This document shows, piece after piece, positions 1-64,000 of a stretch of DNA of 64,000 nucleotides; the stretch's first letter is position 1; each line of letters starts with the position of its first letter. The position numbers and the translations under genes are program-made. This stretch comes from Bryobacter sp. CoA8 C33 (lineage in GTDB: Bacteria; Acidobacteriota; Terriglobia; Bryobacterales; Bryobacteraceae): NCBI GenBank assembly GCA_019931185.1, contig JAINDK010000020.1:1-64000 (forward strand). Direction: 5' to 3'. The notes under the pieces are model-generated. The model ran no database searches. It saw nothing but the letters and a program-made list of their open reading frames with translations, and was not told the origin of the DNA.

Positions 1-141
1 CCCTCTTGCCGATTTCAACCCTTTCACGGGGGTCAGCAAACCATTGCCAGCCCGCTGCCGATCGATTCTGGGCCGTTTGTGGGCCAAGAATTTTCAACTC
101 GTGAGGCCGCTTTTCGAAGCAGCGAGTTTTTCAACAAGTTC
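1..141. other. window edge, no gene recognised
   Basis: This short stretch lies downstream of the 3' end of the minus-strand FAH-family gene. Open frames crossing it run antisense to that gene and show no family resemblance. It may hold the tail of a neighbouring gene outside the window. Confidence 0.4.
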
Positions 142-987
142 CTAGACGATCGCCGCCGGGTTCGACAGCGTTCCGATTTGCGGCACGCTGATCGTCACCA
201 CATCGCCCGGCGCCAGCGCGCTTTCCTGTGTCACGATAATGCCCGTGCCCGTCTGCAACACCGTGCCGCAGGGCACCGGGTTCGAGCGCAGCAGGAAGCC
301 AATCAGCTCTTCGATCTTGCGCCCCAGCTTGGCCGTGCTCGTCTTTCCCTCAAACGTCACGCGGTCGCCGCGATGAATGACGCAAGTCATCTCGAGGTCG
401 TACACGTTGCCGAGTTCATCCGGCGTAACAAACACCGGCCCGATCGCCGCACAACCGGTAAAGGTCTTTGACTGCGGCAAGTACAGCGGATTCTCTTTTT
501 CGATGTCCCAGGCCGATACATCGTTCGATACCGTATAGCCAAAGATCTGTCCCTTTGAGCCGATCAACACCGCCAACTCCGGCTCGGGCGCCGTGAATTT
601 CGAATCCTCCCGGATCCCGATCGGCTGCCCCGGCCCCACTGCAATCCGCGACGTCCCCTTGAAGAACAACTCCGGCCGCCCACCTTCGAATACCGCCCGG
701 TAAAAGCCCTCGCGCGTACCATGCTCGGCGTCGCGAAAGCTCGAACTGATTTCATAGGTGCAGCCCGCCCCCCAGACTTCTTTCGGTGCGATCGGGATCA
801 ACGGCGTGACTTCCTCCCGGTGCGAACTCGCCAGCCGCAAGGCCAGAGTCTTCAAATCCACTCCCTCCACTTCGGCTCGCTTTACCAGGTCATACATTGA
901 GTAGTCGGGGATGGGCCGCGCGTGGGTTTCGTCCTCAAAAATCGCTGCAACAATCGAGCCGTGGCTCTTGATCTGTCCGAGTTTCAT
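142..987 (-). CDS. fumarylacetoacetate hydrolase (FAH) family protein
   Basis: The 281-residue protein resembles FAH-fold enzymes, especially the 2-dehydro-3-deoxy-D-arabinonate dehydratase-like branch that acts on 2-keto-3-deoxy sugar acids. The FAH core spans about residues 75-280. Seen there: a GCTYEISSSFR segment opening the core, the metal-ligand-like APEPELAVLI stretch, VSNDVSAWDIE, and a late TGTGIIV loop. No signal peptide is visible, so it is probably cytosolic. It is the last gene of a minus-strand run, 20 bp after the ABC permease-peptidase gene. An oxidoreductase of the Gfo/Idh/MocA type opens the same run, so a role in sugar-acid catabolism is plausible but inferred. Family is secure; the exact substrate is not. 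Confidence 0.85.
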   Translation of the reverse strand: MKLGQIKSHGSIVAAIFEDETHARPIPDYSMYDLVKRAEVEGVDLKTLALRLASSHREEVTPLIPIAPKEVWGAGCTYEISSSFRDAEHGTREGFYRAVFEGGRPELFFKGTSRIAVGPGQPIGIREDSKFTAPEPELAVLIGSKGQIFGYTVSNDVSAWDIEKENPLYLPQSKTFTGCAAIGPVFVTPDELGNVYDLEMTCVIHRGDRVTFEGKTSTAKLGRKIEELIGFLLRSNPVPCGTVLQTGTGIIVTQESALAPGDVVTISVPQIGTLSNPAAIV

Positions 988-1007
988 GTACCTAACAGGA
1001 TAACCGC

Positions 1008-4000
1008 TCAGTCGCTCCGGGAAACTTTCTTCAGGTTGTCATCGGGTATCCGGTCGATCAGCAACTGAAACGGATCAATACCCGCCTTTTCCGGCTCCTG
1101 ATCCACCACGAACCGGTACTCTGTCTTACCCGGCTTCATCCGCAGCCGCTCGCGATACAGCGCCTTGCCGTAGCGCTTGTCCTTCTCCGGCTTGGCGAAG
1201 GCGCCGATCTCGATATAGTCATCTACGGGGATCTCCGTTTCGAGCCCCTGATCATCAGCCTTGAACTTCTTCGCCTCCACCTCGATCGTCACTTCATACT
1301 TGCCATCGGGCCGCTTGCTGGCTCGCGCCGAAAGCGTGCGGTTGCCGAACAGCGTGATCTCCTCGAACAGATCGCGGATCAGATAGCGCAACTCCGCCGG
1401 CGTCTCTTCCCGCAACAGATCAATCAGATCATGCGAGGTCGGATACGGCGGCGGCTGGTAGGCAAACTTTTCTACCAGTCTTCGCAAGGCCCGGTTTACC
1501 GCTTCTTCCCCGATCATCTCCTTCAGATAGTAGATCGCCGCGCTGCCTTTTTGGTAATGAATGTAGCCCTGCGAGGACTCGACCGTCAGCAGTGGCCGCT
1601 CCTTCAGCAATTCCCGCCCGCGCCCGCGCAGATAGCGGTCCATTTCGTAGGCAAGGAATTTGCGCATCATGTCGCGGCCATACTCTTTTTCCATCACCAT
1701 CAGCGAGGAGTATTGCGCCAGCATCTCGCTCAGCGCCGTGGCCCCCTGCATGTCCGCCCCCACCACCTGATGCGCCCACCACTGGTGCGCCATCTCGTGC
1801 GCTACCACGTAGAAAACCATATCGATGTCGTCCGGCTTCTCCAGCTTCGCGATGAAGCCAACCGACTCGGAATACGGCATCGTTCCAGGAAAAGCCTGCG
1901 CGAAGCTCGCCACGCGTGGAAACTCGATAATCCGCGCCTGCCGGTGATAGTAAGGCCCAAAATTCTTCGTGTAGTAGGCGAGTGACTTCTGAATCGACTT
2001 CATCATCTTCGGCACATTCCAACTATGTTCGCCGTGATAGTAAACCTCGGTCCGAATGCCGTTCCACGTCTCGCGCGCCACCTCATAGCGGGCACTGATG
2101 AAGGAATAGAAGTTCAAACTGTCCCGGTCGAGCCGGTACTCGAAGTGCCGCCGCCCCCCCTCGGTCCACTCCCGCTCGAGTGTTCCTGGAGCAATCGCGA
2201 TCTGATCCGCCGACGTCGAAATACGCGATCTCACACTCACCCAGTCGGAGCTGTTCGAAATGTAGTGGTTCCGGCAGTTCACCGTGCAATTGCGCTCCAG
2301 CTTCGGCATCAGGTCCTTTTCGGGCAGGCCGCGCTTCTTGCGGTCGTTGCGCTCGGCGATCTCATACTCCGCCTGGTAGCCGATTTGCGGGGCGATCGCG
2401 TTGTTGAAAAAGGTCCCATTCTGCACCACTTCCAGTACTTGCACACTGTTCGAGATACCGCGCGGAGCGAATTGCACCCGGTATTTCATCCGCCGTTTCT
2501 CCCCCGGCCCAAGCGCGGGGGAAAAACGATAGATGCGGTAGCCTAGCCGCTCATCGTTCTGGCTTAGCGCCGCCCCTTCAATCTCGATCTCATATCGATA
2601 TTCCTGGCTTGTCACAAGGTGCAGGCTCTCGATCGGTTTCGCGTGGGGATTCGTGATCACCTGGTCGCCGCGGAAGTCCAGACGCCGCTCTTCGGGATAA
2701 ATCGCAATGTCGTAGTCGACGCTCAACACGCGCGGCTGCTCGAGCCCCTGATACTTCTTATAAGTGCGCTCATAGTCGGCCAGCGCATTGAGCACCGTCT
2801 CCGGGCCGCGGACCCGGTTCAGCACCATCGTGTTGTAGCCAAGCCAGCCACCGAGGCCCAGAAAAGCAACCAGCCCCGCTGCCGCCAGCCGGCGCGGACC
2901 CTGTCCAATCGACTGCATCCTCGTCCGCAGCCTCGCTTCCTTGCCACGCGGCCAAAGCCCGCTGCTCAGCGCCGCCAGCACCAGCCCCAGCGCTCCCCAG
3001 TAAGCCGTAAACCACCACCAGGAAGCAATAAATGGCTCATATCCGTAAAGGTCTGAGTAGACCATCGAAGGCCGTGAGCCAAACCTCACCAGCCGCGTTC
3101 CCACATCGACTACGTTCCAGACAAAGGAATTCACGATCAGAAAGGCGATATAAGCGAAGTAGCCCACATACTTGTTCGGCGTCAGTACATGCACAAAAAA
3201 CGCGAGCAACGCCAGGAAAATAAAGATCGTGAAGTCATAAACCAATAAATCCTGGGCGTAGAGGCCGAGCTGATAGCGGTGGTAGCCCTGATAGGCCTGC
3301 ACCGCGACGCCCTGAACCAACATCATTGCCTGAATCAGAAACAGCACCGTCATCAATGCCACGAATTTCGACACATATCGGATCCAGGCCGGGTGCGGCG
3401 TCGCATCTTCGATTTCATCCATTCGCGCATCCCGCTCCCGCCACACCAGCAAGCCCGCGTAATAGATGATCATCGAGATCGAGAACAGATAAAGCGAGCC
3501 CCGGATCACTTCCACGATGCGATACGTCACCGGATAAGAACTGTTGCCATAGCCTTCATTTGCAAAAATGAGCGTGGGTAGCGTGTTGATCAGCGCCGCC
3601 ACCAGCAGCACGATAAACGACGTCGTCTTCACCAAGCCGAGAACCTCATGCCGGGTCAGGTGCGCTAACTGCCGGGCCCAGCCCGTCCGCTCGATTCTCA
3701 CCGCCGGTATCTCACGCGCTGCCGCAACCGTCCTCTCCTCCTCGGGGGCCGCTACGCCAACCTTTGCTCTTTCGCTAAACCGGAAGCGCACGGCGGCAAC
3801 CGCAAAAATCAGCCCCGACACACCCAGCCACAAGAGCCGGTTCCACAGCAGCATCCCTTCTAGCCCCAGTGCTTGTGTGTTCCTCTCCGCTACCGTCCAA
3901 TACTTCGTCATCAGGTTGAAGGCCTGTATTCCGAATGGGTCGAGCAACATTGCCAATTTTTCGTTATCCAGATCCGAGGTGAACGTATTCGTTACGATGT

Positions 4001-4565
4001 AGGCCACCAACAGCAGCAGCGCGCCCAGAAACGACGTCACCGTACTCCGCGTCCAACTGGCAATCGCAAATACGAACGCCGCCACGAAAAACGTGTTCGG
4101 CAATGCCAGCGCGACAATGCTCCATAAATGCGCCTCCCACACAATCGGCCCGAACCGCTCCACCTCCACCCACGGCATCAGCGGCGCCAACAAAGCCGCC
4201 AAGGAAATACCCAGCATCGGGATCGTTGAGACCAGTGCCGAGCCGACAAAACGGCCTAGCAGAAAGTCCATTTTCTTGATTGGCAGCGAAAACAGGATCT
4301 GATGCGTGCCATATTGAAAATCCCGCGCTGCCGCGGAATTCACAAACGCCGTCGTCATCAACAAAGTCAGCAGGCCCACGGTCGCGTAGTAATTTTGCAC
4401 TACGAACGGGGCATTACGATTCGTATTCTCCAAGGACATGCCCACCGTGATCTGATCCGTCGACAGCGCCGCCAGGATCAGACCTCCAATCACCAGCGTG
4501 AACACCCATACCATCATGCCGCTCAACCAGTAGCGGACCTCAAACAGCAATAGTCTTCCCATCAT
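1008..4565 (-). CDS. ABC-2 permease fused to M1-family metallopeptidase
   Basis: This 1185-residue membrane protein joins two ABC-2-type permease halves (about residues 1-265 and 305-565, each with several hydrophobic helices) to a C-terminal M1 (gluzincin) peptidase domain from about residue 610. The zinc motif HEMAHQWWAHQ is at about 923-933, and the downstream glutamate lies in ALSEMLAQY. The usual GAMEN exopeptidase loop is replaced by GTMPYSES. The gene starts 4 bp after the ABC ATPase gene, so the two almost certainly form one exporter. The peptidase domain is likely extracytoplasmic and may process or sense the exported substrate; that is inference. Similar fusions are known in Acidobacteriota and Bacteroidota, but their substrates are not established. 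Confidence 0.9.
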   Translation of the reverse strand: MMGRLLLFEVRYWLSGMMVWVFTLVIGGLILAALSTDQITVGMSLENTNRNAPFVVQNYYATVGLLTLLMTTAFVNSAAARDFQYGTHQILFSLPIKKMDFLLGRFVGSALVSTIPMLGISLAALLAPLMPWVEVERFGPIVWEAHLWSIVALALPNTFFVAAFVFAIASWTRSTVTSFLGALLLLVAYIVTNTFTSDLDNEKLAMLLDPFGIQAFNLMTKYWTVAERNTQALGLEGMLLWNRLLWLGVSGLIFAVAAVRFRFSERAKVGVAAPEEERTVAAAREIPAVRIERTGWARQLAHLTRHEVLGLVKTTSFIVLLVAALINTLPTLIFANEGYGNSSYPVTYRIVEVIRGSLYLFSISMIIYYAGLLVWRERDARMDEIEDATPHPAWIRYVSKFVALMTVLFLIQAMMLVQGVAVQAYQGYHRYQLGLYAQDLLVYDFTIFIFLALLAFFVHVLTPNKYVGYFAYIAFLIVNSFVWNVVDVGTRLVRFGSRPSMVYSDLYGYEPFIASWWWFTAYWGALGLVLAALSSGLWPRGKEARLRTRMQSIGQGPRRLAAAGLVAFLGLGGWLGYNTMVLNRVRGPETVLNALADYERTYKKYQGLEQPRVLSVDYDIAIYPEERRLDFRGDQVITNPHAKPIESLHLVTSQEYRYEIEIEGAALSQNDERLGYRIYRFSPALGPGEKRRMKYRVQFAPRGISNSVQVLEVVQNGTFFNNAIAPQIGYQAEYEIAERNDRKKRGLPEKDLMPKLERNCTVNCRNHYISNSSDWVSVRSRISTSADQIAIAPGTLEREWTEGGRRHFEYRLDRDSLNFYSFISARYEVARETWNGIRTEVYYHGEHSWNVPKMMKSIQKSLAYYTKNFGPYYHRQARIIEFPRVASFAQAFPGTMPYSESVGFIAKLEKPDDIDMVFYVVAHEMAHQWWAHQVVGADMQGATALSEMLAQYSSLMVMEKEYGRDMMRKFLAYEMDRYLRGRGRELLKERPLLTVESSQGYIHYQKGSAAIYYLKEMIGEEAVNRALRRLVEKFAYQPPPYPTSHDLIDLLREETPAELRYLIRDLFEEITLFGNRTLSARASKRPDGKYEVTIEVEAKKFKADDQGLETEIPVDDYIEIGAFAKPEKDKRYGKALYRERLRMKPGKTEYRFVVDQEPEKAGIDPFQLLIDRIPDDNLKKVSRSD

Positions 4566-4569
4566 GGCC

Positions 4570-5442
4570 TTAGACCAGTCCGCCGATTTTGGCGAAGAAA
4601 ACGTCTTCGAGTCCTGGTTGCGCCGGCATAAAGCCCGCGCCAGGCGGCTCCTCGCTGTGTATGTGTATGAGCGGCTGGCCCGCCACGAGTTTGCTTGAGA
4701 TCACCCGGTACTGCTTCTCAAATTCCCCCAACTCCGCCTTGGTGATCCTGCGGCTATAAATCTTACCCGCCAGCGATTCCACAGCTGTATCTGGCGCGCC
4801 TTCATACAACACTCGTCCTTTGTGAATAATCGCCATCTTGCTGCACAGCTCGAGTACGTCCTCCACGATGTGCGTCGACAGGATCACAATTACGTTTTCC
4901 CCCACCTCCGCCAGCAAGTTGTAGAAGCGGTTGCGCTCGCCCGGGTCCAGACCCGCCGTCGGCTCATCCACGATCAATAGCTTCGGGTTGCCGAGCAGCG
5001 CCTGGGCAATGCCAAACCGCTGTCGCATCCCGCCGGAAAAACTGGTCAGCGCCTTCTTGCGGTGCTCAGTGAGGTTCACTTTCTCGAGCATCGCCTCCAC
5101 CAGCGCTTTGCGCTCCCCACGGTGCACGACACCCTTCAGCATCGCCAGATGGTCCAGCATTTCGAGAGCCGACACCCGCGGATACACGCCAAAATCCTGT
5201 GGCAAATACCCCAGAATCCTCCGTACTGCGTCCTTATCTCGCAATAAATCGATCTCCCCCAGCCGCGCCGTGCCGCAATCCGCATCCTGCAGCGTGGCGA
5301 GCGTACGCATCAGCGTTGATTTCCCCGCGCCGTTCTGTCCCAAAAGGCCATACATGCCTTTCGGAATCGTCAGCGTTACATCCTCCAGCGCCTTCACGCC
5401 ATTGGCATAGGTCTTTGATAGGTTTTCGATCCGCAGTTCCAT
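4570..5442 (-). CDS. ABC transporter ATP-binding protein
   Basis: A 290-residue nucleotide-binding subunit of the ABC-2 (CcmA/DrrA-like) exporter class. Walker A GQNGAGKST is at about residues 35-43, the signature SFSGGMRQR at about 138-146, Walker B LLIVDEPTAGLDP follows, and the switch histidine sits in STHIVED. The C-terminal 70 residues form the extra domain common in this class. Its stop lies 4 bp before the permease-peptidase fusion gene, which must be its partner. The Gfo/Idh/MocA gene ends 24 bp upstream, so it is probably cotranscribed with it. Confidence 0.95.
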   Translation of the reverse strand: MELRIENLSKTYANGVKALEDVTLTIPKGMYGLLGQNGAGKSTLMRTLATLQDADCGTARLGEIDLLRDKDAVRRILGYLPQDFGVYPRVSALEMLDHLAMLKGVVHRGERKALVEAMLEKVNLTEHRKKALTSFSGGMRQRFGIAQALLGNPKLLIVDEPTAGLDPGERNRFYNLLAEVGENVIVILSTHIVEDVLELCSKMAIIHKGRVLYEGAPDTAVESLAGKIYSRRITKAELGEFEKQYRVISSKLVAGQPLIHIHSEEPPGAGFMPAQPGLEDVFFAKIGGLV

Positions 5443-5466
5443 GAGTCACCACATCTTACGAACGAG

Positions 5467-6450
5467 TTATCGAATTGGTTCCCAACAATTGCTCTCGCCT
5501 GCCCGGAAAATCGCCTCGATCACTTTCATGTTGTTCCGCGCATCCTCGAGCGGCACCGGCACCGGTCCATCCTCGAGAATCGCCCGGCTGAATAAGTCCC
5601 CTTGAATCGTGTACTGGTCGCAAACCGTCATCTCTTCCACTCCGCCCGGCTCCACCACGATCCGCATCGGCCGGTCCGGCAGCGCATTGAACGGGATCTC
5701 AATCTCCACGCGGCCCTTCGTACCGAAGAGGATCACCCGCTGGTACGGGTTCATCTGCGTCGAGCACGAAAACACGCACTGGCCCGCCTCGTATTCAAGA
5801 ATCGCGCTTGTCAGCCGGTCCGTGCCGAAGTCCGGGTCCCGCTCGACCTTGCTCGTCACCCGCCGCGGCTCCGCGCCAAAGATCATCCGCGACAGCGTCA
5901 CCGGGTAGCAGCCAATATCCATCAACGCTCCGCCGCCGGCGCTCACCCGGTTTCGGATATTGTTCCCATCGCGGTTGAAATAGCTGAACACGCACGTCAT
6001 CAGCCGCAATTCCCCGATGCCGCCGGAGGCGACAATCTCCCGCGTCCGCAACCATTGCGGATGCGTCCGCGCCATGAATGCTTCCCCGATCTTGACCCCA
6101 TAACGGTCCCGCGCCGCAATCAGCTCCGCCGCCTCGGCCGCGCCCAACCCAATCGGCTTCTCACACAGCACGTGCTTGCCGGCCTCGGCCGCCCGAATCG
6201 ACCACGGCACATGCAGATCGTTCGGCAGCGGGTTGTACACCGCATCCACCTCCGGGTCGGCCAGCAAATCTTCATAGCTGCCATACACTTTCTCAATCCC
6301 CAGCTCCACCGCCACCCCCAGCGCCTTGTCCCGGTCGCGCGAAGCCAGCGCCGTCACCACCGTGTTCGTCCCGCGCTGCATCGCCGGAATTACCTTCTCC
6401 CGCCCGATCTTGGCATTGCCCAGCACGCCCCAGCGAATCTTCTTTTCCAT
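5467..6450 (-). CDS. Gfo/Idh/MocA family oxidoreductase
   Basis: A 327-residue NAD(P)-dependent oxidoreductase. The N-terminal Rossmann motif is WGVLGNAKIG, the catalytic EKP motif occurs in HVLCEKPIG (about residue 95), and the C-terminal alpha/beta domain carries GALMDIGCYPV. Family members oxidise or reduce sugars and inositols; the substrate here is unknown. I chose the start at 6450 over an upstream in-frame ATG at 6501 because AAGGGG stands 6 nt before it and the longer form would overlap the divergent aat gene. The two start codons then lie 24 bp apart, so their promoters must overlap or be intragenic. It is first in a run with the ABC exporter. Confidence 0.9.
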   Translation of the reverse strand: MEKKIRWGVLGNAKIGREKVIPAMQRGTNTVVTALASRDRDKALGVAVELGIEKVYGSYEDLLADPEVDAVYNPLPNDLHVPWSIRAAEAGKHVLCEKPIGLGAAEAAELIAARDRYGVKIGEAFMARTHPQWLRTREIVASGGIGELRLMTCVFSYFNRDGNNIRNRVSAGGGALMDIGCYPVTLSRMIFGAEPRRVTSKVERDPDFGTDRLTSAILEYEAGQCVFSCSTQMNPYQRVILFGTKGRVEIEIPFNALPDRPMRIVVEPGGVEEMTVCDQYTIQGDLFSRAILEDGPVPVPLEDARNNMKVIEAIFRAGESNCWEPIR

Positions 6451-6474
6451 TTCAAACCCCTTACACTTTCTGTT

Positions 6475-7089
6475 GTGGATATTATTCGCGTTACCGGTCA
6501 TCTCGATCCGCGCGAGGTATTGGAAGGCTATCGCAAAGGGATCTTCCCCATGGGCTACTCGGATTCACCCGTTTATTCTTGGCACTTGCCCGAGCGGCGC
6601 GGTATCCTCCCCCTCGACCAGTTTCACATCTCACGCAGCCTCGCTCACACCCTCAAGCTTGGCCGCTTCGAGGTCACCTTCAACCGCGCTTTTGAACAAG
6701 TAATGCGGGCCTGTCAAAGCCGCGGCAAACGGGAAGATTCCGGCAGTAGCTGGATCACGGAACGCTTCATCGAGGTTTATGGGCAGCTACACCGCGAAGG
6801 CCATGCTCACTCGGTCGAAGTTTGGGTCCAGGGCGAGTTGGCTGGCGGCACCTACGGCGTCCATCTCGGCGGCGCTTTTTTCGCCGAATCCAAATTCCAT
6901 CGCGTTCGCGACATGTCCAAAGTGGCTCTCGCCTCCCTTGTCGCCCGCTTGCGCCAGCGCCACTTTCTCCTTCTTGATGTCCAGTATTGGACACCCCACC
7001 TCGACCAGTTTGGCGTTACCGAGCTCGACCGCAACCAATACTATGGACTTTTACGAAAAGCCCTGGGCCAGCAATCCGCTTTCCCCTGA
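6475..7089 (+). CDS. aat: leucyl/phenylalanyl-tRNA--protein transferase
   Basis: Aat transfers Leu or Phe from aminoacyl-tRNA to proteins with N-terminal Arg or Lys, marking them for ClpS/ClpAP degradation. The 204-residue frame shows the family landmarks: GIFPMG near the N-terminus, a YSW..PERRGILPLD segment, GGTYGVHLGGAFFAESKFH, and LLDVQYWTPHLDQFG near the end. The length is typical. A GTG at 6475 is the most sensible start; the open frame extends far upstream, but that part is antisense to the oxidoreductase gene. No clear ribosome binding site precedes the GTG. Confidence 0.93.
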   Translation: MDIIRVTGHLDPREVLEGYRKGIFPMGYSDSPVYSWHLPERRGILPLDQFHISRSLAHTLKLGRFEVTFNRAFEQVMRACQSRGKREDSGSSWITERFIEVYGQLHREGHAHSVEVWVQGELAGGTYGVHLGGAFFAESKFHRVRDMSKVALASLVARLRQRHFLLLDVQYWTPHLDQFGVTELDRNQYYGLLRKALGQQSAFP

Positions 7090-7260
7090 GAAGACCCCGC
7101 TCTATGTAGCTGGCGTGCTCGCGCTTACGCGCTGGTCTCTTCCTCCCCAGCAAAGCAGCATTCCTCCCAGTCGGCAAAAACCCAGACTTGCATTCCTGTG
7201 AACTTCCGCTGGAGCTTCGCGGAGATCGGCCCGGAAGCCGATTCCGACTCCATCACGAAA

Positions 7261-8130
7261 CTATTGCGTTGATCCTTGTCTGCTACCTTCAATCGCCCTG
7301 CGCGGCGTTTCCGTTGCGCTGCTTTCGTCCTCCTCGTAGGCTTCGGCTCCCATCGCGGAGATAGCATAGCGTCCATTGTCCGTTCGCATGATGTAGCCCT
7401 TTTCCCTCAGGTACCAAAGCGAAAACTCCAGATGTTCCTTCTCAATTCCCAACACCTCTTCAATCTCGCGCAGTTGCACATAAGGCGAAGCCGGCTTGCG
7501 CTGCCGCGCCCGGTACATCATCGCCAGCACCATGGTCCGCTTGCGCCGCTCCGCACCGGTTCCATCAGCTTCCTTGGGATTGCGGAACACGTCCCAGGTC
7601 TGCCGCAGCGCTGCTGCTCGCTTCACGTCGTAAGCCGCCCTTTTCTCCAAATCGCTCAAGACACGGTAAGCCTCGATCACCCGCTGCAATTTATCCGGAT
7701 CCCCGCTTTCTTTGTGGTCCGGATGGTATCGCTGAGCGAGCATCCGGTAGACCCGGTGAATCGTGTCGAAGTCCGCTTTCGGGTTCACCTGCAGCAACTC
7801 GTAAAGATCCTCTTCTCCCTCGAGCGGTGCTTCCTGCTTTCCTTTTGGTTCGGCTTCAATTCCAACCCGGTATCCCTTGCCGGGATGCGGGCTCATCCAG
7901 CAAACAATTCCGCTCCAGATCTCCTTGGCGCCATGATCGGAGGCAAATTCCACCTCCACGCCCATCCCCAAGGGCAAGGCCTTGGCCACCTCCAGACACA
8001 TGCCCACTTCGCTGCGGTTCACCACCACCGCCTCCAAACGCGCTGCAAATCGGCTTCCCGGTTCTGACACCAGGACTGACATGCCGTTATCCGGCCTTCG
8101 TGCCTTGTCTTTTCTACGCCGCTCCGCCAT
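7261..8130 (-). CDS. PilZ-DnaJ domain fusion protein
   Basis: This 289-residue protein starts with a PilZ-like domain (about residues 1-100): an arginine cluster at 4-12 where PilZ proteins have RxxxR, then NRSEVG at 38-43 matching NxSxxG, and a late GYRVGIE strand. A J-domain follows (about 107-170) with the invariant HPD in AQRYHPDHKE at 136-138, needed to stimulate an Hsp70 ATPase. The C-terminus (about 190-260) looks like a winged helix (REIEEVLGI..YLREKGYI). PilZ domains usually bind cyclic di-GMP, so this may couple that signal to DnaK recruitment; this is inference. The fusion is unusual. No partner gene is adjacent; the next gene is divergent. Confidence 0.8.
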   Translation of the reverse strand: MAERRRKDKARRPDNGMSVLVSEPGSRFAARLEAVVVNRSEVGMCLEVAKALPLGMGVEVEFASDHGAKEIWSGIVCWMSPHPGKGYRVGIEAEPKGKQEAPLEGEEDLYELLQVNPKADFDTIHRVYRMLAQRYHPDHKESGDPDKLQRVIEAYRVLSDLEKRAAYDVKRAAALRQTWDVFRNPKEADGTGAERRKRTMVLAMMYRARQRKPASPYVQLREIEEVLGIEKEHLEFSLWYLREKGYIMRTDNGRYAISAMGAEAYEEDESSATETPRRAIEGSRQGSTQ

Positions 8131-8195
8131 AGGGGGTAATCGGCTGAGCCAATACCTTTCTGTACCTTCCCGGCGGCTAAAATGATGCGTACCTC

Positions 8196-9233
8196 ATGTC
8201 TGCGTCCCGCCTCCTCTCCCTTGACGTTTTCCGCGGTCTCACTATCGCGGGCATGATCCTGGTCAACAACCCCGGATCCTGGTCTCATGTATACGCCCCG
8301 CTCCGGCACGCGCCTTGGCACGGCTGGACGCCAACGGACATGGTTTTCCCCTTTTTCCTCTGGATTTCCGGCCTTGCCATGACCTTGTCCTTCGCCCGCC
8401 GGCAATCCACCGGCGCCGGCCGGCGCCGCCTGCTACTCCATGCCGCCCGCCGCGCCGCCACCATCTTCGCCCTTGGCCTCCTGCTCAACCTCATCCCCCA
8501 ATTCGACTTCTCCACTGTCCGCATCCCCGGCGTACTGCAGCGCATCGGCGTTTGCTACTTCTTCACCTCTCTCATCTACCTCTACCTTCCCCACCGCGGC
8601 CAGTTCCTCGCCGCCCTCGGCCTGCTACTCACCTACACCGCCACGATGCTCTATCTACCCTTTCCTGGCGCCACACCAGACCGCTGGTCGATCGAGGCCA
8701 ACGCCGCCCGCTTCCTCGACGGCATCCTTCTCGAAGGCCACATGTGGCGCGCCACCCGCGTCTGGGACCCAGAAGGCGCTCTCTCCACCCTCCCCGCCAT
8801 CGCCACCATGCTCTGCGGCGTCCTTGCCCGCGACTACTTCCGCTCCGGCCTCCTGCTCGCGGCCCTTGGCCTCCTGCTCGACTTCGTCATCCCCATCAAC
8901 AAGCCGCTCTGGACTCCCAGCTACGTCCTCCTGATGGCCGGTCTCGCCTCACTCCTGCATGCCGCTCTCCACGAGTGGATCGACGTGCGCCAGCATCGCG
9001 CCTACACCCGCTTTTTCGCCATCTATGGCTCGAACGCAATCGTTAGCTTCGTCTTCTCCGGCGCCATTGCCCGCATCCTCGGCCAGTCCGGCTACGGCAA
9101 GACGATTTTCATCACCCTCAACGCCTGGTTCTCCCCGGTCAATGCTTCCCTGGTCTATGCCCTCGCCAATGTCGCCGTTTGTTTCATGGTCGTGTGGCTG
9201 CTCCATCGGAAGCAGATTCTCGTTCGCCTTTAA
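8196..9233 (+). CDS. NagX/DUF5009-like membrane acyltransferase
   Basis: A 345-residue integral membrane protein of the heparan-alpha-glucosaminide N-acetyltransferase-like family (DUF5009, NagX). The N-terminal hallmark RLLSLDVFRGLTIAGMILVN and WTPTDMVFPFFLWISG (about residues 45-60) are clear; the conserved His/Asp region lies between them. About nine to ten hydrophobic segments follow. Family members are thought to acetylate amino sugars at the membrane, and bacterial nagX often lies in chitin or GlcNAc loci. Here the partner is a convergent MFS transporter, whose 3' end overlaps this gene by 50 bp. Confidence 0.85.
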   Translation: MSASRLLSLDVFRGLTIAGMILVNNPGSWSHVYAPLRHAPWHGWTPTDMVFPFFLWISGLAMTLSFARRQSTGAGRRRLLLHAARRAATIFALGLLLNLIPQFDFSTVRIPGVLQRIGVCYFFTSLIYLYLPHRGQFLAALGLLLTYTATMLYLPFPGATPDRWSIEANAARFLDGILLEGHMWRATRVWDPEGALSTLPAIATMLCGVLARDYFRSGLLLAALGLLLDFVIPINKPLWTPSYVLLMAGLASLLHAALHEWIDVRQHRAYTRFFAIYGSNAIVSFVFSGAIARILGQSGYGKTIFITLNAWFSPVNASLVYALANVAVCFMVVWLLHRKQILVRL

Positions 9234-10395
9234 GCCAGAGCCACAGCAGATACCCCGTTGCTGGAAACGCAGCCGCCAGCGCGAACGCCACCCCGTAGGT
9301 CCGGTCATCCATCATGCCCCCGAACACCGGCGCCAGCAACGCCGTCAGCGCCGAAAAACTACCCGCCCCCAACCCGGCAATCAGCCCCGCCCGCCCTGTC
9401 CCGAACGCGCTCGTCGCGTAGGCGATCCCCCCCACAATAAAGCTCCCTGTCGTGAACATCGCCAAGAACAGCTCGACAAGAAACAAACGCACATCCCCGA
9501 TTCCCGGCGCCAGCCCCAGCAACAAACTCAATACAAAGCCGATGCGGAAGGCCCGGCGGCAAGCCGCATCTACTGCCAATCCATCCTTCACCATCCGGTC
9601 AATCCACCACCCCCAAAAAAAGTAGCCACACTCCCAGCCCGCCGGCGGAATCCACAACACCTTACCCAAATCTCCCTGGCTCAGCCCATACACCTGCGTC
9701 AGATACAGCCCCGCCATATACAGAATGAATCCGAGCGGCACCGACCCCATCGCATAGACAAAGATGAAGGCAAACACTCTGCGGTCCCGCCAGACAAATT
9801 CCTGGTCAACCATCTCCGGTCTCCCCTTCAGATCCGGCCTTCCGCACAGCCCCCACCACCAAATCAGCCAGACCGCTCCCCCTATTCCCGTCAGCCAGAA
9901 TGCCATCCGCCAGCCATAAGCCAGCGCCAGCGGTGTCACCAGAAACGGCGTCAAAATCGCCCCCAGCGACCCCCCCGAATAACTCAAGGCAATCCCCCGC
10001 GACCGCCGCACCGGGTCGAGCGTCTGCATCACCGTGCGCAACGCGCCAGGAAACGTCGCCCCCTCGCAAAAGCCCAGTGCCGTCCGCAATAGCCCAAATC
10101 CCAACAAGCCCCCGGCCAGACCATGCAGCGCGCTCGCCACACTCCAGCCCGCCACGGCCAGCGTCATACCCACACGTACCCCCAAGCGGTCGAGCAGCAT
10201 CCCCCACAGCGGGTTGCCTAGCATGTAGGCGTAGCTGAAGGCCGCCACGATCCACCCATAGTCCCGCCCCGTCAGCCCTGTTTCCTTCTGTATCGTCGGA
10301 ATCAGAACGGCAATCGCGTTTCGGTCCACATAGCTGATCGTCGACACCAGCATCATCGCCACCGCGGGCGTCCAGGTTCTCACTAAGGAAGACAA
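9184..10395 (-). CDS. MFS transporter (anion:cation/hexuronate symporter-like)
   Basis: A 403-residue major facilitator protein with about 12 hydrophobic segments. It resembles the ACS subfamily (hexuronate and glucarate transporters): SYVDRNAIAVLIPTIQKE in helix 1, MLGNPLWGMLLDRLGVRVGM around the 2-3 loop, and GFCEGATFPGALRTV in helix 4. The first codon is probably TTG at 10395, with a TAGAAT hexamer only 6 nt upstream, which suggests a leaderless or nearly leaderless message; a GTG three codons on is an alternative start. The substrate is likely an organic acid or sugar acid, unproven. Its 3' end overlaps the convergent NagX-like gene. Confidence 0.88.
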   Translation of the reverse strand: MSSLVRTWTPAVAMMLVSTISYVDRNAIAVLIPTIQKETGLTGRDYGWIVAAFSYAYMLGNPLWGMLLDRLGVRVGMTLAVAGWSVASALHGLAGGLLGFGLLRTALGFCEGATFPGALRTVMQTLDPVRRSRGIALSYSGGSLGAILTPFLVTPLALAYGWRMAFWLTGIGGAVWLIWWWGLCGRPDLKGRPEMVDQEFVWRDRRVFAFIFVYAMGSVPLGFILYMAGLYLTQVYGLSQGDLGKVLWIPPAGWECGYFFWGWWIDRMVKDGLAVDAACRRAFRIGFVLSLLLGLAPGIGDVRLFLVELFLAMFTTGSFIVGGIAYATSAFGTGRAGLIAGLGAGSFSALTALLAPVFGGMMDDRTYGVAFALAAAFPATGYLLWLWLKGERESASDGAATRP

Positions 10396-10401
10396 CCCTC
10401 G

Positions 10402-10407
10402 ATTCTA
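10402..10407 (-). promoter_or_regulatory. candidate -10 element of leaderless MFS gene
   Basis: TAGAAT on the minus strand ends 6 nt before the TTG start codon. With usual -10 to start-site spacing, transcription would begin at or next to the start codon. No convincing -35 is visible. Confidence 0.3.
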
Positions 10408-10518
10408 CCTGCTCGGCCCCTTCCTGCTGTGGCCTGACGCATTCTTCCCGCCGCCTCATCTCAGCCCACTTAGTCCCGCGCGAGCCCGCAAGACAACTCC
10501 TGCGCCATCGATCCAGAA

Positions 10519-12108
10519 TTGCCCGCTTTTGCTGCCTCCCGCGGCGGCAATACCCGGCCGTCATCTTATACTGCGTATGTGGCTTTCCCCTCCGCCCCGG
10601 TTCCGGAATCCAATGCCTTGCCTAACAAGCTGCCACGACTCTATCTCGCTCTGGCTTTGTCGATCAGCTTCGCGGCCTACACGCCGTTGCTCAACAGTTA
10701 TTTTTGTGGTTTTGACGACTTTACAGAACTGAAAAAAGCCGCCTTCGATGACGCCCTTGAGCCCGCGAAAATGCTCACCACTTCCCACTTCGGCTCCCCG
10801 AAGTACCGTCCCTTCAATCGTTTGTGGAATTGGTCCACATACCAACTCGGGGGCGGCTCGCCTTGGCTGCACCGCTGGCGGAATGTCCTTTGGCATCTCA
10901 TCGGCGTGGTTGCCGTCATTCGATTGGCGCAACTCGCTGGCCAGTCCGCGCTGGGAGCTGCCCTGGCAGGCACTGCATTCGGGATTCATCCACTGGCGCA
11001 TCAGAGCGTCGCGGCCGCGTCCTGGAGCAACAGCGCGGCTTATGCCTGCGCTTTGTGGAGTTGGTTCTTTCTTGCCAGTTCCTGGCACTGTCTCAAGCCC
11101 GTCCGGCGCATTGCGGCCGGCGCGCTGTTTCTGTTTCTGGCGCTCTTCACCTATGAAGCAACCTTGGTGATTTTAGGACCTCTTGTCCTCGATCTTTGCT
11201 TTCGCCGCCTTCGCCACGAAACTCCCATGGCGGGTTGGGCCGCACTCCTTCGGCCTTGGTCGGCCGCGGTCGGCCTCGTGCTCATCTGCTTTGTCCTCGC
11301 CCGCTATCTCTTCGCCGTGGGCCGTATGCCGATTTCTTCCCCCCTCACGATCGCCAAGAACTCCGTCCTCTACCTCGGTTCCTTGCTGATGCCCCTTGAT
11401 CTGGTGTTGCTCAATGGATGCTGCGGCTTCCCTCTCCCCAGCCAGATTGTCTCCCGCCCGGAGGCTTTGCTTCTCCTCGGTGCGGTCTGCCTGCTTTTTC
11501 TGATAGCCGTCGCCCTCCTTTGGCGGCGCTTCCCAAGAGGTTCTCACCTGGCTGTGAACCTTCACTCGTGGTGGTGGCTGCTGGGCATTCCCATGGCGCT
11601 GAGCCCCTTCCTGCTCAATACGGATCATGCCAGTGAAACCTACCTCTACCTGCCCGCCGCACTCTGGTGTCTTTGGCTTGCCGGCTCCCTCGAGCATTGG
11701 TTAAGACCGCGAGCCGCTCTGGCGATCGCGGCCTTCCTGCTGCTGCCTGCTTTTCTTGCCTCCGCGCATCGATCCCAGCGGGTTCAGGCCTGCGCCGCCA
11801 CCGCCCAGTCCATTCTCGCCAACCTGCCCGTTGAACAATGGAAAACTTCCGACCCCCTCATCTTCTTGCGCCATGAGCACTTTCCTCCCCCGCCCCGCTT
11901 TGGACTCTACAGCTTTTCCGGCTTGGGTACCATCGATGCCCAGGTTGACGGAATTCCCGCTATTCAGGCTGCCCTTCAGGTTGCCTCTGGCAATATCCAT
12001 CTTCGCGCCAAAGCTCTTGATCCTGATTCTTTCGAGCAAGCCTGTCAGCAACCACGGGCGCAGTGCTTTCTGATTTCGGCCAAGGGCCAGGTCACTCCAT
12101 CACGCTGA
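10519..12108 (+). CDS. GT-C-like polytopic membrane protein
   Basis: A 529-residue protein with ten or so hydrophobic segments. After the first helix comes a periplasmic loop with YFCGFDDFTELKKAAFDD; an acidic Asp-Asp pair at this place is typical of GT-C fold glycosyltransferases that use lipid-phosphate sugars. A C-terminal soluble part starts at about residue 420. The true start is uncertain: the first in-frame codon is at 10519, but a GTG at 10579 gives a shorter lead before helix 1. The gene converges with a methyltransferase gene and overlaps it by 9 bp. A role in glycan or lipid glycosylation is a family-level guess. Confidence 0.65.
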   Translation: MPAFAASRGGNTRPSSYTAYVAFPSAPVPESNALPNKLPRLYLALALSISFAAYTPLLNSYFCGFDDFTELKKAAFDDALEPAKMLTTSHFGSPKYRPFNRLWNWSTYQLGGGSPWLHRWRNVLWHLIGVVAVIRLAQLAGQSALGAALAGTAFGIHPLAHQSVAAASWSNSAAYACALWSWFFLASSWHCLKPVRRIAAGALFLFLALFTYEATLVILGPLVLDLCFRRLRHETPMAGWAALLRPWSAAVGLVLICFVLARYLFAVGRMPISSPLTIAKNSVLYLGSLLMPLDLVLLNGCCGFPLPSQIVSRPEALLLLGAVCLLFLIAVALLWRRFPRGSHLAVNLHSWWWLLGIPMALSPFLLNTDHASETYLYLPAALWCLWLAGSLEHWLRPRAALAIAAFLLLPAFLASAHRSQRVQACAATAQSILANLPVEQWKTSDPLIFLRHEHFPPPPRFGLYSFSGLGTIDAQVDGIPAIQAALQVASGNIHLRAKALDPDSFEQACQQPRAQCFLISAKGQVTPSR

Positions 12109-12807
12109 AGACTTCCGCGAGACCGCCATATACTGGCCGCCCAGCGGAATCGCGGACATCCATTCTTCCCACCCCGGTATCTTGTTGTAAATCGACTCCG
12201 GGAAAAAGAGAAAGTAGCGCACCTCCACTTTCTCTAATCCGCTTTGTTGCTGCAGAGAAACGGATTCGGCCGCTCCCAGCAAAATGGCGTCCTGATCAAC
12301 GGGCGTTCTGCTGACAATTAGCCGGGTCGCCGGATTCCATGGATTGTGCTCGATGATAATGCAATACCCTCCGGGCTTTAGCACGCGCGCCGCTTCCCGG
12401 CAGAAGGACGCGCGAGCCTCGACTGGAATGTGGTGATAAACACACACCGCCGAGACCCAGTCGAAGCTCGCATCCGCGAACGGTAACTTGCCCGGATTTT
12501 CCTGATGAACTATGGAAACCTCGGCGGATTCAATCAGCATTTCCCGGGAAGGGTCGCAACCGGTTGCCGATTTCACCCTCCGGCAACCGAAATGCAGCAA
12601 CTCTCCCTTCCCGCATCCCACATCAAGCCAGCGGACGCCATCGAGCGCGATCTTGTGCCGGCGGGCAAATTCCTCGAGTAAATCCCACTTACGCCGGTGG
12701 AAAAAATCCGAGCCGCCCGCGAATACATTGCGAATCGGATCATCGAGAAGTTCCTCGTAGTTCTTAGCGTAAGCATCAAATTCTGGCTGATTCTTGGGAA
12801 CACTCAT
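12100..12807 (-). CDS. class I SAM-dependent methyltransferase
   Basis: A 235-residue soluble methyltransferase of the Methyltransf_11/25 type. Motif I is WLDVGCGKGELLHFG (about residues 60-75), motif II the GCDPSREML acidic turn, and FDWVSAVCVYHHIPVE matches motif IV. The late AARVLKPGGYCIIIEHNPWNP segment is the usual post-motif region. The substrate cannot be read from sequence. It is convergent with a GT-C-like membrane protein, so glycan or small-molecule methylation is possible. The gene is the last intact one before the IS-rich region. Confidence 0.85.
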   Translation of the reverse strand: MSVPKNQPEFDAYAKNYEELLDDPIRNVFAGGSDFFHRRKWDLLEEFARRHKIALDGVRWLDVGCGKGELLHFGCRRVKSATGCDPSREMLIESAEVSIVHQENPGKLPFADASFDWVSAVCVYHHIPVEARASFCREAARVLKPGGYCIIIEHNPWNPATRLIVSRTPVDQDAILLGAAESVSLQQQSGLEKVEVRYFLFFPESIYNKIPGWEEWMSAIPLGGQYMAVSRKSSA

Positions 12808-13469
12808 TGAGGCGCTTTCGACCGTGCTTCATGCTAACAAATAACTCAGCAACTCCCCAACCTCGGCACAGCATCCCTCGTGGTGAACATCCTGCGCTTC
12901 TATTTGCACGGCACTTCTTCTGTCCTCGGCCTAAGGCGCCTGGAACGGTCTTCAAACGCCGACTGGCGCCAGCCGCGATGGTTCTCGCTTGCTCGGCTGA
13001 GAATGCTTGCAAAAGGTCTGAACGCACTTCAGATCCTCCCGGCACAGCTGTTCTTGCAAATGGCCTTCGACGTGTAGCTATGGCGCACGTGCAACCGGAT
13101 GCCAGTGAGGTCGAGGAAAGAAACGATTGGCCGCCGATCGAATTCCCGATGTTGACGCGCGAGGCAACTTCGCCATTTCCCGATACGTCTATCTTTGGGT
13201 CAACAAAAGATTCAGAAGACGCGCTCCTCTTCCGTCTTGCCGAACATCCTTCGAGCGGGTTCGCCAGCCTGCCGATCCAAAACGGTTCCGATAGTCTGAC
13301 GGCCCGCGGCAACTGGTTTGTCGCCCAATCCCGGAACAGGGGCAAGACCATCACGGTGAATTCATCCCACCGCGCAACGGAAGCGAATACTTGGCCAGGA
13401 TGCGCTTTGCGCTCGATTCCCTGGGCTGCAAATCCGAGATCGACAACTGGTGCTGTGGCCGCTTAGAAG
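12808..13469. other. 662-bp stretch without a recognised gene
   Basis: Open frames exist on both strands, including a 219-codon plus-strand frame (12807-13466) and a 192-codon minus-strand frame (12776-13354). None shows a family motif or a good ribosome binding site, and they overlap each other. The right end adjoins the 3' end of a broken IS630 transposase. It is probably decayed DNA; I cannot name the ancestor. Confidence 0.5.
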
Positions 13470-14574
13470 ACTTTTCTGGTATCCGAACTTGGCACGGGCG
13501 TCACGTCTCGTAAACATCCAGTTGATTCGAGTTTGCGCTTGATTCATGCGGCGGTTCCAGGCCTTAACTTGGTTTCTGAGCGTCTTCAGATCTGGGATTC
13601 TTCTTTTGCCGAGGCATTGCCTCGACAGGATGCCAATTTCGATCTCCGCCTGATTGAGCCAACTGCCGTGTACTGGCGTGTAGTGGACCATGAAGCGGCC
13701 CCAGACCTCACCGCCGACCTCAGCGCCCAGCAAATCCGTCAGTGATTTGCGGCGATGGATGTTGAGCTTGTCCAAGACCAAGTGAATCGTTTGGGCAGCG
13801 GTGTACTGAATCGCAAGATCGACGATCACTTCTGAGAATTCGGCAGCCGACCGATTCGGAGTGGGATAGGTGAAATGGCGGCCGGTCTTCGGTTCTACGG
13901 CGCAAAAGATATTGGCGGCGCCGCATCGCGCGGATTCGCTGTCGCGTCGAGCCTCCCGCCCCGGCTTGGCAGGTGAAACGGGGCGAATATCGGCGTGGAG
14001 CGTGAGAGGCTTCTCATCCAGGCAAAGGACTGGTTCCTTTGGATTATGGGGCCGTTCGTAAAGCTCCAGCAAGTTTTTCGTCCTGGAGACATACTCTTCA
14101 TTAAGTTCGGGGGCGCGCCACATTTTTTTCCCGCCACGGTTTCAAGTCGTGGCTTTGGAGGAGTACGCGGATTGTTTCCCGGCCGACGCGGGGCACGAGC
14201 TTCCTTTTGACCGCCTGCTCCGTTACTAAACGAACCGTCCAGCGGGCTTGGCCTTCCGGCGGAGGACTGCAAACCATCGCAACAATGCGCTGTTCATCGA
14301 GGTCGTCGAGCAACTCGGCGGCGCCTGGCCACCGCCGATCATAAAGAGCCAATGCGAGGCCGCCAGCGCTGTAGCGATGGGCGTTTTTTCGAACGGATTG
14401 GGGTGTAAGCTATAGTAAACTGGCAATTTGCGGCGCGGTCATGCCCTCCGCAAGCCGAAGCAACGTCAGCGCGCGCAAGGTCACCCGGACCTGCTGAATT
14501 CCTCCACGCAGCAGATTGCCCCAGTCCTTCTGGTCTTTTGGGGCGACCCTGATTCGGAGGGCGGGGCGAGCCAT
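13470..14574 (-). pseudogene. IS630-family transposase, broken by a stop and a frameshift
   Basis: Read from the ATG at 14574, the frame gives MARPALRIRVAPKDQ, an HTH-like TAPQIASLL segment, then an in-frame TAG at 14410-14412. The same frame continues through LTPQSVRKNAHRYSAGGLALALYDRRWPGAAELLDD to an A7 run at 14123-14129 (T7 on the plus strand). One extra A there shifts the frame; past it come MWRAPELNEEY and the DDE core, with LCLDEKP, LVLDKLNIH and WLNQAEIEIG. Homology ends at about 13473 (KFGYQ) and reading continues into flanking DNA. Family members are Tc1/mariner-like DDE transposases inserting at TA. Two lesions make it inactive, although the A-run alone could be slippage-prone. Terminal repeats were not resolved. 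Confidence 0.85.
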
Positions 14575-14636
14575 ACGTCAAGTGTGCCCTAAAACATTTA
14601 CGGTTGAAAAAGTTTTATACGAAGTTTTTCACACGG

Positions 14637-15077
14637 TCAGCGAACTAGCTCATGGTCTGAGGCTGAGTTCGAAGCAATGGCGTCCCGCCGGAACGGGCCA
14701 ACCTCAAGCTTTTGACGCGGGATTCTTAAACCAGTACGGCCCATTTGGTCAAGGAGAGTCCGAGCCGCCCTGTGCCCGCGAGTTAAGCTACCTGTCGGGA
14801 TGGCGGCTTGATTGCGAAAGTTGACCTCCATGCCGGCGTCAAGGATCATGCTAACGAGCGCGTCGAGGGAAAACCGGCTGATCTTCCCGCGTTTCAGATC
14901 CGCGATCCGGGGCTGACTCAACCCCAGCCGCTTGGCCGCATCGGCCTGCTTCCAACCTTCCTTCTCGATGAACTTCCGCCGGGCCATCATCATCTCTGAC
15001 CGGATGCGCAACTTCCCCGATTCGGCCAGCGAGAACCCGAGGGCGGCAATGACATTACCGCTGCTCTTTGTGATCGC
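14637..15077 (-). pseudogene. XRE-type HTH antitoxin remnant (HigA/HTH_37-like)
   Basis: The minus strand encodes ITKSSGNVIAALGF (about 15074) and then MMMARRKFIEKEGWKQADAAKRLGLSQPRIADLKRGK, followed by FSLDALVSMILDAGMEVNF. This matches the HTH_37/XRE antitoxins that pair with Gp49/HigB-like toxins. No proper start codon precedes the conserved N-terminus: the nearest ATGs are the internal MMM at about 14993, and the open frame runs upstream only through out-of-frame toxin DNA. The C-terminus carries about 50 unrelated residues past the usual end. I read it as a decaying antitoxin whose DNA-binding core is still open; translation from the internal ATG is possible. Confidence 0.6.
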
Positions 15078-15119
15078 CGTTGCCTGGATCGGCTTCCTGT
15101 TCGTCCTTTCCTCGCCTCC

Positions 15120-15264
15120 AGCATGGCGGTGTAGAGCGTCTTGCCCGAGTCTTCTCGACGAAGGCGTGCAGCACCTAAGCTGTCCCTTCGATTCGGGCAG
15201 CGTGGAAAACCCGGAATTCATTGTCGCCGTGGAGGCCGATCAGCGCTTGCGGTCTTGGAATCTC
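15120..15264 (-). pseudogene. HigB/Gp49-like toxin remnant
   Basis: Directly upstream of the HTH antitoxin core, the minus strand reads LIGLHGDNEFRVFHAARIEGTA, a TAG stop, then VLHAFVEKTR. RelE-superfamily HigB toxins have a RVFY..... YVLHAF-KK pattern at this place, so the stop replaces the expected Tyr codon. A frameshift after VEKT leads into KTLYTAML. Only the C-terminal half is visible; the N-terminal half is missing near 15270, where the second IS630 copy begins. The identification rests on about 40 residues. Confidence 0.5.
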
Positions 15265-15293
15265 TTACTTTTAAGTCCTGTAGTATAGCGGAT

Positions 15294-16306
15294 TCAGAGC
15301 GCTAAAGAAGCCTGCTTCCAACAAGCCACCGGTATTCGGCGACGACGCCGCATCTTCCTGAGCCCAGAGCGCGCAGCTTCGCCGAGGTTCCAGAAGTGCT
15401 TGCCGCAGACATTGGGCAACTCGTGTTGCTTGAGGTAACCCCAGATGTACTCGACTGGATTGAGTTCCGGAGCGTAGGGCGGCAAGCGCAGAATCTCGAT
15501 TCTTCCGGGCTCGGAAGCCAGATATTGCTTGACCAGTTGACTCCGATGGCTCGACAGCCCGTCCCACACCACCAGCATCTTGTCAGCAATGACATTCTTT
15601 AACTTTTCGCGGAACACGATGATGTGCTCACTCTTGATGTTTTCAGTGAACAGTTCGAAGTGCAAGTTCCAGAGCGTCAAGCCGGCGATCATTGACAATT
15701 TCTTCCAGTTGAAGTTGTGGACTAGGATTGGGGTTTGCCCCCGTGGCGCCCAGCTACAGCAGCGATGCGGTTTCTCCGTCAGCCCACTTTCGTCGATGAA
15801 GACAATAGTACGGCCTTGTTCTTGGGCTTTTTTTAGCCTCGGACCACGTCACCTGTTTCCATTCGGCAATCGCCGATTCGTTGCGCTCACGCGCCTGTGT
15901 GGTCGGCCTTTGTACACTCCAACCGAGTGACCGCAACAGCTTCCAGACGTGGCCGGGATGATATTGAATGCCGAACAGCTGTTCGATCTGATCCGCTACC
16001 CGCGGGCATGTCCAGAGTGGGGTGTGATAGCCCAACTTCTCAGGTCCTGCGAGCAGCTTCTTTATCAGCGCCTTAGCCTGGTTTGCGGTCAGGCGCGGTT
16101 TGCGCCCAGCACGGGTCAGCCTTCTCCAGTGCTTTCTTGCCCCCACTGGCATACTCTTTGCGCCACCGGCTCACAGTCTGATTGGCCACCCCAACAGCCC
16201 GGTCAATCTCGGAATGGTTCATGCCCTTGCGGATCAGCGCCAAGGCGTCCAGGCGGCGCGCCTCCAAGGCATCAAAGTCACGAGCCAGACCACGCGGATT
16301 TCCCAT
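15294..16306 (-). pseudogene. second IS630-family transposase, frameshifted
   Basis: The N-terminal part starts at ATG 16306 (MGNPRGLARDFDALEARRLDALALIRKG, then an HTH with VGVANQTVSRWRKEYASGGKKALEKA). A base loss near 16110 moves the reading to a second frame (RAGRKPRLTANQAKALIKKLL.. TCPRVADQIEQLF). At an A7 run near 15831-15837 a further shift restores AKKAQEQGRTIVFIDESGLTEKP, then NWKKLSMIAGLTLWN, VVWDGLSSHRS and LNPVEYIWGYLKQHELPN. The DDE residues (FIDE, VWDG, NPVE) are all present across the frames. It belongs to a different IS630 subgroup from the copy at 13.5 kb. No clear terminal repeats were found. Confidence 0.85.
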
Positions 16307-16344
16307 ACTGATCAGAGGTTAGTTGGGGGGGAGTGCTTTTATGT

Positions 16345-16490
16345 TTTGCGGGACTCAATAAGCGAGCACGTTGGACTCCACTCCTTGTTCGATTCGACTG
16401 CCCACGAAACCACATCGGGCGTCTCGGGTCAATTTGATACCGCAGATGGCTCAGGAGATCGGCGCCGCCGCTGATTTTCTTCGTTGGCAA
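16345..16490 (-). pseudogene. possible FRG-domain fragment
   Basis: From a TTG at 16490 the minus strand reads LPTKKISGGADLLSHL followed by RRPMWFRGQSN. The FRG domain is named for a Phe/Tyr-Arg-Gly motif after a short helix, which fits MWFRGQ. A one-base shift then yields NKEWSPTCSLIESR, similar to the WSLxPSL segment that follows in FRG proteins. The fragment is bounded by the IS630 remnant on one side and the IS5 element on the other. Evidence is short, so the call is tentative. Confidence 0.22.
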
Positions 16491-16568
16491 CTTCAGAGCT
16501 TAACTCCGCTTGCCGCACTGGAAGCAGTCTCGCAAATGCTCAAGATGAGCAAAATGTGAGAATCTGCA

Positions 16569-17371
16569 ATGGCTCTGGCGGTTGCTCAAATTCCTATGCG
16601 CGGCAGATGGGATTTGAATGATGAACAGTGGGAAGTATGGGAGCCAATCCTGCGCCCAAAGCGGCGCGAGGACAACCGTGGGCGGCCGTGGCATGACACG
16701 CGAGCGGTACTGAATGGAGTTTTATGGGTCTTGGGAAGCGGCGCGCAATGGCGAGAGCCGCCAGAGAGGTATCCGCCGTACCAGACATGTCACCGGCGAT
16801 TTCAGCAATGGGTGAGAACCGGGAAACTGGAAGAGGCGCTGCGTGTTCTGGCGCACCATTTGCGGGAACGTGGACAGTTGGATTTGGCCGAAGCGTTCGT
16901 CGATGCCACCTTCGCGAGCGCAAAAAAGGGGGCCTTGCCATCGGGCCAACGCGACGGGGGAAAGGCACGAAAATCATCACTATCGCCACTGGCAACAGTC
17001 TTCCTCTCGCCGTTGCTATGGACAGCGCTTCGCCGGCCGAGTGCCAGCTTGTGGAGTCAGTTCTGGCCGAAAGCTTTCTCAACGAACTCCCCGAGCACCT
17101 CATCGGGGATAAAGCCTATGACTCCGACAAACTCGATAAACAACTCCAGGAAGAATACGGGATCGAGATGATCGCCCCCAATCGACGCAAACGGAGCAAA
17201 ACACAGGATGGTAGAGCTCTGCGCCGCTACCGCGGACGATGGAAGGTGGAGCGGCTTCTTGCCTGGCTCCAACACTTCCGCCGGCTGGTCACCCGCTGGG
17301 AATATCATGCCGAAAACTTCCTCGGCTTTGTTCGGCTCGGCTGCCTTAAACCGCTGCTTCGATGTTTATGA
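16569..17371 (+). CDS. IS5-family (IS427 group) transposase, made by -1 frameshift
   Basis: ORFA (from ATG 16569) carries the DUF4096-like N-terminus: RWDLNDEQWEVWEPILR, RPWHDTRAVLNGVLWVLGSGAQWREPPERYPP, then AEAFVDATFASAKKG. ORFB continues in the -1 frame with GLAIGPTRRGKGTKIITIATG, LPEHLIGDKAYDSDKLD and RGRWKVERLLAWLQHFRRLVTRWE, ending at 17371. The DDE residues lie in FVDAT, IGDKAYD and KVERLL. The frames join at a zero-frame A AAA AAG heptamer (16922-16928), the standard slippery site of this IS group. The fused product is about 267 residues. Unlike the neighbouring transposases it has no other lesion, so it may be active. Confidence 0.8.
16922..16928 (+). promoter_or_regulatory. -1 programmed frameshift site A AAA AAG
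   Basis: The heptamer falls as gcA AAA AAG in the ORFA frame, the X XXY YYZ form of a -1 slippery site. Slippage by one base joins ORFA to the ORFB catalytic part of the IS5-family transposase. No strong downstream stem was identified by eye. Confidence 0.7.
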
Positions 17372-17387
17372 GACTGTTTATAGTCTC

Positions 17388-17741
17388 ACTGTCAATAGCA
17401 TCAATGTCAGCGCATTGTTTAACTCCCTGCTCGAGACGCGCGGAGGGGCCGACGGCGAGTACAACATCTACGTGCTCACCTTGCCCTCCTGGGTTTATGC
17501 AAGTCTTGGCAGCGGCTCGACCGTCGTGACATGGAAACTTGCTGGTCCGGTGCAGACACCACAGTTGCCAATTCTCGGACCCGGTAGTGTCGAGGACCCA
17601 AATAACGGCGCCTTCCTGATTTACTCCACGCTCGAAATGACAACGAATGAAGTGCCTGAACCGGGCAGCATTCTAGGCGGAGGTCTTGGTCTGGCCGTGA
17701 TCCTGGCCCGCCGCCGCACCGGCGCCCGGTCCGCTGCATAG
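17388..17741 (+). pseudogene. C-terminal fragment of a PEP-CTERM protein
   Basis: Right after the IS5 end the frame encodes about 115 residues: a beta-rich region (TVVTWKLAGPVQTPQLPILGPG, GAFLIYSTLEM) and then VPEPGSILGGGLGLAVILARRR at the C-terminus. This is a PEP-CTERM sorting tag: a PEP motif, one hydrophobic helix and a basic tail, recognised by an exosortase. The start and N-terminal domain are missing, and the frame enters from the IS. No exosortase gene lies in the window. The other half of the gene was not found on the left side of the island. Confidence 0.65.
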
Positions 17742-17842
17742 ACAACGCGACGGGAAGAAGACCGGACGTATTCATGGAGTTTGCCGTCGACTTCTCCGCA
17801 TGGGAGTAGCCGGAACGGCTTGAGGCAAGCGGACCAGCCGCA

Positions 17843-18766
17843 TCAGGCGCGGGCAAGTTTGCCATGGAGGAAGGCAACGCAGGCGGGGACCTGGGCGCGG
17901 GACAGGCCATGGAGGAGAAGGGGGCCGGAGAAGCGGTATTGGCGGAGGAGGCGGAGGTAGAGATCGTAGTCGAGGAGGCCTTCGCCGGCGGCTTTGTGAC
18001 CAGCGTCGCCGTCGTGATCCAGATCTTTGGCGTGGGCGAGAGCGATATCCTTGCCAAGCAGAGAGAAAGCCTCTTCGAGGATCTCTTTCATGCGGGGGAG
18101 GGCGCCGGCGGGGAAGAGGTTGGCGGGGTCGAGAGTGACCTTGAGGTAAGGGGAGGCGATCTCATCGAGGAGGCGGCGGGCCTTGGCGGCGGAGTTGACG
18201 ATGTTGTTGACCTCGGGCTCGAAGGCAAGGACGCAGCCGGATTGAGCAGCGATTTGGGTGGCTTCGCGGATGCAGGCGGCCATGTCGCGCCAGGCCTCGG
18301 AGGTGGTGTTGTCGGGGTGGGGGCGCCACATGCTCTTGTCGTTGCGGGTGCCGGTGCAGATGTGAATGGGGGTGCGAGGGAAGGCACGGGTGAGAATACG
18401 GAGGCGGGCGAGGCCAGACTGGCGTTGGGCCGGGTCGGGGTGGCACATGTTGAAGGTGCCCTGGAGGCTCGCGAAGCGGAGGCGGCGGGATTCGGCTTCG
18501 CGAAGGAAGCGGGCGGGGAGACCCGTGGGGACTTCTTCGGGCAGATCGGGCAGGCCGGCGCAGGACAGGCTGAGCTGGACGCAGTCTAGGCCGTGGGCCC
18601 GGGCTTCGTCAAGGCGTTGTTCCAGGGTGCCTGAGGTGTAGGTGGTGTTGACAAGGATGCCGATCTGGGGCGGAGCAGCAGGGGATGGGGCGGCGGCAAG
18701 CGGTGTGGCGGCGAGGGCGAGAAAATCGCGGCGAGGCAGTGCGGGGGCGAGCGGAGCGTTTGGCAT
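17843..18766 (-). CDS. Tat-exported sugar phosphate isomerase/epimerase-like TIM barrel
   Basis: A 307-residue protein of the AP-endonuclease-2/xylose-isomerase-like TIM-barrel family. The N-terminus has a twin-arginine signal (PRRDFLALAATPLAAAP, residues 11-27), so it is likely exported folded. The barrel carries FEPEVNNIVNSA, VTLDPANLFP and ALAHAKDLDHDGD, which supply the usual Glu/Asp/His metal ligands. Paralogous Tat-signal epimerases are abundant in Acidobacteriota and Planctomycetota; substrates are mostly unknown. It is preceded by the same 19-bp -10 segment as the next gene upstream. Confidence 0.85.
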   Translation of the reverse strand: MPNAPLAPALPRRDFLALAATPLAAAPSPAAPPQIGILVNTTYTSGTLEQRLDEARAHGLDCVQLSLSCAGLPDLPEEVPTGLPARFLREAESRRLRFASLQGTFNMCHPDPAQRQSGLARLRILTRAFPRTPIHICTGTRNDKSMWRPHPDNTTSEAWRDMAACIREATQIAAQSGCVLAFEPEVNNIVNSAAKARRLLDEIASPYLKVTLDPANLFPAGALPRMKEILEEAFSLLGKDIALAHAKDLDHDGDAGHKAAGEGLLDYDLYLRLLRQYRFSGPLLLHGLSRAQVPACVAFLHGKLARA

Positions 18767-18770
18767 GGGA

Positions 18771-18789
18771 CTCGACAGGATTATATGCC
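18771..18789 (-). promoter_or_regulatory. near-leaderless promoter, copy 1
   Basis: The minus strand reads GGCATATAATCCTGTCGAG, with a perfect TATAAT (18780-18785) ending 13 nt before the ATG at 18766. The expected start site leaves a leader of about 6 nt, too short for a ribosome binding site. The identical 19 bases recur upstream of the OB-fold gene at the same distance. No -35 is evident. Confidence 0.6.
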
Positions 18790-18859
18790 CGTGGAGAGGG
18801 AGTTTTGAAGGCGGTCAACTGGCGGAATCACGGATGCAATTTAGAGGAGAGAGGGAATG

Positions 18860-19465
18860 CTACCTCTTCGTCCGCAGGGGGCGAAGGTCTTTGGCCGAGC
18901 GGGGAACAATTTCGTAGACCGAATTGTATTGGGCGCAGAAGCCGATGACTTCGATGTGGCGTCCGGGGGTGAGGAGATCATCCGTGGGGCGCGCGGCGGG
19001 AGGGAGGAAGACCTGGATTTCGCCGCCTTTGGGGAGTTTGAGGAAGAGTTTGTAGCCGTAAGGGAGATCGTTCGTCAGGCGAAGGACAAGGCCTGTGGCC
19101 TTGAGGAGATTGCCTTCGTGGAATTCGGAGAGGGAGTTGGATTCGAGGGTCCGGGGCTCAATGAGGCGGCTGCCTTGTCGCGGGCGGATGGATCGGGCCT
19201 TAAGGACCAGGAGGCCGTGGCCGTTTTCGGCGAGGACGCCGCTGACCTCGACGGCGCTGCCGAGCGAGCGGTAACCTTTGTCGTCTGTCGCTACATAGAT
19301 ACCGCTGGTGGCGTCGCCGAGAACGAAGCCGTTATCGTCCAGGAAGGACTGGAAGGCGCCGGAGGGGACGGTGACAAAGCCTTCGAGCGTGATGTCGGAG
19401 CCCAGGGGAAGCTTGCGGGCTTGTTCTGGGGAGAGGGCAAGGAGGACGACGAGGAAAGGGAGCAT
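18860..19465 (-). CDS. secreted OB-fold-like protein
   Basis: A 201-residue protein with a short signal peptide (MLPFLVVLLALSPEQA). The rest reads as two OB-fold-like repeats: ITLEGFVTVPSGAFQSFLDDNGFVLGDATSGIYVAT, then VEVSGVLAENGHGLLVLKARSI, and a second half with LLKATGLVLRLTNDLPYGYKLFLKL. Such patterns occur in extracellular nucleic-acid-binding and YhcR-like OB proteins, but the ligand cannot be inferred. I chose ATG 19465 over the much longer open frame because it starts the signal peptide and sits 13 nt after the TATAAT box. Confidence 0.6.
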   Translation of the reverse strand: MLPFLVVLLALSPEQARKLPLGSDITLEGFVTVPSGAFQSFLDDNGFVLGDATSGIYVATDDKGYRSLGSAVEVSGVLAENGHGLLVLKARSIRPRQGSRLIEPRTLESNSLSEFHEGNLLKATGLVLRLTNDLPYGYKLFLKLPKGGEIQVFLPPAARPTDDLLTPGRHIEVIGFCAQYNSVYEIVPRSAKDLRPLRTKR

Positions 19466-19469
19466 GAGC

Positions 19470-19488
19470 CTCGACAGGATTATATGCC
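19470..19488 (-). promoter_or_regulatory. near-leaderless promoter, copy 2
   Basis: This is the same 19-nt GGCATATAATCCTGTCGAG segment on the minus strand; TATAAT is at 19479-19484 and ends 13 nt before ATG 19465. Agreement in sequence and distance with the copy at 18771 points to a duplicated promoter rather than chance. Confidence 0.6.
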
Positions 19489-19520
19489 GTGGGGGAAGGA
19501 CGAGGAGGGGGCCGCCCGGC

Positions 19521-20549
19521 TCAGCTGGCCAGGCGCGAGGCGGGTTGGAGGACGGTCGAGTTGGAGACGTTGGCGGGCAGCGAGGTGAGCAACACGAAGA
19601 CGCGGCGGCGCGTGGGGTCGGCCCAGCAGAGCGTGCCGGTGGAGCCGCCATGGCCGAAGGTCGTGGGGGGGAGGCCCGGGCCGAGGCGCGGGCCGAGCGA
19701 CCAGCCGAGGCCGTGGGGGGTGAGTGGAGCGGGATTTTGATTTTGGATCATCGGGGCGAGGCCGGGCCCGAGACGGGCAGCGAAAAAGGATTCGAGAAAG
19801 GCAGCGATGTCGGCGGCCGTCGAGTGGGCGCCCCCCCAGGGCGAGGCGAGGTTGCGCCAGTAAGGGCTGTTCCAATCCCAGGAGCGGGTTTCGGCCGAGT
19901 TGCCGAGGTCGGAGGGGGCATGTTCGACCTGGATGGGCTCAAAGGCGGACAGCGGCAGCGAGCCGGCGCCGAGGGTGGAGTGTTTCATGTTGAGTGGCTG
20001 GAAGAGCTGGCGCTGCATGAGAGCGGGGAGGGGCTGGCCGCCGAGGCGTTCGGCGATGACGGCGGCAAGGAGGATGCCGGTAGAGGAGTAACTATAGCGG
20101 GTGCCGGGGGAAAACAGCAGGGGGGTGGTGAAGGAGAGGCGGACGAATTCGCTGAGTGGAGCGTGGCGCTGGCGGAGGGCGGTGTTCTCGGGGAGCATGT
20201 CGGGGAGGCCGGAGGTGTGGGTGAGGAGTTGGCGGATGGTGATGGCGGCGCGTTCGGGGCCGGTGAGCTCGGGCAGGTAGCGGGAGGCGGGTTGGCTGGG
20301 ATCGACTTTGCCGAGCGACAGCAGCGTGGCGGCGGTCATGGGTTTGGTAATGGAGGCGATGAGGAAGCGGGAATCGGGCTGGGCGGCGCCGAAGGCGCGG
20401 AGGTAATTGAAATTGCGTTCGCGAATCAGGAGCACGGCGGCGCGGGGGCGGGACTGGGCGGCGGCGGTAAGGAGGAGTTTTTCGAGGGGAGCGATGTTGT
20501 TTTGGGTGAGCGGGGCGAAGGCAAGCGAGAGAAGAGAGCGGCGGAGCAT
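19521..20549 (-). CDS. serine beta-lactamase-like hydrolase
   Basis: A 342-residue class C/penicillin-binding-like serine hydrolase (beta-lactamase PF00144). The nucleophile motif SITK is at 66-69, RQLLTHTSGLPDML marks the conserved helix, the second motif reads Y154-S-S where YxN is usual, and GHGGSTGT near residue 306 replaces KTG. An N-terminal hydrophobic stretch suggests a signal peptide. Family members include esterases and D-aminopeptidases, so antibiotic resistance should not be assumed; the missing Asn also argues for caution. It starts 13 bp after the Rsm22 gene and is probably cotranscribed with it. The open frame extends far upstream only as an antisense shadow. Confidence 0.85.
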   Translation of the reverse strand: MLRRSLLSLAFAPLTQNNIAPLEKLLLTAAAQSRPRAAVLLIRERNFNYLRAFGAAQPDSRFLIASITKPMTAATLLSLGKVDPSQPASRYLPELTGPERAAITIRQLLTHTSGLPDMLPENTALRQRHAPLSEFVRLSFTTPLLFSPGTRYSYSSTGILLAAVIAERLGGQPLPALMQRQLFQPLNMKHSTLGAGSLPLSAFEPIQVEHAPSDLGNSAETRSWDWNSPYWRNLASPWGGAHSTAADIAAFLESFFAARLGPGLAPMIQNQNPAPLTPHGLGWSLGPRLGPGLPPTTFGHGGSTGTLCWADPTRRRVFVLLTSLPANVSNSTVLQPASRLAS

Positions 20550-20562
20550 GGGAGGGAGTTTA

Positions 20563-21507
20563 TCAGGAGAAGTTGTCGCCCCAGGAGGATTTGCGGGCGA
20601 GGCGGAAGGCGGCTTTGTCGCGCTTGGTGATGACGCGGGGGGAGAGGGTAGGGGCAGTGCAGAGGGAAAGGGAGATGCGGCCGGGCTCGATGAGAGGGTG
20701 GCGGAGGATGCGCGGGGCGCCGGGGAGTAGGGGCGTGCGGACGGCGGCGAGCCAGGAGAATTTTTCGTCCTCGTAGCCGAGGGCGCCGTCCTTGAGGCGG
20801 CGGTGGAGGGCGGTGCGATTGAGGCGGGCGGCGAAGTGGCACCAATCATCCTGGCCGAGGGGGCAGGGGGTGCTCGAGGGACAGGGGGCGAGAATGTGAG
20901 CGCCGGCGGCCAGCAGTTGGGTGCGCATGGCCTGGATGTTCGAGGCGCCGTGGGGGGTACCGGGCTCGAGAATGACCAGGATTTGGGTGGTGGCCTGCCA
21001 GGCGGCGGCGAGGATGGATTGCCAGTGGGGGAGTTCGCCGAGAGAATAGCTGGCCCAGACGAGGTCGTGGGGGGCGAAGGGGAGGGCGGCGTCGAAGCGG
21101 GTGCGGCGCCAGATTGTGCCGGGGAGAAACTGCTGGCCGAGGGCCGCGAAGGAGCCGAGAGGCTCGATGGCGCTGGTGGTGGTGAGGGAGGGAAAGGCAG
21201 AAAGGGCGGCCAGGGTGGCGGCGCCGCAGCCAGCGCCGAGATCGAGCAGGGTGCAAGGCGCGGGGAAGCCGGGGGCGCGCACGGCGAGGGCGTCCAGGAT
21301 GTGCGAGGCGGCTTTGTGATTGGCGGCGAGGGTGGCGGGAAAGCGTACGGCAAGATAGGCGCTGGCGAGGAGATCTTCGTCGAGGCGGCCCTGGGGGGTG
21401 GGCTTGCCCGAACGGTAGGCCGTGGTGAGGGATTCGACGGCGGCGCGCATGCGCTCGGAGCCGTGGCGCGCGGCGCGGGTTTCGGCTTCCGTGAGCCAAT
21501 CGGACAT
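20563..21507 (-). CDS. Rsm22 family ribosome-associated methyltransferase-like protein
   Basis: A 314-residue member of the Rsm22/METTL17 family, which acts in small ribosomal subunit assembly. The SAM-binding motif I is LLDLGAGCGAATLAAL (about residues 87-102), followed by DLVWASYSLGELPHW. A cysteine cluster APCPSSTPC...DWCHF (about 218-233) matches the Fe-S ligand region of METTL17-type proteins; a further ligand would come from downstream. The methyltransferase activity of bacterial members is not well established. It heads a two-gene run with the beta-lactamase-like gene. Confidence 0.85.
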   Translation of the reverse strand: MSDWLTEAETRAARHGSERMRAAVESLTTAYRSGKPTPQGRLDEDLLASAYLAVRFPATLAANHKAASHILDALAVRAPGFPAPCTLLDLGAGCGAATLAALSAFPSLTTTSAIEPLGSFAALGQQFLPGTIWRRTRFDAALPFAPHDLVWASYSLGELPHWQSILAAAWQATTQILVILEPGTPHGASNIQAMRTQLLAAGAHILAPCPSSTPCPLGQDDWCHFAARLNRTALHRRLKDGALGYEDEKFSWLAAVRTPLLPGAPRILRHPLIEPGRISLSLCTAPTLSPRVITKRDKAAFRLARKSSWGDNFS

Positions 21508-21591
21508 GAGTTGAAATTAGCAGGAACCCGGGCAGGGGGGTGCGGTGTCTGATGAAGCAAGAGCGGTAACATTACTGTCAGGAGCCGGGCC

Positions 21592-22266
21592 ATGGCCGAG
21601 AACAGTTTAGGAATACGGAACGAAGGCGGAGAAAACACCGCGCAAATCTACCGGGACGCACTACTGGTGGAGCGGCTGCGGCAGGGGGAAGACGCGGCCT
21701 ATGAAGAGTTGCTGCGCAGCTACGAAGACGCGGTTTGTAACCTCGTATGCCGGTTGTTGAACCAACCGGAGGATGCCGCCGACGTGGTGCAGGACGTGTT
21801 TGTGAAGGTGTTTCGGAATCTGGGCCAATTCCAGGGCAAGGCCAGCCTGAAGACGTGGATTTACCGGATTGCGGTGAATGAAGCGTATAATCACCGGCGG
21901 TGGTTTAGCCGCCATAAGAAAAACGAAGTGGGACTGGGCAGCGGCGAAGAGCACCAATTGGGGTTGGCCGATATTTTGCCGGACCGGCGGCGGAACCCGT
22001 TTGAGTTGACGGCGGACCATGAGACGCGGGCATTGATCGAGGACGCTTTATTGCGGATCAATCCGGTATTCCGCTCAGCGGTGGTGCTACGTGATGTGGA
22101 GGACCTGAGCTACGAGGAAGTAGCGGAGGTATTGCAGGTTTCGCTGGGGACAGTGAAATCGCGGATACTGCGCGGGCGGGAAGCTCTGCGCGTGGAATTG
22201 GAGGCAATGCTGAAGCCGGAGCAGGCGTTCGGCTGGCCGGCCGAGACGGCGCCGGGACGGTCTTAG
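21592..22266 (+). CDS. ECF RNA polymerase sigma factor
   Basis: A 224-residue sigma-70 family extracytoplasmic-function sigma factor (RpoE-like). Region 2 spans about residues 38-105 (YEELLRSYEDAVCNLVCRLL, DAADVVQDVFVKVFRNL, ASLKTWIYRIAVNEAYN); region 4 spans about 150-205 (LEDALLRIN, YEEVAEVLQVSLGTVKSRILRGREAL). It starts a run with a small membrane protein 16 bp downstream, which is likely its anti-sigma factor, and with rsmA. Autoregulation is usual for such pairs, but no matching promoter was recognised upstream. Confidence 0.92.
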   Translation: MAENSLGIRNEGGENTAQIYRDALLVERLRQGEDAAYEELLRSYEDAVCNLVCRLLNQPEDAADVVQDVFVKVFRNLGQFQGKASLKTWIYRIAVNEAYNHRRWFSRHKKNEVGLGSGEEHQLGLADILPDRRRNPFELTADHETRALIEDALLRINPVFRSAVVLRDVEDLSYEEVAEVLQVSLGTVKSRILRGREALRVELEAMLKPEQAFGWPAETAPGRS

Positions 22267-22282
22267 AGATAAGGAAGCAGAG

Positions 22283-22870
22283 ATGCGACGAGCACAAGCA
22301 GACCAGGAAATACGCGACTTGTTGAGAGAGTTGCCGCGGCGGCGTGTAAGCGGGGATCTGGCGCTGGAGTTGCAGATCACGGCGAGCAAGGAGGCAGCGC
22401 GGCGGCGGATGTGGGCGGCGGCGCCGGCATTGCTGGTGCGGATGCGGAGCAGATTTGAATTGTGGAAGGCCAACATGATGAGGCCGCTAGCGGTGCCCAC
22501 CATGGGAGGATTGCTGGCTGGGGTGATGGTGTTCGCGATGTTTGTGCAGATCCATCCGGTGCGGGCCAACAGCTTGGCCGCTGACCGGCCGACGGGCTTG
22601 TACACGGAGGCGATGGCGAAGACGCTCGCGCCGTTTGAGCCGCCAACGGCGGATGCCGAAATCGAAGTGAGCATCGATGAGCAGGGGCGAGTAGCGGATT
22701 ACGTGGTGGTGGCGGGCAAGGCGACGTTCAATGTGGAAGTGAAGCGGAGCGTGGAACGGACGCTGTTGTTCACGGAATTCACGCCGGCGACGAGTTTTGG
22801 CCAAGCGGTGCCGTCGAAGCTGCGGTTGACGCTGCGCAAGGGCGCGGCGGCGATTACGGTGAAAGGCTAG
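22283..22870 (+). CDS. putative anti-sigma factor with TonB-like C-terminus
   Basis: A 195-residue protein with one clear membrane helix at about residues 70-92 (PTMGGLLAGVMVFAMFVQI). The N-terminal 65 residues are basic and helical and could bind the sigma factor, but the zinc-binding HxxxCxxC motif of ZAS anti-sigma factors is absent. The periplasmic C-terminus (AEIEVSIDEQGRVADYVVV.. LRLTL) resembles TonB C-terminal domains, with the G-x-V strand and a following RSVERTLLFTEFTPA helix. Position after the sigma gene supports an anti-sigma role; the TonB-like part is suggestive only. Confidence 0.55.
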   Translation: MRRAQADQEIRDLLRELPRRRVSGDLALELQITASKEAARRRMWAAAPALLVRMRSRFELWKANMMRPLAVPTMGGLLAGVMVFAMFVQIHPVRANSLAADRPTGLYTEAMAKTLAPFEPPTADAEIEVSIDEQGRVADYVVVAGKATFNVEVKRSVERTLLFTEFTPATSFGQAVPSKLRLTLRKGAAAITVKG

Positions 22871-22871
22871 C

Positions 22872-23639
22872 TTGGGGAGAAAATTCGGCCAGCATTTTCT
22901 GCGGGACCACAGCGTGCTGGAGCGGATTGCGCAAGCCGTGTGCCCGGAGGGCGAGCAGGCGGGACATGTCGTCGAGATTGGCCCCGGGCGCGGGGCCCTG
23001 ACGCGCCATCTGCTGCGGCGATGCACGAAGCTGACGGCGATTGAAGTGGACCCGGTGATGGTGGAGCGGCTGCGAGGGGAGTTTGGCGGGGAAGAGAAAT
23101 TTACGCTGGTGCACGAAGATGTGCTGAAGGTGGATTTGGGGGCTTATGGGCCGTGCGTGATCGCAGGGAATCTGCCTTACTACATCAGCTCGCCGATCGT
23201 GAGCCGGGTGTTCGCGGCGGCGGGGGCGTGGAAGCGGGCAGTGTTTCTAGTGCAGAAGGAGGTGGCGTTGCGGATGGCGGCGCAGAAGGGGAGCCGGGAT
23301 TATGGGTATTTGAGTGTGCTGGTGCGGACGCATAGCGAGCCGGAGTTGCTGTTTGGTGTGGGGCCGGGGGCATTTACGCCGCCGCCCAAGGTGGATTCGG
23401 CGGTGATTGCGTTGCGGCCGAAGGTGGTGGCGCGGGAAGAGGCGGCGCGGCTGATGAAATTCGTGGCGCGGGCCTTCGCCCACAAGCGGAAGACGCTGCG
23501 GAACAATCTGGCGCCTTTCTATGGGAAGGCGCGGATTGAGGCGCAGCCGGAGGCGAATCTGCGGGCGGAGCAATTGTCGCCGGAGGATTTGGCGGGGCTC
23601 GAGCGAAGGCTGTCGGGCGGGGACCCGGTGCTATCCTGA
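22872..23639 (+). CDS. rsmA: 16S rRNA (adenine1518/1519-N6)-dimethyltransferase
   Basis: RsmA (KsgA) dimethylates two adjacent adenines in helix 45 of 16S rRNA during 30S maturation. The 255-residue frame shows KFGQHFLRD at the N-terminus, motif I VEIGPGRGALT (about residues 34-44), the catalytic NLPYYISSPI motif (about 99-108), and FTPPPKVDSAVI. Its start is a TTG one base after the previous stop. Translation is probably coupled to the upstream gene. Confidence 0.95.
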   Translation: MGRKFGQHFLRDHSVLERIAQAVCPEGEQAGHVVEIGPGRGALTRHLLRRCTKLTAIEVDPVMVERLRGEFGGEEKFTLVHEDVLKVDLGAYGPCVIAGNLPYYISSPIVSRVFAAAGAWKRAVFLVQKEVALRMAAQKGSRDYGYLSVLVRTHSEPELLFGVGPGAFTPPPKVDSAVIALRPKVVAREEAARLMKFVARAFAHKRKTLRNNLAPFYGKARIEAQPEANLRAEQLSPEDLAGLERRLSGGDPVLS

Positions 23640-23646
23640 CCGTTTG

Positions 23647-25074
23647 ATGCCCCGAGTACGTTTTGCCCCGTCACCGACGGGATACCTGCATATTGGCAGT
23701 GCGCGGACCTTTATTTTCAACTGGCTCTATGCCCGGCGCCACGACGGGGCGATGATCCTGCGGATTGATGACACGGATGTAGAGCGGAACACGCAAACGA
23801 GCCTGGATTCGATCTTTGACGGGCTGAAGTGGCTGGGACTGGGCTGGGACGAGCAGTACCGGCAGAGCGAGCGGATTGCGCTGCACCAGGAGACGGCGTG
23901 GAAGATCTTCGCGGCGGGGATGGCGTACCGGGACTTTACGCCGGCGCACCAGGGGGAGGAAGAGCGGGGGGAGGAAGCGGGTAAGGCAGCGTGGCTGTTT
24001 AACCGGGAGATGCGGGAGATGAGTGCGGAGGAAAGCGAGCGGCGGGCAGCGGCCGGAGAGCCGTTTGTACTGCGCTTCAAGGTTCCGCGGGATGAGGGGC
24101 GGCAGGTAAAGTTTCACGATGCGGTGTATGGGCCGCAAGCCAAGAGCGTGAACGACATTGAGGACTTTGCGTTGTTGCGGTCGACGGGGATGCCGACCTA
24201 TCACATGGCGTCGTGCGCGGATGATATCGATCTGAAGATCACACAGATCATCCGCGGGCAGGATCATCTGTCGAACACGTTTAAGCACATTTTGATTTTT
24301 GACGCGCTGGGGGCGGGGCTGCCCGAGTTTGCGCATCTGCCGCTGCTGGTGGCGCCGGACGGAGCGAAGCTGTCCAAGCGGAAGCACGGACCGGTGGTGA
24401 GCGTGATGACGTACGAGGCGGCGGGATTTCTGGCGCACGGGTATGTGAATTTTTTGTGTCTCCTGGGCTGGAGTCCGAAGAACGACCGCGAGCAGATGTC
24501 GCGCGAGGAACTGGTGGCGGCGTTTTCGTTTGAGGGGATCAACCGGTCGAACGCGGTTGTGAACTTCAGCGAAGCGAATCCGATTGATCCGAAGGCGGCT
24601 TGGCTGAACGGGCAGCACTTGCGGACGATGCCCGTGGAGGAAGTTGTGCCGCTGGTGAAGGCGTGGCTTGAGCGGGTCGGATTGGGTATGCCATATACGA
24701 AAGAAGAGTTGCCGGCGGTGGTGGATTTGCTGCGGCAGCGGTTTACGACATTGAACGACTTTGCGACCTTGTCGCGGGCCTACTTCACGGATGATTATGA
24801 GACGATCCCGGGGGCGATGGAAAAGCTGAACGCGGCCGGGGCGCGGGAGGGATTGCGGGAGTTGGGGGCGCGGCTGGAGGCGACCGCGGAGTTCACTGAG
24901 GCGAGCGTCGAGGCGGAGCTGCGGAAAGTGGCCGAGGAAAGCGGGTTGAAGGCCGGGGTCTTGATCAACGGATCGCGGGCGGCGCTGACCGGGCAGACGG
25001 TGGGGCCGAGCGCGTTCGCGGTGTTTACCGCACTGGGACGCAAGAGGGTAATCGAGAGGCTGAAGAAGGTATGA
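23647..25074 (+). CDS. gltX: glutamyl-tRNA synthetase
   Basis: A 475-residue class I synthetase that charges tRNA(Glu). VRFAPSPTGYLHIGSART contains the HIGH-type motif (HIGS), and KLSKRKHG is the KMSKS motif at about residue 243. The C-terminal anticodon-binding helical domain is complete. ATG 23647 was chosen because the conserved N-terminus begins there; the open frame upstream overlaps rsmA in another phase. Its stop overlaps the next start (ATGA). Confidence 0.96.
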   Translation: MPRVRFAPSPTGYLHIGSARTFIFNWLYARRHDGAMILRIDDTDVERNTQTSLDSIFDGLKWLGLGWDEQYRQSERIALHQETAWKIFAAGMAYRDFTPAHQGEEERGEEAGKAAWLFNREMREMSAEESERRAAAGEPFVLRFKVPRDEGRQVKFHDAVYGPQAKSVNDIEDFALLRSTGMPTYHMASCADDIDLKITQIIRGQDHLSNTFKHILIFDALGAGLPEFAHLPLLVAPDGAKLSKRKHGPVVSVMTYEAAGFLAHGYVNFLCLLGWSPKNDREQMSREELVAAFSFEGINRSNAVVNFSEANPIDPKAAWLNGQHLRTMPVEEVVPLVKAWLERVGLGMPYTKEELPAVVDLLRQRFTTLNDFATLSRAYFTDDYETIPGAMEKLNAAGAREGLRELGARLEATAEFTEASVEAELRKVAEESGLKAGVLINGSRAALTGQTVGPSAFAVFTALGRKRVIERLKKV

Positions 25075-26633
25075 ACGTTCTTGGACTGGGCGGGCTGATG
25101 GATGACGCGGCATGCGCGCTGGCGGTGGCGGGGCGGATTGTCGCGGCGGTGGAACAGCGAAAGATCGCGCGGCAGGCCGTGCCAGGAGCGTTACCAGTGG
25201 AGGCCATCGAGGCGACGCTGGGGATTGCCAAGCTGAAGCCGGAGCAGGTGGACGTGGTGGCGATCGTGCGGCCGCTGAGCGCCTCGCCCGATAGCCTGTT
25301 GAGTTTGCGGGTGAAGCAGATTCTGCCGGCGGCCAGGCTGCTGTTGCTCGATCATCATACGGCGCACGCGGCGAGTGCGTTTTATGCTTCGGGGTTTCGG
25401 GCGGCGACCGTGTTGACGGTGGACCGGGCGGGGGACTTGCGGTGTTCGGCGCGGTGGCATGCGAGCGGGGAGAAGCTGGAACTCGACCGGGAGAGTTATT
25501 TTCCCGACTCGATTGGGGATTTGTATGGAAGGGTGACGGAGTTTCTGGGGTTTCGGTCGCGGGCTGATGAGCATAAGGTGCAGTGGTTGTCGGCCGAGGG
25601 CAAAGCGGTGTACGAGGGGGTGTTCTCGGAGCTGTTGGGATTCCGGGCCGGGGGATGGCCGGCTTTGGAGCGGCGTTATCTTGACCGGGACCGGATGGGA
25701 TCGGGGGGCTTCAGCGGGGCGTTTTATGGAGCGTTGGGGCTAAAGGAGGGGGAGGCGCCGGCAGGGCAGAAGCGGGCCGATATCGCGGCGAGCCTCCAGC
25801 GGGCAGTAGAGCGTTGCGTGATTGAGATGGCGGGGCAGGGGGAGAACCTGTGTCTGGGCGGGGGGGTGGCGTTTAACGCGATGTTGGTGGAAGCGGTTGA
25901 GGCGTCGGGGCGATTTGAGCGGGTATATGTGCAGCCCGCGGCGGGCAATGCGGGAACGGCGCTGGGAGCGGCTTATGTGGCATCGGCGGGCAACCGGGCG
26001 GCGCTCGAGTCGCTGGCGCTGGGGCCGGAGTATGGAGCCGAGGCGATCAAGCAGGTGCTCGAGAACTGTAAGTTGAGCCCGAAGTTTTTGCTGACCGTGG
26101 ATGAGCTGGTGCAGTCGGCGTTGGCGGAGCTGGCCGAGCACCGGATTGTGGCGTGGTTTCAGGAGCGGATGGAGTTTGGGCCGCGGGCGCTCGGCAACCG
26201 GAGTATTCTGGCCTCGCCGATGGACCCATATGCGACGGAGAACCTGAACAGCTTTATCAAGCACCGGGAGGGTTTTCGCAAGTTTGCCGCGTCGGTGCCG
26301 GCCGAGCGGGCGGACGAGTATTTTGAGTGGGGGCCGAATTCGCGAAATCTGGCTAGCGTGGCGCGGGTGAAACCGGAGTGGCGGGAGCGGTTCGCGCCGG
26401 CGCTGCTGGGGCGGGAAGGGATCCGGCTGCATGTGGTGGAGCGGGACGTAAACCCGTTGTTCCACCGGTTGCTGGTGGCCGCCGGAGACAAGACAGGGCT
26501 ACCGGTGCTTTACAACACGAGCTTCAATCTGTTTGGAGATGCGCTGGTGGCCAGCCCGCGCGATGCGGTGCGGAGTTTCTATTCGAGCGGGATCGATGTG
26601 ATGTTCGTGGGGCAGTTTTTGTTGCGGAAGTAG
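25071..26633 (+). CDS. carbamoyltransferase (NodU/TobZ family)
   Basis: A 520-residue O-carbamoyltransferase-like protein. The N-terminal Kae1-like domain has the metal-binding HHTAHAASAFY motif (about residues 98-108) and LTVDRAGD; LCLGGGVAFNAML follows at about 260. The C-terminal YrdC-like part has RIVAWFQERMEFGPRALGNRSILASP and LPVLYNTSFNLFGD. These enzymes use carbamoyl phosphate and ATP to carbamoylate sugars or antibiotics. The start overlaps the gltX stop by 4 bp. No natural-product genes are nearby, so the acceptor is unknown. Confidence 0.9.
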   Translation: MNVLGLGGLMDDAACALAVAGRIVAAVEQRKIARQAVPGALPVEAIEATLGIAKLKPEQVDVVAIVRPLSASPDSLLSLRVKQILPAARLLLLDHHTAHAASAFYASGFRAATVLTVDRAGDLRCSARWHASGEKLELDRESYFPDSIGDLYGRVTEFLGFRSRADEHKVQWLSAEGKAVYEGVFSELLGFRAGGWPALERRYLDRDRMGSGGFSGAFYGALGLKEGEAPAGQKRADIAASLQRAVERCVIEMAGQGENLCLGGGVAFNAMLVEAVEASGRFERVYVQPAAGNAGTALGAAYVASAGNRAALESLALGPEYGAEAIKQVLENCKLSPKFLLTVDELVQSALAELAEHRIVAWFQERMEFGPRALGNRSILASPMDPYATENLNSFIKHREGFRKFAASVPAERADEYFEWGPNSRNLASVARVKPEWRERFAPALLGREGIRLHVVERDVNPLFHRLLVAAGDKTGLPVLYNTSFNLFGDALVASPRDAVRSFYSSGIDVMFVGQFLLRK

Positions 26634-27031
26634 GGGGGGCGGGCCTCACAAAGCTCCTTGAGGCGGACAAGGGCGCGGGGCCAGGTGTCGCGCATGTATG
26701 AGGCCCAGGCGGGATCGAGGTCCTGGTCGATGCGGAGAAGGGTGCCGGTGGAAGTGGGACAGAGGGTGTAGCTCTCGCCGGTGGGCTCAGGAAAGTCGTG
26801 GAGCAGCGACAAGAACACTGGCGGGCGGAAGGCGACGACCCGGCTGTCGAGGTGCGAGACCTCGGAATCGGAAAGAAAGCGCACCGTCGCGCCCTCAGCA
26901 AACTGGCCTTCGTAACGCGAGCCGGCAGAAAATGCAGCAGTCCACTGCGAGTAAGTAACCGGGTCGAAGAGAACTTGCCAAACCCGGGCCGGCGGGGCGG
27001 CGATGTCGATAGTAAGTGTGAATTCCTCCAT
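26579..27031 (-). CDS. SRPBCC-family protein
   Basis: A 150-residue START/Bet-v1-like (SRPBCC) protein: MEEFTLTIDIAAPPARVWQVLFDPVTYSQWTAAF opens the fold, with GATVRFL, FLSLLHDFPEP and a C-terminal helix MRDTWPRALVRLKELCEA. Close relatives include AHSA1-like and polyketide-cyclase-like proteins binding hydrophobic ligands. ATG 27031 was chosen because it begins the conserved fold; it lies 4 bp after the stop of the M1 peptidase gene, so they are likely cotranscribed. The 3' end overlaps the convergent carbamoyltransferase by 55 bp. Confidence 0.8.
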   Translation of the reverse strand: MEEFTLTIDIAAPPARVWQVLFDPVTYSQWTAAFSAGSRYEGQFAEGATVRFLSDSEVSHLDSRVVAFRPPVFLSLLHDFPEPTGESYTLCPTSTGTLLRIDQDLDPAWASYMRDTWPRALVRLKELCEARPPYFRNKNCPTNITSIPLE

Positions 27032-27035
27032 CGGC

Positions 27036-28874
27036 CTACTTCTTGAGGATGGCTTCGACGGCCGCGGCGGCGATAGGGTGGTAATTCGGCTTGTACTTGG
27101 CGAAGAGGGCCGCGGCGCGGGTTTTGCCGGCGGGCGTCTTGGCCAGTTCCTGATAGAGCGGTTTGATGAACTTCTGACGGCCGACGCGGGACAGGAAATC
27201 TTCAAGGGCGGCGCTGGCGGGGGTGTAGTTATGTTGGACGCTGAGCAGGAGCCAGGCGGCGAGGATTTCGCTGTTCTTCGACTGCGTGAAGCGGAACTGC
27301 TGATCGAGGGCGGCCATCTGAGCTGCGGTGAGGGTGGGAGGCAAGGCGCGCAGGAAAGAAAGATACTGCAGGGAGAGCCAGTCGCGGGTTTCAACGGGCT
27401 TACCGGCGGCAAAGCGGGCCGCCTGTTCCGTGGCGGCTTCGAGCAGGAGAGACTTGATCACTGGCGTCGAGGCGGGCAGACCAGGGGAATAGATCCACTG
27501 TTTGAAATCGAGTTTCAGATTGGGGAATTGTTCCTTGAGATAGGACTCGAAAGTGGCGGTGGTGATGGACTGGAAGGCGAATTTATCAAAGTAGGAGCGG
27601 ACGAAGGCATCCCAGCGTTCGCGGCCAAGTTCCTGTTCGAGGGCGCGAAGCAGGAGAGCGCCCTTGACGTAGGGCACGAGCGTGACGCCGTCTTCCGGGT
27701 CGCGGCCCTTGAGGTCGACATGGAGGCGGGTGTCCTCGGGCTTGAGGGTGGCCATCTCTTTCTTGAGTTCGTCGACTTCGATGGCGAATTCCATTTCGCT
27801 TTGCTGGACACCGTAGATTTCTTCCTGAATACGGCGCTCCACATAGACCGTAAAACCCTCGTTGAGCCAGAAGTCGCTCCAGGTCGCGTTGGTAACGAGG
27901 TTGCCGGACCAGCTGTGGGCCAGCTCATGCGAGACGAGCGAAACCAGGCTCTTGTCACCGGCGAGGATGGTGGGAGTGGCGAAGGTGAGGCGCGGGTTTT
28001 CCATGCCGCCGATGGGGAAGCTGGGCGGCAGCACGAGTAAGTCATAGCGGTCCCAGCGGTAAGTGCCATAAAGGCGTTCGGCGGCCGAGAGCATGTTTTC
28101 GAGGTCGGTGAATTCCCGGGCCGAGGCATCGAGCATGGCTTTTTCGGTATAAACGCCCGTGCGGCCGCCGATCAGGCGGAATTGGATCTCCCCAACGGCC
28201 AAGGCGATGAGATAGGGGGGCACGGCCTGGGTCATGTCGAAGCTGTAGTCGCCGGTGGGGGCGGCGGTGCGCTGGTCGTTGTTGGCGCTCATGACGGCGA
28301 AGAAGTTAGGCTGGGTGCGGATGCGGGCTTTGTAAGTGATGCGAATCGAGGGGGAATCCTGCACTGGGATCCAGCTGCGAGTGTAAATGGGCTGGCCCTG
28401 GGTATAGAGGTAGGGAGCGCGTTTGCCGGCGGTTTGGGAAGGCTCGAGCCACTGGAGGGCGACGGCCTTGGGGCTGGTGGTGTAGTGAACGCGAACAAAG
28501 CGGTCGCCTGAGGCGAGAGGGATGGTGAGAGGGGCGCCGAGAATGGGGTCGGAGGCGCCGAGGGTATGCTGGGCAGGCGCGAAAGTTTGCCCGTCGGTGG
28601 AGGTTTCGGTGCGGGCGATGGTGAGGTCCCTGGTGTCGAGGACAATTTTGTTTGTGCCGGTGAGAGTATGTGTGACGGAACCCGTAAGGGTTTTCGTGTT
28701 GAAGTCGACGCTGAGGTCGAGAAAGGAATGGGTGACGCGGGCTTCGTTGGGCTGGGCGTAGGAGTGGACGTCAGTGGGAAAGTTCAAGGGAGCTTTGACC
28801 TCTTCGAGTTTAGGGGCGCAGGAAAAAAGAAGAAAAGGCAGAAAGAGCAGGGCCCGATCCGACAGGGGTCGCAT
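27036..28874 (-). CDS. M1-family metallopeptidase, predicted lipoprotein
   Basis: A 612-residue gluzincin resembling leukotriene A4 hydrolase-type aminopeptidases. The N-terminus has a lipobox (LPFLLFSC, Cys19), suggesting envelope anchoring. Exopeptidase motif GGMEN occurs about 20 residues before the zinc site HELAH (316-320, in HELAHSWSGN), and the third ligand E339 lies in WLNEGFTVYVE. A C-terminal helical domain (about 460-612) completes the LTA4H-like architecture. It probably trims peptides in the periplasm or at the surface. It is second in a minus-strand run with a BNR protein upstream. Confidence 0.92.
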   Translation of the reverse strand: MRPLSDRALLFLPFLLFSCAPKLEEVKAPLNFPTDVHSYAQPNEARVTHSFLDLSVDFNTKTLTGSVTHTLTGTNKIVLDTRDLTIARTETSTDGQTFAPAQHTLGASDPILGAPLTIPLASGDRFVRVHYTTSPKAVALQWLEPSQTAGKRAPYLYTQGQPIYTRSWIPVQDSPSIRITYKARIRTQPNFFAVMSANNDQRTAAPTGDYSFDMTQAVPPYLIALAVGEIQFRLIGGRTGVYTEKAMLDASAREFTDLENMLSAAERLYGTYRWDRYDLLVLPPSFPIGGMENPRLTFATPTILAGDKSLVSLVSHELAHSWSGNLVTNATWSDFWLNEGFTVYVERRIQEEIYGVQQSEMEFAIEVDELKKEMATLKPEDTRLHVDLKGRDPEDGVTLVPYVKGALLLRALEQELGRERWDAFVRSYFDKFAFQSITTATFESYLKEQFPNLKLDFKQWIYSPGLPASTPVIKSLLLEAATEQAARFAAGKPVETRDWLSLQYLSFLRALPPTLTAAQMAALDQQFRFTQSKNSEILAAWLLLSVQHNYTPASAALEDFLSRVGRQKFIKPLYQELAKTPAGKTRAAALFAKYKPNYHPIAAAAVEAILKK

Positions 28875-28892
28875 GACCTTTATTATGAGGCC

Positions 28893-29936
28893 TTAGAGGA
28901 TTTCGATAAAGATGCTGCCTTCGTGCTCGGCGGCGAGCAGCAGACGGCCACCGGCAGTGGGGAAAAGGGAAAGAAAGGCGCCGGGAGAAGACAATGACTC
29001 AGGCTGGGATTGTCCGGGGCGGAGGATGCGGATCGAGGAGGCTTCGGTCCAGGCAATGACGGGACCGCCGGGCAGGGAGGCAATGACGGGCTGGCGGCCA
29101 GGGCCGAGCAGTTGTTCGGGCTGTTCGGGGCGGGCGAAGAAGACCTGATTTTCGCGGCGCCAGACGGTGAGGGGAGTAAGATCGGGAGCCAGGGCGAGCG
29201 AGCCGCCATCCATGGGGCAGGCATTGAGATGCCAGGAGCCGGCGCCGAGTTTGCGGGCCGGGGAGAACGTGGAGCCGGCATCGCGGGAAGTGCTGAAGTA
29301 CATGTCGCGATTGCCGTCGAGAGAATTGCGGAAGAGGATGGTGACAGTGGAGCGGCCGGAAACGGCTACGCTCGGGTGGCAGCACTGGCAGATGGCGCCG
29401 GAGGGAGATTCGTGGAGCAACTGATTGGGAGACCAGGTTTGACCGTGGTCGCGGGAAAAGACACCATACAGGCGCGTGCCTTTCTGGCGCAGGTCGAGCC
29501 AGACGATGGCGGCGAGACCCTCGGGACTGGCCGCCATGGCATGGAGGCCTTCGCGGGCCGCCCCCGAAGGAGTATTGATCGCAATGGGAGCAGACCAGGC
29601 GCCGCCCCGGCTCGTAGTGCGCCAGAGGAGAATGTCGCCGTCGGCGCCGCGGCCCTGGGGGCCGAGGATAGCGGAAACGAGAACGGCGCGCGAGGTGGCG
29701 GCGATGCGCGGACCTCGGCGCATACCGAGGGAGAGGACACCAGTGGAAGGAAGGCGGGCCGAGGGGCTCCAGCTACGGCCGGAATCGGCCGAATGGGTGA
29801 CATAAACGTGATTGCCGGCGCCGTAAGTGAGCCAGGCTTGCTTGGCGTTGACTGCCAGTTGCGGCTGGCGGCTGGCAAGACCCGGCTCGGCGGGCGGCAG
29901 AATGACGGCGGCGAGGATGAGAACAGGAGCGAGCAC
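28893..29936 (-). CDS. secreted BNR/sialidase-like beta-propeller protein
   Basis: A 347-residue protein with a signal peptide (MLAPVLILAAVILPPAEP) and Asp-box repeats typical of the six-bladed sialidase propeller: SADSGRSWS, SRDHGQTWS and SRDAGSTFS. The FRIP motif and the catalytic arginine triad of GH33 are not evident, so it is a propeller of unknown activity rather than a clear sialidase. ICQCCHPSVA supplies adjacent cysteines of unknown role. It lies 3 bp from the SYLF gene and 18 bp before the M1 peptidase gene. Confidence 0.75.
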   Translation of the reverse strand: MLAPVLILAAVILPPAEPGLASRQPQLAVNAKQAWLTYGAGNHVYVTHSADSGRSWSPSARLPSTGVLSLGMRRGPRIAATSRAVLVSAILGPQGRGADGDILLWRTTSRGGAWSAPIAINTPSGAAREGLHAMAASPEGLAAIVWLDLRQKGTRLYGVFSRDHGQTWSPNQLLHESPSGAICQCCHPSVAVSGRSTVTILFRNSLDGNRDMYFSTSRDAGSTFSPARKLGAGSWHLNACPMDGGSLALAPDLTPLTVWRRENQVFFARPEQPEQLLGPGRQPVIASLPGGPVIAWTEASSIRILRPGQSQPESLSSPGAFLSLFPTAGGRLLLAAEHEGSIFIEIL

Positions 29937-29939
29937 GGG

Positions 29940-30620
29940 CTACTTTGAAGACTTACGGGGAGAGTATTTGTTGAGCGTGTCGATGAGTGTTTTCGAGGCG
30001 GCGGGAGCACTAGGAGCCGTCTCGATGATCTCTTTGTTCGTGAGGGTCTTGCCGTAGAGTTCTTTGTTGACATCGAGATCCTGACGCAGGGTGGAGCCCT
30101 CGAGGGAGAGGCCGGCAAAGGCGCCGCGGGAGCGGGAGTAGCTGAGAATCTCGGCGGTGAGCAGAATGTCGGTCTGAGCGCTGGAGGTGCGGCCAACGGG
30201 GCCGGCGGCGACGCTGGCTTCGCCACCGAGCTTGAACTGGTTGTTGAGCAGGCGGGCGGCGCCTTTCTTATTCATGACAAGGAGGATGACATCGTTCTCG
30301 CTGCCACCAATCTGAAAGCCGAGGCTGCCGCCTTCGACGCGGACACCAGCGGGGGAGCCCCAGCCTTGGCTGCTGGCGTTGCGGCAGGTGAAGAAGCCCT
30401 TGCCGAACTTGCCTCCGATCACAAAAGCGCCCTTTTTGAGGCTGGGGATGATGACGGCGCATTCGGCGCGATCGAGAAGTTCCTGCGGGATGGCTTTGTC
30501 GGAGACCTGCATGATCTCGCTGAGGATATCGCCGGCGGCCTTGAGGCGCTTTTCTTCATTGCTTTGCGCGCTGAGAAGAGCCGTGACGGCCAGGGTGAGG
30601 ACGGTAAGTTTGAATTGCAT
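29940..30620 (-). CDS. SYLF (Ysc84) domain lipid-binding protein
   Basis: A 226-residue secreted protein. After a signal peptide (MQFKLTVLTLAVTALLSAQ) comes a SYLF/Ysc84 domain: IPQELLDRAECAVIIPSLKKGAFVIGGKFGKGFF, then GSPAGVRVEGGSLGFQIGGSENDVILLVM, and SRGAFAGLSLEGSTLRQD. The domain binds phosphoinositides in eukaryotes; bacterial members are envelope proteins of unknown role. ATG 30620 was preferred to an upstream start at 30656 because GGAG lies about 12 nt before it and it begins the signal peptide. It is first in a four-gene minus-strand run (SYLF, BNR, M1, SRPBCC). Confidence 0.87.
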   Translation of the reverse strand: MQFKLTVLTLAVTALLSAQSNEEKRLKAAGDILSEIMQVSDKAIPQELLDRAECAVIIPSLKKGAFVIGGKFGKGFFTCRNASSQGWGSPAGVRVEGGSLGFQIGGSENDVILLVMNKKGAARLLNNQFKLGGEASVAAGPVGRTSSAQTDILLTAEILSYSRSRGAFAGLSLEGSTLRQDLDVNKELYGKTLTNKEIIETAPSAPAASKTLIDTLNKYSPRKSSK

Positions 30621-30726
30621 GGTGCTTGGATCTCCTGATGCTTCGGATGGTTTCAATATGCAGTATGACGCGAATGCGGCAGCTTATGGGGTAAATCGAG
30701 CGCGTCTGGGGCTAGACTAGAGGTTT

Positions 30727-31861
30727 ATGACCTTCGAGGAAATCGAGCGGGAATACGAAGAGCTCCGCCAGCAAGCTGAGTCTGTGCGGAGCTATCTTTG
30801 ACGCCCCGAGCAAAAAGACGCAACTGGATCAGTTGGAGAAGCTGATCTCGGATCCCGAGTTCTGGAACAACCCGGAGAAGTCCCAGGAAGTGATGCAGAA
30901 GCGCAAGCGGCTCGAGGAGACGCTGGCGGAGGATGCGCGCATTGCCGGGATGAGCTCGGATGTGGCGGCCCTGATTGAGCTGCAGCGCGAGGGTGAGGAT
31001 GTGCTGGGGATGTTGAACGGGGAAATGGCTTCGTTCCGCGAGGCGCTGGCGCGGCTGGAGACTGGGATGTTGCTGAGCGGGGAGCATGATCACCGTTCGG
31101 CCATTGTAAACATCCACCCGGGGGCGGGCGGCACCGAAAGCCAGGACTGGGCTGAAATGCTGATGCGTATGTATCTGCGCTGGGCCGAGCGCAAGGACTT
31201 TCGCGCGACGGTGACCGACCAGCAAGACGGGGACGGGGCGGGGATCAAGAGCGCCACGATTGAAATCGAGGGCGAGAACGCCTACGGCCTGATGGCAAGC
31301 GAGATCGGCGTGCACCGCCTGGTGCGTATCTCCCCGTTTGATGCCAACGCACGGCGGCACACCAGCTTTGCCAGCGTTTATGTCTATCCGATGGTGGATG
31401 ACGAGATCAAGATCGAGATCAAGCCCGAAGATGTGCGCACGGATGTGTTTCGCGCCTCCGGAGCTGGCGGACAGCACGTCAACCGGACGGAGAGCGCGGT
31501 GCGGATGACGCACATCCCCACGGGGATCGTGGTGCAGTGCCAGAACGAGCGCTCCCAACACAAGAACCGGGCCAGCGCGCTGAAGCAGTTGAAGGCGCGG
31601 CTGTTTGAATACGAGTTGGAGAAGCGGCGGGCCGAGGAAAAGAAGAGCGAGGATTCCAAGCTCGAGATCAACTTCGGCAGCCAGATCCGGAGCTATGTGC
31701 TGGCCCCGTACCGGATGATCAAGGACCACCGGACGAAGTTCAGCGTCGGCGACGTGGACCGTGTGCTGGACGGGGATCTCAACGAATTCATGCACGCTTG
31801 GCTCGTATACCGCAAGACGGGCAAGACGGCGGGCGACGGCAAGGACGAGCTGCCGGATTAA
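30727..31861 (+). CDS. prfB: peptide chain release factor 2, with +1 frameshift
   Basis: RF2 ends translation at UGA and UAA. Reading starts at ATG 30727 ([16 protein letters not shown]), reaches a UGA at 30799-30801 after 24 codons, and must shift +1 to continue [16 protein letters not shown] through to the stop at 31861. The anticodon-mimic SPF is in [13 protein letters not shown] and the catalytic GGQ in [16 protein letters not shown]. The total is about 377 residues, the normal RF2 size. A TAGACT hexamer ends 8 nt before the start codon, suggesting a very short leader. TsaC follows after 3 bp. Confidence 0.96.
30796..30802 (+). promoter_or_regulatory. prfB +1 programmed frameshift site CTTTGAC
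   Basis: The sequence GGAGC-TAT-CTT-TGA-C has the classic RF2 autoregulatory form: a slippery CUU codon, in-frame UGA followed by C, and an internal Shine-Dalgarno-like GGAG (30788-30791) a few bases upstream. Low RF2 lets the ribosome slip +1 and make more RF2. Confidence 0.93.
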
Positions 31862-31864
31862 GCG

Positions 31865-32821
31865 ATGGGGCGCATGCTGAAAGCGAGCCCGGAGTCAATC
31901 GGGGAGGCGGCGGAAATTCTGCGGCGGGGCGGGATCGTGGCCTTTCCCACCGAAACGGTCTATGGACTGGGGGCCAATGCCCTGAACCGCGAAGCGGTGG
32001 CCAGGATTTACGCGATCAAGCAGCGGCCGCGGACCTCACCGCTGATCGTGCATGTAAACAGCGTGGAAATGGCGCGGGGGCTCTCGCGGGATTGGCCCGA
32101 GGCGGCCCAAACGTTGGCGCGGGCATATTGGCCGGGGCCACTGACGCTCGTGGTAAACAAGAACGATCTGGTGCCCGATGAGCTGACCGCCGGGCTCGGT
32201 ACCGTCGGGCTGCGCATGCCGGCGCACCCGGTCGCGCTGGCCTTGATCGCGGCGGCGGGCGTGCCGCTGGCGGCTCCGAGCGCGAACCGGTTTACGGAGT
32301 TGTCGCCGGTGCGGGCCGGGCAGGTGCAAGAGAGCCTGGGCGAGGGCGTCGAGCTGATTCTCGATGGGGGCGTGGCGGAAGTAGGGATTGAATCGACCGT
32401 GGTCAGCGTAGCGGGGCCGGAGTTGGTATTGCTGCGGCCGGGGCGGATCGGGCGGGGGGAGATCGAGGCGCTGGTCGGCCGGCTGAGGGAGGCAGAGCAC
32501 ACCGGGCAGGCCGGGCAGGCGCATGCCGCGCCGGGGATGCACGCTCGGCACTATGCGCCGCGCAAGCCTCTCTATGTCTGGCGGCAGGGAGAGGAGGCGC
32601 CGGCACCAGGCCGGGGACTTCTGTTGTCCCGGGGCGGAGATCTGCGCGGGGCTGAGAGCCGGAGTATGCCGGCCGCGGCGGCTGCGTATGCATCGCGGCT
32701 CTATGACGAGTTGCATGAAGCGGGCAAGGCGCCCGGGGATTGGATCGCGGTGGAGGCGCCGCCCCTGGGAGAGGAATGGGCGGCGGTTTGGGACCGGCTG
32801 CGGCGGGCGACGGCTCGCTAG
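31865..32821 (+). CDS. tsaC: L-threonylcarbamoyladenylate synthase (Sua5 type)
   Basis: A 318-residue enzyme making threonylcarbamoyl-AMP for the t6A37 modification of ANN-decoding tRNAs. The YrdC domain occupies about residues 12-195 with IVAFPTETVYGLGANA, the KQRPRTSPLIVHV loop, and APSANRFTELSPVRAGQV. The extra C-terminal domain (GMHARHYAPRKPLYVW onward) marks the Sua5 rather than the short TsaC form. It follows prfB by 3 bp, so both are likely cotranscribed. Confidence 0.94.
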   Translation: MGRMLKASPESIGEAAEILRRGGIVAFPTETVYGLGANALNREAVARIYAIKQRPRTSPLIVHVNSVEMARGLSRDWPEAAQTLARAYWPGPLTLVVNKNDLVPDELTAGLGTVGLRMPAHPVALALIAAAGVPLAAPSANRFTELSPVRAGQVQESLGEGVELILDGGVAEVGIESTVVSVAGPELVLLRPGRIGRGEIEALVGRLREAEHTGQAGQAHAAPGMHARHYAPRKPLYVWRQGEEAPAPGRGLLLSRGGDLRGAESRSMPAAAAAYASRLYDELHEAGKAPGDWIAVEAPPLGEEWAAVWDRLRRATAR

Positions 32822-32870
32822 AGCTTCTCTTTCCCTCTAATTGATGGGGTATGGGCCGATAAGGCCGTTG

Positions 32871-33332
32871 ATGCGAGTAATTGAAACAGCGCGCTTTGGC
32901 ACAGTGAGGTATTCCGAGGGGGAAGAGATCCGGTTTCCGGCAGGGTTGCCGGGCTTTGAGAATGAGCACCGCTTTCTGCTGATCGAAGCGGCCGCGAGCG
33001 TGCCACTGAAGTTTCTGCAAAGCGTGGAAACCAGAGACCTTTCGTTTGTGCTGGCTCCGGTGGAGCTTTTGGCGCCGCACTATGACAGGAAGTTGCCACG
33101 GGGAGACCGGGAAACGCTGGGTGTCGAGAGCGAGGGCGCGGCGGGGCTGGAGTGGCTGGCAATTTTGTGCTTCGCGCGTCCGGAGGAGCCGACGGCGAAT
33201 CTGTTGGGGCCGCTGGTGATCCGGCGGGAGGCGGCGCTGGGCGTGCAATCGATCCGCGAGGATGCGCGGTATTCGGCCCGCCAGCCGCTGTTTGCGGCAG
33301 CCGTCGGAGAGGAGCCGGCCTTATGCTCGTAA
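32871..33332 (+). CDS. fliW: flagellar assembly factor FliW
   Basis: FliW binds flagellin and, when free, binds CsrA and relieves its block on flagellin translation. The 153-residue frame shows the family N-terminus (FGTVRYSEGEEIRFPAGLPGFENEHRFLLIE) and NLLGPLVIRREAALGVQ near the C-terminus. ATG 32871 was chosen over an in-frame TTG at 32841 because AAGG stands 7 nt before it. The last 10 bp overlap csrA, so translation of the two antagonists is coupled. Confidence 0.94.
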   Translation: MRVIETARFGTVRYSEGEEIRFPAGLPGFENEHRFLLIEAAASVPLKFLQSVETRDLSFVLAPVELLAPHYDRKLPRGDRETLGVESEGAAGLEWLAILCFARPEEPTANLLGPLVIRREAALGVQSIREDARYSARQPLFAAAVGEEPALCS

Positions 33333-33574
33333 TCCGGCGCCGGGCGGGCGAGGGGTTTCTGATTGGCGATTCCGTCGAGGTGGAAATCCTCGAGATCGAG
33401 GGCAATCAGGTCAAGATCGGGATCCAGGCGCCACGGGAAATGCCGATTTTGCGTAAGGAAATCGTGGCGACGCGGGAAACGAATCTTGATTCCGCGCAAG
33501 GGGTGGAGGAGAAAGCGCTTGAGGCGGCGATGAAGCGTCTGCGGCAGCCCCCCCCGGCCCCAGAACAGGATTAG
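33323..33574 (+). CDS. csrA: translational regulator CsrA
   Basis: An 83-residue dimeric RNA-binding protein that blocks translation at GGA motifs. MLVIRRRAGEGFLIGDSVEVEILEIEGNQVKIGIQAPREMPILRKEI contains the canonical strands, with R6-type basic residues near the N-terminus and the RKEI end of the core. A 25-residue C-terminal tail (VEEKALEAAMKRL) resembles the extended FliW-responsive CsrA form. It overlaps fliW by 10 bp and lies 141 bp before the flagellin start. Confidence 0.95.
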   Translation: MLVIRRRAGEGFLIGDSVEVEILEIEGNQVKIGIQAPREMPILRKEIVATRETNLDSAQGVEEKALEAAMKRLRQPPPAPEQD

Positions 33575-33603
33575 AGGTGCAACGCCTAAGGCGACAATTC
33601 GTT

Positions 33604-33630
33604 TCAAGCCGGCACAGGTGGTTCCGATAT
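33604..33630 (+). promoter_or_regulatory. candidate sigma-28 promoter of the flagellin gene
   Basis: TCAAGCCG-N11-TCCGATAT resembles the FliA consensus TAAAGTTT-N11-GCCGATAA: 4 of 8 in the -35 and 6 of 8 in the -10, with exact spacing. A start near 33637 would place both CsrA-type sites inside an 80-nt leader. A similar element precedes fliD. Confidence 0.5.
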
Positions 33631-33672
33631 GGGACGTAGTAGCGAAAAGCCGAGGTGGTGAAAGGCCATCAG

Positions 33673-33691
33673 CCTGGAGAGGATTTCCAGG
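33673..33691 (+). promoter_or_regulatory. CsrA-binding hairpin in flagellin leader (site 1)
   Basis: CCTGGA-GAGGATT-TCCAGG forms a perfect 6-bp stem with GGA displayed in a 7-nt loop, the preferred presentation of a high-affinity CsrA site. It lies about 25 nt before the start codon. Confidence 0.65.
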
Positions 33692-33700
33692 TGTTGGAAC

Positions 33701-33710
33701 ACAAAGGAGT
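33701..33710 (+). promoter_or_regulatory. CsrA-type site overlapping the flagellin Shine-Dalgarno (site 2)
   Basis: ACAAAGGAGT fits the core of the CsrA consensus (ACARGGANGT), and its AAGGAG is the ribosome binding site 6 nt before ATG 33716. CsrA bound here would block initiation, and site 1 would let one dimer bridge both, as at the Bacillus hag leader. Confidence 0.65.
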
Positions 33711-33715
33711 GAATC

Positions 33716-36700
33716 ATGTCTTTTTCTTCGAATACCAATATTGCGTCAATGCAGGCGCAGAGCTACATCAACAACACCAGTAATTTTCAGAGCAAGACGA
33801 TCAGTCGCGTTACCAGCGGTCTGCGCATTGTGAACTCTGGCGATGACGCCGCCGGCTTGGCGATTGCCAATGGGTTGCGTAGCGACCAGACCGTGCTGAC
33901 ACAGGGCATCCGCAACGCGAACGATGGGTTGAGCCAGTTGCAGATTGTCGATGGAGGCATCAATAACATTTCGAAGCTGCTTGACCGGGCCCGATCACTG
34001 GCGACGCAATCGGCTTCGGGGACCTTTACCGGATCGCGGACTGTATTGAACAACGAATTTTCCAGTGTTCTGCAGGAAATCGACCGTCAGGCGCAGACCA
34101 TCGGCCTGAACACGGGCGGCAGTTTTGCGCGTTCGCTATCAGTGTTTATCGGGGGCGGCAGGACTTCGAACGGAATCACGTCCACGGCAAACGGATCGGT
34201 TTCTGTGGATCTGAGCGCCTCGACGGTAGACGCCCAGAGCTTGGGTTTGAAGGGCGTGCAGGCGCGGGGTGTGGCGGGTACGGACATCGGCACGGGATCG
34301 GCCACGACTTCGCTGTCGCAGATTCTGGCGAACACAACAAATGCGAACTCGCAGGCAACAGCAAACACGACCCGCTTCACGTTGCGGGGGCCGGGCTTTT
34401 CCGGTGGCGGCGTTGATATCACCGTGAATACAAACGGCGCGGGCGGAACTTCAGACTTGGTCGCGCGGATCAACAGTTCGATCGATGCCGCCGGAGCGGC
34501 GGGAACACAATTGGCGACGGCCTTGAAGAACGCCAACATCAAGGCATCGGTGGTGACGGATTCGGCTGGCCGCCAGCAGATCGCTTTCACCTCCCCGACC
34601 ACGGCCTTTCAGGTGGAGGCGGGAGACCGGACGGCGAACGCCTTGCTGGGCAATTTTGAGCGCAATGCAATCGCGACGGGGACCAATACGGCGGTAAGCG
34701 TGAACACGAATGGCGGCACGAACGGCAGCTTGCAACTAAAGTTCAACGGTGGCGCGACACAGACCTTCACCCTGGCCGACAACAATGCCGGCGGCTCGAC
34801 TTCAAAGGGCTCGATTGTCGCGCAGTTGAACGCCAACTCGAGCTTTGCCGCCAGTGCGGTAGCTTCGCTCGATGGCAACCAGGTGGTGATCCGCTCGAAG
34901 ACGAATTCCGCTTCCTCGCAGATTGAAGTCGTACAGACGGGCCTGAGTGACAACCTCGGTTTAACGGGACTGAACGTGACGGCGGCCAATGCTTCAACGG
35001 GCGCCGATGTGCAGGTGAAAGTGCAAGGCTCGCAAGCGGTGCCATCCGGCGGCGTTTACGTCGCCGCCGGCGCCAGCGGCGCGACCGAGACGATCACTAC
35101 CTCGAACAATGCTTTGAGCTTTACGGTGGCGGGTACGACGCAAGCCATCACGCTGACCTCGGGCGTCAATCTGACCAAGCAGCAGATCGCCAACGACATC
35201 AATACATCAATCGCGGCCGGCGCCTTGAACAACAAGCTGCGCGCCTCCGTACTGAGCGATGGACAAACTCTGGTATTTACGGCTTTGAATGCCGGTGAGA
35301 CCGTGACGGTGAATACCCCCGGAGCCAACAGTGCGAATACCGACCTGGGTCTGACCGGCGGAACCGAGGCCACCTCAAATGTGTTCCTCAACTCGGACAC
35401 GATCCGTGTAAGGATCCAGGGTGGTTCCCTCGACAGCCCCGTGGAGATTTCGCTCAATCAGACGACGGCCGGATCCACCACCGTTCAGAGCGTCCTGACC
35501 GATCTGACCAGCCGCGTAACAAACAACAGCCAGTTGCAAGCCGCGGGAATCACACTGAGCTCGGTGGCAGCAGGCAACAACCTGGTGTTCAAGAGCGCGA
35601 GCGGGGAGACATTCCAGGTCGCCGTAAGCGGCGATTCAGAGAACAAACTGGGCTTTGGATCTTTTGTGATCAATGCCAGCAATCAATTTGATTACTCGGC
35701 GATCACCTCGGGCAGCGCCCTGACGCCGGCCTTCGACCGTGCCTACAACACGCAGACCGCCACGCTTGAGGTTTCGCTCAATGGCGGCGCCAGTAGCGGA
35801 AACGCCATCAATGTAACCCAGTTGGCCGACCGCGCGATTCTGACCGGCTCTGCTCGTGGCGCGGGCGCTACCGGCGCCGGTGCGGCGGGCAACCTGGTTT
35901 TCACGGTCAACGGCACGACGGTAACAACAGCGGTGGCCAACACCGAGGCCCTGGACACCGTTGTCGCCAATATCAACACGGCCATCGCCGGTGTCCCAGC
36001 CGCCGCGGGTACCGTGGCGGAACTGACAGGCTCGGGCGCCAGCACAGCCATTCGCATCCGCAGTGCGCAGGGAGCAAACGCTCTTGTTATCAGCGCCGCA
36101 TCGACCGCGGCGACTTTGACCGATCTGGGCTTGACAGCGAACTCATCCTCGACCGGTAATTCCGTAGCAACCGTTCGCCAGGACCTCGCCGACCAGATCA
36201 ACACCGCGATCAGCGGCGACGCGGAACTGCGCAATGCCGGTTTGCGGGCGACGATCGAGGCGGGTGGTGAGCTGACGATTGCTTCGAGCAACGGAACGAA
36301 CTTCCGCGTGCAGTCCTTCAGCAGCCAGAGCCTCGACCTTGGTTTTGGTTTGAAGGGCGCCAGCTACACCGGCTCAACTACGGCAGGAGCGCCGGTGGCC
36401 GGGGCGACGGTGAATTCCGGCGGCGCCGACCAGAGCCAGAGCCTGACCTTCAATCCGATTCTTTATGGCGCGGACGATCAGGCGATATCGATTACGGCAA
36501 GCGACACCCAGGGCGTCAAACAGAGCCTGAGTGTCACGCTGCGCAACGATGCAACTGGCCGCAGCGGTCGATCGATCGATGAAGCTGTAAAGGCCATCAA
36601 TGACACTTTGCAGCAGTCCAACAACGTGACACTCAAGCGGATCTTCGCGGTCAAGGAGAATACGGGTGGCTCGGAGAACATCCGTTTCTTGAGCACTGTG

Positions 36701-37105
36701 AAGGGCTTTGAAGTGAGCATCGGCGCCACGGCCGGCGGAACTGGCTTCACTCAGCCTACCGGTGGCATCGACAAGAGCGCCGTGGTCGGCACGGGGGCCA
36801 ATTCCTCGATCGACACCCAAGCCGCTGCCGAAGCGGCGGTGGAAGCTCTGTCCGATGCCGTTACCGCTCTTGGCAACGCCCAAGCCGTGGTTGGCCGCGG
36901 TCAGAACCAGTTCAACTTCGCGGTGAACCTGGCCCAAAGCCAGTTGACCAACCTCGCGGCCAGCGAAAGCCGGATCCGTGATGCGGATCTTGCTCAGGAA
37001 GCTGCTAACCTGTCGAAAGCCCAGATCCAGCTCCAGGCCGGTATCGCCGCTCTGGCGCAGGCCAACTCGGCGCCCCAGCAGGTGCTGAGTCTACTCCGGG
37101 GTTAA
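33716..37105 (+). CDS. fliC: giant flagellin
   Basis: Flagellin forms the filament. Residues 1-140 are the conserved N-terminal D0/D1 coil (SKTISRVTSGLRIVNSGDDAAGLAIANGLRS, LQIVDGGINNISKLLDRARSLA) and about 1040-1129 the C-terminal D1/D0 (AQAVVGRGQNQFNFAVNLAQSQ to SAPQQVLSLLRG). At 1129 residues it is about two to four times the usual length. The 900-residue centre is a chain of Flagellin_IN-like modules, each a strand, a DLxxxIN helix and a G-x-LxFxS strand pair, at about 220-303, 338-410, 466-548, 562-650, 726-806, 818-880 and 906-1002. No cysteine is seen. Regulation by FliW/CsrA is strongly suggested by the leader. The next gene is a likely glycosyltransferase. Confidence 0.93.
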   Translation: MSFSSNTNIASMQAQSYINNTSNFQSKTISRVTSGLRIVNSGDDAAGLAIANGLRSDQTVLTQGIRNANDGLSQLQIVDGGINNISKLLDRARSLATQSASGTFTGSRTVLNNEFSSVLQEIDRQAQTIGLNTGGSFARSLSVFIGGGRTSNGITSTANGSVSVDLSASTVDAQSLGLKGVQARGVAGTDIGTGSATTSLSQILANTTNANSQATANTTRFTLRGPGFSGGGVDITVNTNGAGGTSDLVARINSSIDAAGAAGTQLATALKNANIKASVVTDSAGRQQIAFTSPTTAFQVEAGDRTANALLGNFERNAIATGTNTAVSVNTNGGTNGSLQLKFNGGATQTFTLADNNAGGSTSKGSIVAQLNANSSFAASAVASLDGNQVVIRSKTNSASSQIEVVQTGLSDNLGLTGLNVTAANASTGADVQVKVQGSQAVPSGGVYVAAGASGATETITTSNNALSFTVAGTTQAITLTSGVNLTKQQIANDINTSIAAGALNNKLRASVLSDGQTLVFTALNAGETVTVNTPGANSANTDLGLTGGTEATSNVFLNSDTIRVRIQGGSLDSPVEISLNQTTAGSTTVQSVLTDLTSRVTNNSQLQAAGITLSSVAAGNNLVFKSASGETFQVAVSGDSENKLGFGSFVINASNQFDYSAITSGSALTPAFDRAYNTQTATLEVSLNGGASSGNAINVTQLADRAILTGSARGAGATGAGAAGNLVFTVNGTTVTTAVANTEALDTVVANINTAIAGVPAAAGTVAELTGSGASTAIRIRSAQGANALVISAASTAATLTDLGLTANSSSTGNSVATVRQDLADQINTAISGDAELRNAGLRATIEAGGELTIASSNGTNFRVQSFSSQSLDLGFGLKGASYTGSTTAGAPVAGATVNSGGADQSQSLTFNPILYGADDQAISITASDTQGVKQSLSVTLRNDATGRSGRSIDEAVKAINDTLQQSNNVTLKRIFAVKENTGGSENIRFLSTVKGFEVSIGATAGGTGFTQPTGGIDKSAVVGTGANSSIDTQAAAEAAVEALSDAVTALGNAQAVVGRGQNQFNFAVNLAQSQLTNLAASESRIRDADLAQEAANLSKAQIQLQAGIAALAQANSAPQQVLSLLRG

Positions 37106-37140
37106 TTCCTAGTCCCATAACAACCTGAAGATAAGCGCAG

Positions 37141-37190
37141 TCCCGGCGGCCAGCTAACCCTGGTCTGGCTGGCCGGGATTGTCTTGTCTT
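37141..37190 (+). terminator. probable terminator after the flagellin gene
   Basis: GGCCAGC and GCTGGCC pair around a 13-nt loop; flanking TCCC and GGGA extend the stem with a small bulge. A T-rich tail (TTGTCTTGTCTT) follows. It lies between the flagellin stop and the TPR-glycosyltransferase start and may reduce read-through. Confidence 0.6.
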
Positions 37191-37218
37191 CCATGGAGAG
37201 ATTAGGAGAAACCCCATA

Positions 37219-38928
37219 ATGAACCTACAAGAATTGGAACAAAGAGGCGAGCGATTGCTGGCTTACCTCGAAAAAAACCCAAACCATGGACCAACCTACG
37301 ATGCCTTGGGACTACTGGCCATGGATTCGAGTTCGACGGCCGAGGCAATCGATCTCATTCGGAATGCAATCCGTCTGGACGGGCCAACACCGGAGTATTG
37401 CGCCCATCTTGGCGAAGCCTTCGCGCGGCGGGGGGATTACCGCTCGGCTGCGGCCTGTCTTAGTCAGGCCTTGGTGAGTTTTCCAGACCACGTGGATTTG
37501 CGGTGGGCCTATGCCAACCTGTTGCATCTGGAAGGCAGGACCGAAGAGGCTGCCCTCAATTACGAAAAGCTGCTTGCCGTGCGACCGCGGCACGCGGAAG
37601 CCTGGTTCAACATGGGCGTTAGCCGGGGATTGCTCGGCCAGTTGGATCAGGCGCGGCGCGCCTACGAGCAGGCCGTAGCCATCCAGCCCGCATACGCCGA
37701 GGCCTGGAACAACCTGGCGTTGCTGGAAGTGGCCGCGGGTAACCCGGCCGGGGCTGAGGTGTGTTATCGGCGGGCTTTGCTCGTCAAACCCAATTACCGC
37801 GATGCGCTATACAACTTCGCGGTATTGCTGCAGGACCAGGAGCGCCTGCAGGAGGCAGCCTCGATGAACGAGCGGCTGCTCGCCATCGATGGAGCCTTTG
37901 CCGAGGCCCACAACAACCTGGGCAACTGCTATCTGAAGCTCAACCGCCTCGCCGAGGCCCAAAATCAGTATGTCGAAACTCTCGCCATCCGGGCATCGCA
38001 CCGCGAGGCGCCACTCAACCTGGGAATCGTCTCGCTGTTGATGGGCGATCTGGCCCAGGGCTGGGTCGGCTATGAGCACCGCCAGGCACAGCGCGACATA
38101 GACCGGTGGGATTGGAAAATCCCCCGCTGGGACGGGAAGTTACGCGCTGGTGAGTCGATCCTCCTGCATGCCGAGCAAGGCTTTGGCGACACGATCCACT
38201 TCGCGCGCTACGCCCCCCTGCTGGCCCAAGGCGGCATGGATGTGCATGTATTGTGCCAGCCGGCCATGGCGCCGCTGCTCCAGACACTCGCGGGCGTCAA
38301 GCACTGTGTGAGCAAGTTGGAGGATTTGGAAGTCGTCGACTGGCAGGCGCCGTTCCCCAGTTTGCCCTATTGTTTTCGCACTACCCTCGAGACGATCCCC
38401 AACAAAGTGCCGTACCTCAAGGTGGAACTGGCGCGGCAGCAAAGCTGGAAGCGGCTCTACAGCGAGTTGCCGCCGGCACGCAAGCGAGTTGGCTTGGTTT
38501 GGCAGGGAAATCCAAAACACCGCAACGACCGGAATCGCTCGATCGCTCCACGTTTGTTGGCGCCGCTGCTCGAGACGGTGGACATCCAATGGCTGAGCCT
38601 GCAAAAGGGTGGCGACAAGAGTAACCTGCCAACAGCCGTGATGGATCTCGCGCCGCTGCTCGTGAATTTCGCCGAGACCGCTGCCGCCATCGAGGGGCTC
38701 GACTTGGTGATCACCGTCGATACGGCCGTGGCACACCTGGCCGGAGCCCTGGGAAAGCCGGTCTGGACTCTGATCCCTTATGCACCAGACTGGCGCTGGC
38801 TGCTCTACCGGGACGATTCACCGTGGTATCCGACGATGCGGCTCTTCCGCCAGCCGATCGCGGGCGACTGGGATAGCGTGATTTTGGCGGTGCGGCGGGC
38901 GCTCGGGGAATTCACTCGCGTGAATTGA
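37219..38928 (+). CDS. TPR repeat protein with glycosyltransferase domain
   Basis: A 569-residue protein. The first 285 residues are about eight tetratricopeptide repeats (for example AEAWFNMGVSRGLLGQLDQARRAYEQAVAIQP and AEAHNNLGNCYLKLNRLAEAQNQY). The C-terminal part (about 290-565) has a GT-B fold of the GT9/GT41-like type: ILLHAEQGFGDTIHFARYAPLLA, RVGLVWQGNPKHRNDRNRSI, and VITVDTAVAHLAGALGKPVWTLIP, the sugar-nucleotide site. AGGAGA precedes the start. Such proteins often lie by flagellin genes and O-glycosylate flagellin; the giant flagellin next door is the obvious candidate target, by inference. Confidence 0.87.
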   Translation: MNLQELEQRGERLLAYLEKNPNHGPTYDALGLLAMDSSSTAEAIDLIRNAIRLDGPTPEYCAHLGEAFARRGDYRSAAACLSQALVSFPDHVDLRWAYANLLHLEGRTEEAALNYEKLLAVRPRHAEAWFNMGVSRGLLGQLDQARRAYEQAVAIQPAYAEAWNNLALLEVAAGNPAGAEVCYRRALLVKPNYRDALYNFAVLLQDQERLQEAASMNERLLAIDGAFAEAHNNLGNCYLKLNRLAEAQNQYVETLAIRASHREAPLNLGIVSLLMGDLAQGWVGYEHRQAQRDIDRWDWKIPRWDGKLRAGESILLHAEQGFGDTIHFARYAPLLAQGGMDVHVLCQPAMAPLLQTLAGVKHCVSKLEDLEVVDWQAPFPSLPYCFRTTLETIPNKVPYLKVELARQQSWKRLYSELPPARKRVGLVWQGNPKHRNDRNRSIAPRLLAPLLETVDIQWLSLQKGGDKSNLPTAVMDLAPLLVNFAETAAAIEGLDLVITVDTAVAHLAGALGKPVWTLIPYAPDWRWLLYRDDSPWYPTMRLFRQPIAGDWDSVILAVRRALGEFTRVN

Positions 38929-39044
38929 TTTCGACCCAACGAGCGAGGAGGGACATGGCCGCGGCGGATGGTCTACCGGATCACGGTACAACCGGAAGCC
39001 GCGGCCTTGATCATTTTCAGCCCCCGGAGCGCTGGCAGCAAAGC

Positions 39045-40241
39045 TCAGTCCGCGGGCGCGCCCCGGCTTTCCAGCAAGTCGCGATAAGTGAGCTTGAGCA
39101 ACAGCGGGGAGACCATCGTCGTAGCGATCGACATGAAGACGACGACAGCGTAAATGTCCTTCGGGATGACCCCCAGGCTTTGCCCAAGTTGCGCGACAAC
39201 CATGCCAACTTCGCCCCGCGGCACCATACCCACGCCCACCCGCAGCGCGTTCTTCAGGCCAAGACGGGCAGCTCCAAGGCCGCAGCCAATCAGCTTCGAG
39301 ACCACCGCGGCCACCAGGATCAGACCCGAAAGCCACATCGTGGCGGGCTGGGCAAAGACGCTCAGGTCCATGTGCAGGCCGATGCCAGCCAGGAAAAAGG
39401 GCACGAGAAACTGCGTGACGCCGTCGACCTCCTGGCGCGTTTCCTCACTCACGCTTGAGGCCAGGGCCATGCCGGCAAGAAAGGCCCCGATGATGGCGGC
39501 GACGCCGGCCCGGCTGGCCAGTAGCGAGAGAGCAAACAACAACAGAATCGAGAGAATGAACTGGCTCTTCGAGCTGCGCGTATTACGGTCAACGTGCGGC
39601 ACGATGCGCTCGAGCGCCCGCGTGCCGTATTGGGCGATCACCACCGTGAAGCCAATGGCGAGAGTCGCCGTGAGACCCAGATCGAGGTAATTCACCTCTC
39701 CGCGGGCCAGGCTCGAGACCACGGCGAGCACGATCAGACCGAGGATGTCGTCGATAATCGCCGCCGCCAGGATGAGCTGGCTCGCGCGAACAGAAAGCAG
39801 CCCCAGATCGGCGAGCACCTTGGCGGTAATACCCACGCTGGTAGCAACCATGGCGGCGCCCATAAAGGTCGCCACCAGGCCCGAATACCCGAAGGCCAGC
39901 ATCAGTTGCCGGCCAGCCAACAGCGGAACAATCACCCCGAGAACCGCAATCGACAGCGCATCCCAGCCAACCCGCGTGAGCTTGAAACCCTTCAGCTCGA
40001 GACCAACATGAAACAGCAGAAACAGCACGCCCAGCTCGCTCAGCACCGTGAGTATCTCGTTCGGCTGAACCCAGCCGAGAACCGCGGGGCCAATCAGTAC
40101 GCCCGCAAGCAGCTCGCCGACCACGGCCGGCTGGCCCAGTTTTTCGGCAACCTCAGCGAGAAGTTTGGCGGCGCCAAAGACAAGCAGCATCTCGAGCAGA
40201 AGATGCGCCGTGTCGCCTTGGGTCGCAAGCCAGAATGCCAC
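39045..40241 (-). CDS. cation:proton antiporter (CPA2/KefB-like)
   Basis: A 398-residue membrane antiporter with about 12 hydrophobic segments: LLLEMLLVFGAAKLLAEVAEKLGQPAVVGELLAGVLIGP, then LGVLFLLFHVGLELKG, and ATSVGITAKVLADLG with ILAAAIIDDILGLIVLAVV, which carries the paired Asp residues of ion translocation. No TrkA-N or other cytosolic regulatory domain follows. GTG 40241 was chosen because a longer frame to 40427 would run antisense into the divergent ABC gene. The ion (Na+ or K+) is not determinable. Confidence 0.88.
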   Translation of the reverse strand: MAFWLATQGDTAHLLLEMLLVFGAAKLLAEVAEKLGQPAVVGELLAGVLIGPAVLGWVQPNEILTVLSELGVLFLLFHVGLELKGFKLTRVGWDALSIAVLGVIVPLLAGRQLMLAFGYSGLVATFMGAAMVATSVGITAKVLADLGLLSVRASQLILAAAIIDDILGLIVLAVVSSLARGEVNYLDLGLTATLAIGFTVVIAQYGTRALERIVPHVDRNTRSSKSQFILSILLLFALSLLASRAGVAAIIGAFLAGMALASSVSEETRQEVDGVTQFLVPFFLAGIGLHMDLSVFAQPATMWLSGLILVAAVVSKLIGCGLGAARLGLKNALRVGVGMVPRGEVGMVVAQLGQSLGVIPKDIYAVVVFMSIATTMVSPLLLKLTYRDLLESRGAPAD

Positions 40242-40258
40242 AATCTTTAAGTTAACCG

Positions 40259-40954
40259 ATGGAGAAGAGGAATCTAACGGGATGCGTGGCAATTTTGCGG
40301 ATCGAAGATGTATCGAAAGAATATGTGGCCCAGGGTCAGCGCGTGGTGGCCCTCGACGCCGTATCACTCGAGATGGCGCCAGGGGAGTTTTTCGCCCTCG
40401 TCGGGCGCAGCGGCTGTGGCAAGTCAACCTTGCTCAATCTGGCCGGGGCCATGGATTTCCCCACCCGCGGCACGGTGCGCATCGCGGGCCAGGATACCGG
40501 TCGGCTCGATGACGCCGGGCTGACCGGGCTGCGGCGGCAGCAAGTCGGCTTTATCTTTCAGAATTTTCAATTGCTACCGACCCTGACCGTGGCCGAGAAC
40601 GTGGAATTGCCCCTGCTGCTGGCCGGGCTGCGGCCGGCGCCGGCGCGGGCGCGGGCCATCGAGAGCCTCGCCTGGGTCGAACTGGACGGCTATGAGAACC
40701 GGATGCCGCATCAGTTGTCGGGCGGGCAGATGCAACGGGTGGCGATTGCCCGGGCGCTGGTACACCGGCCGCGGCTGCTGCTCGCCGATGAGCCGATCGG
40801 CAATCTCGACACGGCAACTGGAAATCTGATTCTCGATCTGCTGCGGCGGGCCGCACGGGATTTTTCGGCCGCGGTCCTGATGGCAACCCACTCGCCCGAT
40901 TCGACTCGCGTCACCGACCGTGTGGTCGAAATGCGGGACGGCCGCATCCAATGA
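40259..40954 (+). CDS. ABC transporter ATPase (LolD/MacB type; AttE-like)
   Basis: A 231-residue ATPase of the MacB/LolD group. Walker A is GRSGCGKSTLL, the Q-loop FIFQNFQLLPTLT, the signature HQLSGGQMQRVAIARAL and Walker B LLLADEPIGNLD. The start may be ATG 40259 or GTG 40286, the second closer to the family's usual N-terminus. Its stop overlaps the start of the permease gene (ATGA). With the next two genes it forms the AttEFGH-like set, in which an ABC system works with an AttH lipocalin. Confidence 0.93.
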   Translation: MEKRNLTGCVAILRIEDVSKEYVAQGQRVVALDAVSLEMAPGEFFALVGRSGCGKSTLLNLAGAMDFPTRGTVRIAGQDTGRLDDAGLTGLRRQQVGFIFQNFQLLPTLTVAENVELPLLLAGLRPAPARARAIESLAWVELDGYENRMPHQLSGGQMQRVAIARALVHRPRLLLADEPIGNLDTATGNLILDLLRRAARDFSAAVLMATHSPDSTRVTDRVVEMRDGRIQ

Positions 40955-43452
40955 GCGCCCTGTTCGCGCGTCTGATCCTGCGTCCGCTCTGGGCCGACCG
41001 GGGCCGCACCATGGTCACGCTCGCCTCGATCGCCCTCGGCGTCGCCGTAATTTTTGCCATGGATCTGGCGGGCGAGGCCGCGGCCGGCAGCTTTCGCAGC
41101 TCCATGGAGACCGTCAGCGGCGGCGAGGATATCGAAATCCTTTCAACCGGCGGTTTGCCGGCGGACTTGCTCGGCCGTCTCTCGGGCTTACCCTATCCGC
41201 TTCGCTATTCGCCACGCATCGAGGACTTCGCGATCGTCAACGAAAAGCGCACGGTGCCGCTGTTCGGCGTCGACGTCTTCGCCAATGCCCTTGAGCTGGC
41301 CGAGGCGGGCAACCGCGCTGAGCCCAAGCTGACCGAAGCCGGCCAGCGTGGCGTCTTCACGACAGCAGGCCTCGGGCGGCGTGGCGAGAGCATCCGCCTG
41401 CAGGTCAACGATGAGGCCCATGACTTCACCATCCTCGGGACGATCGATTCCCGCCAGGTGAGCGGCGATCTGGTGCTGCTCGATCTCGAGGACGCCGACC
41501 TCGTCACCGGGCGTCAGGGCAAAATCGACCGCATTCTGGTGACGCTGCCGGAGACGGAAAAAGCCGCTGTCGACCAATGGGCCGAGCGCCTGCGGCAAGG
41601 CATGCCGGAAGGCATAACCGTGCGGCCCGTCGGAGCCCGCAAGGAAGAAAATCGCAAGATGCTCGCGGCTTTCCGCTGGAATCTGCGCGTCCTGAGCTAC
41701 ATCGCCCTCCTGGTCGGTGCGTTCTTGATCTACAACACCATCAGCGTCTCGGTCGTACGGCGGCGCGCCGAAATCGGCATCGTCCGCGCCGTCGGTGGTA
41801 CTGGACGCCTGATGGTCGCAGGATTCCTGGCCGAAGCTCTCTTCTTTGGCCTCGCCGGCGGGCTCCTGGGCCTGGCCCTCGGGCGGATCCTGGCCGAAGG
41901 TGCGGTGAAACTAGTGGGCCTGACGGTTACGGCCCTGTATGTGAGTTCAACGGCGGCGCCGGTCGAGTTCGCCTGGAGCGCGGCGGCGGTCAGCCTCGGC
42001 TCGGGCGTACTCGTCAGCTTGCTCGCGGCCCTCGCCCCGGCGCTCGAAGCCGGGCGGATTCCGCCCACCGAGGCCATGGCCCGCGGCCGCGTCGACACCC
42101 AACTGCAGGCCGCGGCCGGACGGCAACTGGCCTATGCCGGCGCGCTACTCGGGCTGAGCTGGGCCCTCAGCCTGCTGCCGCCCTGGGGCGGCAAACCGAT
42201 GGGCGGCTACGTCGCGACACTGGCCCTGGTCGGCGCGGCTTCCTTCACCGCCCCCTCGCTGGTCGCCTTCGTTGGCCGCCGGATGACCGGCTGGGCCGGC
42301 GTTGAGGCGCTACTGGCCGGACGCAGCCTCGCCGGAGCACTGCGGCGCTCGAGCGTGCTTGTTGCCGCCCTGGCCACCGCCATCGCCATGATGACCAGCG
42401 TCGGCATCATGGTCGGCAGTTTTCGCGAGACCATGCTCACCTGGATCGACCGCCAAATCCGCGCCGATTTCTACTTGCGCCCCGCCGGGGAAGCGGCCAT
42501 GGACCGCCATCCAACCATCAGCGAAGACGTCGCCCGGCGCATCGAACAGATACCAGGTGTGCTCGCCGTCGACCGCTTTCGCGCTTATTCGATTCGCTAC
42601 AACGGGCTGCCCGTGATTCTCGCCGCCGGCGACGTCCAGGCGCAGATGCGCTATGGCCGCACCTCCCTGCAAAAGGGAGATAACGCCGATGCCGTGCGCG
42701 GCATGCTGGCCGGAGAAGCCGTCATTGTCAGTGAGCCCTTCGGCGAAAAGCACGGCGTGAAGGTGGGCGACCGCATTACCGTCCCGCTCGGCCAAGCCCG
42801 CCCCAGCTTTCGCGTCGCCGGCATCTTCCTCGACTACTCGAGCGAAAACGGTTACATCATCCTCGATCAAAGCGTGGCCCGGCGCTATCTCCCCGCCGAC
42901 GAGCCATCCAATCTGGCGATCTATGCCGACGAAAAAGCCGACCGCGCCGCTCTGCGCGCCCGCATCGAAGCCAGCTATGCCCCCCGGCGTATCGCCTTGT
43001 TTGAGAACCGCTCCCTGCGCAACGAAGCCGTACGCATCTTCGATCAGACCTTCGCCGTCACCTATGCCCTCGAGGCCGTCGCGATTTTTGTCGCCGTGAT
43101 GGGCGTGGCGGGAGCGATGCTCGCTCTCATCATCGACCGCAGACGCGAGATCGGGCTCTTGCGTTTTCTCGGCGGGGCCGCAGGTCAGGTGCGGCGGATG
43201 GTGCTCTTTGAGGCCGGCTTGATCGGCTTGTTCAGCCAGTTGCTCGGCGTCCTCAGCGGCGCCCTCTTGAGCCTCGTGCTGATCTTCGTCATCAATAAGC
43301 AAAGCTTCGGCTGGACCATTGAATTTCACCTGCCCGTACTGGCGCTCCTCAGCGCCCTGGCCTTTGTTCTCCTGGCGACCATCCTGGCCGGCCTATACCC
43401 GGCGCGCATGGCCACGCGCCTGAATCCAATCGAGGTGATGCACGAAGAATGA
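40951..43452 (+). CDS. FtsX-like ABC permease, double (AttF/G-like)
   Basis: An 833-residue permease with two FtsX (MacB-type) modules. Membrane helices occur near the N-terminus, around residues 245-395, 410-520 and at the C-terminus (VAIFVAVMGVAGAMLALIIDRRREIGLL, FVLLATILAGLYPARMATRLNPIEVMHEE). Two large periplasmic domains lie between (about 50-240 and 500-690). MacB-like permeases act by mechanotransmission rather than transport across the inner membrane, moving lipoproteins or lipids. It is translationally coupled to the ATPase upstream and AttH downstream. Confidence 0.9.
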   Translation: MSALFARLILRPLWADRGRTMVTLASIALGVAVIFAMDLAGEAAAGSFRSSMETVSGGEDIEILSTGGLPADLLGRLSGLPYPLRYSPRIEDFAIVNEKRTVPLFGVDVFANALELAEAGNRAEPKLTEAGQRGVFTTAGLGRRGESIRLQVNDEAHDFTILGTIDSRQVSGDLVLLDLEDADLVTGRQGKIDRILVTLPETEKAAVDQWAERLRQGMPEGITVRPVGARKEENRKMLAAFRWNLRVLSYIALLVGAFLIYNTISVSVVRRRAEIGIVRAVGGTGRLMVAGFLAEALFFGLAGGLLGLALGRILAEGAVKLVGLTVTALYVSSTAAPVEFAWSAAAVSLGSGVLVSLLAALAPALEAGRIPPTEAMARGRVDTQLQAAAGRQLAYAGALLGLSWALSLLPPWGGKPMGGYVATLALVGAASFTAPSLVAFVGRRMTGWAGVEALLAGRSLAGALRRSSVLVAALATAIAMMTSVGIMVGSFRETMLTWIDRQIRADFYLRPAGEAAMDRHPTISEDVARRIEQIPGVLAVDRFRAYSIRYNGLPVILAAGDVQAQMRYGRTSLQKGDNADAVRGMLAGEAVIVSEPFGEKHGVKVGDRITVPLGQARPSFRVAGIFLDYSSENGYIILDQSVARRYLPADEPSNLAIYADEKADRAALRARIEASYAPRRIALFENRSLRNEAVRIFDQTFAVTYALEAVAIFVAVMGVAGAMLALIIDRRREIGLLRFLGGAAGQVRRMVLFEAGLIGLFSQLLGVLSGALLSLVLIFVINKQSFGWTIEFHLPVLALLSALAFVLLATILAGLYPARMATRLNPIEVMHEE

Positions 43453-44489
43453 CCAGGCGACAGTGGCTGGCGGCAACAACCTTTCTCAAGGCCATCCCAG
43501 GATGGCGCTATGAGTTCCCCCGGGATCACTTTTCCCATCCCGCCTTTCGCACCGAATGGTGGTATTACACCGGCAATGTCGCCGACGCGCAGGGCCGCCC
43601 CTTCGGCTTTGAGTTGACCTTCTTCCGCGCCGCCCTTGCCGAGTCGGTGGAGCGCCGCAATGTGTGGTCAACTCGCGATGCCTACATGGCCCATCTCGCC
43701 CTGACCGACATCGCCGGAAAGGCTTTCTATCACTCCGAGCGGCTCAACCGTCCAGGCCCGGGCCTGGCTGGCGTCGATGCCGCCCGAGGGCGCATCTGGA
43801 ATGGAAACTGGGAAAGCCTGGTCCAGCCCGAGGCACATCGCCTGCGGGCCGTCGCCGAAAAGTTTTCTTTCGCCCTCGACTTGGCTGTAGCCAAGCCTCC
43901 GGTCATCCACGGGCACGGCGGCGTCAGCCAGAAGGGTCCGCTCGCCGGCCAGGCAAGCCACTATATTTCCTTTACCCGGCTCGAGGCCGGCGGGGAAATT
44001 GTGCTCGGCGCCGAGCGCTTTCGCGTCCGCGGCTCGGCCTGGATGGACCATGAGTTTTTCTCGAGCGAACTCGACGAAAAGCTCGCCGGATGGGACTGGT
44101 TTTCGATTCAACTCGACAACCGCGAAGAATTGATGCTCTACCGGCTGCGCCAAAAAGACGGAGCCGCCAGCCCCTGGAGCGCTGGCTCCTATGTAAGAGC
44201 CGACGGCCGAATCGAACATCTCGAGGCCGCCGAGCTCGAGCTCGAGCCCGGCCGCAAATGGAAGAATTATCCCGTCGCCTGGCGCGTGCGCGTCAAGCGG
44301 CTCGGCATCGACCTGCTCGCCGAGCCCCGCCTCGACAGCCAAGAATTGCTGAGCAAGGCAAAGCTGACCCCAAGCTACTGGGAAGGCGCCATGGTCTTCC
44401 GTGGCTCGCATCGGGGCCTGGGCTATCTCGAAATGACGGGCTACGATGACCGGGTCTTGTTCACCCGCCGCGAGGGCGTGCGCAAATAG
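43449..44489 (+). CDS. AttH/CrtC-like lipocalin-domain protein
   Basis: A 346-residue protein of the AttH/carotenoid 1,2-hydratase-like lipocalin family. Hallmarks: FPRDHFSHPAFRTEWWYYTGNV (about residues 24-45), QASHYISFTRLEAGGEI, and GSAWMDHEFFSSELDEKLAGWDWFSIQL with the conserved DHE. A short hydrophobic N-terminus (RRQWLAATTFLKA) could be a weak signal, so it may be periplasmic. Together with the two overlapping ABC genes it completes an AttEFGH-like operon; the lipid substrate is unknown. The next promoter follows within 20 bp of its stop. Confidence 0.88.
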   Translation: MTRRQWLAATTFLKAIPGWRYEFPRDHFSHPAFRTEWWYYTGNVADAQGRPFGFELTFFRAALAESVERRNVWSTRDAYMAHLALTDIAGKAFYHSERLNRPGPGLAGVDAARGRIWNGNWESLVQPEAHRLRAVAEKFSFALDLAVAKPPVIHGHGGVSQKGPLAGQASHYISFTRLEAGGEIVLGAERFRVRGSAWMDHEFFSSELDEKLAGWDWFSIQLDNREELMLYRLRQKDGAASPWSAGSYVRADGRIEHLEAAELELEPGRKWKNYPVAWRVRVKRLGIDLLAEPRLDSQELLSKAKLTPSYWEGAMVFRGSHRGLGYLEMTGYDDRVLFTRREGVRK

Positions 44490-44507
44490 TGGCCGCGGCG
44501 CGGCGGT

Positions 44508-44554
44508 TGACGGCGCCCGGTACGCCGCATACAGTATCGATAATATGCTCGATA
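44508..44554 (+). promoter_or_regulatory. promoter with GntR-type operator (aldolase arm)
   Basis: TTGACG (44508-44513), 16 bp, TACAGT (44530-44535) form a sigma-70-like promoter. TATCGATAATATGCTCGATA (44535-44554) follows, an inverted pair of TATCGA half sites. Nineteen of its bases recur in reverse at the TonB receptor promoter with one mismatch. The gntR gene lies between the two sites. Confidence 0.6.
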
Positions 44555-44585
44555 AATCTCACCGCCAATCCTCAGGGGCTTGCCG

Positions 44586-45399
44586 GTGAATGGCAGCCAG
44601 CTCAGAGCAGCGCTCCACCAGGGCCGGCGCGTTTACGGCACCCTGATCACTACTCCCTCACCCCACTGGCCAAATGCCGTTCAGGCCACGGGCCTCGATT
44701 TCGTCTTTATCGACACCGAGCACATTCCCCTCGACCGTATGGTTGTGGCCTGGATGTGCCGTACCTACTCGGCTCTCGGGCTGGCGCCAATTGTGCGTGT
44801 CACCTCCCCCCGACCCCTACGAAGCCTGTAACGCGCTCGACAATGGAGCCGAAGGCGTCTTGACGCCTTATGTAGAAACAGCCGAACAGGCGCGTCAGTT
44901 GGTGGGCGCCATACGCCACCGGCCGCTCAAGGGCGCTCTGCTTCGAAGCATCACGCACGACGGCATCGCGCCGGATGAGCCGCTGCGCAGCTATGTCGGG
45001 CAACGCTGCGCCGGTAATGTCCTCTTGCTGAACATCGAGAGTGTGCCGGCGGTCGCGGCCCTGGAGGAGATCTTGTCCGTACCGGGCGTCGATGCGGTGC
45101 AAGTCGGGCCCCATGATCTGACTACCAGCCTCGGGATCCCCGAGCAGTACGATCATCCCGATTTCCTGCGGGCCGTCGAGCGCATTATCCGTGTCGCCCG
45201 CGGTCGCGGACTCGGCGCGGGCGTCCACTACTGGTTGGGCCTCGAGCGGCAGAAAGAGTGGATCCGCATGGGGGCCAATCTGGTTGTGCACTCCGGTGAC
45301 ATCTCGCTGTTCACCGATGCCCTAAACCGGGATCTGCGCGATTTTCGCACCACCTTCGGTGACGCCGCCACAAGCTCCGCCCCGATGGAGCCGATCTAG
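44586..45399 (+). pseudogene. HpcH/HpaI-family aldolase, frameshifted
   Basis: The family cleaves 2-keto-3-deoxy sugar acids or 4-hydroxy-2-ketoacids. From GTG 44586 (AGGGG about 9 nt upstream) the frame gives QLRAALHQGRRVYGTLI, GLDFVFIDTEHIPLDR and APIVRVTSP, then a C6 run at 44806-44811 shifts the phase. Taking five C's restores PDPYEACNALDNGAEGVLTPYV, NIESVPAVAALEEIL, VDAVQVGPHDLTTSLGIP and GANLVVHSGD. A single-base insertion in a homopolymer explains the break; it could be a mutation or a base-calling error. An intact relative lies at 60.1-60.9 kb. It is the first gene under the GntR-type promoter. Confidence 0.8.
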
Positions 45400-45468
45400 C
45401 AGAAGGCTTCGCGGGGAATCGCCGAAGGTACTGCCACCGCACGAACTTCGACGCCGCACCGGGCGAGG

Positions 45469-46615
45469 ATGCAGTTTCAACTTGTCGTCTCGCAGATCGG
45501 CCGCGGCACGATCGAGTATCATTCCGAGCAGCAGCGGCACACTCCCTTCGGCGAACTCAGGCCGAGCGTCGGCGGAGAAGACGGGTCGCCTTTCATGGCC
45601 CTGATGCGCCAGCAGTGGGTATTGCGCCGGGCCATTCAGGCATGCCGCCAACGGGGCCTGGGCCTCTGGGGGCGGCTCAGCATGAACCGCCATTACGGCA
45701 TGGGTAGCTCTATCGGGTCTGCACCTCCCGCTTCAGCCGCCCCAATCCGCGCTTTCAGCAAAGGAACCGCACTGGCCAAATCGACACCTCCCGGTTGTGT
45801 TACGCCTTCGACGAGATGCGTCAGGAGCCCCTGGAAATCCTCGTCGAAGTCCAACAATTGGGCATCGACGGGCTCGTTCTCGACTTTTGCCGGCAACCCC
45901 CAGTAGCCCGCTACAACGCCCGCTGGGTGGAGTTGTTCCAGCAAAAGGGGCGGCAGCGATCCGCGAAACGGGACGCTAGCCCGCCTCAAGCAGTGGATGC
46001 CCTGGTATCAAATTCCGCGCCGATGTCATGACGGGTTTTCCGCGGGACTTGCGGACACGGCTCTGGCAAGGCACGGAAAAGACCGCACAGCCCGGCCCCG
46101 TACTGGCCCGCATACCGGCCACCAGTCTCTTATCCAATCTTGCCGCCGGCTTTGATCTCGCCGCTTGGCTGCGCGAGGACCTCGTCGAGGGCACCATGTT
46201 AAGCCCCCTCGTGTTCTGCCCGCAGGCGCCCAAGCCACTCTATGCAGATCATGTCCAGCTGGCCCACCGCTACGGCACGATCTGCGCTGGAGGATTGGGT
46301 TCCCTCGAGTTGATCCGCAACCATGTGCCAAAGAACACGGAATTCTTCCGGCCAGAGCCCATGTGCCGCCTGCTCGAGCACCAATATGCCGCCGGCGTCG
46401 ATGCCATGAGCGTTTATCAGACCGGCACGCTGGCCCGCATGGACTGTTTGCGCGACCATATGCGGCTCCTCGCTAACCGCGAGGCCGTGCGGGCTCGGGC
46501 CGCACAGGGCCGCAACGAGCAGGTCTCCGCCTGGCTCGGCTACGACTGGCATACCTCGCGCGAGGGACGCTTTCGCGGCTACGAATTGGCCTCACCCTCT
46601 GACTATGCCTTGTGA
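45469..46615 (+). pseudogene. decayed GH10-like/GHL family protein
   Basis: Several phases must be joined to read a coherent protein: ATG 45469 gives QFQLVVSQIGRGTIEYHSEQ, MRQQWVLRRAIQACRQRGLGLWGRLSMNRHYG; near 45708 the phase changes to VCTSRFSRPNPRFQQ.. TSRLCYAFDEMRQEPLEILVEVQQLGIDGLVLDFCRQPPVARY; near 45950 to NGTLARLKQWMPWYQ; near 46025 to DVMTGFPRDLRTRLW and on to the stop. The DFCR-PPV signature resembles glycoside-hydrolase-like TIM barrels of Acidobacteriota. At least three frameshifts mean a real pseudogene, unlike the single homopolymer slip in the aldolase upstream. The N-terminus is uncertain. Confidence 0.6.
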
Positions 46616-46630
46616 GAATCCCTGCCCGGC

Positions 46631-47368
46631 TCAGTTCGCGCTGGGGCCGGACTTGCCCTCGACCATCATGCCAAAAGCTTGCGCCCGCCGCGAAGCAGCC
46701 GTCACATCCATGAAATGTTCGTACGAACTGTATACTGAGGCCGCAAAAACCTCCGCAATCCGCGCCACCTGGCGCGACTTGAGCGCCTCCACCAGAGGTT
46801 CATGAGCCGCCGTAACGTCCACCAGATGCTCTAAGCCGCTCGCTCGCAGCACACTCACAAACGCCAGCAGCGGCACCGTCAGGTGATTCAGCACTTGGCA
46901 CAGCGTTTCGTTACCCGAGCAAATCCAGATGTAGCGGTGAAACTCGAGGTCGGCCTGCGCTGCCTCATAATAGGAGTCCGTTTGAATCGCCTCCGCCAGC
47001 GTCGCCAAGCGTCTCTCCAACTCAACGAAATCCTCCGGCCTCATCCGAAGCGCCGCTTCTTCGGCCGCTCGCACCTCCAGACAAGCCCGCAGTTCCACCC
47101 GTTCCCGCACTTCCTTGGGGCTTAGGCGCGTTACTGTCGTACCAACGTTTGCTTCGCGGGTGACCAGCCCGGCCGCCTCCAGTTGCTGCAGAGCTTCCCG
47201 CACGGTCGCCTGGCTGATGCCGTATTCGCGGGCGATTCTCATCTCACGCAGGTTGGCCCCGGGCGGATAGCTGCCGTCGAAGATCGCCTGCAGCAGATTC
47301 TTGACGACCTGATCCGCCAGGCTGTTCGATTGGTTGCTTCCCTTTAAACCCAGCACCTTGGTCACCAC
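46631..47368 (-). CDS. GntR-family (FCD) transcriptional regulator
   Basis: A 245-residue FadR-subfamily regulator. The winged HTH spans about residues 20-80 (QAIFDGSYPPGANLREMRIAREYGISQATVREALQQLEAAGLV) and the helical FCD ligand domain about 95-225, with DLEFHRYIW supplying the Asp/His metal-binding start. FCD proteins usually bind sugar acids or other carboxylates and are released from DNA by them. It sits between the aldolase arm and the divergent TonB receptor, both of which carry the same candidate operator, so it is the likely local repressor; sialic acid or a breakdown acid is a possible effector. Confidence 0.9.
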   Translation of the reverse strand: MVTKVLGLKGSNQSNSLADQVVKNLLQAIFDGSYPPGANLREMRIAREYGISQATVREALQQLEAAGLVTREANVGTTVTRLSPKEVRERVELRACLEVRAAEEAALRMRPEDFVELERRLATLAEAIQTDSYYEAAQADLEFHRYIWICSGNETLCQVLNHLTVPLLAFVSVLRASGLEHLVDVTAAHEPLVEALKSRQVARIAEVFAASVYSSYEHFMDVTAASRRAQAFGMMVEGKSGPSAN

Positions 47369-47395
47369 TCCCAGCTAGGCTAGCACGGATCCGCG

Positions 47396-47438
47396 TTGAC
47401 AGCGTGGTCCATCGGGCATATTATCGATAGCGCTATCG
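47396..47438 (+). promoter_or_regulatory. promoter with GntR-type operator (TonB receptor)
   Basis: TTGACA (47396-47401), exactly 17 bp, TATTAT (47419-47424): a near-consensus sigma-70 promoter. Its -10 is covered by ATCGGGCATATTATCGATA (47411-47429), the reverse copy of the operator at the aldolase promoter. A perfect palindrome CGATAGC-GCTATCG overlaps it at 47425-47438. Bound repressor would block polymerase. Confidence 0.7.
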
Positions 47439-47458
47439 GTTACTACGAAAGGGATTCC

Positions 47459-50400
47459 ATGTTGCGTTTCAAGTCGACCATCACCGGTGTTTGCTGCCTC
47501 CTTCTGGGTTTCTCACTCGCCACTCTCGCTCAGATTGGCGGAGGTTCGCTCGTTGGCAATGTGACCGACCCGAGCGGCAGCGCTGTCGCCGCCGCGCGAG
47601 TCACCGCGGTGAACACCGGGACAGGAGTTTCCCGCTCAACCGAGACGAACGATACCGGCTACTTCGAATTCCCGCTGCTGCCTCCAGGCCAGTACCAGCT
47701 CGAGGCCACCCAGCAGGGTTTTCGTAAGGCGACAACCGCTAAGTTCACAGTGAATACCGGAACCCGCCCCCGCGTCGACTTGAGATTGGAGTTGGGCCAG
47801 GTCACCGAGTCGGTGGAAGTAGTCGGCGCCGCCCCGATTGTCAACGCAACCACCACCGATCTGGGCGTGACGATGGAGAAAGCGAAGATTGACTCGCTGC
47901 CCTTGAATGGGCGAAATTTTCAGCAATTGGTCGGCCTGCAGGCCGGCGTGCTCGCCAACCCATCCTCGAGCGCGGGCGCCCGCGGTGGTATTGAGTTCCA
48001 TGGGGCGACGGCCTTTGGGAATAACTTGATGCTCGACGGGGTGGATATGTCCTTCGGCGAGGTGCCCGGAACGGGAAATGCTACTGGTGGGGGTCCGCTG
48101 ATCAACACCGTCAGCGTGGAGGCGATCGAGGAATTCAAGGCTTCGGGCAACGCGACGTCGGCCGAGTATGGGCGCTCGATCGGCGGCACGCTCAACGTCA
48201 CGACCAAGAGCGGCACGAATCAGTTTCACGGGGCTCTTTTTCACTTCTTCCGCAACGACAAACTGGACGCCAACAGCTTTTTCAACAACCGCTCAGCCCT
48301 GGCCCGGCCCTCGCTGCGCTGGAATCAGTTCGGCGGCAACCTCGGAGGACCAATCCGGCGCAACCGCGCATTTTTCTTCTTCAACTACGAAGGGGCACAG
48401 GTGAAAAGCCCCAGCCAGATCACCGGCAATGTGGCAACACCGGCGCTAATCTCACAGTTGACCCCCACCCTGCGGAAGACCTTTCAAGAGCTTTCGCCGA
48501 AGGAATTCGAACCCACCTCAAACCCTCTGGTTGGTTTTCACCGCCGTAACGACCAGCGCACAAACGACGAAAATACCTACCTTACACGCGGCGATGTCGA
48601 TCTGGCGCGGCACCGTCTCTCCTTGCGCTACAGCTATAACAACCAGGACATCGTCTCGCCCCAATTCATGCCCGTGCTGCGGCAAACCCTGCCGACACGA
48701 TTCCATAACGCAGTCATCCAGGACAACTGGACCATCACCCCAACCGTATTTAACGAGTTGCGGCTCGGCTTCAACCGTACCGACCTGTTCCGCTACGAGG
48801 CTGGCCGGGAAAACTATCCCGCCTGGATCACGACGGCCGGAGTGAACGTAAATCTCAGCCTGCCCGGCTACCTTCACTTCATCCCGACCACTTATACATT
48901 GGCCGATAACTTGTCGCTGATTCGCGGTAAGCACTCGATCAAGCTCGGTGGGGAAATCCGGGTCAACATGAACAATCGCGACCAGGGCGGCGTGCCGACC
49001 CACATGTACAACAGCGTCAACGACCTGATTGCAGACCGCCCGGTACGCATTCGCATGCTCTTCGGTGGCGGTAAAGGCCTCAAGAACACACACTACGGCT
49101 TCTACATTCAGGACGATTGGCGCGCAACCACCAAGCTGCAAATCAACATGGGAGTACGCTACGAATATTTTCCGCCGCTGCGGGGCCTGTTCAACATCGC
49201 CAGCTCCGATCCCTTCGGCTCCTTCATCCCCACTGCAAAGAACGACATGTTCGTGGCCGACCGCAACAACATCGGCCCGCGTCTCGGCCTGGTCTATGAC
49301 CCCCTCGGCAATCAGAAGCTGGTTTTCCGTGCCGGCGGCTCAGTCGGTTTCATTCCGCAGGTTCCGATTTACATGATGGATATGGCGTCGCTCGACCCGC
49401 GTCTGCCCTTCGTGGCCGACCTCGCCCCCGCCGACATCCCCGCTTTCCCCTCCGTGTACCCCTTCCCCATGCCACTCGTCGATCGTATTGCCGGCAATCC
49501 CAGCCTATTGCCCGCCAACTTCGTCGCCGCCCGGCAGATCATGGACTTCAACCGCCGCGACAGCTACGGCGGCCAATGGAACTTCAGCGTCCAGGGCTCC
49601 GTGACATCAACTCTGGCCCTGCAGGCCAGCTACGTCGGCACGCGCAATCTGAAGTTGACCACGCCGCGCAACGTGAATCTGGTCGACCCCGCCATCGGCC
49701 GCCGGCCACAGCCGCAATTCGGCGATGTCAACATCCTCGAGAACGCCGGCAACATCTCCTACCACGGCCTCCAACTCTCGGCCAATCAGCGGTTGAAAAA
49801 AGGGTTGACCTTGGACGCTTATTACACTTGGGCCAAGGCGACGGGATATTTTGTCCCGGACGGTACGATTAGCTTCACCCAGGGTTCCATACAGGACTTC
49901 TTCGATATCGCCGGATCGCGGGGCGTCAAGGATGGCGACCTGCGGCACCGTTTCGTGAGTACTTTTTCTTATCTCGTGCCGACAGGTACGCTGGGCGGCA
50001 ATAAATTCCTCCGTGCCCTTCTCGCCGGCTGGAATGCGCAGAGTATCATGGCTTGGCGCTCAGGGCTGCCGGTAAACGTCACCTCCGGCGTACAACTCGT
50101 GCAGAACGGGCGCGTGGATGGGCAGCGACCCGACTTCGTGGCCGGCGCCGGCCCCTACAGCCGTAACTCGAGCACCCTGACGTGGCTCAACCGGGCCTCT
50201 TTCGACAACACGGCTCCTCTGCGCGAGCGGCGCTTCGGCAACCTGGGTTACAACGCCTTGCGCGGCCCCTCCGGCCTCACCCTCGACGCCGCCCTGCACA
50301 AGCAGTTTCTCCTCCGGGAAGGCCAGCGAATCACCTTCCGCCTCGAGCTGTTCAATGCCATGAACCACAAGGTCCTCGCCAATCCGGTGGCGAATCTCTC

Positions 50401-50476
50401 CAACCCCAACTTCGGCCTCATCACCGGCGCAAGCGGTGGACGCAACATCCAACTGGCCTTGAAGTATAACTTCTGA
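47459..50476 (+). CDS. TonB-dependent receptor, Oar-like
   Basis: A 1005-residue outer-membrane receptor. A signal peptide (about residues 1-24, ending in LATLAQ) precedes a carboxypeptidase-regulatory-like domain (GSLVGNVTDPSGSAVAAARVTAVNTGTGVSRST.. LPPGQYQLEA, about 27-110), a plug with LPLNGRNFQQLVGLQAGV and EFKASGNATSAEYGRSIGGTLNVTTKSGTN, and a large barrel ending in a terminal Phe (LALKYNF). Such receptors are numerous in Acidobacteriota and import glycans or peptides. ATG 47459 has AAGGG upstream; the longer frame would include the promoter. Sialidase follows after 1 bp. Confidence 0.93.
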   Translation: MLRFKSTITGVCCLLLGFSLATLAQIGGGSLVGNVTDPSGSAVAAARVTAVNTGTGVSRSTETNDTGYFEFPLLPPGQYQLEATQQGFRKATTAKFTVNTGTRPRVDLRLELGQVTESVEVVGAAPIVNATTTDLGVTMEKAKIDSLPLNGRNFQQLVGLQAGVLANPSSSAGARGGIEFHGATAFGNNLMLDGVDMSFGEVPGTGNATGGGPLINTVSVEAIEEFKASGNATSAEYGRSIGGTLNVTTKSGTNQFHGALFHFFRNDKLDANSFFNNRSALARPSLRWNQFGGNLGGPIRRNRAFFFFNYEGAQVKSPSQITGNVATPALISQLTPTLRKTFQELSPKEFEPTSNPLVGFHRRNDQRTNDENTYLTRGDVDLARHRLSLRYSYNNQDIVSPQFMPVLRQTLPTRFHNAVIQDNWTITPTVFNELRLGFNRTDLFRYEAGRENYPAWITTAGVNVNLSLPGYLHFIPTTYTLADNLSLIRGKHSIKLGGEIRVNMNNRDQGGVPTHMYNSVNDLIADRPVRIRMLFGGGKGLKNTHYGFYIQDDWRATTKLQINMGVRYEYFPPLRGLFNIASSDPFGSFIPTAKNDMFVADRNNIGPRLGLVYDPLGNQKLVFRAGGSVGFIPQVPIYMMDMASLDPRLPFVADLAPADIPAFPSVYPFPMPLVDRIAGNPSLLPANFVAARQIMDFNRRDSYGGQWNFSVQGSVTSTLALQASYVGTRNLKLTTPRNVNLVDPAIGRRPQPQFGDVNILENAGNISYHGLQLSANQRLKKGLTLDAYYTWAKATGYFVPDGTISFTQGSIQDFFDIAGSRGVKDGDLRHRFVSTFSYLVPTGTLGGNKFLRALLAGWNAQSIMAWRSGLPVNVTSGVQLVQNGRVDGQRPDFVAGAGPYSRNSSTLTWLNRASFDNTAPLRERRFGNLGYNALRGPSGLTLDAALHKQFLLREGQRITFRLELFNAMNHKVLANPVANLSNPNFGLITGASGGRNIQLALKYNF

Positions 50477-50477
50477 T

Positions 50478-51665
50478 ATGAAACGACTGATCCTGACGGC
50501 ATTCGCTACCCTCGCCGCCGCCCTCGGGGCCGAACCCTTTCGCACTGACGTTTTCACCACCGGGGACCAGGGCTATGCCATGTTCCGCATTCCCGGCTTG
50601 ACCGTCACGCCCAAAGGCGCTTTGCTCGCCTATGCCGAAGGCCGCAAGAGCTCCAGCTCCGACTGGGCCGACATCGACATCGTCGTGCGCCGCAGCGAAG
50701 ACGGCGGCGCAACCTGGTCCGACCTGAAAGCAATCGGCAAGCTGGCAGCCACACCAGCGCAAAACCCCGCCGCCGCCAGGCTCGGCCGCCCCGCCAGCCA
50801 CATCACCTACAACAACCCGGTAGCCTTTGCCGACCGCAAAAAGGGCCTCGTGCACTTTATTTATTGCGTCGAATACATGCGGGCCTTCTACCTGCGCAGC
50901 GACGACGACGGGCGAACCTTCTCGGCTCCAGTCGAGATTACCTCTACCTTTGATCAGTTTCAAAAAGACTATGCCTGGAAGGTGTTCGCAACAGGCCCCG
51001 GCCACGGCATTCAACTCCGCAATGGCCGTTTGCTCGTTCCCGTCTGGCTTTCGACCTCGGAGACAAACCCCCACAAACCCTCCGTCGCCGCCACGATTTA
51101 CAGCGACGATCACGGCAAAACCTGGAAGCGCGGAGACATCGCCGTGCCCAGCCAGGGCGAGGTCGTCGATCCCAGCGAGACCGTGGCCGTGCAACTGGCC
51201 AGCGGCCGCGTCATGCTCAATGCCCGCACCATCAGCCCCCGGCACCGCCGCGTTGTCCTCACAAGCAAGGATGGCGCAACCAAATGGTCGGCCCCCCGCT
51301 TTCAGCAGGAATTGGTCGAGCCCATTTGCTTCGGCAGCCTCGTGCGCCATAGCGGCAAGAAGCTCTTGTTCGTAAACCCCGACAATCTCTTGAAGGCCGG
51401 CCTCGAAGGCGCCCCCGGCCAGAGCCGCGACCGCCGCAATCTGACCATCCGATTGAGCGAGGATGACGGCGAAACCTGGAAAACACAACGCGTCATCGAC
51501 CCCGGCTGGACCGCCTATGCCGACCTCAACACCAGCCCGGACGGCGCCATCTACGTCTTGTACGAGCGCGGCGAGCCTGATCCCGCCCGCCTCCGTATCG
51601 CCTCCCTCACACTCGTGCACTTTCCCCTCGCCTGGGTCCGCGCCGGTAGCCGCCCCAAACCCTGA
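50478..51665 (+). CDS. exo-alpha-sialidase, GH33
   Basis: A 395-residue secreted sialidase. A signal peptide (MKRLILTAFATLAAALGA) is followed by the FRIP motif (MFRIPGLTVT) with the first triad arginine, the acidic segment WADIDIVVRRSEDGGATWS, and Asp boxes SDDDGRTFS, SDDHGKTWK and SEDDGETWK. Candidate nucleophile/acid-base residues lie in the VLYERGE segment near the C-terminus. It removes terminal sialic acids from glycans. One base separates it from the TonB receptor gene, so receptor and enzyme are cotranscribed and act as an uptake-degradation pair. Confidence 0.9.
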   Translation: MKRLILTAFATLAAALGAEPFRTDVFTTGDQGYAMFRIPGLTVTPKGALLAYAEGRKSSSSDWADIDIVVRRSEDGGATWSDLKAIGKLAATPAQNPAAARLGRPASHITYNNPVAFADRKKGLVHFIYCVEYMRAFYLRSDDDGRTFSAPVEITSTFDQFQKDYAWKVFATGPGHGIQLRNGRLLVPVWLSTSETNPHKPSVAATIYSDDHGKTWKRGDIAVPSQGEVVDPSETVAVQLASGRVMLNARTISPRHRRVVLTSKDGATKWSAPRFQQELVEPICFGSLVRHSGKKLLFVNPDNLLKAGLEGAPGQSRDRRNLTIRLSEDDGETWKTQRVIDPGWTAYADLNTSPDGAIYVLYERGEPDPARLRIASLTLVHFPLAWVRAGSRPKP

Positions 51666-51713
51666 ACCGGGGGGGACTCGACAATTTCCAGACGGTGGAG
51701 GAAAATATAGGGT

Positions 51714-51962
51714 ATGGCTGAAAACAAAGGCGGAAGCCGCGTCAACGCGCACTACATCATCCCGGATGACCCGGAGAACTCGACTTACCGCTTCATCATC
51801 GTCTCGGCTAAGCGGGCACGGCAGATCCAGGGCGGCCAGCGCTCCTTCCTGCCGACCATGTCCCGCAAGCCGACCGTCGTAGCCATGGAAGAAACACGGC
51901 GCGGTTTGGTGCAATACCACATTCCGGGTATTCCGGAGGCGGGCGCCGAAGACGCTCTCTAG
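51714..51962 (+). CDS. rpoZ: RNA polymerase omega subunit
   Basis: An 82-residue omega subunit, which helps assemble the polymerase core. ENSTYRFIIVSAKRARQIQGGQR and SRKPTVVAMEETRRGLVQY match the RpoZ helices that clasp the beta' subunit. GGAGG stands about 12 nt upstream. It opens a compact plus-strand run with coaBC, 6 bp downstream, an arrangement common in Acidobacteriota. Confidence 0.9.
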   Translation: MAENKGGSRVNAHYIIPDDPENSTYRFIIVSAKRARQIQGGQRSFLPTMSRKPTVVAMEETRRGLVQYHIPGIPEAGAEDAL

Positions 51963-51968
51963 ACGCTC

Positions 51969-53195
51969 GTGCCGAAGGCTGCTGCCCCGCGCGTAATCTT
52001 GGGGATTGGTGGGGGCATCGCCGCCTACAAATCCGCTGAATTGGCGCGTTTGCTGGTGCAGCAAGGCTATGAGGTGCAGCCCGTTATGACACGGGCCGCA
52101 ACTGAGTTCCTCACCCCTCTCACCCTCAGTTCTCTTACCCACAAGAGAGTCATTACCTCTCTGTTCGCCCCCGCCGGGCAGCCCGAGGCTACCCTCGCCA
52201 GCGCCATCGAGCACATCGGCGTGGCCCTCGAAAATGATCTCCTCCTGGTCGCCCCGGCCACTGCCGATCTGTTGGCGCAATTCGCCCAAGGCCTCGCCGG
52301 CGACTTTCTCACCACCATGCACCTGGCCTTTCCCGGCCCGGTTCTACTCGCCCCGGCCATGAACACTAATATGTGGAACCACCCGGCCACCCAGGCCAAC
52401 GTGGCCCTGCTGCGCGCCCGCGGCTATCACTTCGTGGGTCCGGCGGCCGGAGAATTGGCCTGCGGCATGGAGGGCCCGGGCCGGCTTGCCGAACCGGCCG
52501 CAATCGCCGCCGCCGCCTCCGCCCTGCTCGACAAGAAGCACGATCTCGCCGGCGAGACCATCCTTCTCACCGCCGGGCCGACTCAGGAGCCCATCGACCC
52601 CGTTCGCGTCATCACAAACCGCTCCTCCGGCAAAATGGGATACGCTCTCGCCCAGCGGGCTCAGGCCCGGGGCGCCCGCGTCATTCTCGTCAGCGGTCCC
52701 GTCGCTCTCAGTCCTCCGGCGAATGTGGAATTGCTCCGGGTAGAAACCGCCGCTCAAATGTACGACGCGGTCATGAGCCGTCTCGCCGAGGTGAGTGTCT
52801 TCATCGGTGTCGCAGCCGTAGCCGATTACCGGCCCGCGCGGCCAGCAGCGGAAAAGCTCAAAAAAAGCGTCTCCGCGTTGGCAATCGAGCTCGAGCCGAC
52901 AACCGATATCCTCGCCGCCGTGGGCCGCGACAAAGGCCATCGCCTCGTCGTCGGCTTCGCGGCCGAAACCGGCAACCTCCTCGGCGAAGCCGAGCGCAAG
53001 CGCGAAGCTAAGAATTGTGATCTGGTGGTCGCCAATCTCGTCGGCGCACCCGGCGCCGGCTTTGAAGGCGATGAAAACGAAGTCGTTCTCATCCGCCGCG
53101 GCCAGCAACCGGAGCCCGTCGCGCGCGCCGCCAAAACGGTGATCGCCGACCGGATCCTCGATGCCGTCGCCGATCTGCGAGCGAGGCAGGCATGA
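51969..53195 (+). CDS. coaBC: bifunctional phosphopantothenoylcysteine decarboxylase/synthetase
   Basis: CoaBC makes 4'-phosphopantetheine, a coenzyme A precursor. The 408-residue protein has the FMN flavoprotein CoaC domain (about residues 8-180: ILGIGGGIAAYKSAELARLLVQQGY, LLAPAMNTNMW, and the GPAAGELACGMEGPGRL substrate flap) and the CoaB synthetase domain (about 190-400: ILLTAGPTQEPIDPVRVITNRSSGKMGYALA, VGVAAVADYRP). The start is GTG 51969. Its stop overlaps the uracil-DNA glycosylase start. Confidence 0.95.
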   Translation: MPKAAAPRVILGIGGGIAAYKSAELARLLVQQGYEVQPVMTRAATEFLTPLTLSSLTHKRVITSLFAPAGQPEATLASAIEHIGVALENDLLLVAPATADLLAQFAQGLAGDFLTTMHLAFPGPVLLAPAMNTNMWNHPATQANVALLRARGYHFVGPAAGELACGMEGPGRLAEPAAIAAAASALLDKKHDLAGETILLTAGPTQEPIDPVRVITNRSSGKMGYALAQRAQARGARVILVSGPVALSPPANVELLRVETAAQMYDAVMSRLAEVSVFIGVAAVADYRPARPAAEKLKKSVSALAIELEPTTDILAAVGRDKGHRLVVGFAAETGNLLGEAERKREAKNCDLVVANLVGAPGAGFEGDENEVVLIRRGQQPEPVARAAKTVIADRILDAVADLRARQA

Positions 53196-53953
53196 GCGCG
53201 GAAGAACTACGCCGCCACCTGGAATACTTTCAGGACCTGGGCATCCGTGAACTCAACATCGCCAAGCCGGGGCCGATCCAACCTCTACCCGCCGCCGCCA
53301 AGCCCATACCAGAAGAAACAAAAAGCATGGAACTGATTTTGCCGCCGCTCGCCCCTGCCGGAGACACTCTCGCCCGCATCCGCGAGGATATCGGCGACTG
53401 CAAACGCTGCCGCCTCTGCCAGGAGCGTAAGTCGATCGTCTTCGGCTCCGGCAATGAGCGAGCGCGGCTGGTCTTCGTCGGCGAAGGGCCTGGGGCCGAC
53501 GAGGACGAACAGGGTCTGCCCTTTGTCGGTCGCGCCGGACAATTGCTCACTCAGATGATCGACGGAACCGCCGCCAAGGACAATCTGCCCCTCCGCCGCG
53601 AGGATGTCTACATCTGCAACGTCGTCAAGTGCCGCCCGCCCGAGAACCGCACCCCGCAGCCCGACGAAATGGAGATGTGCGGGCAGTTTCTCTACCGGCA
53701 ACTCATGGTGTTGCAGCCAAAGGCGATCTGCGCCCTCGGCGCAACCGCCGCCAAGGCCCTGCTCAACAGCAAGGAGGGAGTCACCAAGATGCGCGGCAAC
53801 TGGCAGCGCTGGAACGGAATCCCCCTCATGGTCACCTATCACCCCTCTTATCTCCTGCGCGCCTACAACGCCGAAGCAAAAAAAGAGGCCTGGCTCGACC
53901 TGCGCAAACTCTTCCACTTCGTCCTTGACCCCGCACGCACGGAGCCGGAGTAA
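53192..53953 (+). CDS. uracil-DNA glycosylase, family 4 (Fe-S)
   Basis: A 253-residue type 4 UDG that excises uracil from DNA. The N-terminal 50 residues are a low-complexity extension. The 4Fe-4S ligands fit Cys70/Cys73 (DCKRC), Cys147 (VVKCRPPENR) and Cys163 (EMCGQ). Motif A GEGPGADEDEQGLPFVGRAG holds the catalytic region and HPSYLLR is the DNA-binding motif. Its start overlaps coaBC by 4 bp. Confidence 0.94.
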   Translation: MSAEELRRHLEYFQDLGIRELNIAKPGPIQPLPAAAKPIPEETKSMELILPPLAPAGDTLARIREDIGDCKRCRLCQERKSIVFGSGNERARLVFVGEGPGADEDEQGLPFVGRAGQLLTQMIDGTAAKDNLPLRREDVYICNVVKCRPPENRTPQPDEMEMCGQFLYRQLMVLQPKAICALGATAAKALLNSKEGVTKMRGNWQRWNGIPLMVTYHPSYLLRAYNAEAKKEAWLDLRKLFHFVLDPARTEPE

Positions 53954-53961
53954 ACAGCAGC

Positions 53962-54591
53962 ATGCGACGGGGACTCTTCCTTAGCCTCGAAGGCATCGAC
54001 GGCAGCGGCAAATCAACCCAGTTGCGCCATCTCGTCGCGCGGCTTGAGGCCGAAGCCATTCCTCATCTGATCAACCGCGAGCCCGGCGGCAGCGCCGTCG
54101 GCGGCGAAATCCGCAAATTGCTGCTCGACCCCCACCACCATATCAGCCCCACCGCCGAACTACTCCTTTACTTCGCCAACCGCGCCCAAAACGTCGACGA
54201 GCAGATCCGGCCCGCCCTTGAGCAGGGCAAACTCGTCTTGAGCGACCGCTACACCGATTCCACGCTCGCCTACCAGGGCGCCGCTCGCGGCTTGGGGGTG
54301 CAGCTCGTGCAACAGCTACATACCATCGCCTGCCGCGGCACCGAGCCGGAGTTGACCCTCTACTTGCGCGTAAGGCCGGCTACCAGCGAGGAACGGATGC
54401 AGCAGCAGAGCAAGGACCGGCTCGAGGCCGAGGGAGCCCGCTTCCATGCCCGCGTTTACGAAGCCTATGAACAGCTCGCCGCCCAATACCCCGGCCGCAT
54501 TGTGACCGTGGACGGTGAGCGCGATGAGGCCGTCATCGCCGATGACATTTGGCGGCTTGTCGCGGCAAGGTGGCAGCGCCGTGATTCGTAA
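53962..54591 (+). CDS. tmk: thymidylate kinase
   Basis: A 209-residue dTMP kinase. P-loop SLEGIDGSGKSTQL at about residues 8-21, the DR(Y/H) motif in LSDRYTDSTLAYQGAARG, and the lid segment near EERMQQQSKDRLEAEGARFHARV are all present. It supplies dTDP for DNA synthesis. The 3' end overlaps the likely start of holB by 11 bp. Confidence 0.95.
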   Translation: MRRGLFLSLEGIDGSGKSTQLRHLVARLEAEAIPHLINREPGGSAVGGEIRKLLLDPHHHISPTAELLLYFANRAQNVDEQIRPALEQGKLVLSDRYTDSTLAYQGAARGLGVQLVQQLHTIACRGTEPELTLYLRVRPATSEERMQQQSKDRLEAEGARFHARVYEAYEQLAAQYPGRIVTVDGERDEAVIADDIWRLVAARWQRRDS

Positions 54592-55630
54592 CTTCCATGG
54601 CAACCCCGCCGCGGTCGAAACCCTCACCGAGATGCTGGCCACCGGCCGCATCCCCCAAACCCTCCTGCTCTCCGGGCCCGGCGGCGTCGGCAAGGCTACC
54701 CTCGTGCGGCGCTTCGCCGCCGTCCTGCTCGATGCCTCCCCAACCGATACCGACAAGATCGAGCACGACGATCTCTTCCTGCCTCATAACGCCGAACTGC
54801 TCGCCGAACGCGAGAAACTCCCCAGCGACAAGCGCAGCGATGATCCGCTCATGCTGGCCTCCCACCCCGATTTCCTCACCTTCCCCCCCGATGGCCCCCT
54901 GCGCCAGATTTCGATCCAGCAGATCCGCCTGCTCAAGGATCAGGCGCAACTCAACCCGTCGCGGGGCAATAGGCGCGTCTTCCTCCTCGACCAGATCGAT
55001 CGCGCCAACGAGCAGGCCGCCAATTCCCTGCTCAAGGTACTCGAGGAGCCTCCTCCCCATCTGATCGTATTCCTCACCGCCGAAAATGCCTACGACCTGC
55101 TACCCACCATCCGCTCGCGCTCGGTTCACATCCGTTTGAACCGGCTCCCCGAACAGGAAATCCGCGCCTTCTTGTCCCGCCGCGGCGTCGGGGATGCAGA
55201 GCGGCGGGCGCGCTTAGGCAATGGTTCCCCCGGGCTCGCCGCGGCGATTGATTTAGATTTGTATGACAAGCGGCGCGCCGCGATGCTGAATTTGCTTGAG
55301 GTCGCCAGCCGGCGCGCCCCCTTCGGTAACTGGATCCGCACCGTCGAGGCAATCCAGGCCTCGAAATCGGAAAAACTCGATTTCTACCTCGAAGTATTGT
55401 TTCTCCTGCTCGAAGACATCCTCATGCTCGCTCATGGCGTCGGGCCGATCCGGAATGCCGATCTCGAGCGGCCACTGAAAGCCATCGCCGATGCCGTCAG
55501 TCTCCCGTGGATGCGGACCGCCGTAGACCGGGTCGATGAGATGAACCGCCTCCTGCGCCGCAATATCCAAAAAGGTATTGCCCTCGATGCCCTCGCCATC
55601 GAGTTGCGCGACATGGTGCCGGTGGGCTGA
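54581..55630 (+). CDS. holB: DNA polymerase III delta' subunit
   Basis: A 349-residue AAA+ clamp-loader subunit. VIRNFHGNPAAVETLTEMLATGRIPQTLLLSGPGGVGKATLVRRF contains the P-loop; RQISIQQIRLLKDQAQLNPSRGNRRVFLLDQIDRANEQAANSLLKVLEEPPPHLIVFLTAEN is the Walker B and sensor 1 region. The usual cysteine zinc module between them is missing, replaced by an acidic insert (HDDLFLPHNAELLAE). GTG 54581 with AAGGTGG upstream is preferred; ATG 54542 in the same frame is an alternative. Confidence 0.88.
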   Translation: MIRNFHGNPAAVETLTEMLATGRIPQTLLLSGPGGVGKATLVRRFAAVLLDASPTDTDKIEHDDLFLPHNAELLAEREKLPSDKRSDDPLMLASHPDFLTFPPDGPLRQISIQQIRLLKDQAQLNPSRGNRRVFLLDQIDRANEQAANSLLKVLEEPPPHLIVFLTAENAYDLLPTIRSRSVHIRLNRLPEQEIRAFLSRRGVGDAERRARLGNGSPGLAAAIDLDLYDKRRAAMLNLLEVASRRAPFGNWIRTVEAIQASKSEKLDFYLEVLFLLLEDILMLAHGVGPIRNADLERPLKAIADAVSLPWMRTAVDRVDEMNRLLRRNIQKGIALDALAIELRDMVPVG

Positions 55631-55714
55631 CACTGAACCTTTTCCCGCTCCAACTCGTCCAAGAGTGTGTGTGCTTGACGCGTATACTTTAAATTGTAGA
55701 TAAGGAGTTTTAGC

Positions 55715-56038
55715 TTGGAAACACCAATTCGCCGGGGCGCGCGGGCGCCTCTCGCCGAAAAGCGGGAGAAATCACCCGTGGAGGCAAAAGCCACCGCCGC
55801 TCCGAAGAAACAAATTCCGCCGGATCAGACGAATGCCGAAAACTTCTATTACATCAAGCAGATGAATACGAAGACCCCCATGGTGGTTGTGCTGAAGGAC
55901 GGAGAGATCCTGCACGGCGTCATCGAGTGGTACGACAAAGGCTCGCTCAAGATCAATCGCGATGGGGCACCCAACCTCCTGGTTTACAAGTCGAGTATCA
56001 AGTACATGTACAAGGACGAGGAAGACGACGACAATTAA
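55715..56038 (+). CDS. hfq: RNA chaperone Hfq with N-terminal extension
   Basis: A 107-residue Sm-like protein. The Hfq core is at about residues 42-100: AENFYYIKQMNTKTPMVVVLKDGEILHGVIEWYD (Sm1) and LLVYKSSIKYMYK (Sm2, with YKSSI where many Hfq have YKHAI). The first 40 residues are a basic, proline- and alanine-rich extension not found in E. coli Hfq. TTG 55715 is the start, 7 nt after AAGGAG. Upstream, TTGACG-N16-TAGATA is a possible promoter, but it would put the start site very close to the ribosome binding site. It overlaps the convergent thioesterase by 4 bp. Confidence 0.88.
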   Translation: METPIRRGARAPLAEKREKSPVEAKATAAPKKQIPPDQTNAENFYYIKQMNTKTPMVVVLKDGEILHGVIEWYDKGSLKINRDGAPNLLVYKSSIKYMYKDEEDDDN

Positions 56039-56559
56039 CCAGCCTGGGGCTTGAGACGGTTTTTCATATCAAGACGGTATGCGCGGCGGGCTCCCGCCTG
56101 TTCATACCGTCTTTTTTCTTCCTCGCTCTCGGGCAGCACCGGCGGCACAGACAACTTGCCCCCCTGGCCATCCACGGCCACAAACGTCAGGTAGGCCGAT
56201 GTCGTATGCCGGCGCTCCCCCGTCATCAGGTTTTCCACCAGCACCTTCACGCCAACCTCCATCGAGGTGTTCCAGGCCCGGTTCACCGAACTGCGCACAA
56301 TCACCAGCTCGCCGATCTGCACCGGGTGCAGAAAACTCATGTGGTCAACCGAAGCCGTCACCACCGGGCAGCGCGCATGGCGGCTCGCCGCAATCGCGGC
56401 CCCGATATCGACCAGGTGCATCACCCGGCCGCCGATCAGGTAACCCAAGGGATTGGCATCGTTCAGAAGAGCGAGTTCCGAGATTTCCGAAGCGCTCTCA
56501 GAAACCGGGCGGCCTTCAAGAGGCGCCTCGGGGCGGGCGGGGAGTTTCCAGGCAGCCAT
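56035..56559 (-). CDS. acyl-CoA thioesterase (hotdog fold, YciA-like)
   Basis: A 174-residue hotdog thioesterase. The core NDANPLGYLIGGRVMHLVDIGAAIAASRHA matches the acyl-CoA thioesterase motif with the catalytic Asp, followed by VVTASVDHMSFLHPVQIGELVIV and EVGVKVLVENLMTGERRHTTSAYLTFVAVD. It hydrolyses acyl-CoA; chain preference is unknown. It diverges from a small TPR gene with 17 bp between starts. Confidence 0.92.
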   Translation of the reverse strand: MAAWKLPARPEAPLEGRPVSESASEISELALLNDANPLGYLIGGRVMHLVDIGAAIAASRHARCPVVTASVDHMSFLHPVQIGELVIVRSSVNRAWNTSMEVGVKVLVENLMTGERRHTTSAYLTFVAVDGQGGKLSVPPVLPESEEEKRRYEQAGARRAYRLDMKNRLKPQAG

Positions 56560-56576
56560 GCACTCTCGACGCTAAC

Positions 56577-56897
56577 ATGAGAGGAGTGTCAAACCGAATT
56601 GCCGCTCTCGAAAACATGCTCGCCCAGAGCCCGGGCGACAGCCGCCTGCGCTACATGCTGGCCAATGAATTTAAAAATGGCGGCCAACTCGAACAAGCAG
56701 TTCGGGAGTTTCGCGCCATCCTGGCCCACGACGCCAACTACGGGCCCGCCTACTATCACGGCGGCCAAACTCTCGAAAAGCTGAACCGGCCCGAGGAGGC
56801 CCGGGCCCTGTACGCCGCCGGGATCGAAGCCACCCGCCGCGCCGGTGATGCCCATACCCGCGGAGAATTGGAAGCCGCCCTCGCCCTTCTCGGTTAG
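56577..56897 (+). CDS. small tetratricopeptide repeat protein
   Basis: A 106-residue protein made of about two TPR units: SRLRYMLANEFKNGGQLEQAVREFRAILAHD and AYYHGGQTLEKLNRPEEARALYAAGIEATRRAG. No signal or enzymatic domain is seen. TPRs mediate protein contacts; the partner is unknown. ATG 56577 or GTG 56586 could start it; neither has a well-spaced ribosome binding site. Confidence 0.7.
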   Translation: MRGVSNRIAALENMLAQSPGDSRLRYMLANEFKNGGQLEQAVREFRAILAHDANYGPAYYHGGQTLEKLNRPEEARALYAAGIEATRRAGDAHTRGELEAALALLG

Positions 56898-57245
56898 GGG
56901 CCCGAACTCCCTTCGCCCCCCTACCACTGGCGCCGGCCAACCCATGCGCGTGGAGCCGATGCCGGCAAAGCGCCCAAAGGCGGCGATCCTCCGCGGAAAG
57001 GGAGGTAGTGAACCCCCAAGACGTTCTCCTCAGCCCTCTTCGCGTCTCCCTGACTTTGTTCGCAACTATGGCCATGGCTGACGATTCGCTGGAAGTATCC
57101 TTACGCCGAACAGAAGAGTCCAGATGAGTCGGGGTGTCCTGACTCTTCAACACGGTAGGAAGTTCGAGTACTTGACAGCCGCGACAATGGCGCCAAAAAT
57201 CAAATCGCAACAACCAAACCGTTGTCGTACTGAAAGACCCGCGCT
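56898..57245. other. 348-bp gap between TPR gene and recA
   Basis: No credible frame was found. It contains a CCTCC-gcggaaag-GGAGG hairpin (56988-57005), and AGAGTC...GACTCT around 57110-57150 with repeated GAGTC arms. The second could serve as a recA terminator on the minus strand. I could not match it to tmRNA, SRP RNA or RNase P RNA. Confidence 0.4.
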
Positions 57246-58340
57246 CTAGCGCACCGCAGCGGCAGCAAAACCACCTACACCCTCGGCCGTCGCCGCCAGA
57301 GACTCCTCTGATTGCGGACGGATTCGTTGCAGCGCTGTCCCCGCATCGATAAAATCGAGTCCCAACTGACGCAGCAGAGCATCCTCGATCGCCCCACGCA
57401 GCACCGGCGACTGTAGCAGTGTCTCACGGGCCTGTTCCTTTCCCTGTCCAAGCCGCTGTTCTCCAAAGCTGTACCACGCTCCCGCCTTTTGCACCACCCC
57501 GGCGCTTACTCCCGCTTCAATCAGTTCCCCAGGGCGATCGATCCCCTGGCCAAAACGGATGTCGAATTCGATCTCCCGGAAGGGCGCGGCCATTTTGTTC
57601 TTCACTACCTTTACCTTCACCCGATTCCCGCGGATTTCATCCCCCTCCTTGATCGCCGTCGACTTGCGCACCTCGATGCGCTGCGAGGCGAAAAACTTCA
57701 GCGCCCGGCCTCCCGTCGTCGTCTCCGGGCTGCCAAACATCACCCCGATCTTCTCCCGGATCTGATTGATAAAGATCAGCGTTGCCTTGTGCGTCGAGGC
57801 CACTCCCGTCAACTTGCGCATCGCCTGCGACATCAGCCGCGCATGAGTGCCCACAAACGCATCCCCCATTTCTCCATCCAGTTCCGCCTTGGGCACCAGC
57901 GCCGCCACACTGTCCACCACAACCAGATCAATCTGGCCCGAGCTCAACATCGCGTGGGCAATCTCGAGGGCCTGCTCGCCATAGTCCGGCTGCGAGAGCA
58001 GCACCCGCTCCGGGTCCACTCCCAGTCGCGCCGCATACGCCGAATCGAGCGCATGCTCGACGTCAATAAATGCCGCATAGCCCCCAAGTTTCTGTGCTTC
58101 GGCAATCGCATGCAGCGCCAGTGTGGTTTTCCCCGAACTTTCCGGGCCAAAAATTTCGATCACCCTCCCCCGCGGAAATCCCCCACAGCCAAGCGCATGG
58201 TCGAGCTGCAGCGAGCCCGTGGGAATGATCGGCGTCGATTCAGCCGCCCGCGACCCCATGATGACTACCGTTCCGGCCCCGGATTTCTGTTCCAGTTGTT
58301 TTGCGATCAAAGCGAGAGGCGAGAGCTTACGGGCGTTCAT
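57246..58340 (-). CDS. recA: recombinase RecA
   Basis: A 364-residue RecA, the strand-exchange ATPase that also triggers LexA cleavage. Walker [10 protein letters not shown] (about residues 64-72), the catalytic E in FIDVEHALD, Walker [23 protein letters not shown], loop L2 [19 protein letters not shown] and the [16 protein letters not shown] segment are intact. The C-terminal tail is less acidic than usual and ends in AAAAVR. It is divergent from fliD with about 87 bp between starts. No LexA box was identified by eye. Confidence 0.97.
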
Positions 58341-58372
58341 GTGCGTTTAGTAGCTCAAGACTGAATTTTTTC

Positions 58373-58399
58373 TCAAACATCTTTCTTAGCGGCCGAAGA
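58373..58399 (+). promoter_or_regulatory. candidate sigma-28 promoter of fliD
   Basis: TCAAACAT-N11-GCCGAAGA matches the FliA-type layout: -10 agrees at 6 of 8, -35 at 4 of 8, spacing exact. It shares the TCAA start and N11 spacing with the element before the flagellin gene. The element ends 28 nt before the fliD ATG. Confidence 0.45.
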
Positions 58400-58427
58400 G
58401 ACTTTCTGAGTAGACGAGTCAGAAGCG

Positions 58428-59783
58428 ATGGGCCTCACACCACTTACATTTTCCGGAATCAGTCAGTATTCCTCCGATTTTCAGACTATTCTTGAGCGCG
58501 TAACCACAATTGCCTCGTTTCCCTTGACGCAGTTGAAGAACGAACAAACCGATGTCGCCGCCAAGCGGCAATTGACCAATGAGCTCAACACCAGTGTCAA
58601 GCTATTAGGCGAACGCTTGACGGCGTTGAAAGACATTGCCGCCAACCGTGGTGTATCCGCAACCAGTTCGAATACGGCGAAGCTCACCGTGGACACCGTC
58701 AATACCGGCACTCTCACTCAATACAACTTAACTGAGGTCAGCTCCACGGCACGGTCCGCCTCGGAGACTTCGGTCGCAACCTTCGCGAGTTCCGCCACCA
58801 CAACCGTTTCCACCACCGGCGTCATGCGCCTGACAGTCGGTAGCCAGAACTACGACCTGAATCTGCCTAGCGGGCAGAACAATCTCGTCGGTTTGCGCAA
58901 CAAGATCAACTCTCTCAATGCCGGCGTTACGGCCACCATTCTCACCGTCGATGGCTCGACTAATGTATTGAGCGTCACCGCCAACACAACCGGAGCGCGC
59001 ACCTTAAGCCTCCGGGACGATCCGGCCGGCGCGAACACCAATTTCCTCACCGCCGCCAATCAAGGCAGCAATTTGAACTTCAAACTCAATGGAGTCTCTG
59101 TCAGCCGTGCTTCCAATCAGGTCAACGATCTGATTCCCGGCGTCAGCTTCACCGTGCGAGAGACGACAGCGGCAAACGAGACCCTCACGATCAATCTGAC
59201 GAGCGACCGCTCAAAGCTTTCCGATGCCATCAGCGATTTTGTCGATGCCTACAATGCCGTGCAGGAAAAAGTGACGGCACAAGTTGGCAAAACAGCGGGC
59301 CTGCTGAGCGGCGATTACCTGGTTCGCGAGGCGCAGGATATCATGCGGCGCATCTCGAGTTTTGGTTTGGCCAATGGCACGGTAAAGAACTGGTCAGACT
59401 TCGGTGTCGATTTTGCCGCTAGCGGAGCCATCAGCTTTGATGTAACAAAATTCAATAGCCTCAGCGTTACCGTGCTTCAGGACAGCTTCGCCTTCTTCGC
59501 CGACACCACGGGACTGGGGCAGTTGAGCAAAACCACAGCTGCCTTTAGCGCCGATGTCACTGGCCTCGCCGCACTGCAGATTGCTCAGTATGACCGCACC
59601 GATATCCGGCTCGATGAGCAGATTCTTGTCCTTGAGGAGCGCATCAACCTCATCCGGCAAAACTACCTGCAAAAGCTGCAGGCAGCCGATGCTTTGTTGG
59701 GCGCTTTCGAATCGCAGCAACGTGTGATTACCGCCTCCGTGGACAGTCTGAACCTCGTGCTGTACGGAAAACAGGAGGGCTAA
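58428..59783 (+). CDS. fliD: flagellar filament cap protein
   Basis: A 451-residue FliD (HAP2), which caps the filament and guides flagellin folding. The FliD_N domain covers about residues 1-100 (ISQYSSDFQTILERVTTIASFPLTQLKNEQT), Flagellin_IN-like strands follow (LRNKINSLNAGVTATILTVDGSTNVLSVTAN), and FliD_C has LSDAISDFVDAYNAVQEKVTAQ with a terminal coil LEERINLIRQNYLQKLQAADALLGAFESQQ. It is at the short end for the family. It shares a TAATG junction with the next gene. Confidence 0.9.
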   Translation: MGLTPLTFSGISQYSSDFQTILERVTTIASFPLTQLKNEQTDVAAKRQLTNELNTSVKLLGERLTALKDIAANRGVSATSSNTAKLTVDTVNTGTLTQYNLTEVSSTARSASETSVATFASSATTTVSTTGVMRLTVGSQNYDLNLPSGQNNLVGLRNKINSLNAGVTATILTVDGSTNVLSVTANTTGARTLSLRDDPAGANTNFLTAANQGSNLNFKLNGVSVSRASNQVNDLIPGVSFTVRETTAANETLTINLTSDRSKLSDAISDFVDAYNAVQEKVTAQVGKTAGLLSGDYLVREAQDIMRRISSFGLANGTVKNWSDFGVDFAASGAISFDVTKFNSLSVTVLQDSFAFFADTTGLGQLSKTTAAFSADVTGLAALQIAQYDRTDIRLDEQILVLEERINLIRQNYLQKLQAADALLGAFESQQRVITASVDSLNLVLYGKQEG

Positions 59784-60115
59784 TGAGCGAATGGGACAAG
59801 GTCCTCGACGGGATCGAGCAGTGTGACCAGCGCGGCTACGCCGGGCCACTTTCCCACGATTCTGCCCGCCAGCGCGGCGCTCTTCTCCTGAGACTGAGTC
59901 AGTTGTGTGCGGCTCAACCCGAATGTGCCCCGACCTATCGGTATCGGCTCGAGGCCGTCGCGCGGGCCACTGAAAATTTGCGTGTCAGCTTCGAGGGCGA
60001 GCAGCGCGCCTGGCGGCAGGCAATCGAAGATCTAGAAGCCCATTGGCGGCGGTTGCGTAGTTTTCGCACAGCAGACGAAGCTACCGATCTCAGCTTGGTG
60101 AACCGCTTGGCCTAA
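59783..60115 (+). CDS. small helical protein, candidate flagellar chaperone
   Basis: A 110-residue, all-helical, charged protein with no signal or membrane segment. Its ATG overlaps the fliD stop (TAATG), so it is translationally coupled. Genes at this place usually encode FliS or FliT export chaperones; size and helix content fit FliT-like proteins, but no sequence signature is visible. The 3' end overlaps the convergent aldolase gene by 26 bp. Confidence 0.55.
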   Translation: MSEWDKVLDGIEQCDQRGYAGPLSHDSARQRGALLLRLSQLCAAQPECAPTYRYRLEAVARATENLRVSFEGEQRAWRQAIEDLEAHWRRLRSFRTADEATDLSLVNRLA

Positions 60116-60923
60116 CCGGCAATGCGGCTCCCTCTGCAATCTGGCCCGGGTGCGCCGAAATGCCGCGGATGATCGCCGAAGCACGCTCGAACAGCATCGC
60201 CGTCTCGTTGGCGCAGCCAAGAAAAAGAAACCCTTTTTCCTTCCACATCTGCATGAGCTCCAGCGAGCGGTTGTGCGTGCCAGGGGCAATGCCGCGGCTC
60301 AGGCAGGCATCCCGGATTTTCTCATAGGCAGCGACAAATTTCGGGTGTGTAAATTCACCAGGCACCCCGAGCGATACACTCAAATCCGCTGGGCCGATCA
60401 TCACCACATCGATGCCGGGAACCGCGAGCAACTCCTCCACCCGGTCGAGTGCGGTTTGCGTCTCGATTTGCAATACAACCATGGTTTCGGCATTGTAATG
60501 CTCGATCGCTTGAGGAATGCTCACGGCTGCATAGTCGTAATTAACAGGTGTGAGGCCATAGCCGCGGACCCCGGCCGGCGGAAACTTTGTCCAGGAAATG
60601 GCCTGGGCCAGCAGTTCCGGGCTTTCCACCCGGGGAAAAATCACGCCTGGAGCGCCCACATCCAGGGCTCGCGCCACCAGGGCATATTGCAGATCAGCGA
60701 CTCGCACCAGTGGCGTAAAGTGGACGTACGGCGCGATGCGGCACAGATCCTGTACCGTTTCCAGATCAAAGCCCCCATGCTCACAATCGATAAAGGCCCA
60801 GTGAAATCCAGCCGCGGCCAGCAACTTGAGCACCTCCGGGGAGCGCAACTGGCCGAAGCCACAACCATACTGGAATTCTTTGTTCTGAAGAGCTTGTTTG
60901 ACGAGATTCTTGCGCAAGGCCAT
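60090..60923 (-). CDS. HpcH/HpaI-family aldolase
   Basis: A 277-residue class II pyruvate aldolase of the HpaI/GarL family. FHWAFIDCEHGGFDLETVQDL, FPRVESPELLAQA, RGYGLTPVNYDYA, LQIETQTALDRVEELLAVPGIDVVMIGPADLSVSLGVPGEFTHP hold the metal (Glu, Asp) and substrate sites. It splits 2-keto-3-deoxy acids into pyruvate and an aldehyde. It is the intact relative of the frameshifted copy at 44.6 kb. It lies 14 bp after the bshC stop with a 16-bp dyad between. Confidence 0.9.
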   Translation of the reverse strand: MALRKNLVKQALQNKEFQYGCGFGQLRSPEVLKLLAAAGFHWAFIDCEHGGFDLETVQDLCRIAPYVHFTPLVRVADLQYALVARALDVGAPGVIFPRVESPELLAQAISWTKFPPAGVRGYGLTPVNYDYAAVSIPQAIEHYNAETMVVLQIETQTALDRVEELLAVPGIDVVMIGPADLSVSLGVPGEFTHPKFVAAYEKIRDACLSRGIAPGTHNRSLELMQMWKEKGFLFLGCANETAMLFERASAIIRGISAHPGQIAEGAALPVRPSGSPS

Positions 60924-60930
60924 GAGCGGA

Positions 60931-60946
60931 TTAGGCTCTAGCCTAA
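60931..60946 (-). promoter_or_regulatory. 16-bp dyad between bshC and the aldolase gene
   Basis: TTAGGCT-AG-AGCCTAA (minus strand) has 7-bp arms around two bases. It covers the bshC stop codon and ends 7 nt before the aldolase ATG. It could be an operator or a small RNA hairpin over the ribosome binding region; role unknown. Confidence 0.35.
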
Positions 60947-62458
60947 CAAAAGCACATGATGGTCGTGGCAGCCGTGGTGGATGTTGTCCAGCAGGGTCGG
61001 GATCAGTTCGAGACCGAAATCCGAGAGCAGCGCGAGCAGCGAGTAGTGCCTCTCCTGTAGGTGGCCCCGCGGCGCAAGCCGGTGGGAAAGATGCGCCGCC
61101 TGCCGTTGGGCCTGTTCGCTCTTGCGGAGCACTTCGGAAACCACCTTCGAATAATTTTTCGCAAACTGGTAGCGAATCTTGCGCCGCGATAGATCGAGGG
61201 CGGCCGCTAGAGTGGGGTCGAAGGCTTCCAACTGGTTTTCCAGTTCTTCGAGCGTCGATTCCAGGCGATTCTCCGTGTCTCGCAGCGTCCGTTTGAGGTC
61301 AGGCGGGATCAGGCGGTCGGCCAGCGTTTGGCGCACATGCTCCTCGTCTTGAAGAATGTCGGCAAACCGCACCCGGTAGCGTTCAATGATCTTGGCTGAT
61401 TTTTCATCGACCAGGGTAAAGAATGCCCGTGGCAGCATCACCGGCATCCGGCCTAGCAGTTCCCGGTAAAGCACGGATGATTGAGCGAAGTAAGCGATTT
61501 CACCCGGGCCGGCAACGACAGCCGCCGTCGGGAATAGCCAATCCTGCCAAACCGGCCGCAACAATGCGTTCGGAGACAGCGCCGCGCCATGCGCGGCCAT
61601 CGCTTCCCCGTCATAGGTTTGCGAATTGAATTTGAGCTGCCGCCGGCGGCCCGATTCGAGCAGAAAGAATAAGGATGTTTCGTCAGCCGCAAAGTGCACT
61701 TGCGCGTGGTAGCCGGCCGCGGCAAGCTCGCTGTTGCGCCGGACGAGCGAGCGCGATAACTCAGGCGCCCGGCGCGCCGCCGTAGCGAGAAACTCCGCCC
61801 CGATTCCCCGTAGCGCCGGCGCAAGCGGGTCGGCAAAAAGCATGCCCAGTGGCGCAAGCAGTTCCTTGAGCAGCCCGAGAAACGAATCGCCAAAACTCAC
61901 GCCGTTGCGGTAGTGCCGCTGCGCCAGTGCGGCAACCTCCGGGCTTAGCGCCAACTCATTCGGAAGTCCAGCCAGCGCATGCACCCCGGCTGGCCGCCCG
62001 TCCGAGGCCGCCTCGGCCGTAATCGTTTGATCCCAAAAGGCAGCCGAGCGGATTTCCTCCACATCATGATCTTCCGTGGCTAGCCAAAACATCGGTATCG
62101 CCGGCTGGCCGGCCGCCGTCATCTGGCGCGCCACCGAAATGGCGCTCAGCGCCTTATACAACGTGTAGGCAGGCCCGCCATAGAGTCCAACCTGCTGCCC
62201 GGTGAGCACCGCGACCGTTCCCGGCCGGGCGAAAATCTCAACAGATGGATGATCTCCGTTTACCTCACGCAACGCCGAGGCGACCGCCACCCGCCGCTCG
62301 GCCGGATACTCGATTTGCGAAACCGCTTTCGTTAATGCATCCGCATCAACCGGGTCAAAGGAAAAAAAGTTCTTGACGCGCTCAAAGTCGTAGAGAAAAT
62401 CCACGAAAATGCGTGAAGAACCCGGAAGCTCATTTTGACGTACACAGACTCCGGTCAT
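60938..62458 (-). CDS. bshC: bacillithiol biosynthesis cysteine-adding enzyme
   Basis: BshC adds cysteine to GlcN-malate, the last step of bacillithiol synthesis. The 506-residue frame shows LTGQQVGLYGGPAYTLYKALSAISVA (nucleotide-binding-like), PMFWLATEDHDVEEI, WLFPTAAVVAGPGEIAYFAQS, and a C-terminal coiled coil (RDTENRLESTLEELENQLE) ending in a His-rich tail (NIHHGCHDHHVLLLG). ATG 62458 begins the conserved part (FLYDFERVKNFFSFDP); the longer open frame is antisense to cyaY. bshA and bshB are not in the window. Confidence 0.9.
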   Translation of the reverse strand: MTGVCVRQNELPGSSRIFVDFLYDFERVKNFFSFDPVDADALTKAVSQIEYPAERRVAVASALREVNGDHPSVEIFARPGTVAVLTGQQVGLYGGPAYTLYKALSAISVARQMTAAGQPAIPMFWLATEDHDVEEIRSAAFWDQTITAEAASDGRPAGVHALAGLPNELALSPEVAALAQRHYRNGVSFGDSFLGLLKELLAPLGMLFADPLAPALRGIGAEFLATAARRAPELSRSLVRRNSELAAAGYHAQVHFAADETSLFFLLESGRRRQLKFNSQTYDGEAMAAHGAALSPNALLRPVWQDWLFPTAAVVAGPGEIAYFAQSSVLYRELLGRMPVMLPRAFFTLVDEKSAKIIERYRVRFADILQDEEHVRQTLADRLIPPDLKRTLRDTENRLESTLEELENQLEAFDPTLAAALDLSRRKIRYQFAKNYSKVVSEVLRKSEQAQRQAAHLSHRLAPRGHLQERHYSLLALLSDFGLELIPTLLDNIHHGCHDHHVLLLG

Positions 62459-62557
62459 GGATGCGTATCCAAAGGGACACAAACGTAACTTAGCAGATGC
62501 AATGCAGTCAGCGAAAGTGACGGAAAGTTTGTTAGCTTCAGAGCAGAGGCTTTCGCG

Positions 62558-62884
62558 TTGACCGATTCCGAGTTCCAATTCCGCTGCGATGCGGCCATGA
62601 CTGAATTGAATAAGGCCCTGCTCAAGGCCGCCGACGAGTTCGAGTTTGAGCCCGACTTCCAAGCCGGCGCTCTCAACATCGAATTCGAAGAACCCCGGGA
62701 AAAATTTGTCGTCAGCCCAAATGCACCCGTTCACCAGGTCTGGGTCAGCGCCCGCGTAAAGAGCTACAAACTCGAGTGGTCTGATGACCGTGGAGCCTTT
62801 ACCCTCCCCGCCACCGGACAAAGCCTTCGCGAATTGCTCGGTGCCCTGATCAGCGAACGCATGGGGGAAAGCGTCTCGCTCTAA
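62558..62884 (+). CDS. cyaY: frataxin-like iron donor protein CyaY
   Basis: A 108-residue frataxin homologue that modulates Fe-S cluster assembly. The acidic first helix (MTELNKALLKAADEFEFEPDFQ), the strands ALNIEFEEPREKFVVSPNAPVHQVWVSAR and the C-terminal helix SLRELLGALISERMG match the fold. It starts at a TTG and its stop overlaps the hemW start (TAATG). Confidence 0.85.
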   Translation: MTDSEFQFRCDAAMTELNKALLKAADEFEFEPDFQAGALNIEFEEPREKFVVSPNAPVHQVWVSARVKSYKLEWSDDRGAFTLPATGQSLRELLGALISERMGESVSL

Positions 62885-63942
62885 TGGCCGGGGTCTACAT
62901 TTCATACCCCTTTTGTGCACAAAAGTGTAGCTACTGCAATTTTGCCTCCGGAGTTTTTCCTAAATCCGCTGAGCTTGTATACCAGAACAGGCTTCGAGAT
63001 GAAGTCGCATTGCAAAATTGGCCCTGGATCCCCCAAACTGTCTATCTCGGAGGGGGTACTCCAAGTCTGTGGCCCATCGCGGCTTTGGCGGAAATCCTGG
63101 CTTTTATCCCAGGACGCCCTTGGCTCGAGGCCACCATGGAAGCTGCTCCCGGCTCTCTCACCGCGGATAAAGTGGCGGCATGGGTGGACATGGGTATCAA
63201 CCGGGTCAGTCTTGGCGTACAGAGCATGGTGGAGCCGGAAATTCGCAAAACCGGGCGAAAACACACTGCCGCCATCGTACGCGACGATGTCGCCCTGCTG
63301 CGGCAATCCGGTATCGACGCCATCAATATCGACCTGATTGCCGGCTTGGCGCTGCAAACCAAACAGACCTGGGAAGAAAGCCTCGAAGCCGTTCTGGCCC
63401 TCCAGGTTCCCCATATCAGTGTTTACTTACTCGAAGTCGATGAAGACAGCCGCCTCGGAGCCGAAGTCCTGCTCAATGGCAAGCGCTATGGTGCCCCCGA
63501 GGTGCCCAGCGAGGAGACTCAGGCCGAAATGTACCAGCGCGCCGTCGATCGCTTGGCCGTCGCAGGAATCGAGCGCTACGAAATCAGCAATTTTGCCCGT
63601 CCCGGCTGGGAGAGTCGCCATAACCTCAAGTATTGGCAACTCGAGCCCTATCTCGGTTTTGGCGCCGATGCACATTCCTTCGATGGCCAGTGGCGCTGGC
63701 AAAACACAGACCATGTAGTGGACTACATCAAGCTACCCCCTGAATCGGCCGACAGGGAACGCGAAAAGTATTGGGTGGGTCTCCGCCTCAGTGCTGGTGT
63801 TGCCATTGAGCCCCAATGGCGGCCCACTGCCGATCGCTTGGCGTCAGCGGGTCTCCTCGAGTGGCGCCAAGGCAGAGCCCGGCTGACTGACCAGGGTGTA
63901 CTTTTATCCAATGAAGTGTTTCAGGAATTCATCAGAGAGTAG
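62884..63942 (+). CDS. hemW: radical SAM heme chaperone HemW
   Basis: A 352-residue HemN-like radical SAM protein, probably HemW, which delivers heme. VYISYPFCAQKCSYCNFASG holds the CxxxCxxC cluster (Cys11, 15, 18), then TVYLGGGTPSLWP, GINRVSLGVQSM, NIDLIAGL and YEISNFARPGWESRHNLKYW. The C-terminal HemN domain is short but present. The Asn after the third cysteine replaces the commoner Asp. Confidence 0.9.
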   Translation: MAGVYISYPFCAQKCSYCNFASGVFPKSAELVYQNRLRDEVALQNWPWIPQTVYLGGGTPSLWPIAALAEILAFIPGRPWLEATMEAAPGSLTADKVAAWVDMGINRVSLGVQSMVEPEIRKTGRKHTAAIVRDDVALLRQSGIDAINIDLIAGLALQTKQTWEESLEAVLALQVPHISVYLLEVDEDSRLGAEVLLNGKRYGAPEVPSEETQAEMYQRAVDRLAVAGIERYEISNFARPGWESRHNLKYWQLEPYLGFGADAHSFDGQWRWQNTDHVVDYIKLPPESADREREKYWVGLRLSAGVAIEPQWRPTADRLASAGLLEWRQGRARLTDQGVLLSNEVFQEFIRE

Positions 63943-63950
63943 GCATAATC

Positions 63951-64000
63951 GTGCAGAAAATTGATTTGCGTAGCGATACTGTCACGAAGCCGACCCCCGA
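63951..64000 (+). CDS. L-threonine aldolase, N-terminal start only (partial)
   Basis: From GTG 63951 the frame reads QKIDLRSDTVTKPTP, the N-terminal signature of the PLP-dependent low-specificity threonine aldolase family (IDLRSDTVTKPT). It continues beyond the window. It follows hemW by 8 bp. Confidence 0.7.
   Translation, partial: MQKIDLRSDTVTKPTP

Follow-up and report, generated by a model that had tools for sequence, protein, structure and literature searches.

The 64,000-nucleotide stretch of Bryobacter DNA analysed here (the window) contains fliW, csrA and a flagellin gene, together with two promoter-like sites and a leader with two hairpins (Table 1). The fliW product matched the Pfam FliW family above its cut-off (E = 1.5e-25) and two solved FliW-type proteins, 2aj7 (7.7e-19) and 5dmb (1.5e-13); the NCBIfam FliW models also matched, yet below their equivalog cut-offs. 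The csrA product matched Pfam CsrA (E = 1.1e-20) and, slightly below the cut-off, the NCBIfam csrA models, and it was the single CsrA match in the whole genome. The flagellin is conserved at both ends, with Flagellin_N at residues 6-132 (Pfam, E = 3e-25) and Flagellin_C at residues 1043-1127 (E = 8.6e-20), and has a variable and very long middle. The gene for the export chaperone FliS, a companion that is not strictly defining, is located at G000:C69 (E = 3.6e-31).

Table 1. Genes and leader features of the fliW-csrA-flagellin locus
Feature	Position	Strand	Description
Sigma-28-type promoter-like site before fliW	32836-32862	+	TCTA-N15-GCCGATAA; 10/12 consensus letters
fliW	32871-33332	+	ATG 32871, TAA 33332; 153 aa; presumed antagonist of CsrA and flagellin-binding assembly factor
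csrA	33323-33574	+	ATG 33323, TAG 33574; 83 aa; extended at the C-terminus
Sigma-28-type promoter-like site for flagellin	33604-33630	+	TCAA-N15-TCCGATAT; 9/12 consensus letters
First leader hairpin	33654-33670	+	GGTGG / CCATC; loop without GGA
Candidate CsrA-site hairpin	33673-33691	+	CCTGGAGAGGATTTCCAGG; loop GGA 33681-33683
Third GGA	33696-33698	+	In 2/5 genus leaders
RBS GGA	33706-33708	+	Within AAAGGAG; proposed second CsrA site
Flagellin gene	33716-37105	+	ATG 33716, TAA 37105; 1129 aa; proposed target of regulation

A reading of this DNA made from the sequence only had described a 10-bp overlap of fliW and csrA and a flagellin ATG 141 bp past csrA, and both distances are correct. The tight linkage of the three genes is likewise real here, but it is shared across the family and not peculiar to this locus: of 121 family stretches, csrA came next after fliW in 120 and a flagellin gene then followed in 79. 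The other 42 stretches showed no flagellin gene, 5 of them being shorter than 2.5 kb. An intrinsic terminator between csrA and the flagellin gene was considered, and none was found in that interval.

Promoter-like sites and the flagellin leader

Both promoter-like sites are matches to the sigma-28 consensus, and the starts derived from them are predictions. The site before fliW ends 8 nt before the ATG, which may leave the fliW mRNA with almost no leader. Matches at 9 or more of 12 letters were present in 49 of 121 fliW upstream regions and matches at 10 or more in 36, as compared to 7.3 and 0.8 expected from shuffles. At the flagellin gene the -10 box ends 85 nt 5' of the ATG, and the mRNA is predicted to start near 33637, 5' of the hairpin and the ribosome binding site (RBS). 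Sites at 9 or more of 12 letters, located 145-60 nt before the start, were found in 44 of the 79 linked flagellin leaders (4.1 expected).

As the sequence-only reading had stated, the leader has a GGA site in a hairpin loop and another over the RBS. The hairpin has six perfect Watson-Crick pairs, with a G-U and an A-U pair additionally within its 7-nt loop, and these eight pairs had probabilities of 0.63-0.96 in the ensemble of the predicted transcript, in which the loop GGA was unpaired at 97-100%. Both the loop GGA and the RBS GGA are kept in 5/5 genus members. Further GGAs start at 33632, 33676 (within the stem) and 33696; the last of these had also been pointed out and is present, but with 2/5 genus leaders it was rejected as a conserved third site and is probably not a needed CsrA site. 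The first leader hairpin has five pairs, which are kept at 100% in the five genus members with one-sided changes only. Folding of the leader, a check that the sequence-only reading had proposed, supported the hairpin pairs in the ensemble, but the single-sequence energy was unremarkable (z = -0.43 and -0.99). Folding energy alone was thus rejected as support, and the window leader by itself is weak evidence. Rfam gave no match at the gathering threshold over the window, while a search of 13 relatives that accepted E-values up to 1 gave five matches, all below the gathering score and none on a leader element; these sub-threshold matches include miRNA families (L080, L017) and two sRNA/ctRNA families (L005).

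To follow the stem across relatives, we aligned the leaders of five genus members that had not been selected for the hairpin (A1). In the extended helix, 5 of 10 pairs were changed on both sides and 94% of the cells were paired; of 500 shuffles, 2 reached the covariation score and 9 reached the count of pairs with two-sided changes. A family alignment of 35 leaders (A2) was 75.6% paired with a score of 0.327, the percentage being biased upward since the rows came from a pool of 62 leaders in which the hairpin was already present. A control slid by -1 came close to these values (66.1% and 0.297) because loop lengths differ, and 103 of 500 shuffles equalled or exceeded the number of both-side pair changes. 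Most of the CsrA-selected hairpins in PMC7652899 have a shorter stem than this one, and a very stable structure is considered a possible disadvantage there.

CsrA, FliW and the flagellin leaders of the family

The 83-residue CsrA has a C-terminal extension relative to the 61 aa of the E. coli protein (PMC7829508). Its RNA-binding Arg44 is present in 95 of 118 family CsrAs, and its FliW-binding Asn, residue 54, is aligned in all 118 CsrAs longer than 60 aa. The equivalent of V51, the second FliW-related residue known from C. jejuni (V or I elsewhere), is a T at residue 50, a position occupied by T in 49, V in 33 and A in 29 of the 118 family sequences. Among 150 family genomes, FliW was found in 115 and CsrA in 114, the two lists differing only by G146, in which csrA is cut by the contig end; none of the 35 genomes without FliW yielded a CsrA, and the CsrA match in G117, a fragment, scored below the Pfam cut-off. 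Outside the family, 30 genomes with FliW were recorded and 20 of these retrieved; in outgroup CsrA sequences the Asn is residue 55, as counted by eye.

FliW and CsrA might act mainly on other genes, in which case CsrA would be a global regulator with flagellin as just one of many targets; in Geobacter, CsrA influences biofilm and electron transfer (PMC13407953). We consider this unlikely, given that csrA is single-copy and overlaps fliW, that CsrA was not detected in the FliW-less genomes, and that a model of the leader (R2) picked out no other strong site in the genome, its only further match there having an E-value of 0.48. Across 41 whole genomes the model gave 12 matches at E < 1e-3, ten of them training sequences, and all 12 were located directly 5' of a flagellin start (among the matches listed, or in retrieved loci).

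That the hairpin and GGA pattern is non-random follows from the comparison of 139 flagellin leaders from CsrA-bearing genomes, the unlinked ones taken from among the matches listed. A hairpin with 5 bp or more and a GGA in its loop preceded the RBS in 72 of the 139 leaders (among the matches listed), whereas 12.2 were expected from shuffles. When the best hairpin was chosen regardless of its loop, again among the matches listed, one existed in 122 of the 139 leaders (45.4 expected), had a GGA in its central 9 nt in 64 (9.4 expected) and combined at least 7 bp with a GGA in 37 (0.9 expected). Using the same procedure on control regions, a GGA was found in 6/121 upstream of fliW and 8/120 upstream of csrA, and the strong kind in 0/121 and 0/120. 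The criteria were set after the linked leaders had been read; of the 60 unlinked leaders, which were retrieved later, 24 (among the matches listed) had a hairpin GGA compared to 4.0 expected. Of 87 retrieved loci, 15 had no usable start or match (weak or FlgL-like, including L003 of the window's genome), and L202, a duplicate of L191, was excluded as FlgL-like. The loop GGA and the RBS GGA were separated by a median of 25 nt (5-95% range 20-29, n = 63), which is inside the CsrA bridging range of 10-63 nt (PMC7652899). A GGA within an RBS is ordinary in itself: one was present no more than 20 nt from the start codon in 79/79 linked and 59/60 unlinked leaders (the latter among the matches listed), and also in 11/11 leaders from genomes without detected CsrA, here called CsrA-less (among the matches listed).

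Alternatively, the hairpin could stabilise the mRNA in a general way, serve as a ribosome-standby structure or mark a csrA-flagellin processing site, with CsrA acting only at the RBS or elsewhere. A hairpin, although not its GGA, was located at the same place in 10 of the 11 CsrA-less leaders (2.8 expected; among the matches listed), so that the stem may also serve another purpose. Moreover, the best hairpin was without GGA or no hairpin was found in 75 of the 139 leaders from CsrA-bearing genomes, in which loops with AGA (23), UGA (6) and CGA (7) also occurred (both counts among the matches listed). The excess of loop GGAs over the shuffles given above (64 compared to 9.4 expected) and the narrow spacing to the RBS GGA nevertheless make this explanation quite unlikely, and the loop GGAs in front of unlinked flagellin genes argue that the element is not simply a processing signal. 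Among the matches listed, the GGA-loop hairpin (5 bp or more) was present in 2 of the 11 CsrA-less leaders (0.6 expected), and the best hairpin had a GGA in 1 of 11 (Fisher p = 0.024, a comparison confounded by clade and possibly by incomplete assemblies). A chance hairpin with a chance GGA, in which the gene order is real and RNA control absent, would fit the ordinary folding energies of the window leader but is scarcely credible in view of the compensatory changes in the genus and the family-wide excess over the controls.

Diverged leaders

One clade, comprising 23 CsrAs, has Ala, Met, Thr or Ser at residue 44 in place of the otherwise critical Arg. In its leaders the upstream loop is mostly AGA instead of GGA and the RBS GGA is located within a mini-hairpin of its own (GAAAGGAUUUC), which together with the replacement suggests a changed mode of RNA recognition. 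Of the 79 linked leaders, 67 have a hairpin; its loop was GGA in 39 and not in 13 when CsrA had Arg44, as compared to 1 and 14 when CsrA had another residue (Fisher p = 2.4e-6). Exceptions were L081 (Ala44, GGA) and L055 (Arg44, AGA), and the AGA assignment of L040 rests on a doubtful hairpin. In a quick tree of FliW and CsrA, Arg44 changed once (branch support 89), with one independent pair, so that its joint loss with the hairpin GGA counts as one event and no statistical correlation is claimed.

Fifteen leaders enclose the proposed CsrA site in a co-varying three-way-junction RNA with no Rfam match, in which the hairpin is one arm; in whole genomes the model of this RNA matched almost only before flagellin genes. 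The alignment (A3) contains 15 of 16 pattern matches, L014 having been dropped as spurious. We tentatively raise the possibility, which we hold to be less probable than its opposite, that the contact between CsrA and the flagellin RNA was rebuilt at least twice in the family, in the Arg44-less clade and in the three-way-junction leaders; if so, the junction could give flagellin translation a second input. The family retains the link between CsrA and FliW even as the RNA site of flagellin diverges, and thereby provides a natural set for the co-evolution of a small RNA-binding protein and its target.

Proposed control and comparison with known systems

The FliW-CsrA-flagellin homeostat has been studied in Bacillus, Clostridioides and Campylobacter, and the gene order here is that of B. 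subtilis, fliW-csrA-hag. As the sequence-only reading proposed, the locus very probably encodes a homeostatic loop of this known kind. Those of its sequence-level predictions that were examined agree with what was found, namely a FliW family protein, a CsrA with Arg44 and Asn, a two-site GGA leader with bridging-range spacing and a co-varying stem, an upstream sigma-28-type promoter-like site, co-occurrence of CsrA and FliW, and acidobacterial relatives. FliW and CsrA beside a flagellin gene and a hairpin kept by matching base changes are good evidence that the known control extends to the Acidobacteriota, with comparative evidence from both RNA and protein.

By analogy with Bacillus and Campylobacter, sigma-28 would transcribe fliW-csrA, and the flagellin gene would be transcribed from its own promoter. 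A CsrA dimer would grip the loop GGA at 33681 and bridge about 25 nt to the RBS GGA at 33706, so that ribosomes could not load and flagellin would be repressed. FliW would titrate CsrA by binding its C-terminal helix via the conserved Asn, releasing the mRNA, and unexported flagellin would in turn bind FliW, freeing CsrA to repress again. In PMC4682653, Acidobacteria are mentioned only among groups possibly using FliW. No prior report of this leader was found in the largely open-access literature covered, and the titles retrieved for Bryobacter and flagellin concern unrelated topics.

At E. coli glgC, a high-affinity hairpin GGA tethers the CsrA dimer, which bridges to the RBS GGA (PMC7652899); the arrangement of the two GGAs is alike here, and bridging is what we propose. 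The antagonists in that system are the CsrB/C RNAs, whereas here it would be FliW, and a search of the genome for CsrB (RF00018) found nothing at E up to 1, the control of this search exceeding the cut-off in 1 of 14 genomes. The flaA leader of C. jejuni has a hairpin-loop GGA and an RBS GGA 21 nt apart, stems kept across species by compensatory changes, and a sigma-28 promoter (PMC4894983). The leader described here shares the loop and RBS GGAs, the co-varying stem and a sigma-28-type promoter-like site, but both GGAs are in stem-loops in C. jejuni while no stable stem-loop was found around the RBS GGA here, and the present leader, counted from the predicted start, spans about 79 nt with an extra first hairpin, as compared to a 5'UTR of 45 nt in C. 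jejuni. In B. subtilis, FliW antagonises a CsrA with a C-terminal extension and a key Asn, and the flagellin leader has two CsrA sites, one over the RBS (PMC7652899, PMC7829508). The locus resembles this system in FliW, the extended CsrA with its Asn and the two-site leader, the hag leader being compared by description. It differs in belonging to another phylum, in the size of its flagellin, in the separate sigma-28-like sites before fliW and before the flagellin gene, and in the FliW-binding Asn, which at residue 54 instead of 55 (PMC7829508) is one residue nearer the core than N55 of B. subtilis and C. jejuni.

The fliW-csrA-flagellin locus and its conservation

The gene boundaries of the sequence-only reading proved correct on rechecking, with fliW and csrA overlapping by 10 bp and 141 bases separating csrA from the flagellin gene. 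The NCBIfam models for FliW and CsrA match the encoded proteins with scores under their equivalog cut-offs. Profile searches of the window's genome yielded a single match each for CsrA and FliW and two for Flagellin_N, the weaker of which (320 aa) is probably FlgL. The label of acidobacterium holds, since the four relatives that turned up among named genomes, MAGs titled Acidobacteria, Bryobacter or Bryobacteraceae, encode FliW proteins 69-73% identical to that of the window.

Features of the fliW-csrA-flagellin locus in the window
Feature	Position	Strand	Details
sigma-28-type promoter-like site, fliW	32836-32862	+	ends just 8 nt before fliW ATG
fliW	32871-33332	+	FliW profile match 1.5e-25
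csrA	33323-33574	+	CsrA profile match 1.1e-20
sigma-28-type promoter-like site, flagellin	33604-33630	+	TCAA-N15-TCCGATAT; ends 85 nt before ATG
leader hairpin	33673-33691	+	CCTGGA-GAGGATT-TCCAGG; GGA in loop
flagellin	33716-37105	+	Flagellin_N 3e-25, Flagellin_C 8.6e-20
TPR protein	37219-38928	+	just 3' of flagellin; glycosyltransferase family 9 match 6.5e-7

The flagellin is very long (1129 aa); about 900 aa of it separate the conserved ends, and inspection by eye shows a repeated domain in this middle part. The open frames in genus relatives are 1119-1120 aa in three and 795 aa in a fourth (genome G104). The TPR/glycosyltransferase family 9 protein is a candidate flagellin-modifying enzyme, and in the five genomes with both positions among the matches listed, the flagellin gene is closely followed by the best match to it from the genus.

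Among the 150 family genomes, profile searches identified FliW in 115, CsrA in 114 (113 above cut-off) and Flagellin_N, a profile that picks up FlgL as well as flagellin, in 139. The FliW-positive and CsrA-positive genomes, as listed, form identical sets but for G146, where csrA is truncated by the contig end. In a sample of 121 stretches (120 FliW stretches from the family and the window), csrA adjoins fliW in 120 and a flagellin start follows downstream in 79, five of the 42 stretches without one being shorter than 2.5 kb. The 10-bp overlap occurs in 71 of 120 family pairs. Judged from these gene orders, the tight linkage of all three parts, present in the window as had been claimed, is a family-wide trait and not special to this locus. 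Among 20 stretches from other acidobacterial families, drawn from 30 out-of-family genomes with FliW, csrA follows fliW in 18 and a flagellin start lies downstream, within a reach of up to 2.5 kb, in only one. Two genomes that share a genus contain an additional short CsrA match, with an open frame of 69 aa, next to two unlinked flagellins (G020:C32:16970-17098 and G087:C155:11317-11445).

A GGA-loop hairpin in the flagellin leader

The GGA-loop hairpin is real and its loop GGA is 97-100% unpaired in the predicted transcript according to ensemble folding, but the folding energy of the leader is unremarkable compared to shuffles (z -0.43 and -0.99). Because the leader folds no better than shuffles, the window alone could not settle the hairpin, and relatives were therefore gathered for comparison. 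The GGA at 33696, the third one named in the sequence-only reading, was dropped as a site as it is not conserved.

Dinucleotide shuffles served as the reference for 139 flagellin leaders from CsrA-bearing genomes (79 linked to fliW-csrA, 60 unlinked). Leaders in which a GGA-loop hairpin of 5 bp or more precedes the ribosome binding site (RBS) numbered 72 versus 12.2 expected. When the best hairpin was chosen blind to its loop, one was present in 122 leaders (45.4 expected); its central 9 nt held a GGA in 64 leaders (9.4 expected), and in 37 the GGA went with a stem of at least 7 bp (0.9 expected). The same procedure applied as a control upstream of fliW and csrA gave a GGA in 6/121 and 8/120 cases, none of the strong kind. 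The unlinked leaders, which were taken from the flagellin matches listed and gathered only after the pattern had been seen, contained the GGA hairpin in 24/60 cases versus 4.0 expected. By these counts, the leader hairpin is more than a chance feature.

In a genus alignment of 5 leaders, not selected for the hairpin, both partners had changed in 5/10 hairpin pairs, with 94% of cells paired. Of 500 shuffles, 2 attained the covariation score for the two leader hairpins combined; with the partners shifted by a single base, pairing fell from 96% to at most 59%. For a family alignment of 35 leaders selected for having the hairpin, the covariation score and pairing (75.6%) beat 500/500 shuffles, while the count of pairs changed on both sides was equalled by 103/500. 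The structure slid by -1 was nearly as good (66.1%, score 0.297 versus 0.327 unslid) because loop lengths vary by a base.

A search of 41 whole genomes with R2, a covariance model of the flagellin leader, yielded 12 matches at E <1e-3, all directly 5' of flagellin starts among the matches listed or in fetched loci. With 10 of these 12 already in the training set, this is evidence of specificity, not discovery. The next R2 match in the window's genome had an E value of 0.48, and no CsrB RNA was matched there at E up to 1.

Promoter-like sites were scored against the sigma-28 consensus. At least 9 of the 12 consensus letters were present in the flagellin promoter region of 44/79 linked leaders versus 4.1 expected. 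Given the position of the site in the window, the transcript is predicted to start near 33637, 5' of both GGA sites; a start downstream of 33691, named beforehand as counting against the control unit, is thus not indicated as far as sequence can tell. With its sigma-28-like site ending so close to the ATG, fliW may have an mRNA almost without a leader. The distance between site and ATG is the same or nearly the same in three genus relatives (loci L071, L090 and L101).

Fifteen leaders from relatives (L018, L020, L048, L055, L061, L065, L080, L102, L116, L121, L122, L158, L159, L162 and L180) share a three-way junction with arms P1 (GAUAC/GUAUC), P2 (conserved G(C/U)AU...GAGAACC) and P3, which is the hairpin and has a CsrA-type GGA loop in most. 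Here both partners had changed in 9/18 pairs, 95.9% of cells were paired and the covariation score was reached by 0/500 shuffles. R1, the model of this element, matched 25 sites in the 150 genomes at E up to 0.01: all 15 training leaders plus 10 further sites. Eight of these 10, and 23/25 overall, directly precede a flagellin start, the two exceptions having E values of 0.001 and 0.005. Rfam gave no match on the element in 10 members scanned. R1 had no match in the window's genome, and the lead does not concern the window's leader.

CsrA residues and divergent leaders

According to PMC7829508, CsrA requires an Asn for FliW binding, N55 in both B. subtilis and C. jejuni, with V51 as a further requirement in C. 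jejuni. The Asn is kept in 118/118 family CsrAs longer than 60 aa. By eye, the stretch of residues 47-54 places it one residue closer to the core than in other acidobacterial families, whose CsrAs have the Asn at 55. The V51-equivalent is variable (T 49, V 33 and A 29 among the 118, the window having T). Residue 44, on which RNA binding by E. coli CsrA depends critically (PMC7652899), is Arg in the window and in 95/118 family CsrAs.

In one clade of 23 CsrAs (such as L019, L051, L067 and L074), residue 44 is instead Ala (17), Met (3), Thr (2) or Ser (1). Among its 16 linked leaders, 12 have AGA (one doubtful, L040), one UGA, one GGA and one another loop, while one is without a hairpin. A GGA mini-hairpin, GAAAGGA(A/C/U)UUC, is present at the RBS in 14/16 versus 0/63 in Arg44 genomes. 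The pairing of Arg44 loss with the AGA loop and mini-hairpin is only suggestive of a linked change, because the replacement is a single change on the tree. This lead does not concern the window's own leader.

Some leaders do not fit the pattern. The best hairpin is without GGA, or absent, in 75/139 leaders of CsrA-bearing genomes. In genomes without detected CsrA, the hairpin is still present in 10/11 leaders, so that the stem may have a second role. Only 1/11 have a GGA in the best hairpin (Fisher p 0.024) and 2/11 pass the looser GGA-hairpin test (at least 5 bp), a comparison confounded by clade and in which some of the CsrA-less assemblies are incomplete.

The locus compared with known systems

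We conclude that the locus is most probably a FliW-CsrA-flagellin homeostat. The RNA sites, the key residues, the promoter-like sites and the joint occurrence of CsrA and FliW are sequence findings; each binding step, and whether the control is positive or negative, is carried over from Bacillus and Campylobacter. By analogy, a CsrA dimer would anchor on the hairpin loop, reach the RBS and block flagellin translation; FliW would then remove CsrA from the leader, and flagellin still unexported would capture FliW and thereby restore repression. The control unit proposed in the sequence-only reading is thus confirmed as an observation and supported in its interpretation, less one proposed site.

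The hairpin and RBS GGAs start at a median of 36 and 11 nt before the flagellin start codon, with a spacing of 25 nt (5-95% range 20-29; n=63). According to PMC7652899, CsrA dimers bridge two sites separated by 10-63 nt, optimally by >18, and the spacing in the C. jejuni flaA leader is given as 21 nt in PMC4894983, compared to 25 nt in the family leaders. The locus itself belongs to an already known kind of system, the FliW-CsrA-flagellin homeostat. What lifts it above routine is the depth of the comparison, together with two side leads, the Arg44-loss clade and the three-way-junction leaders.
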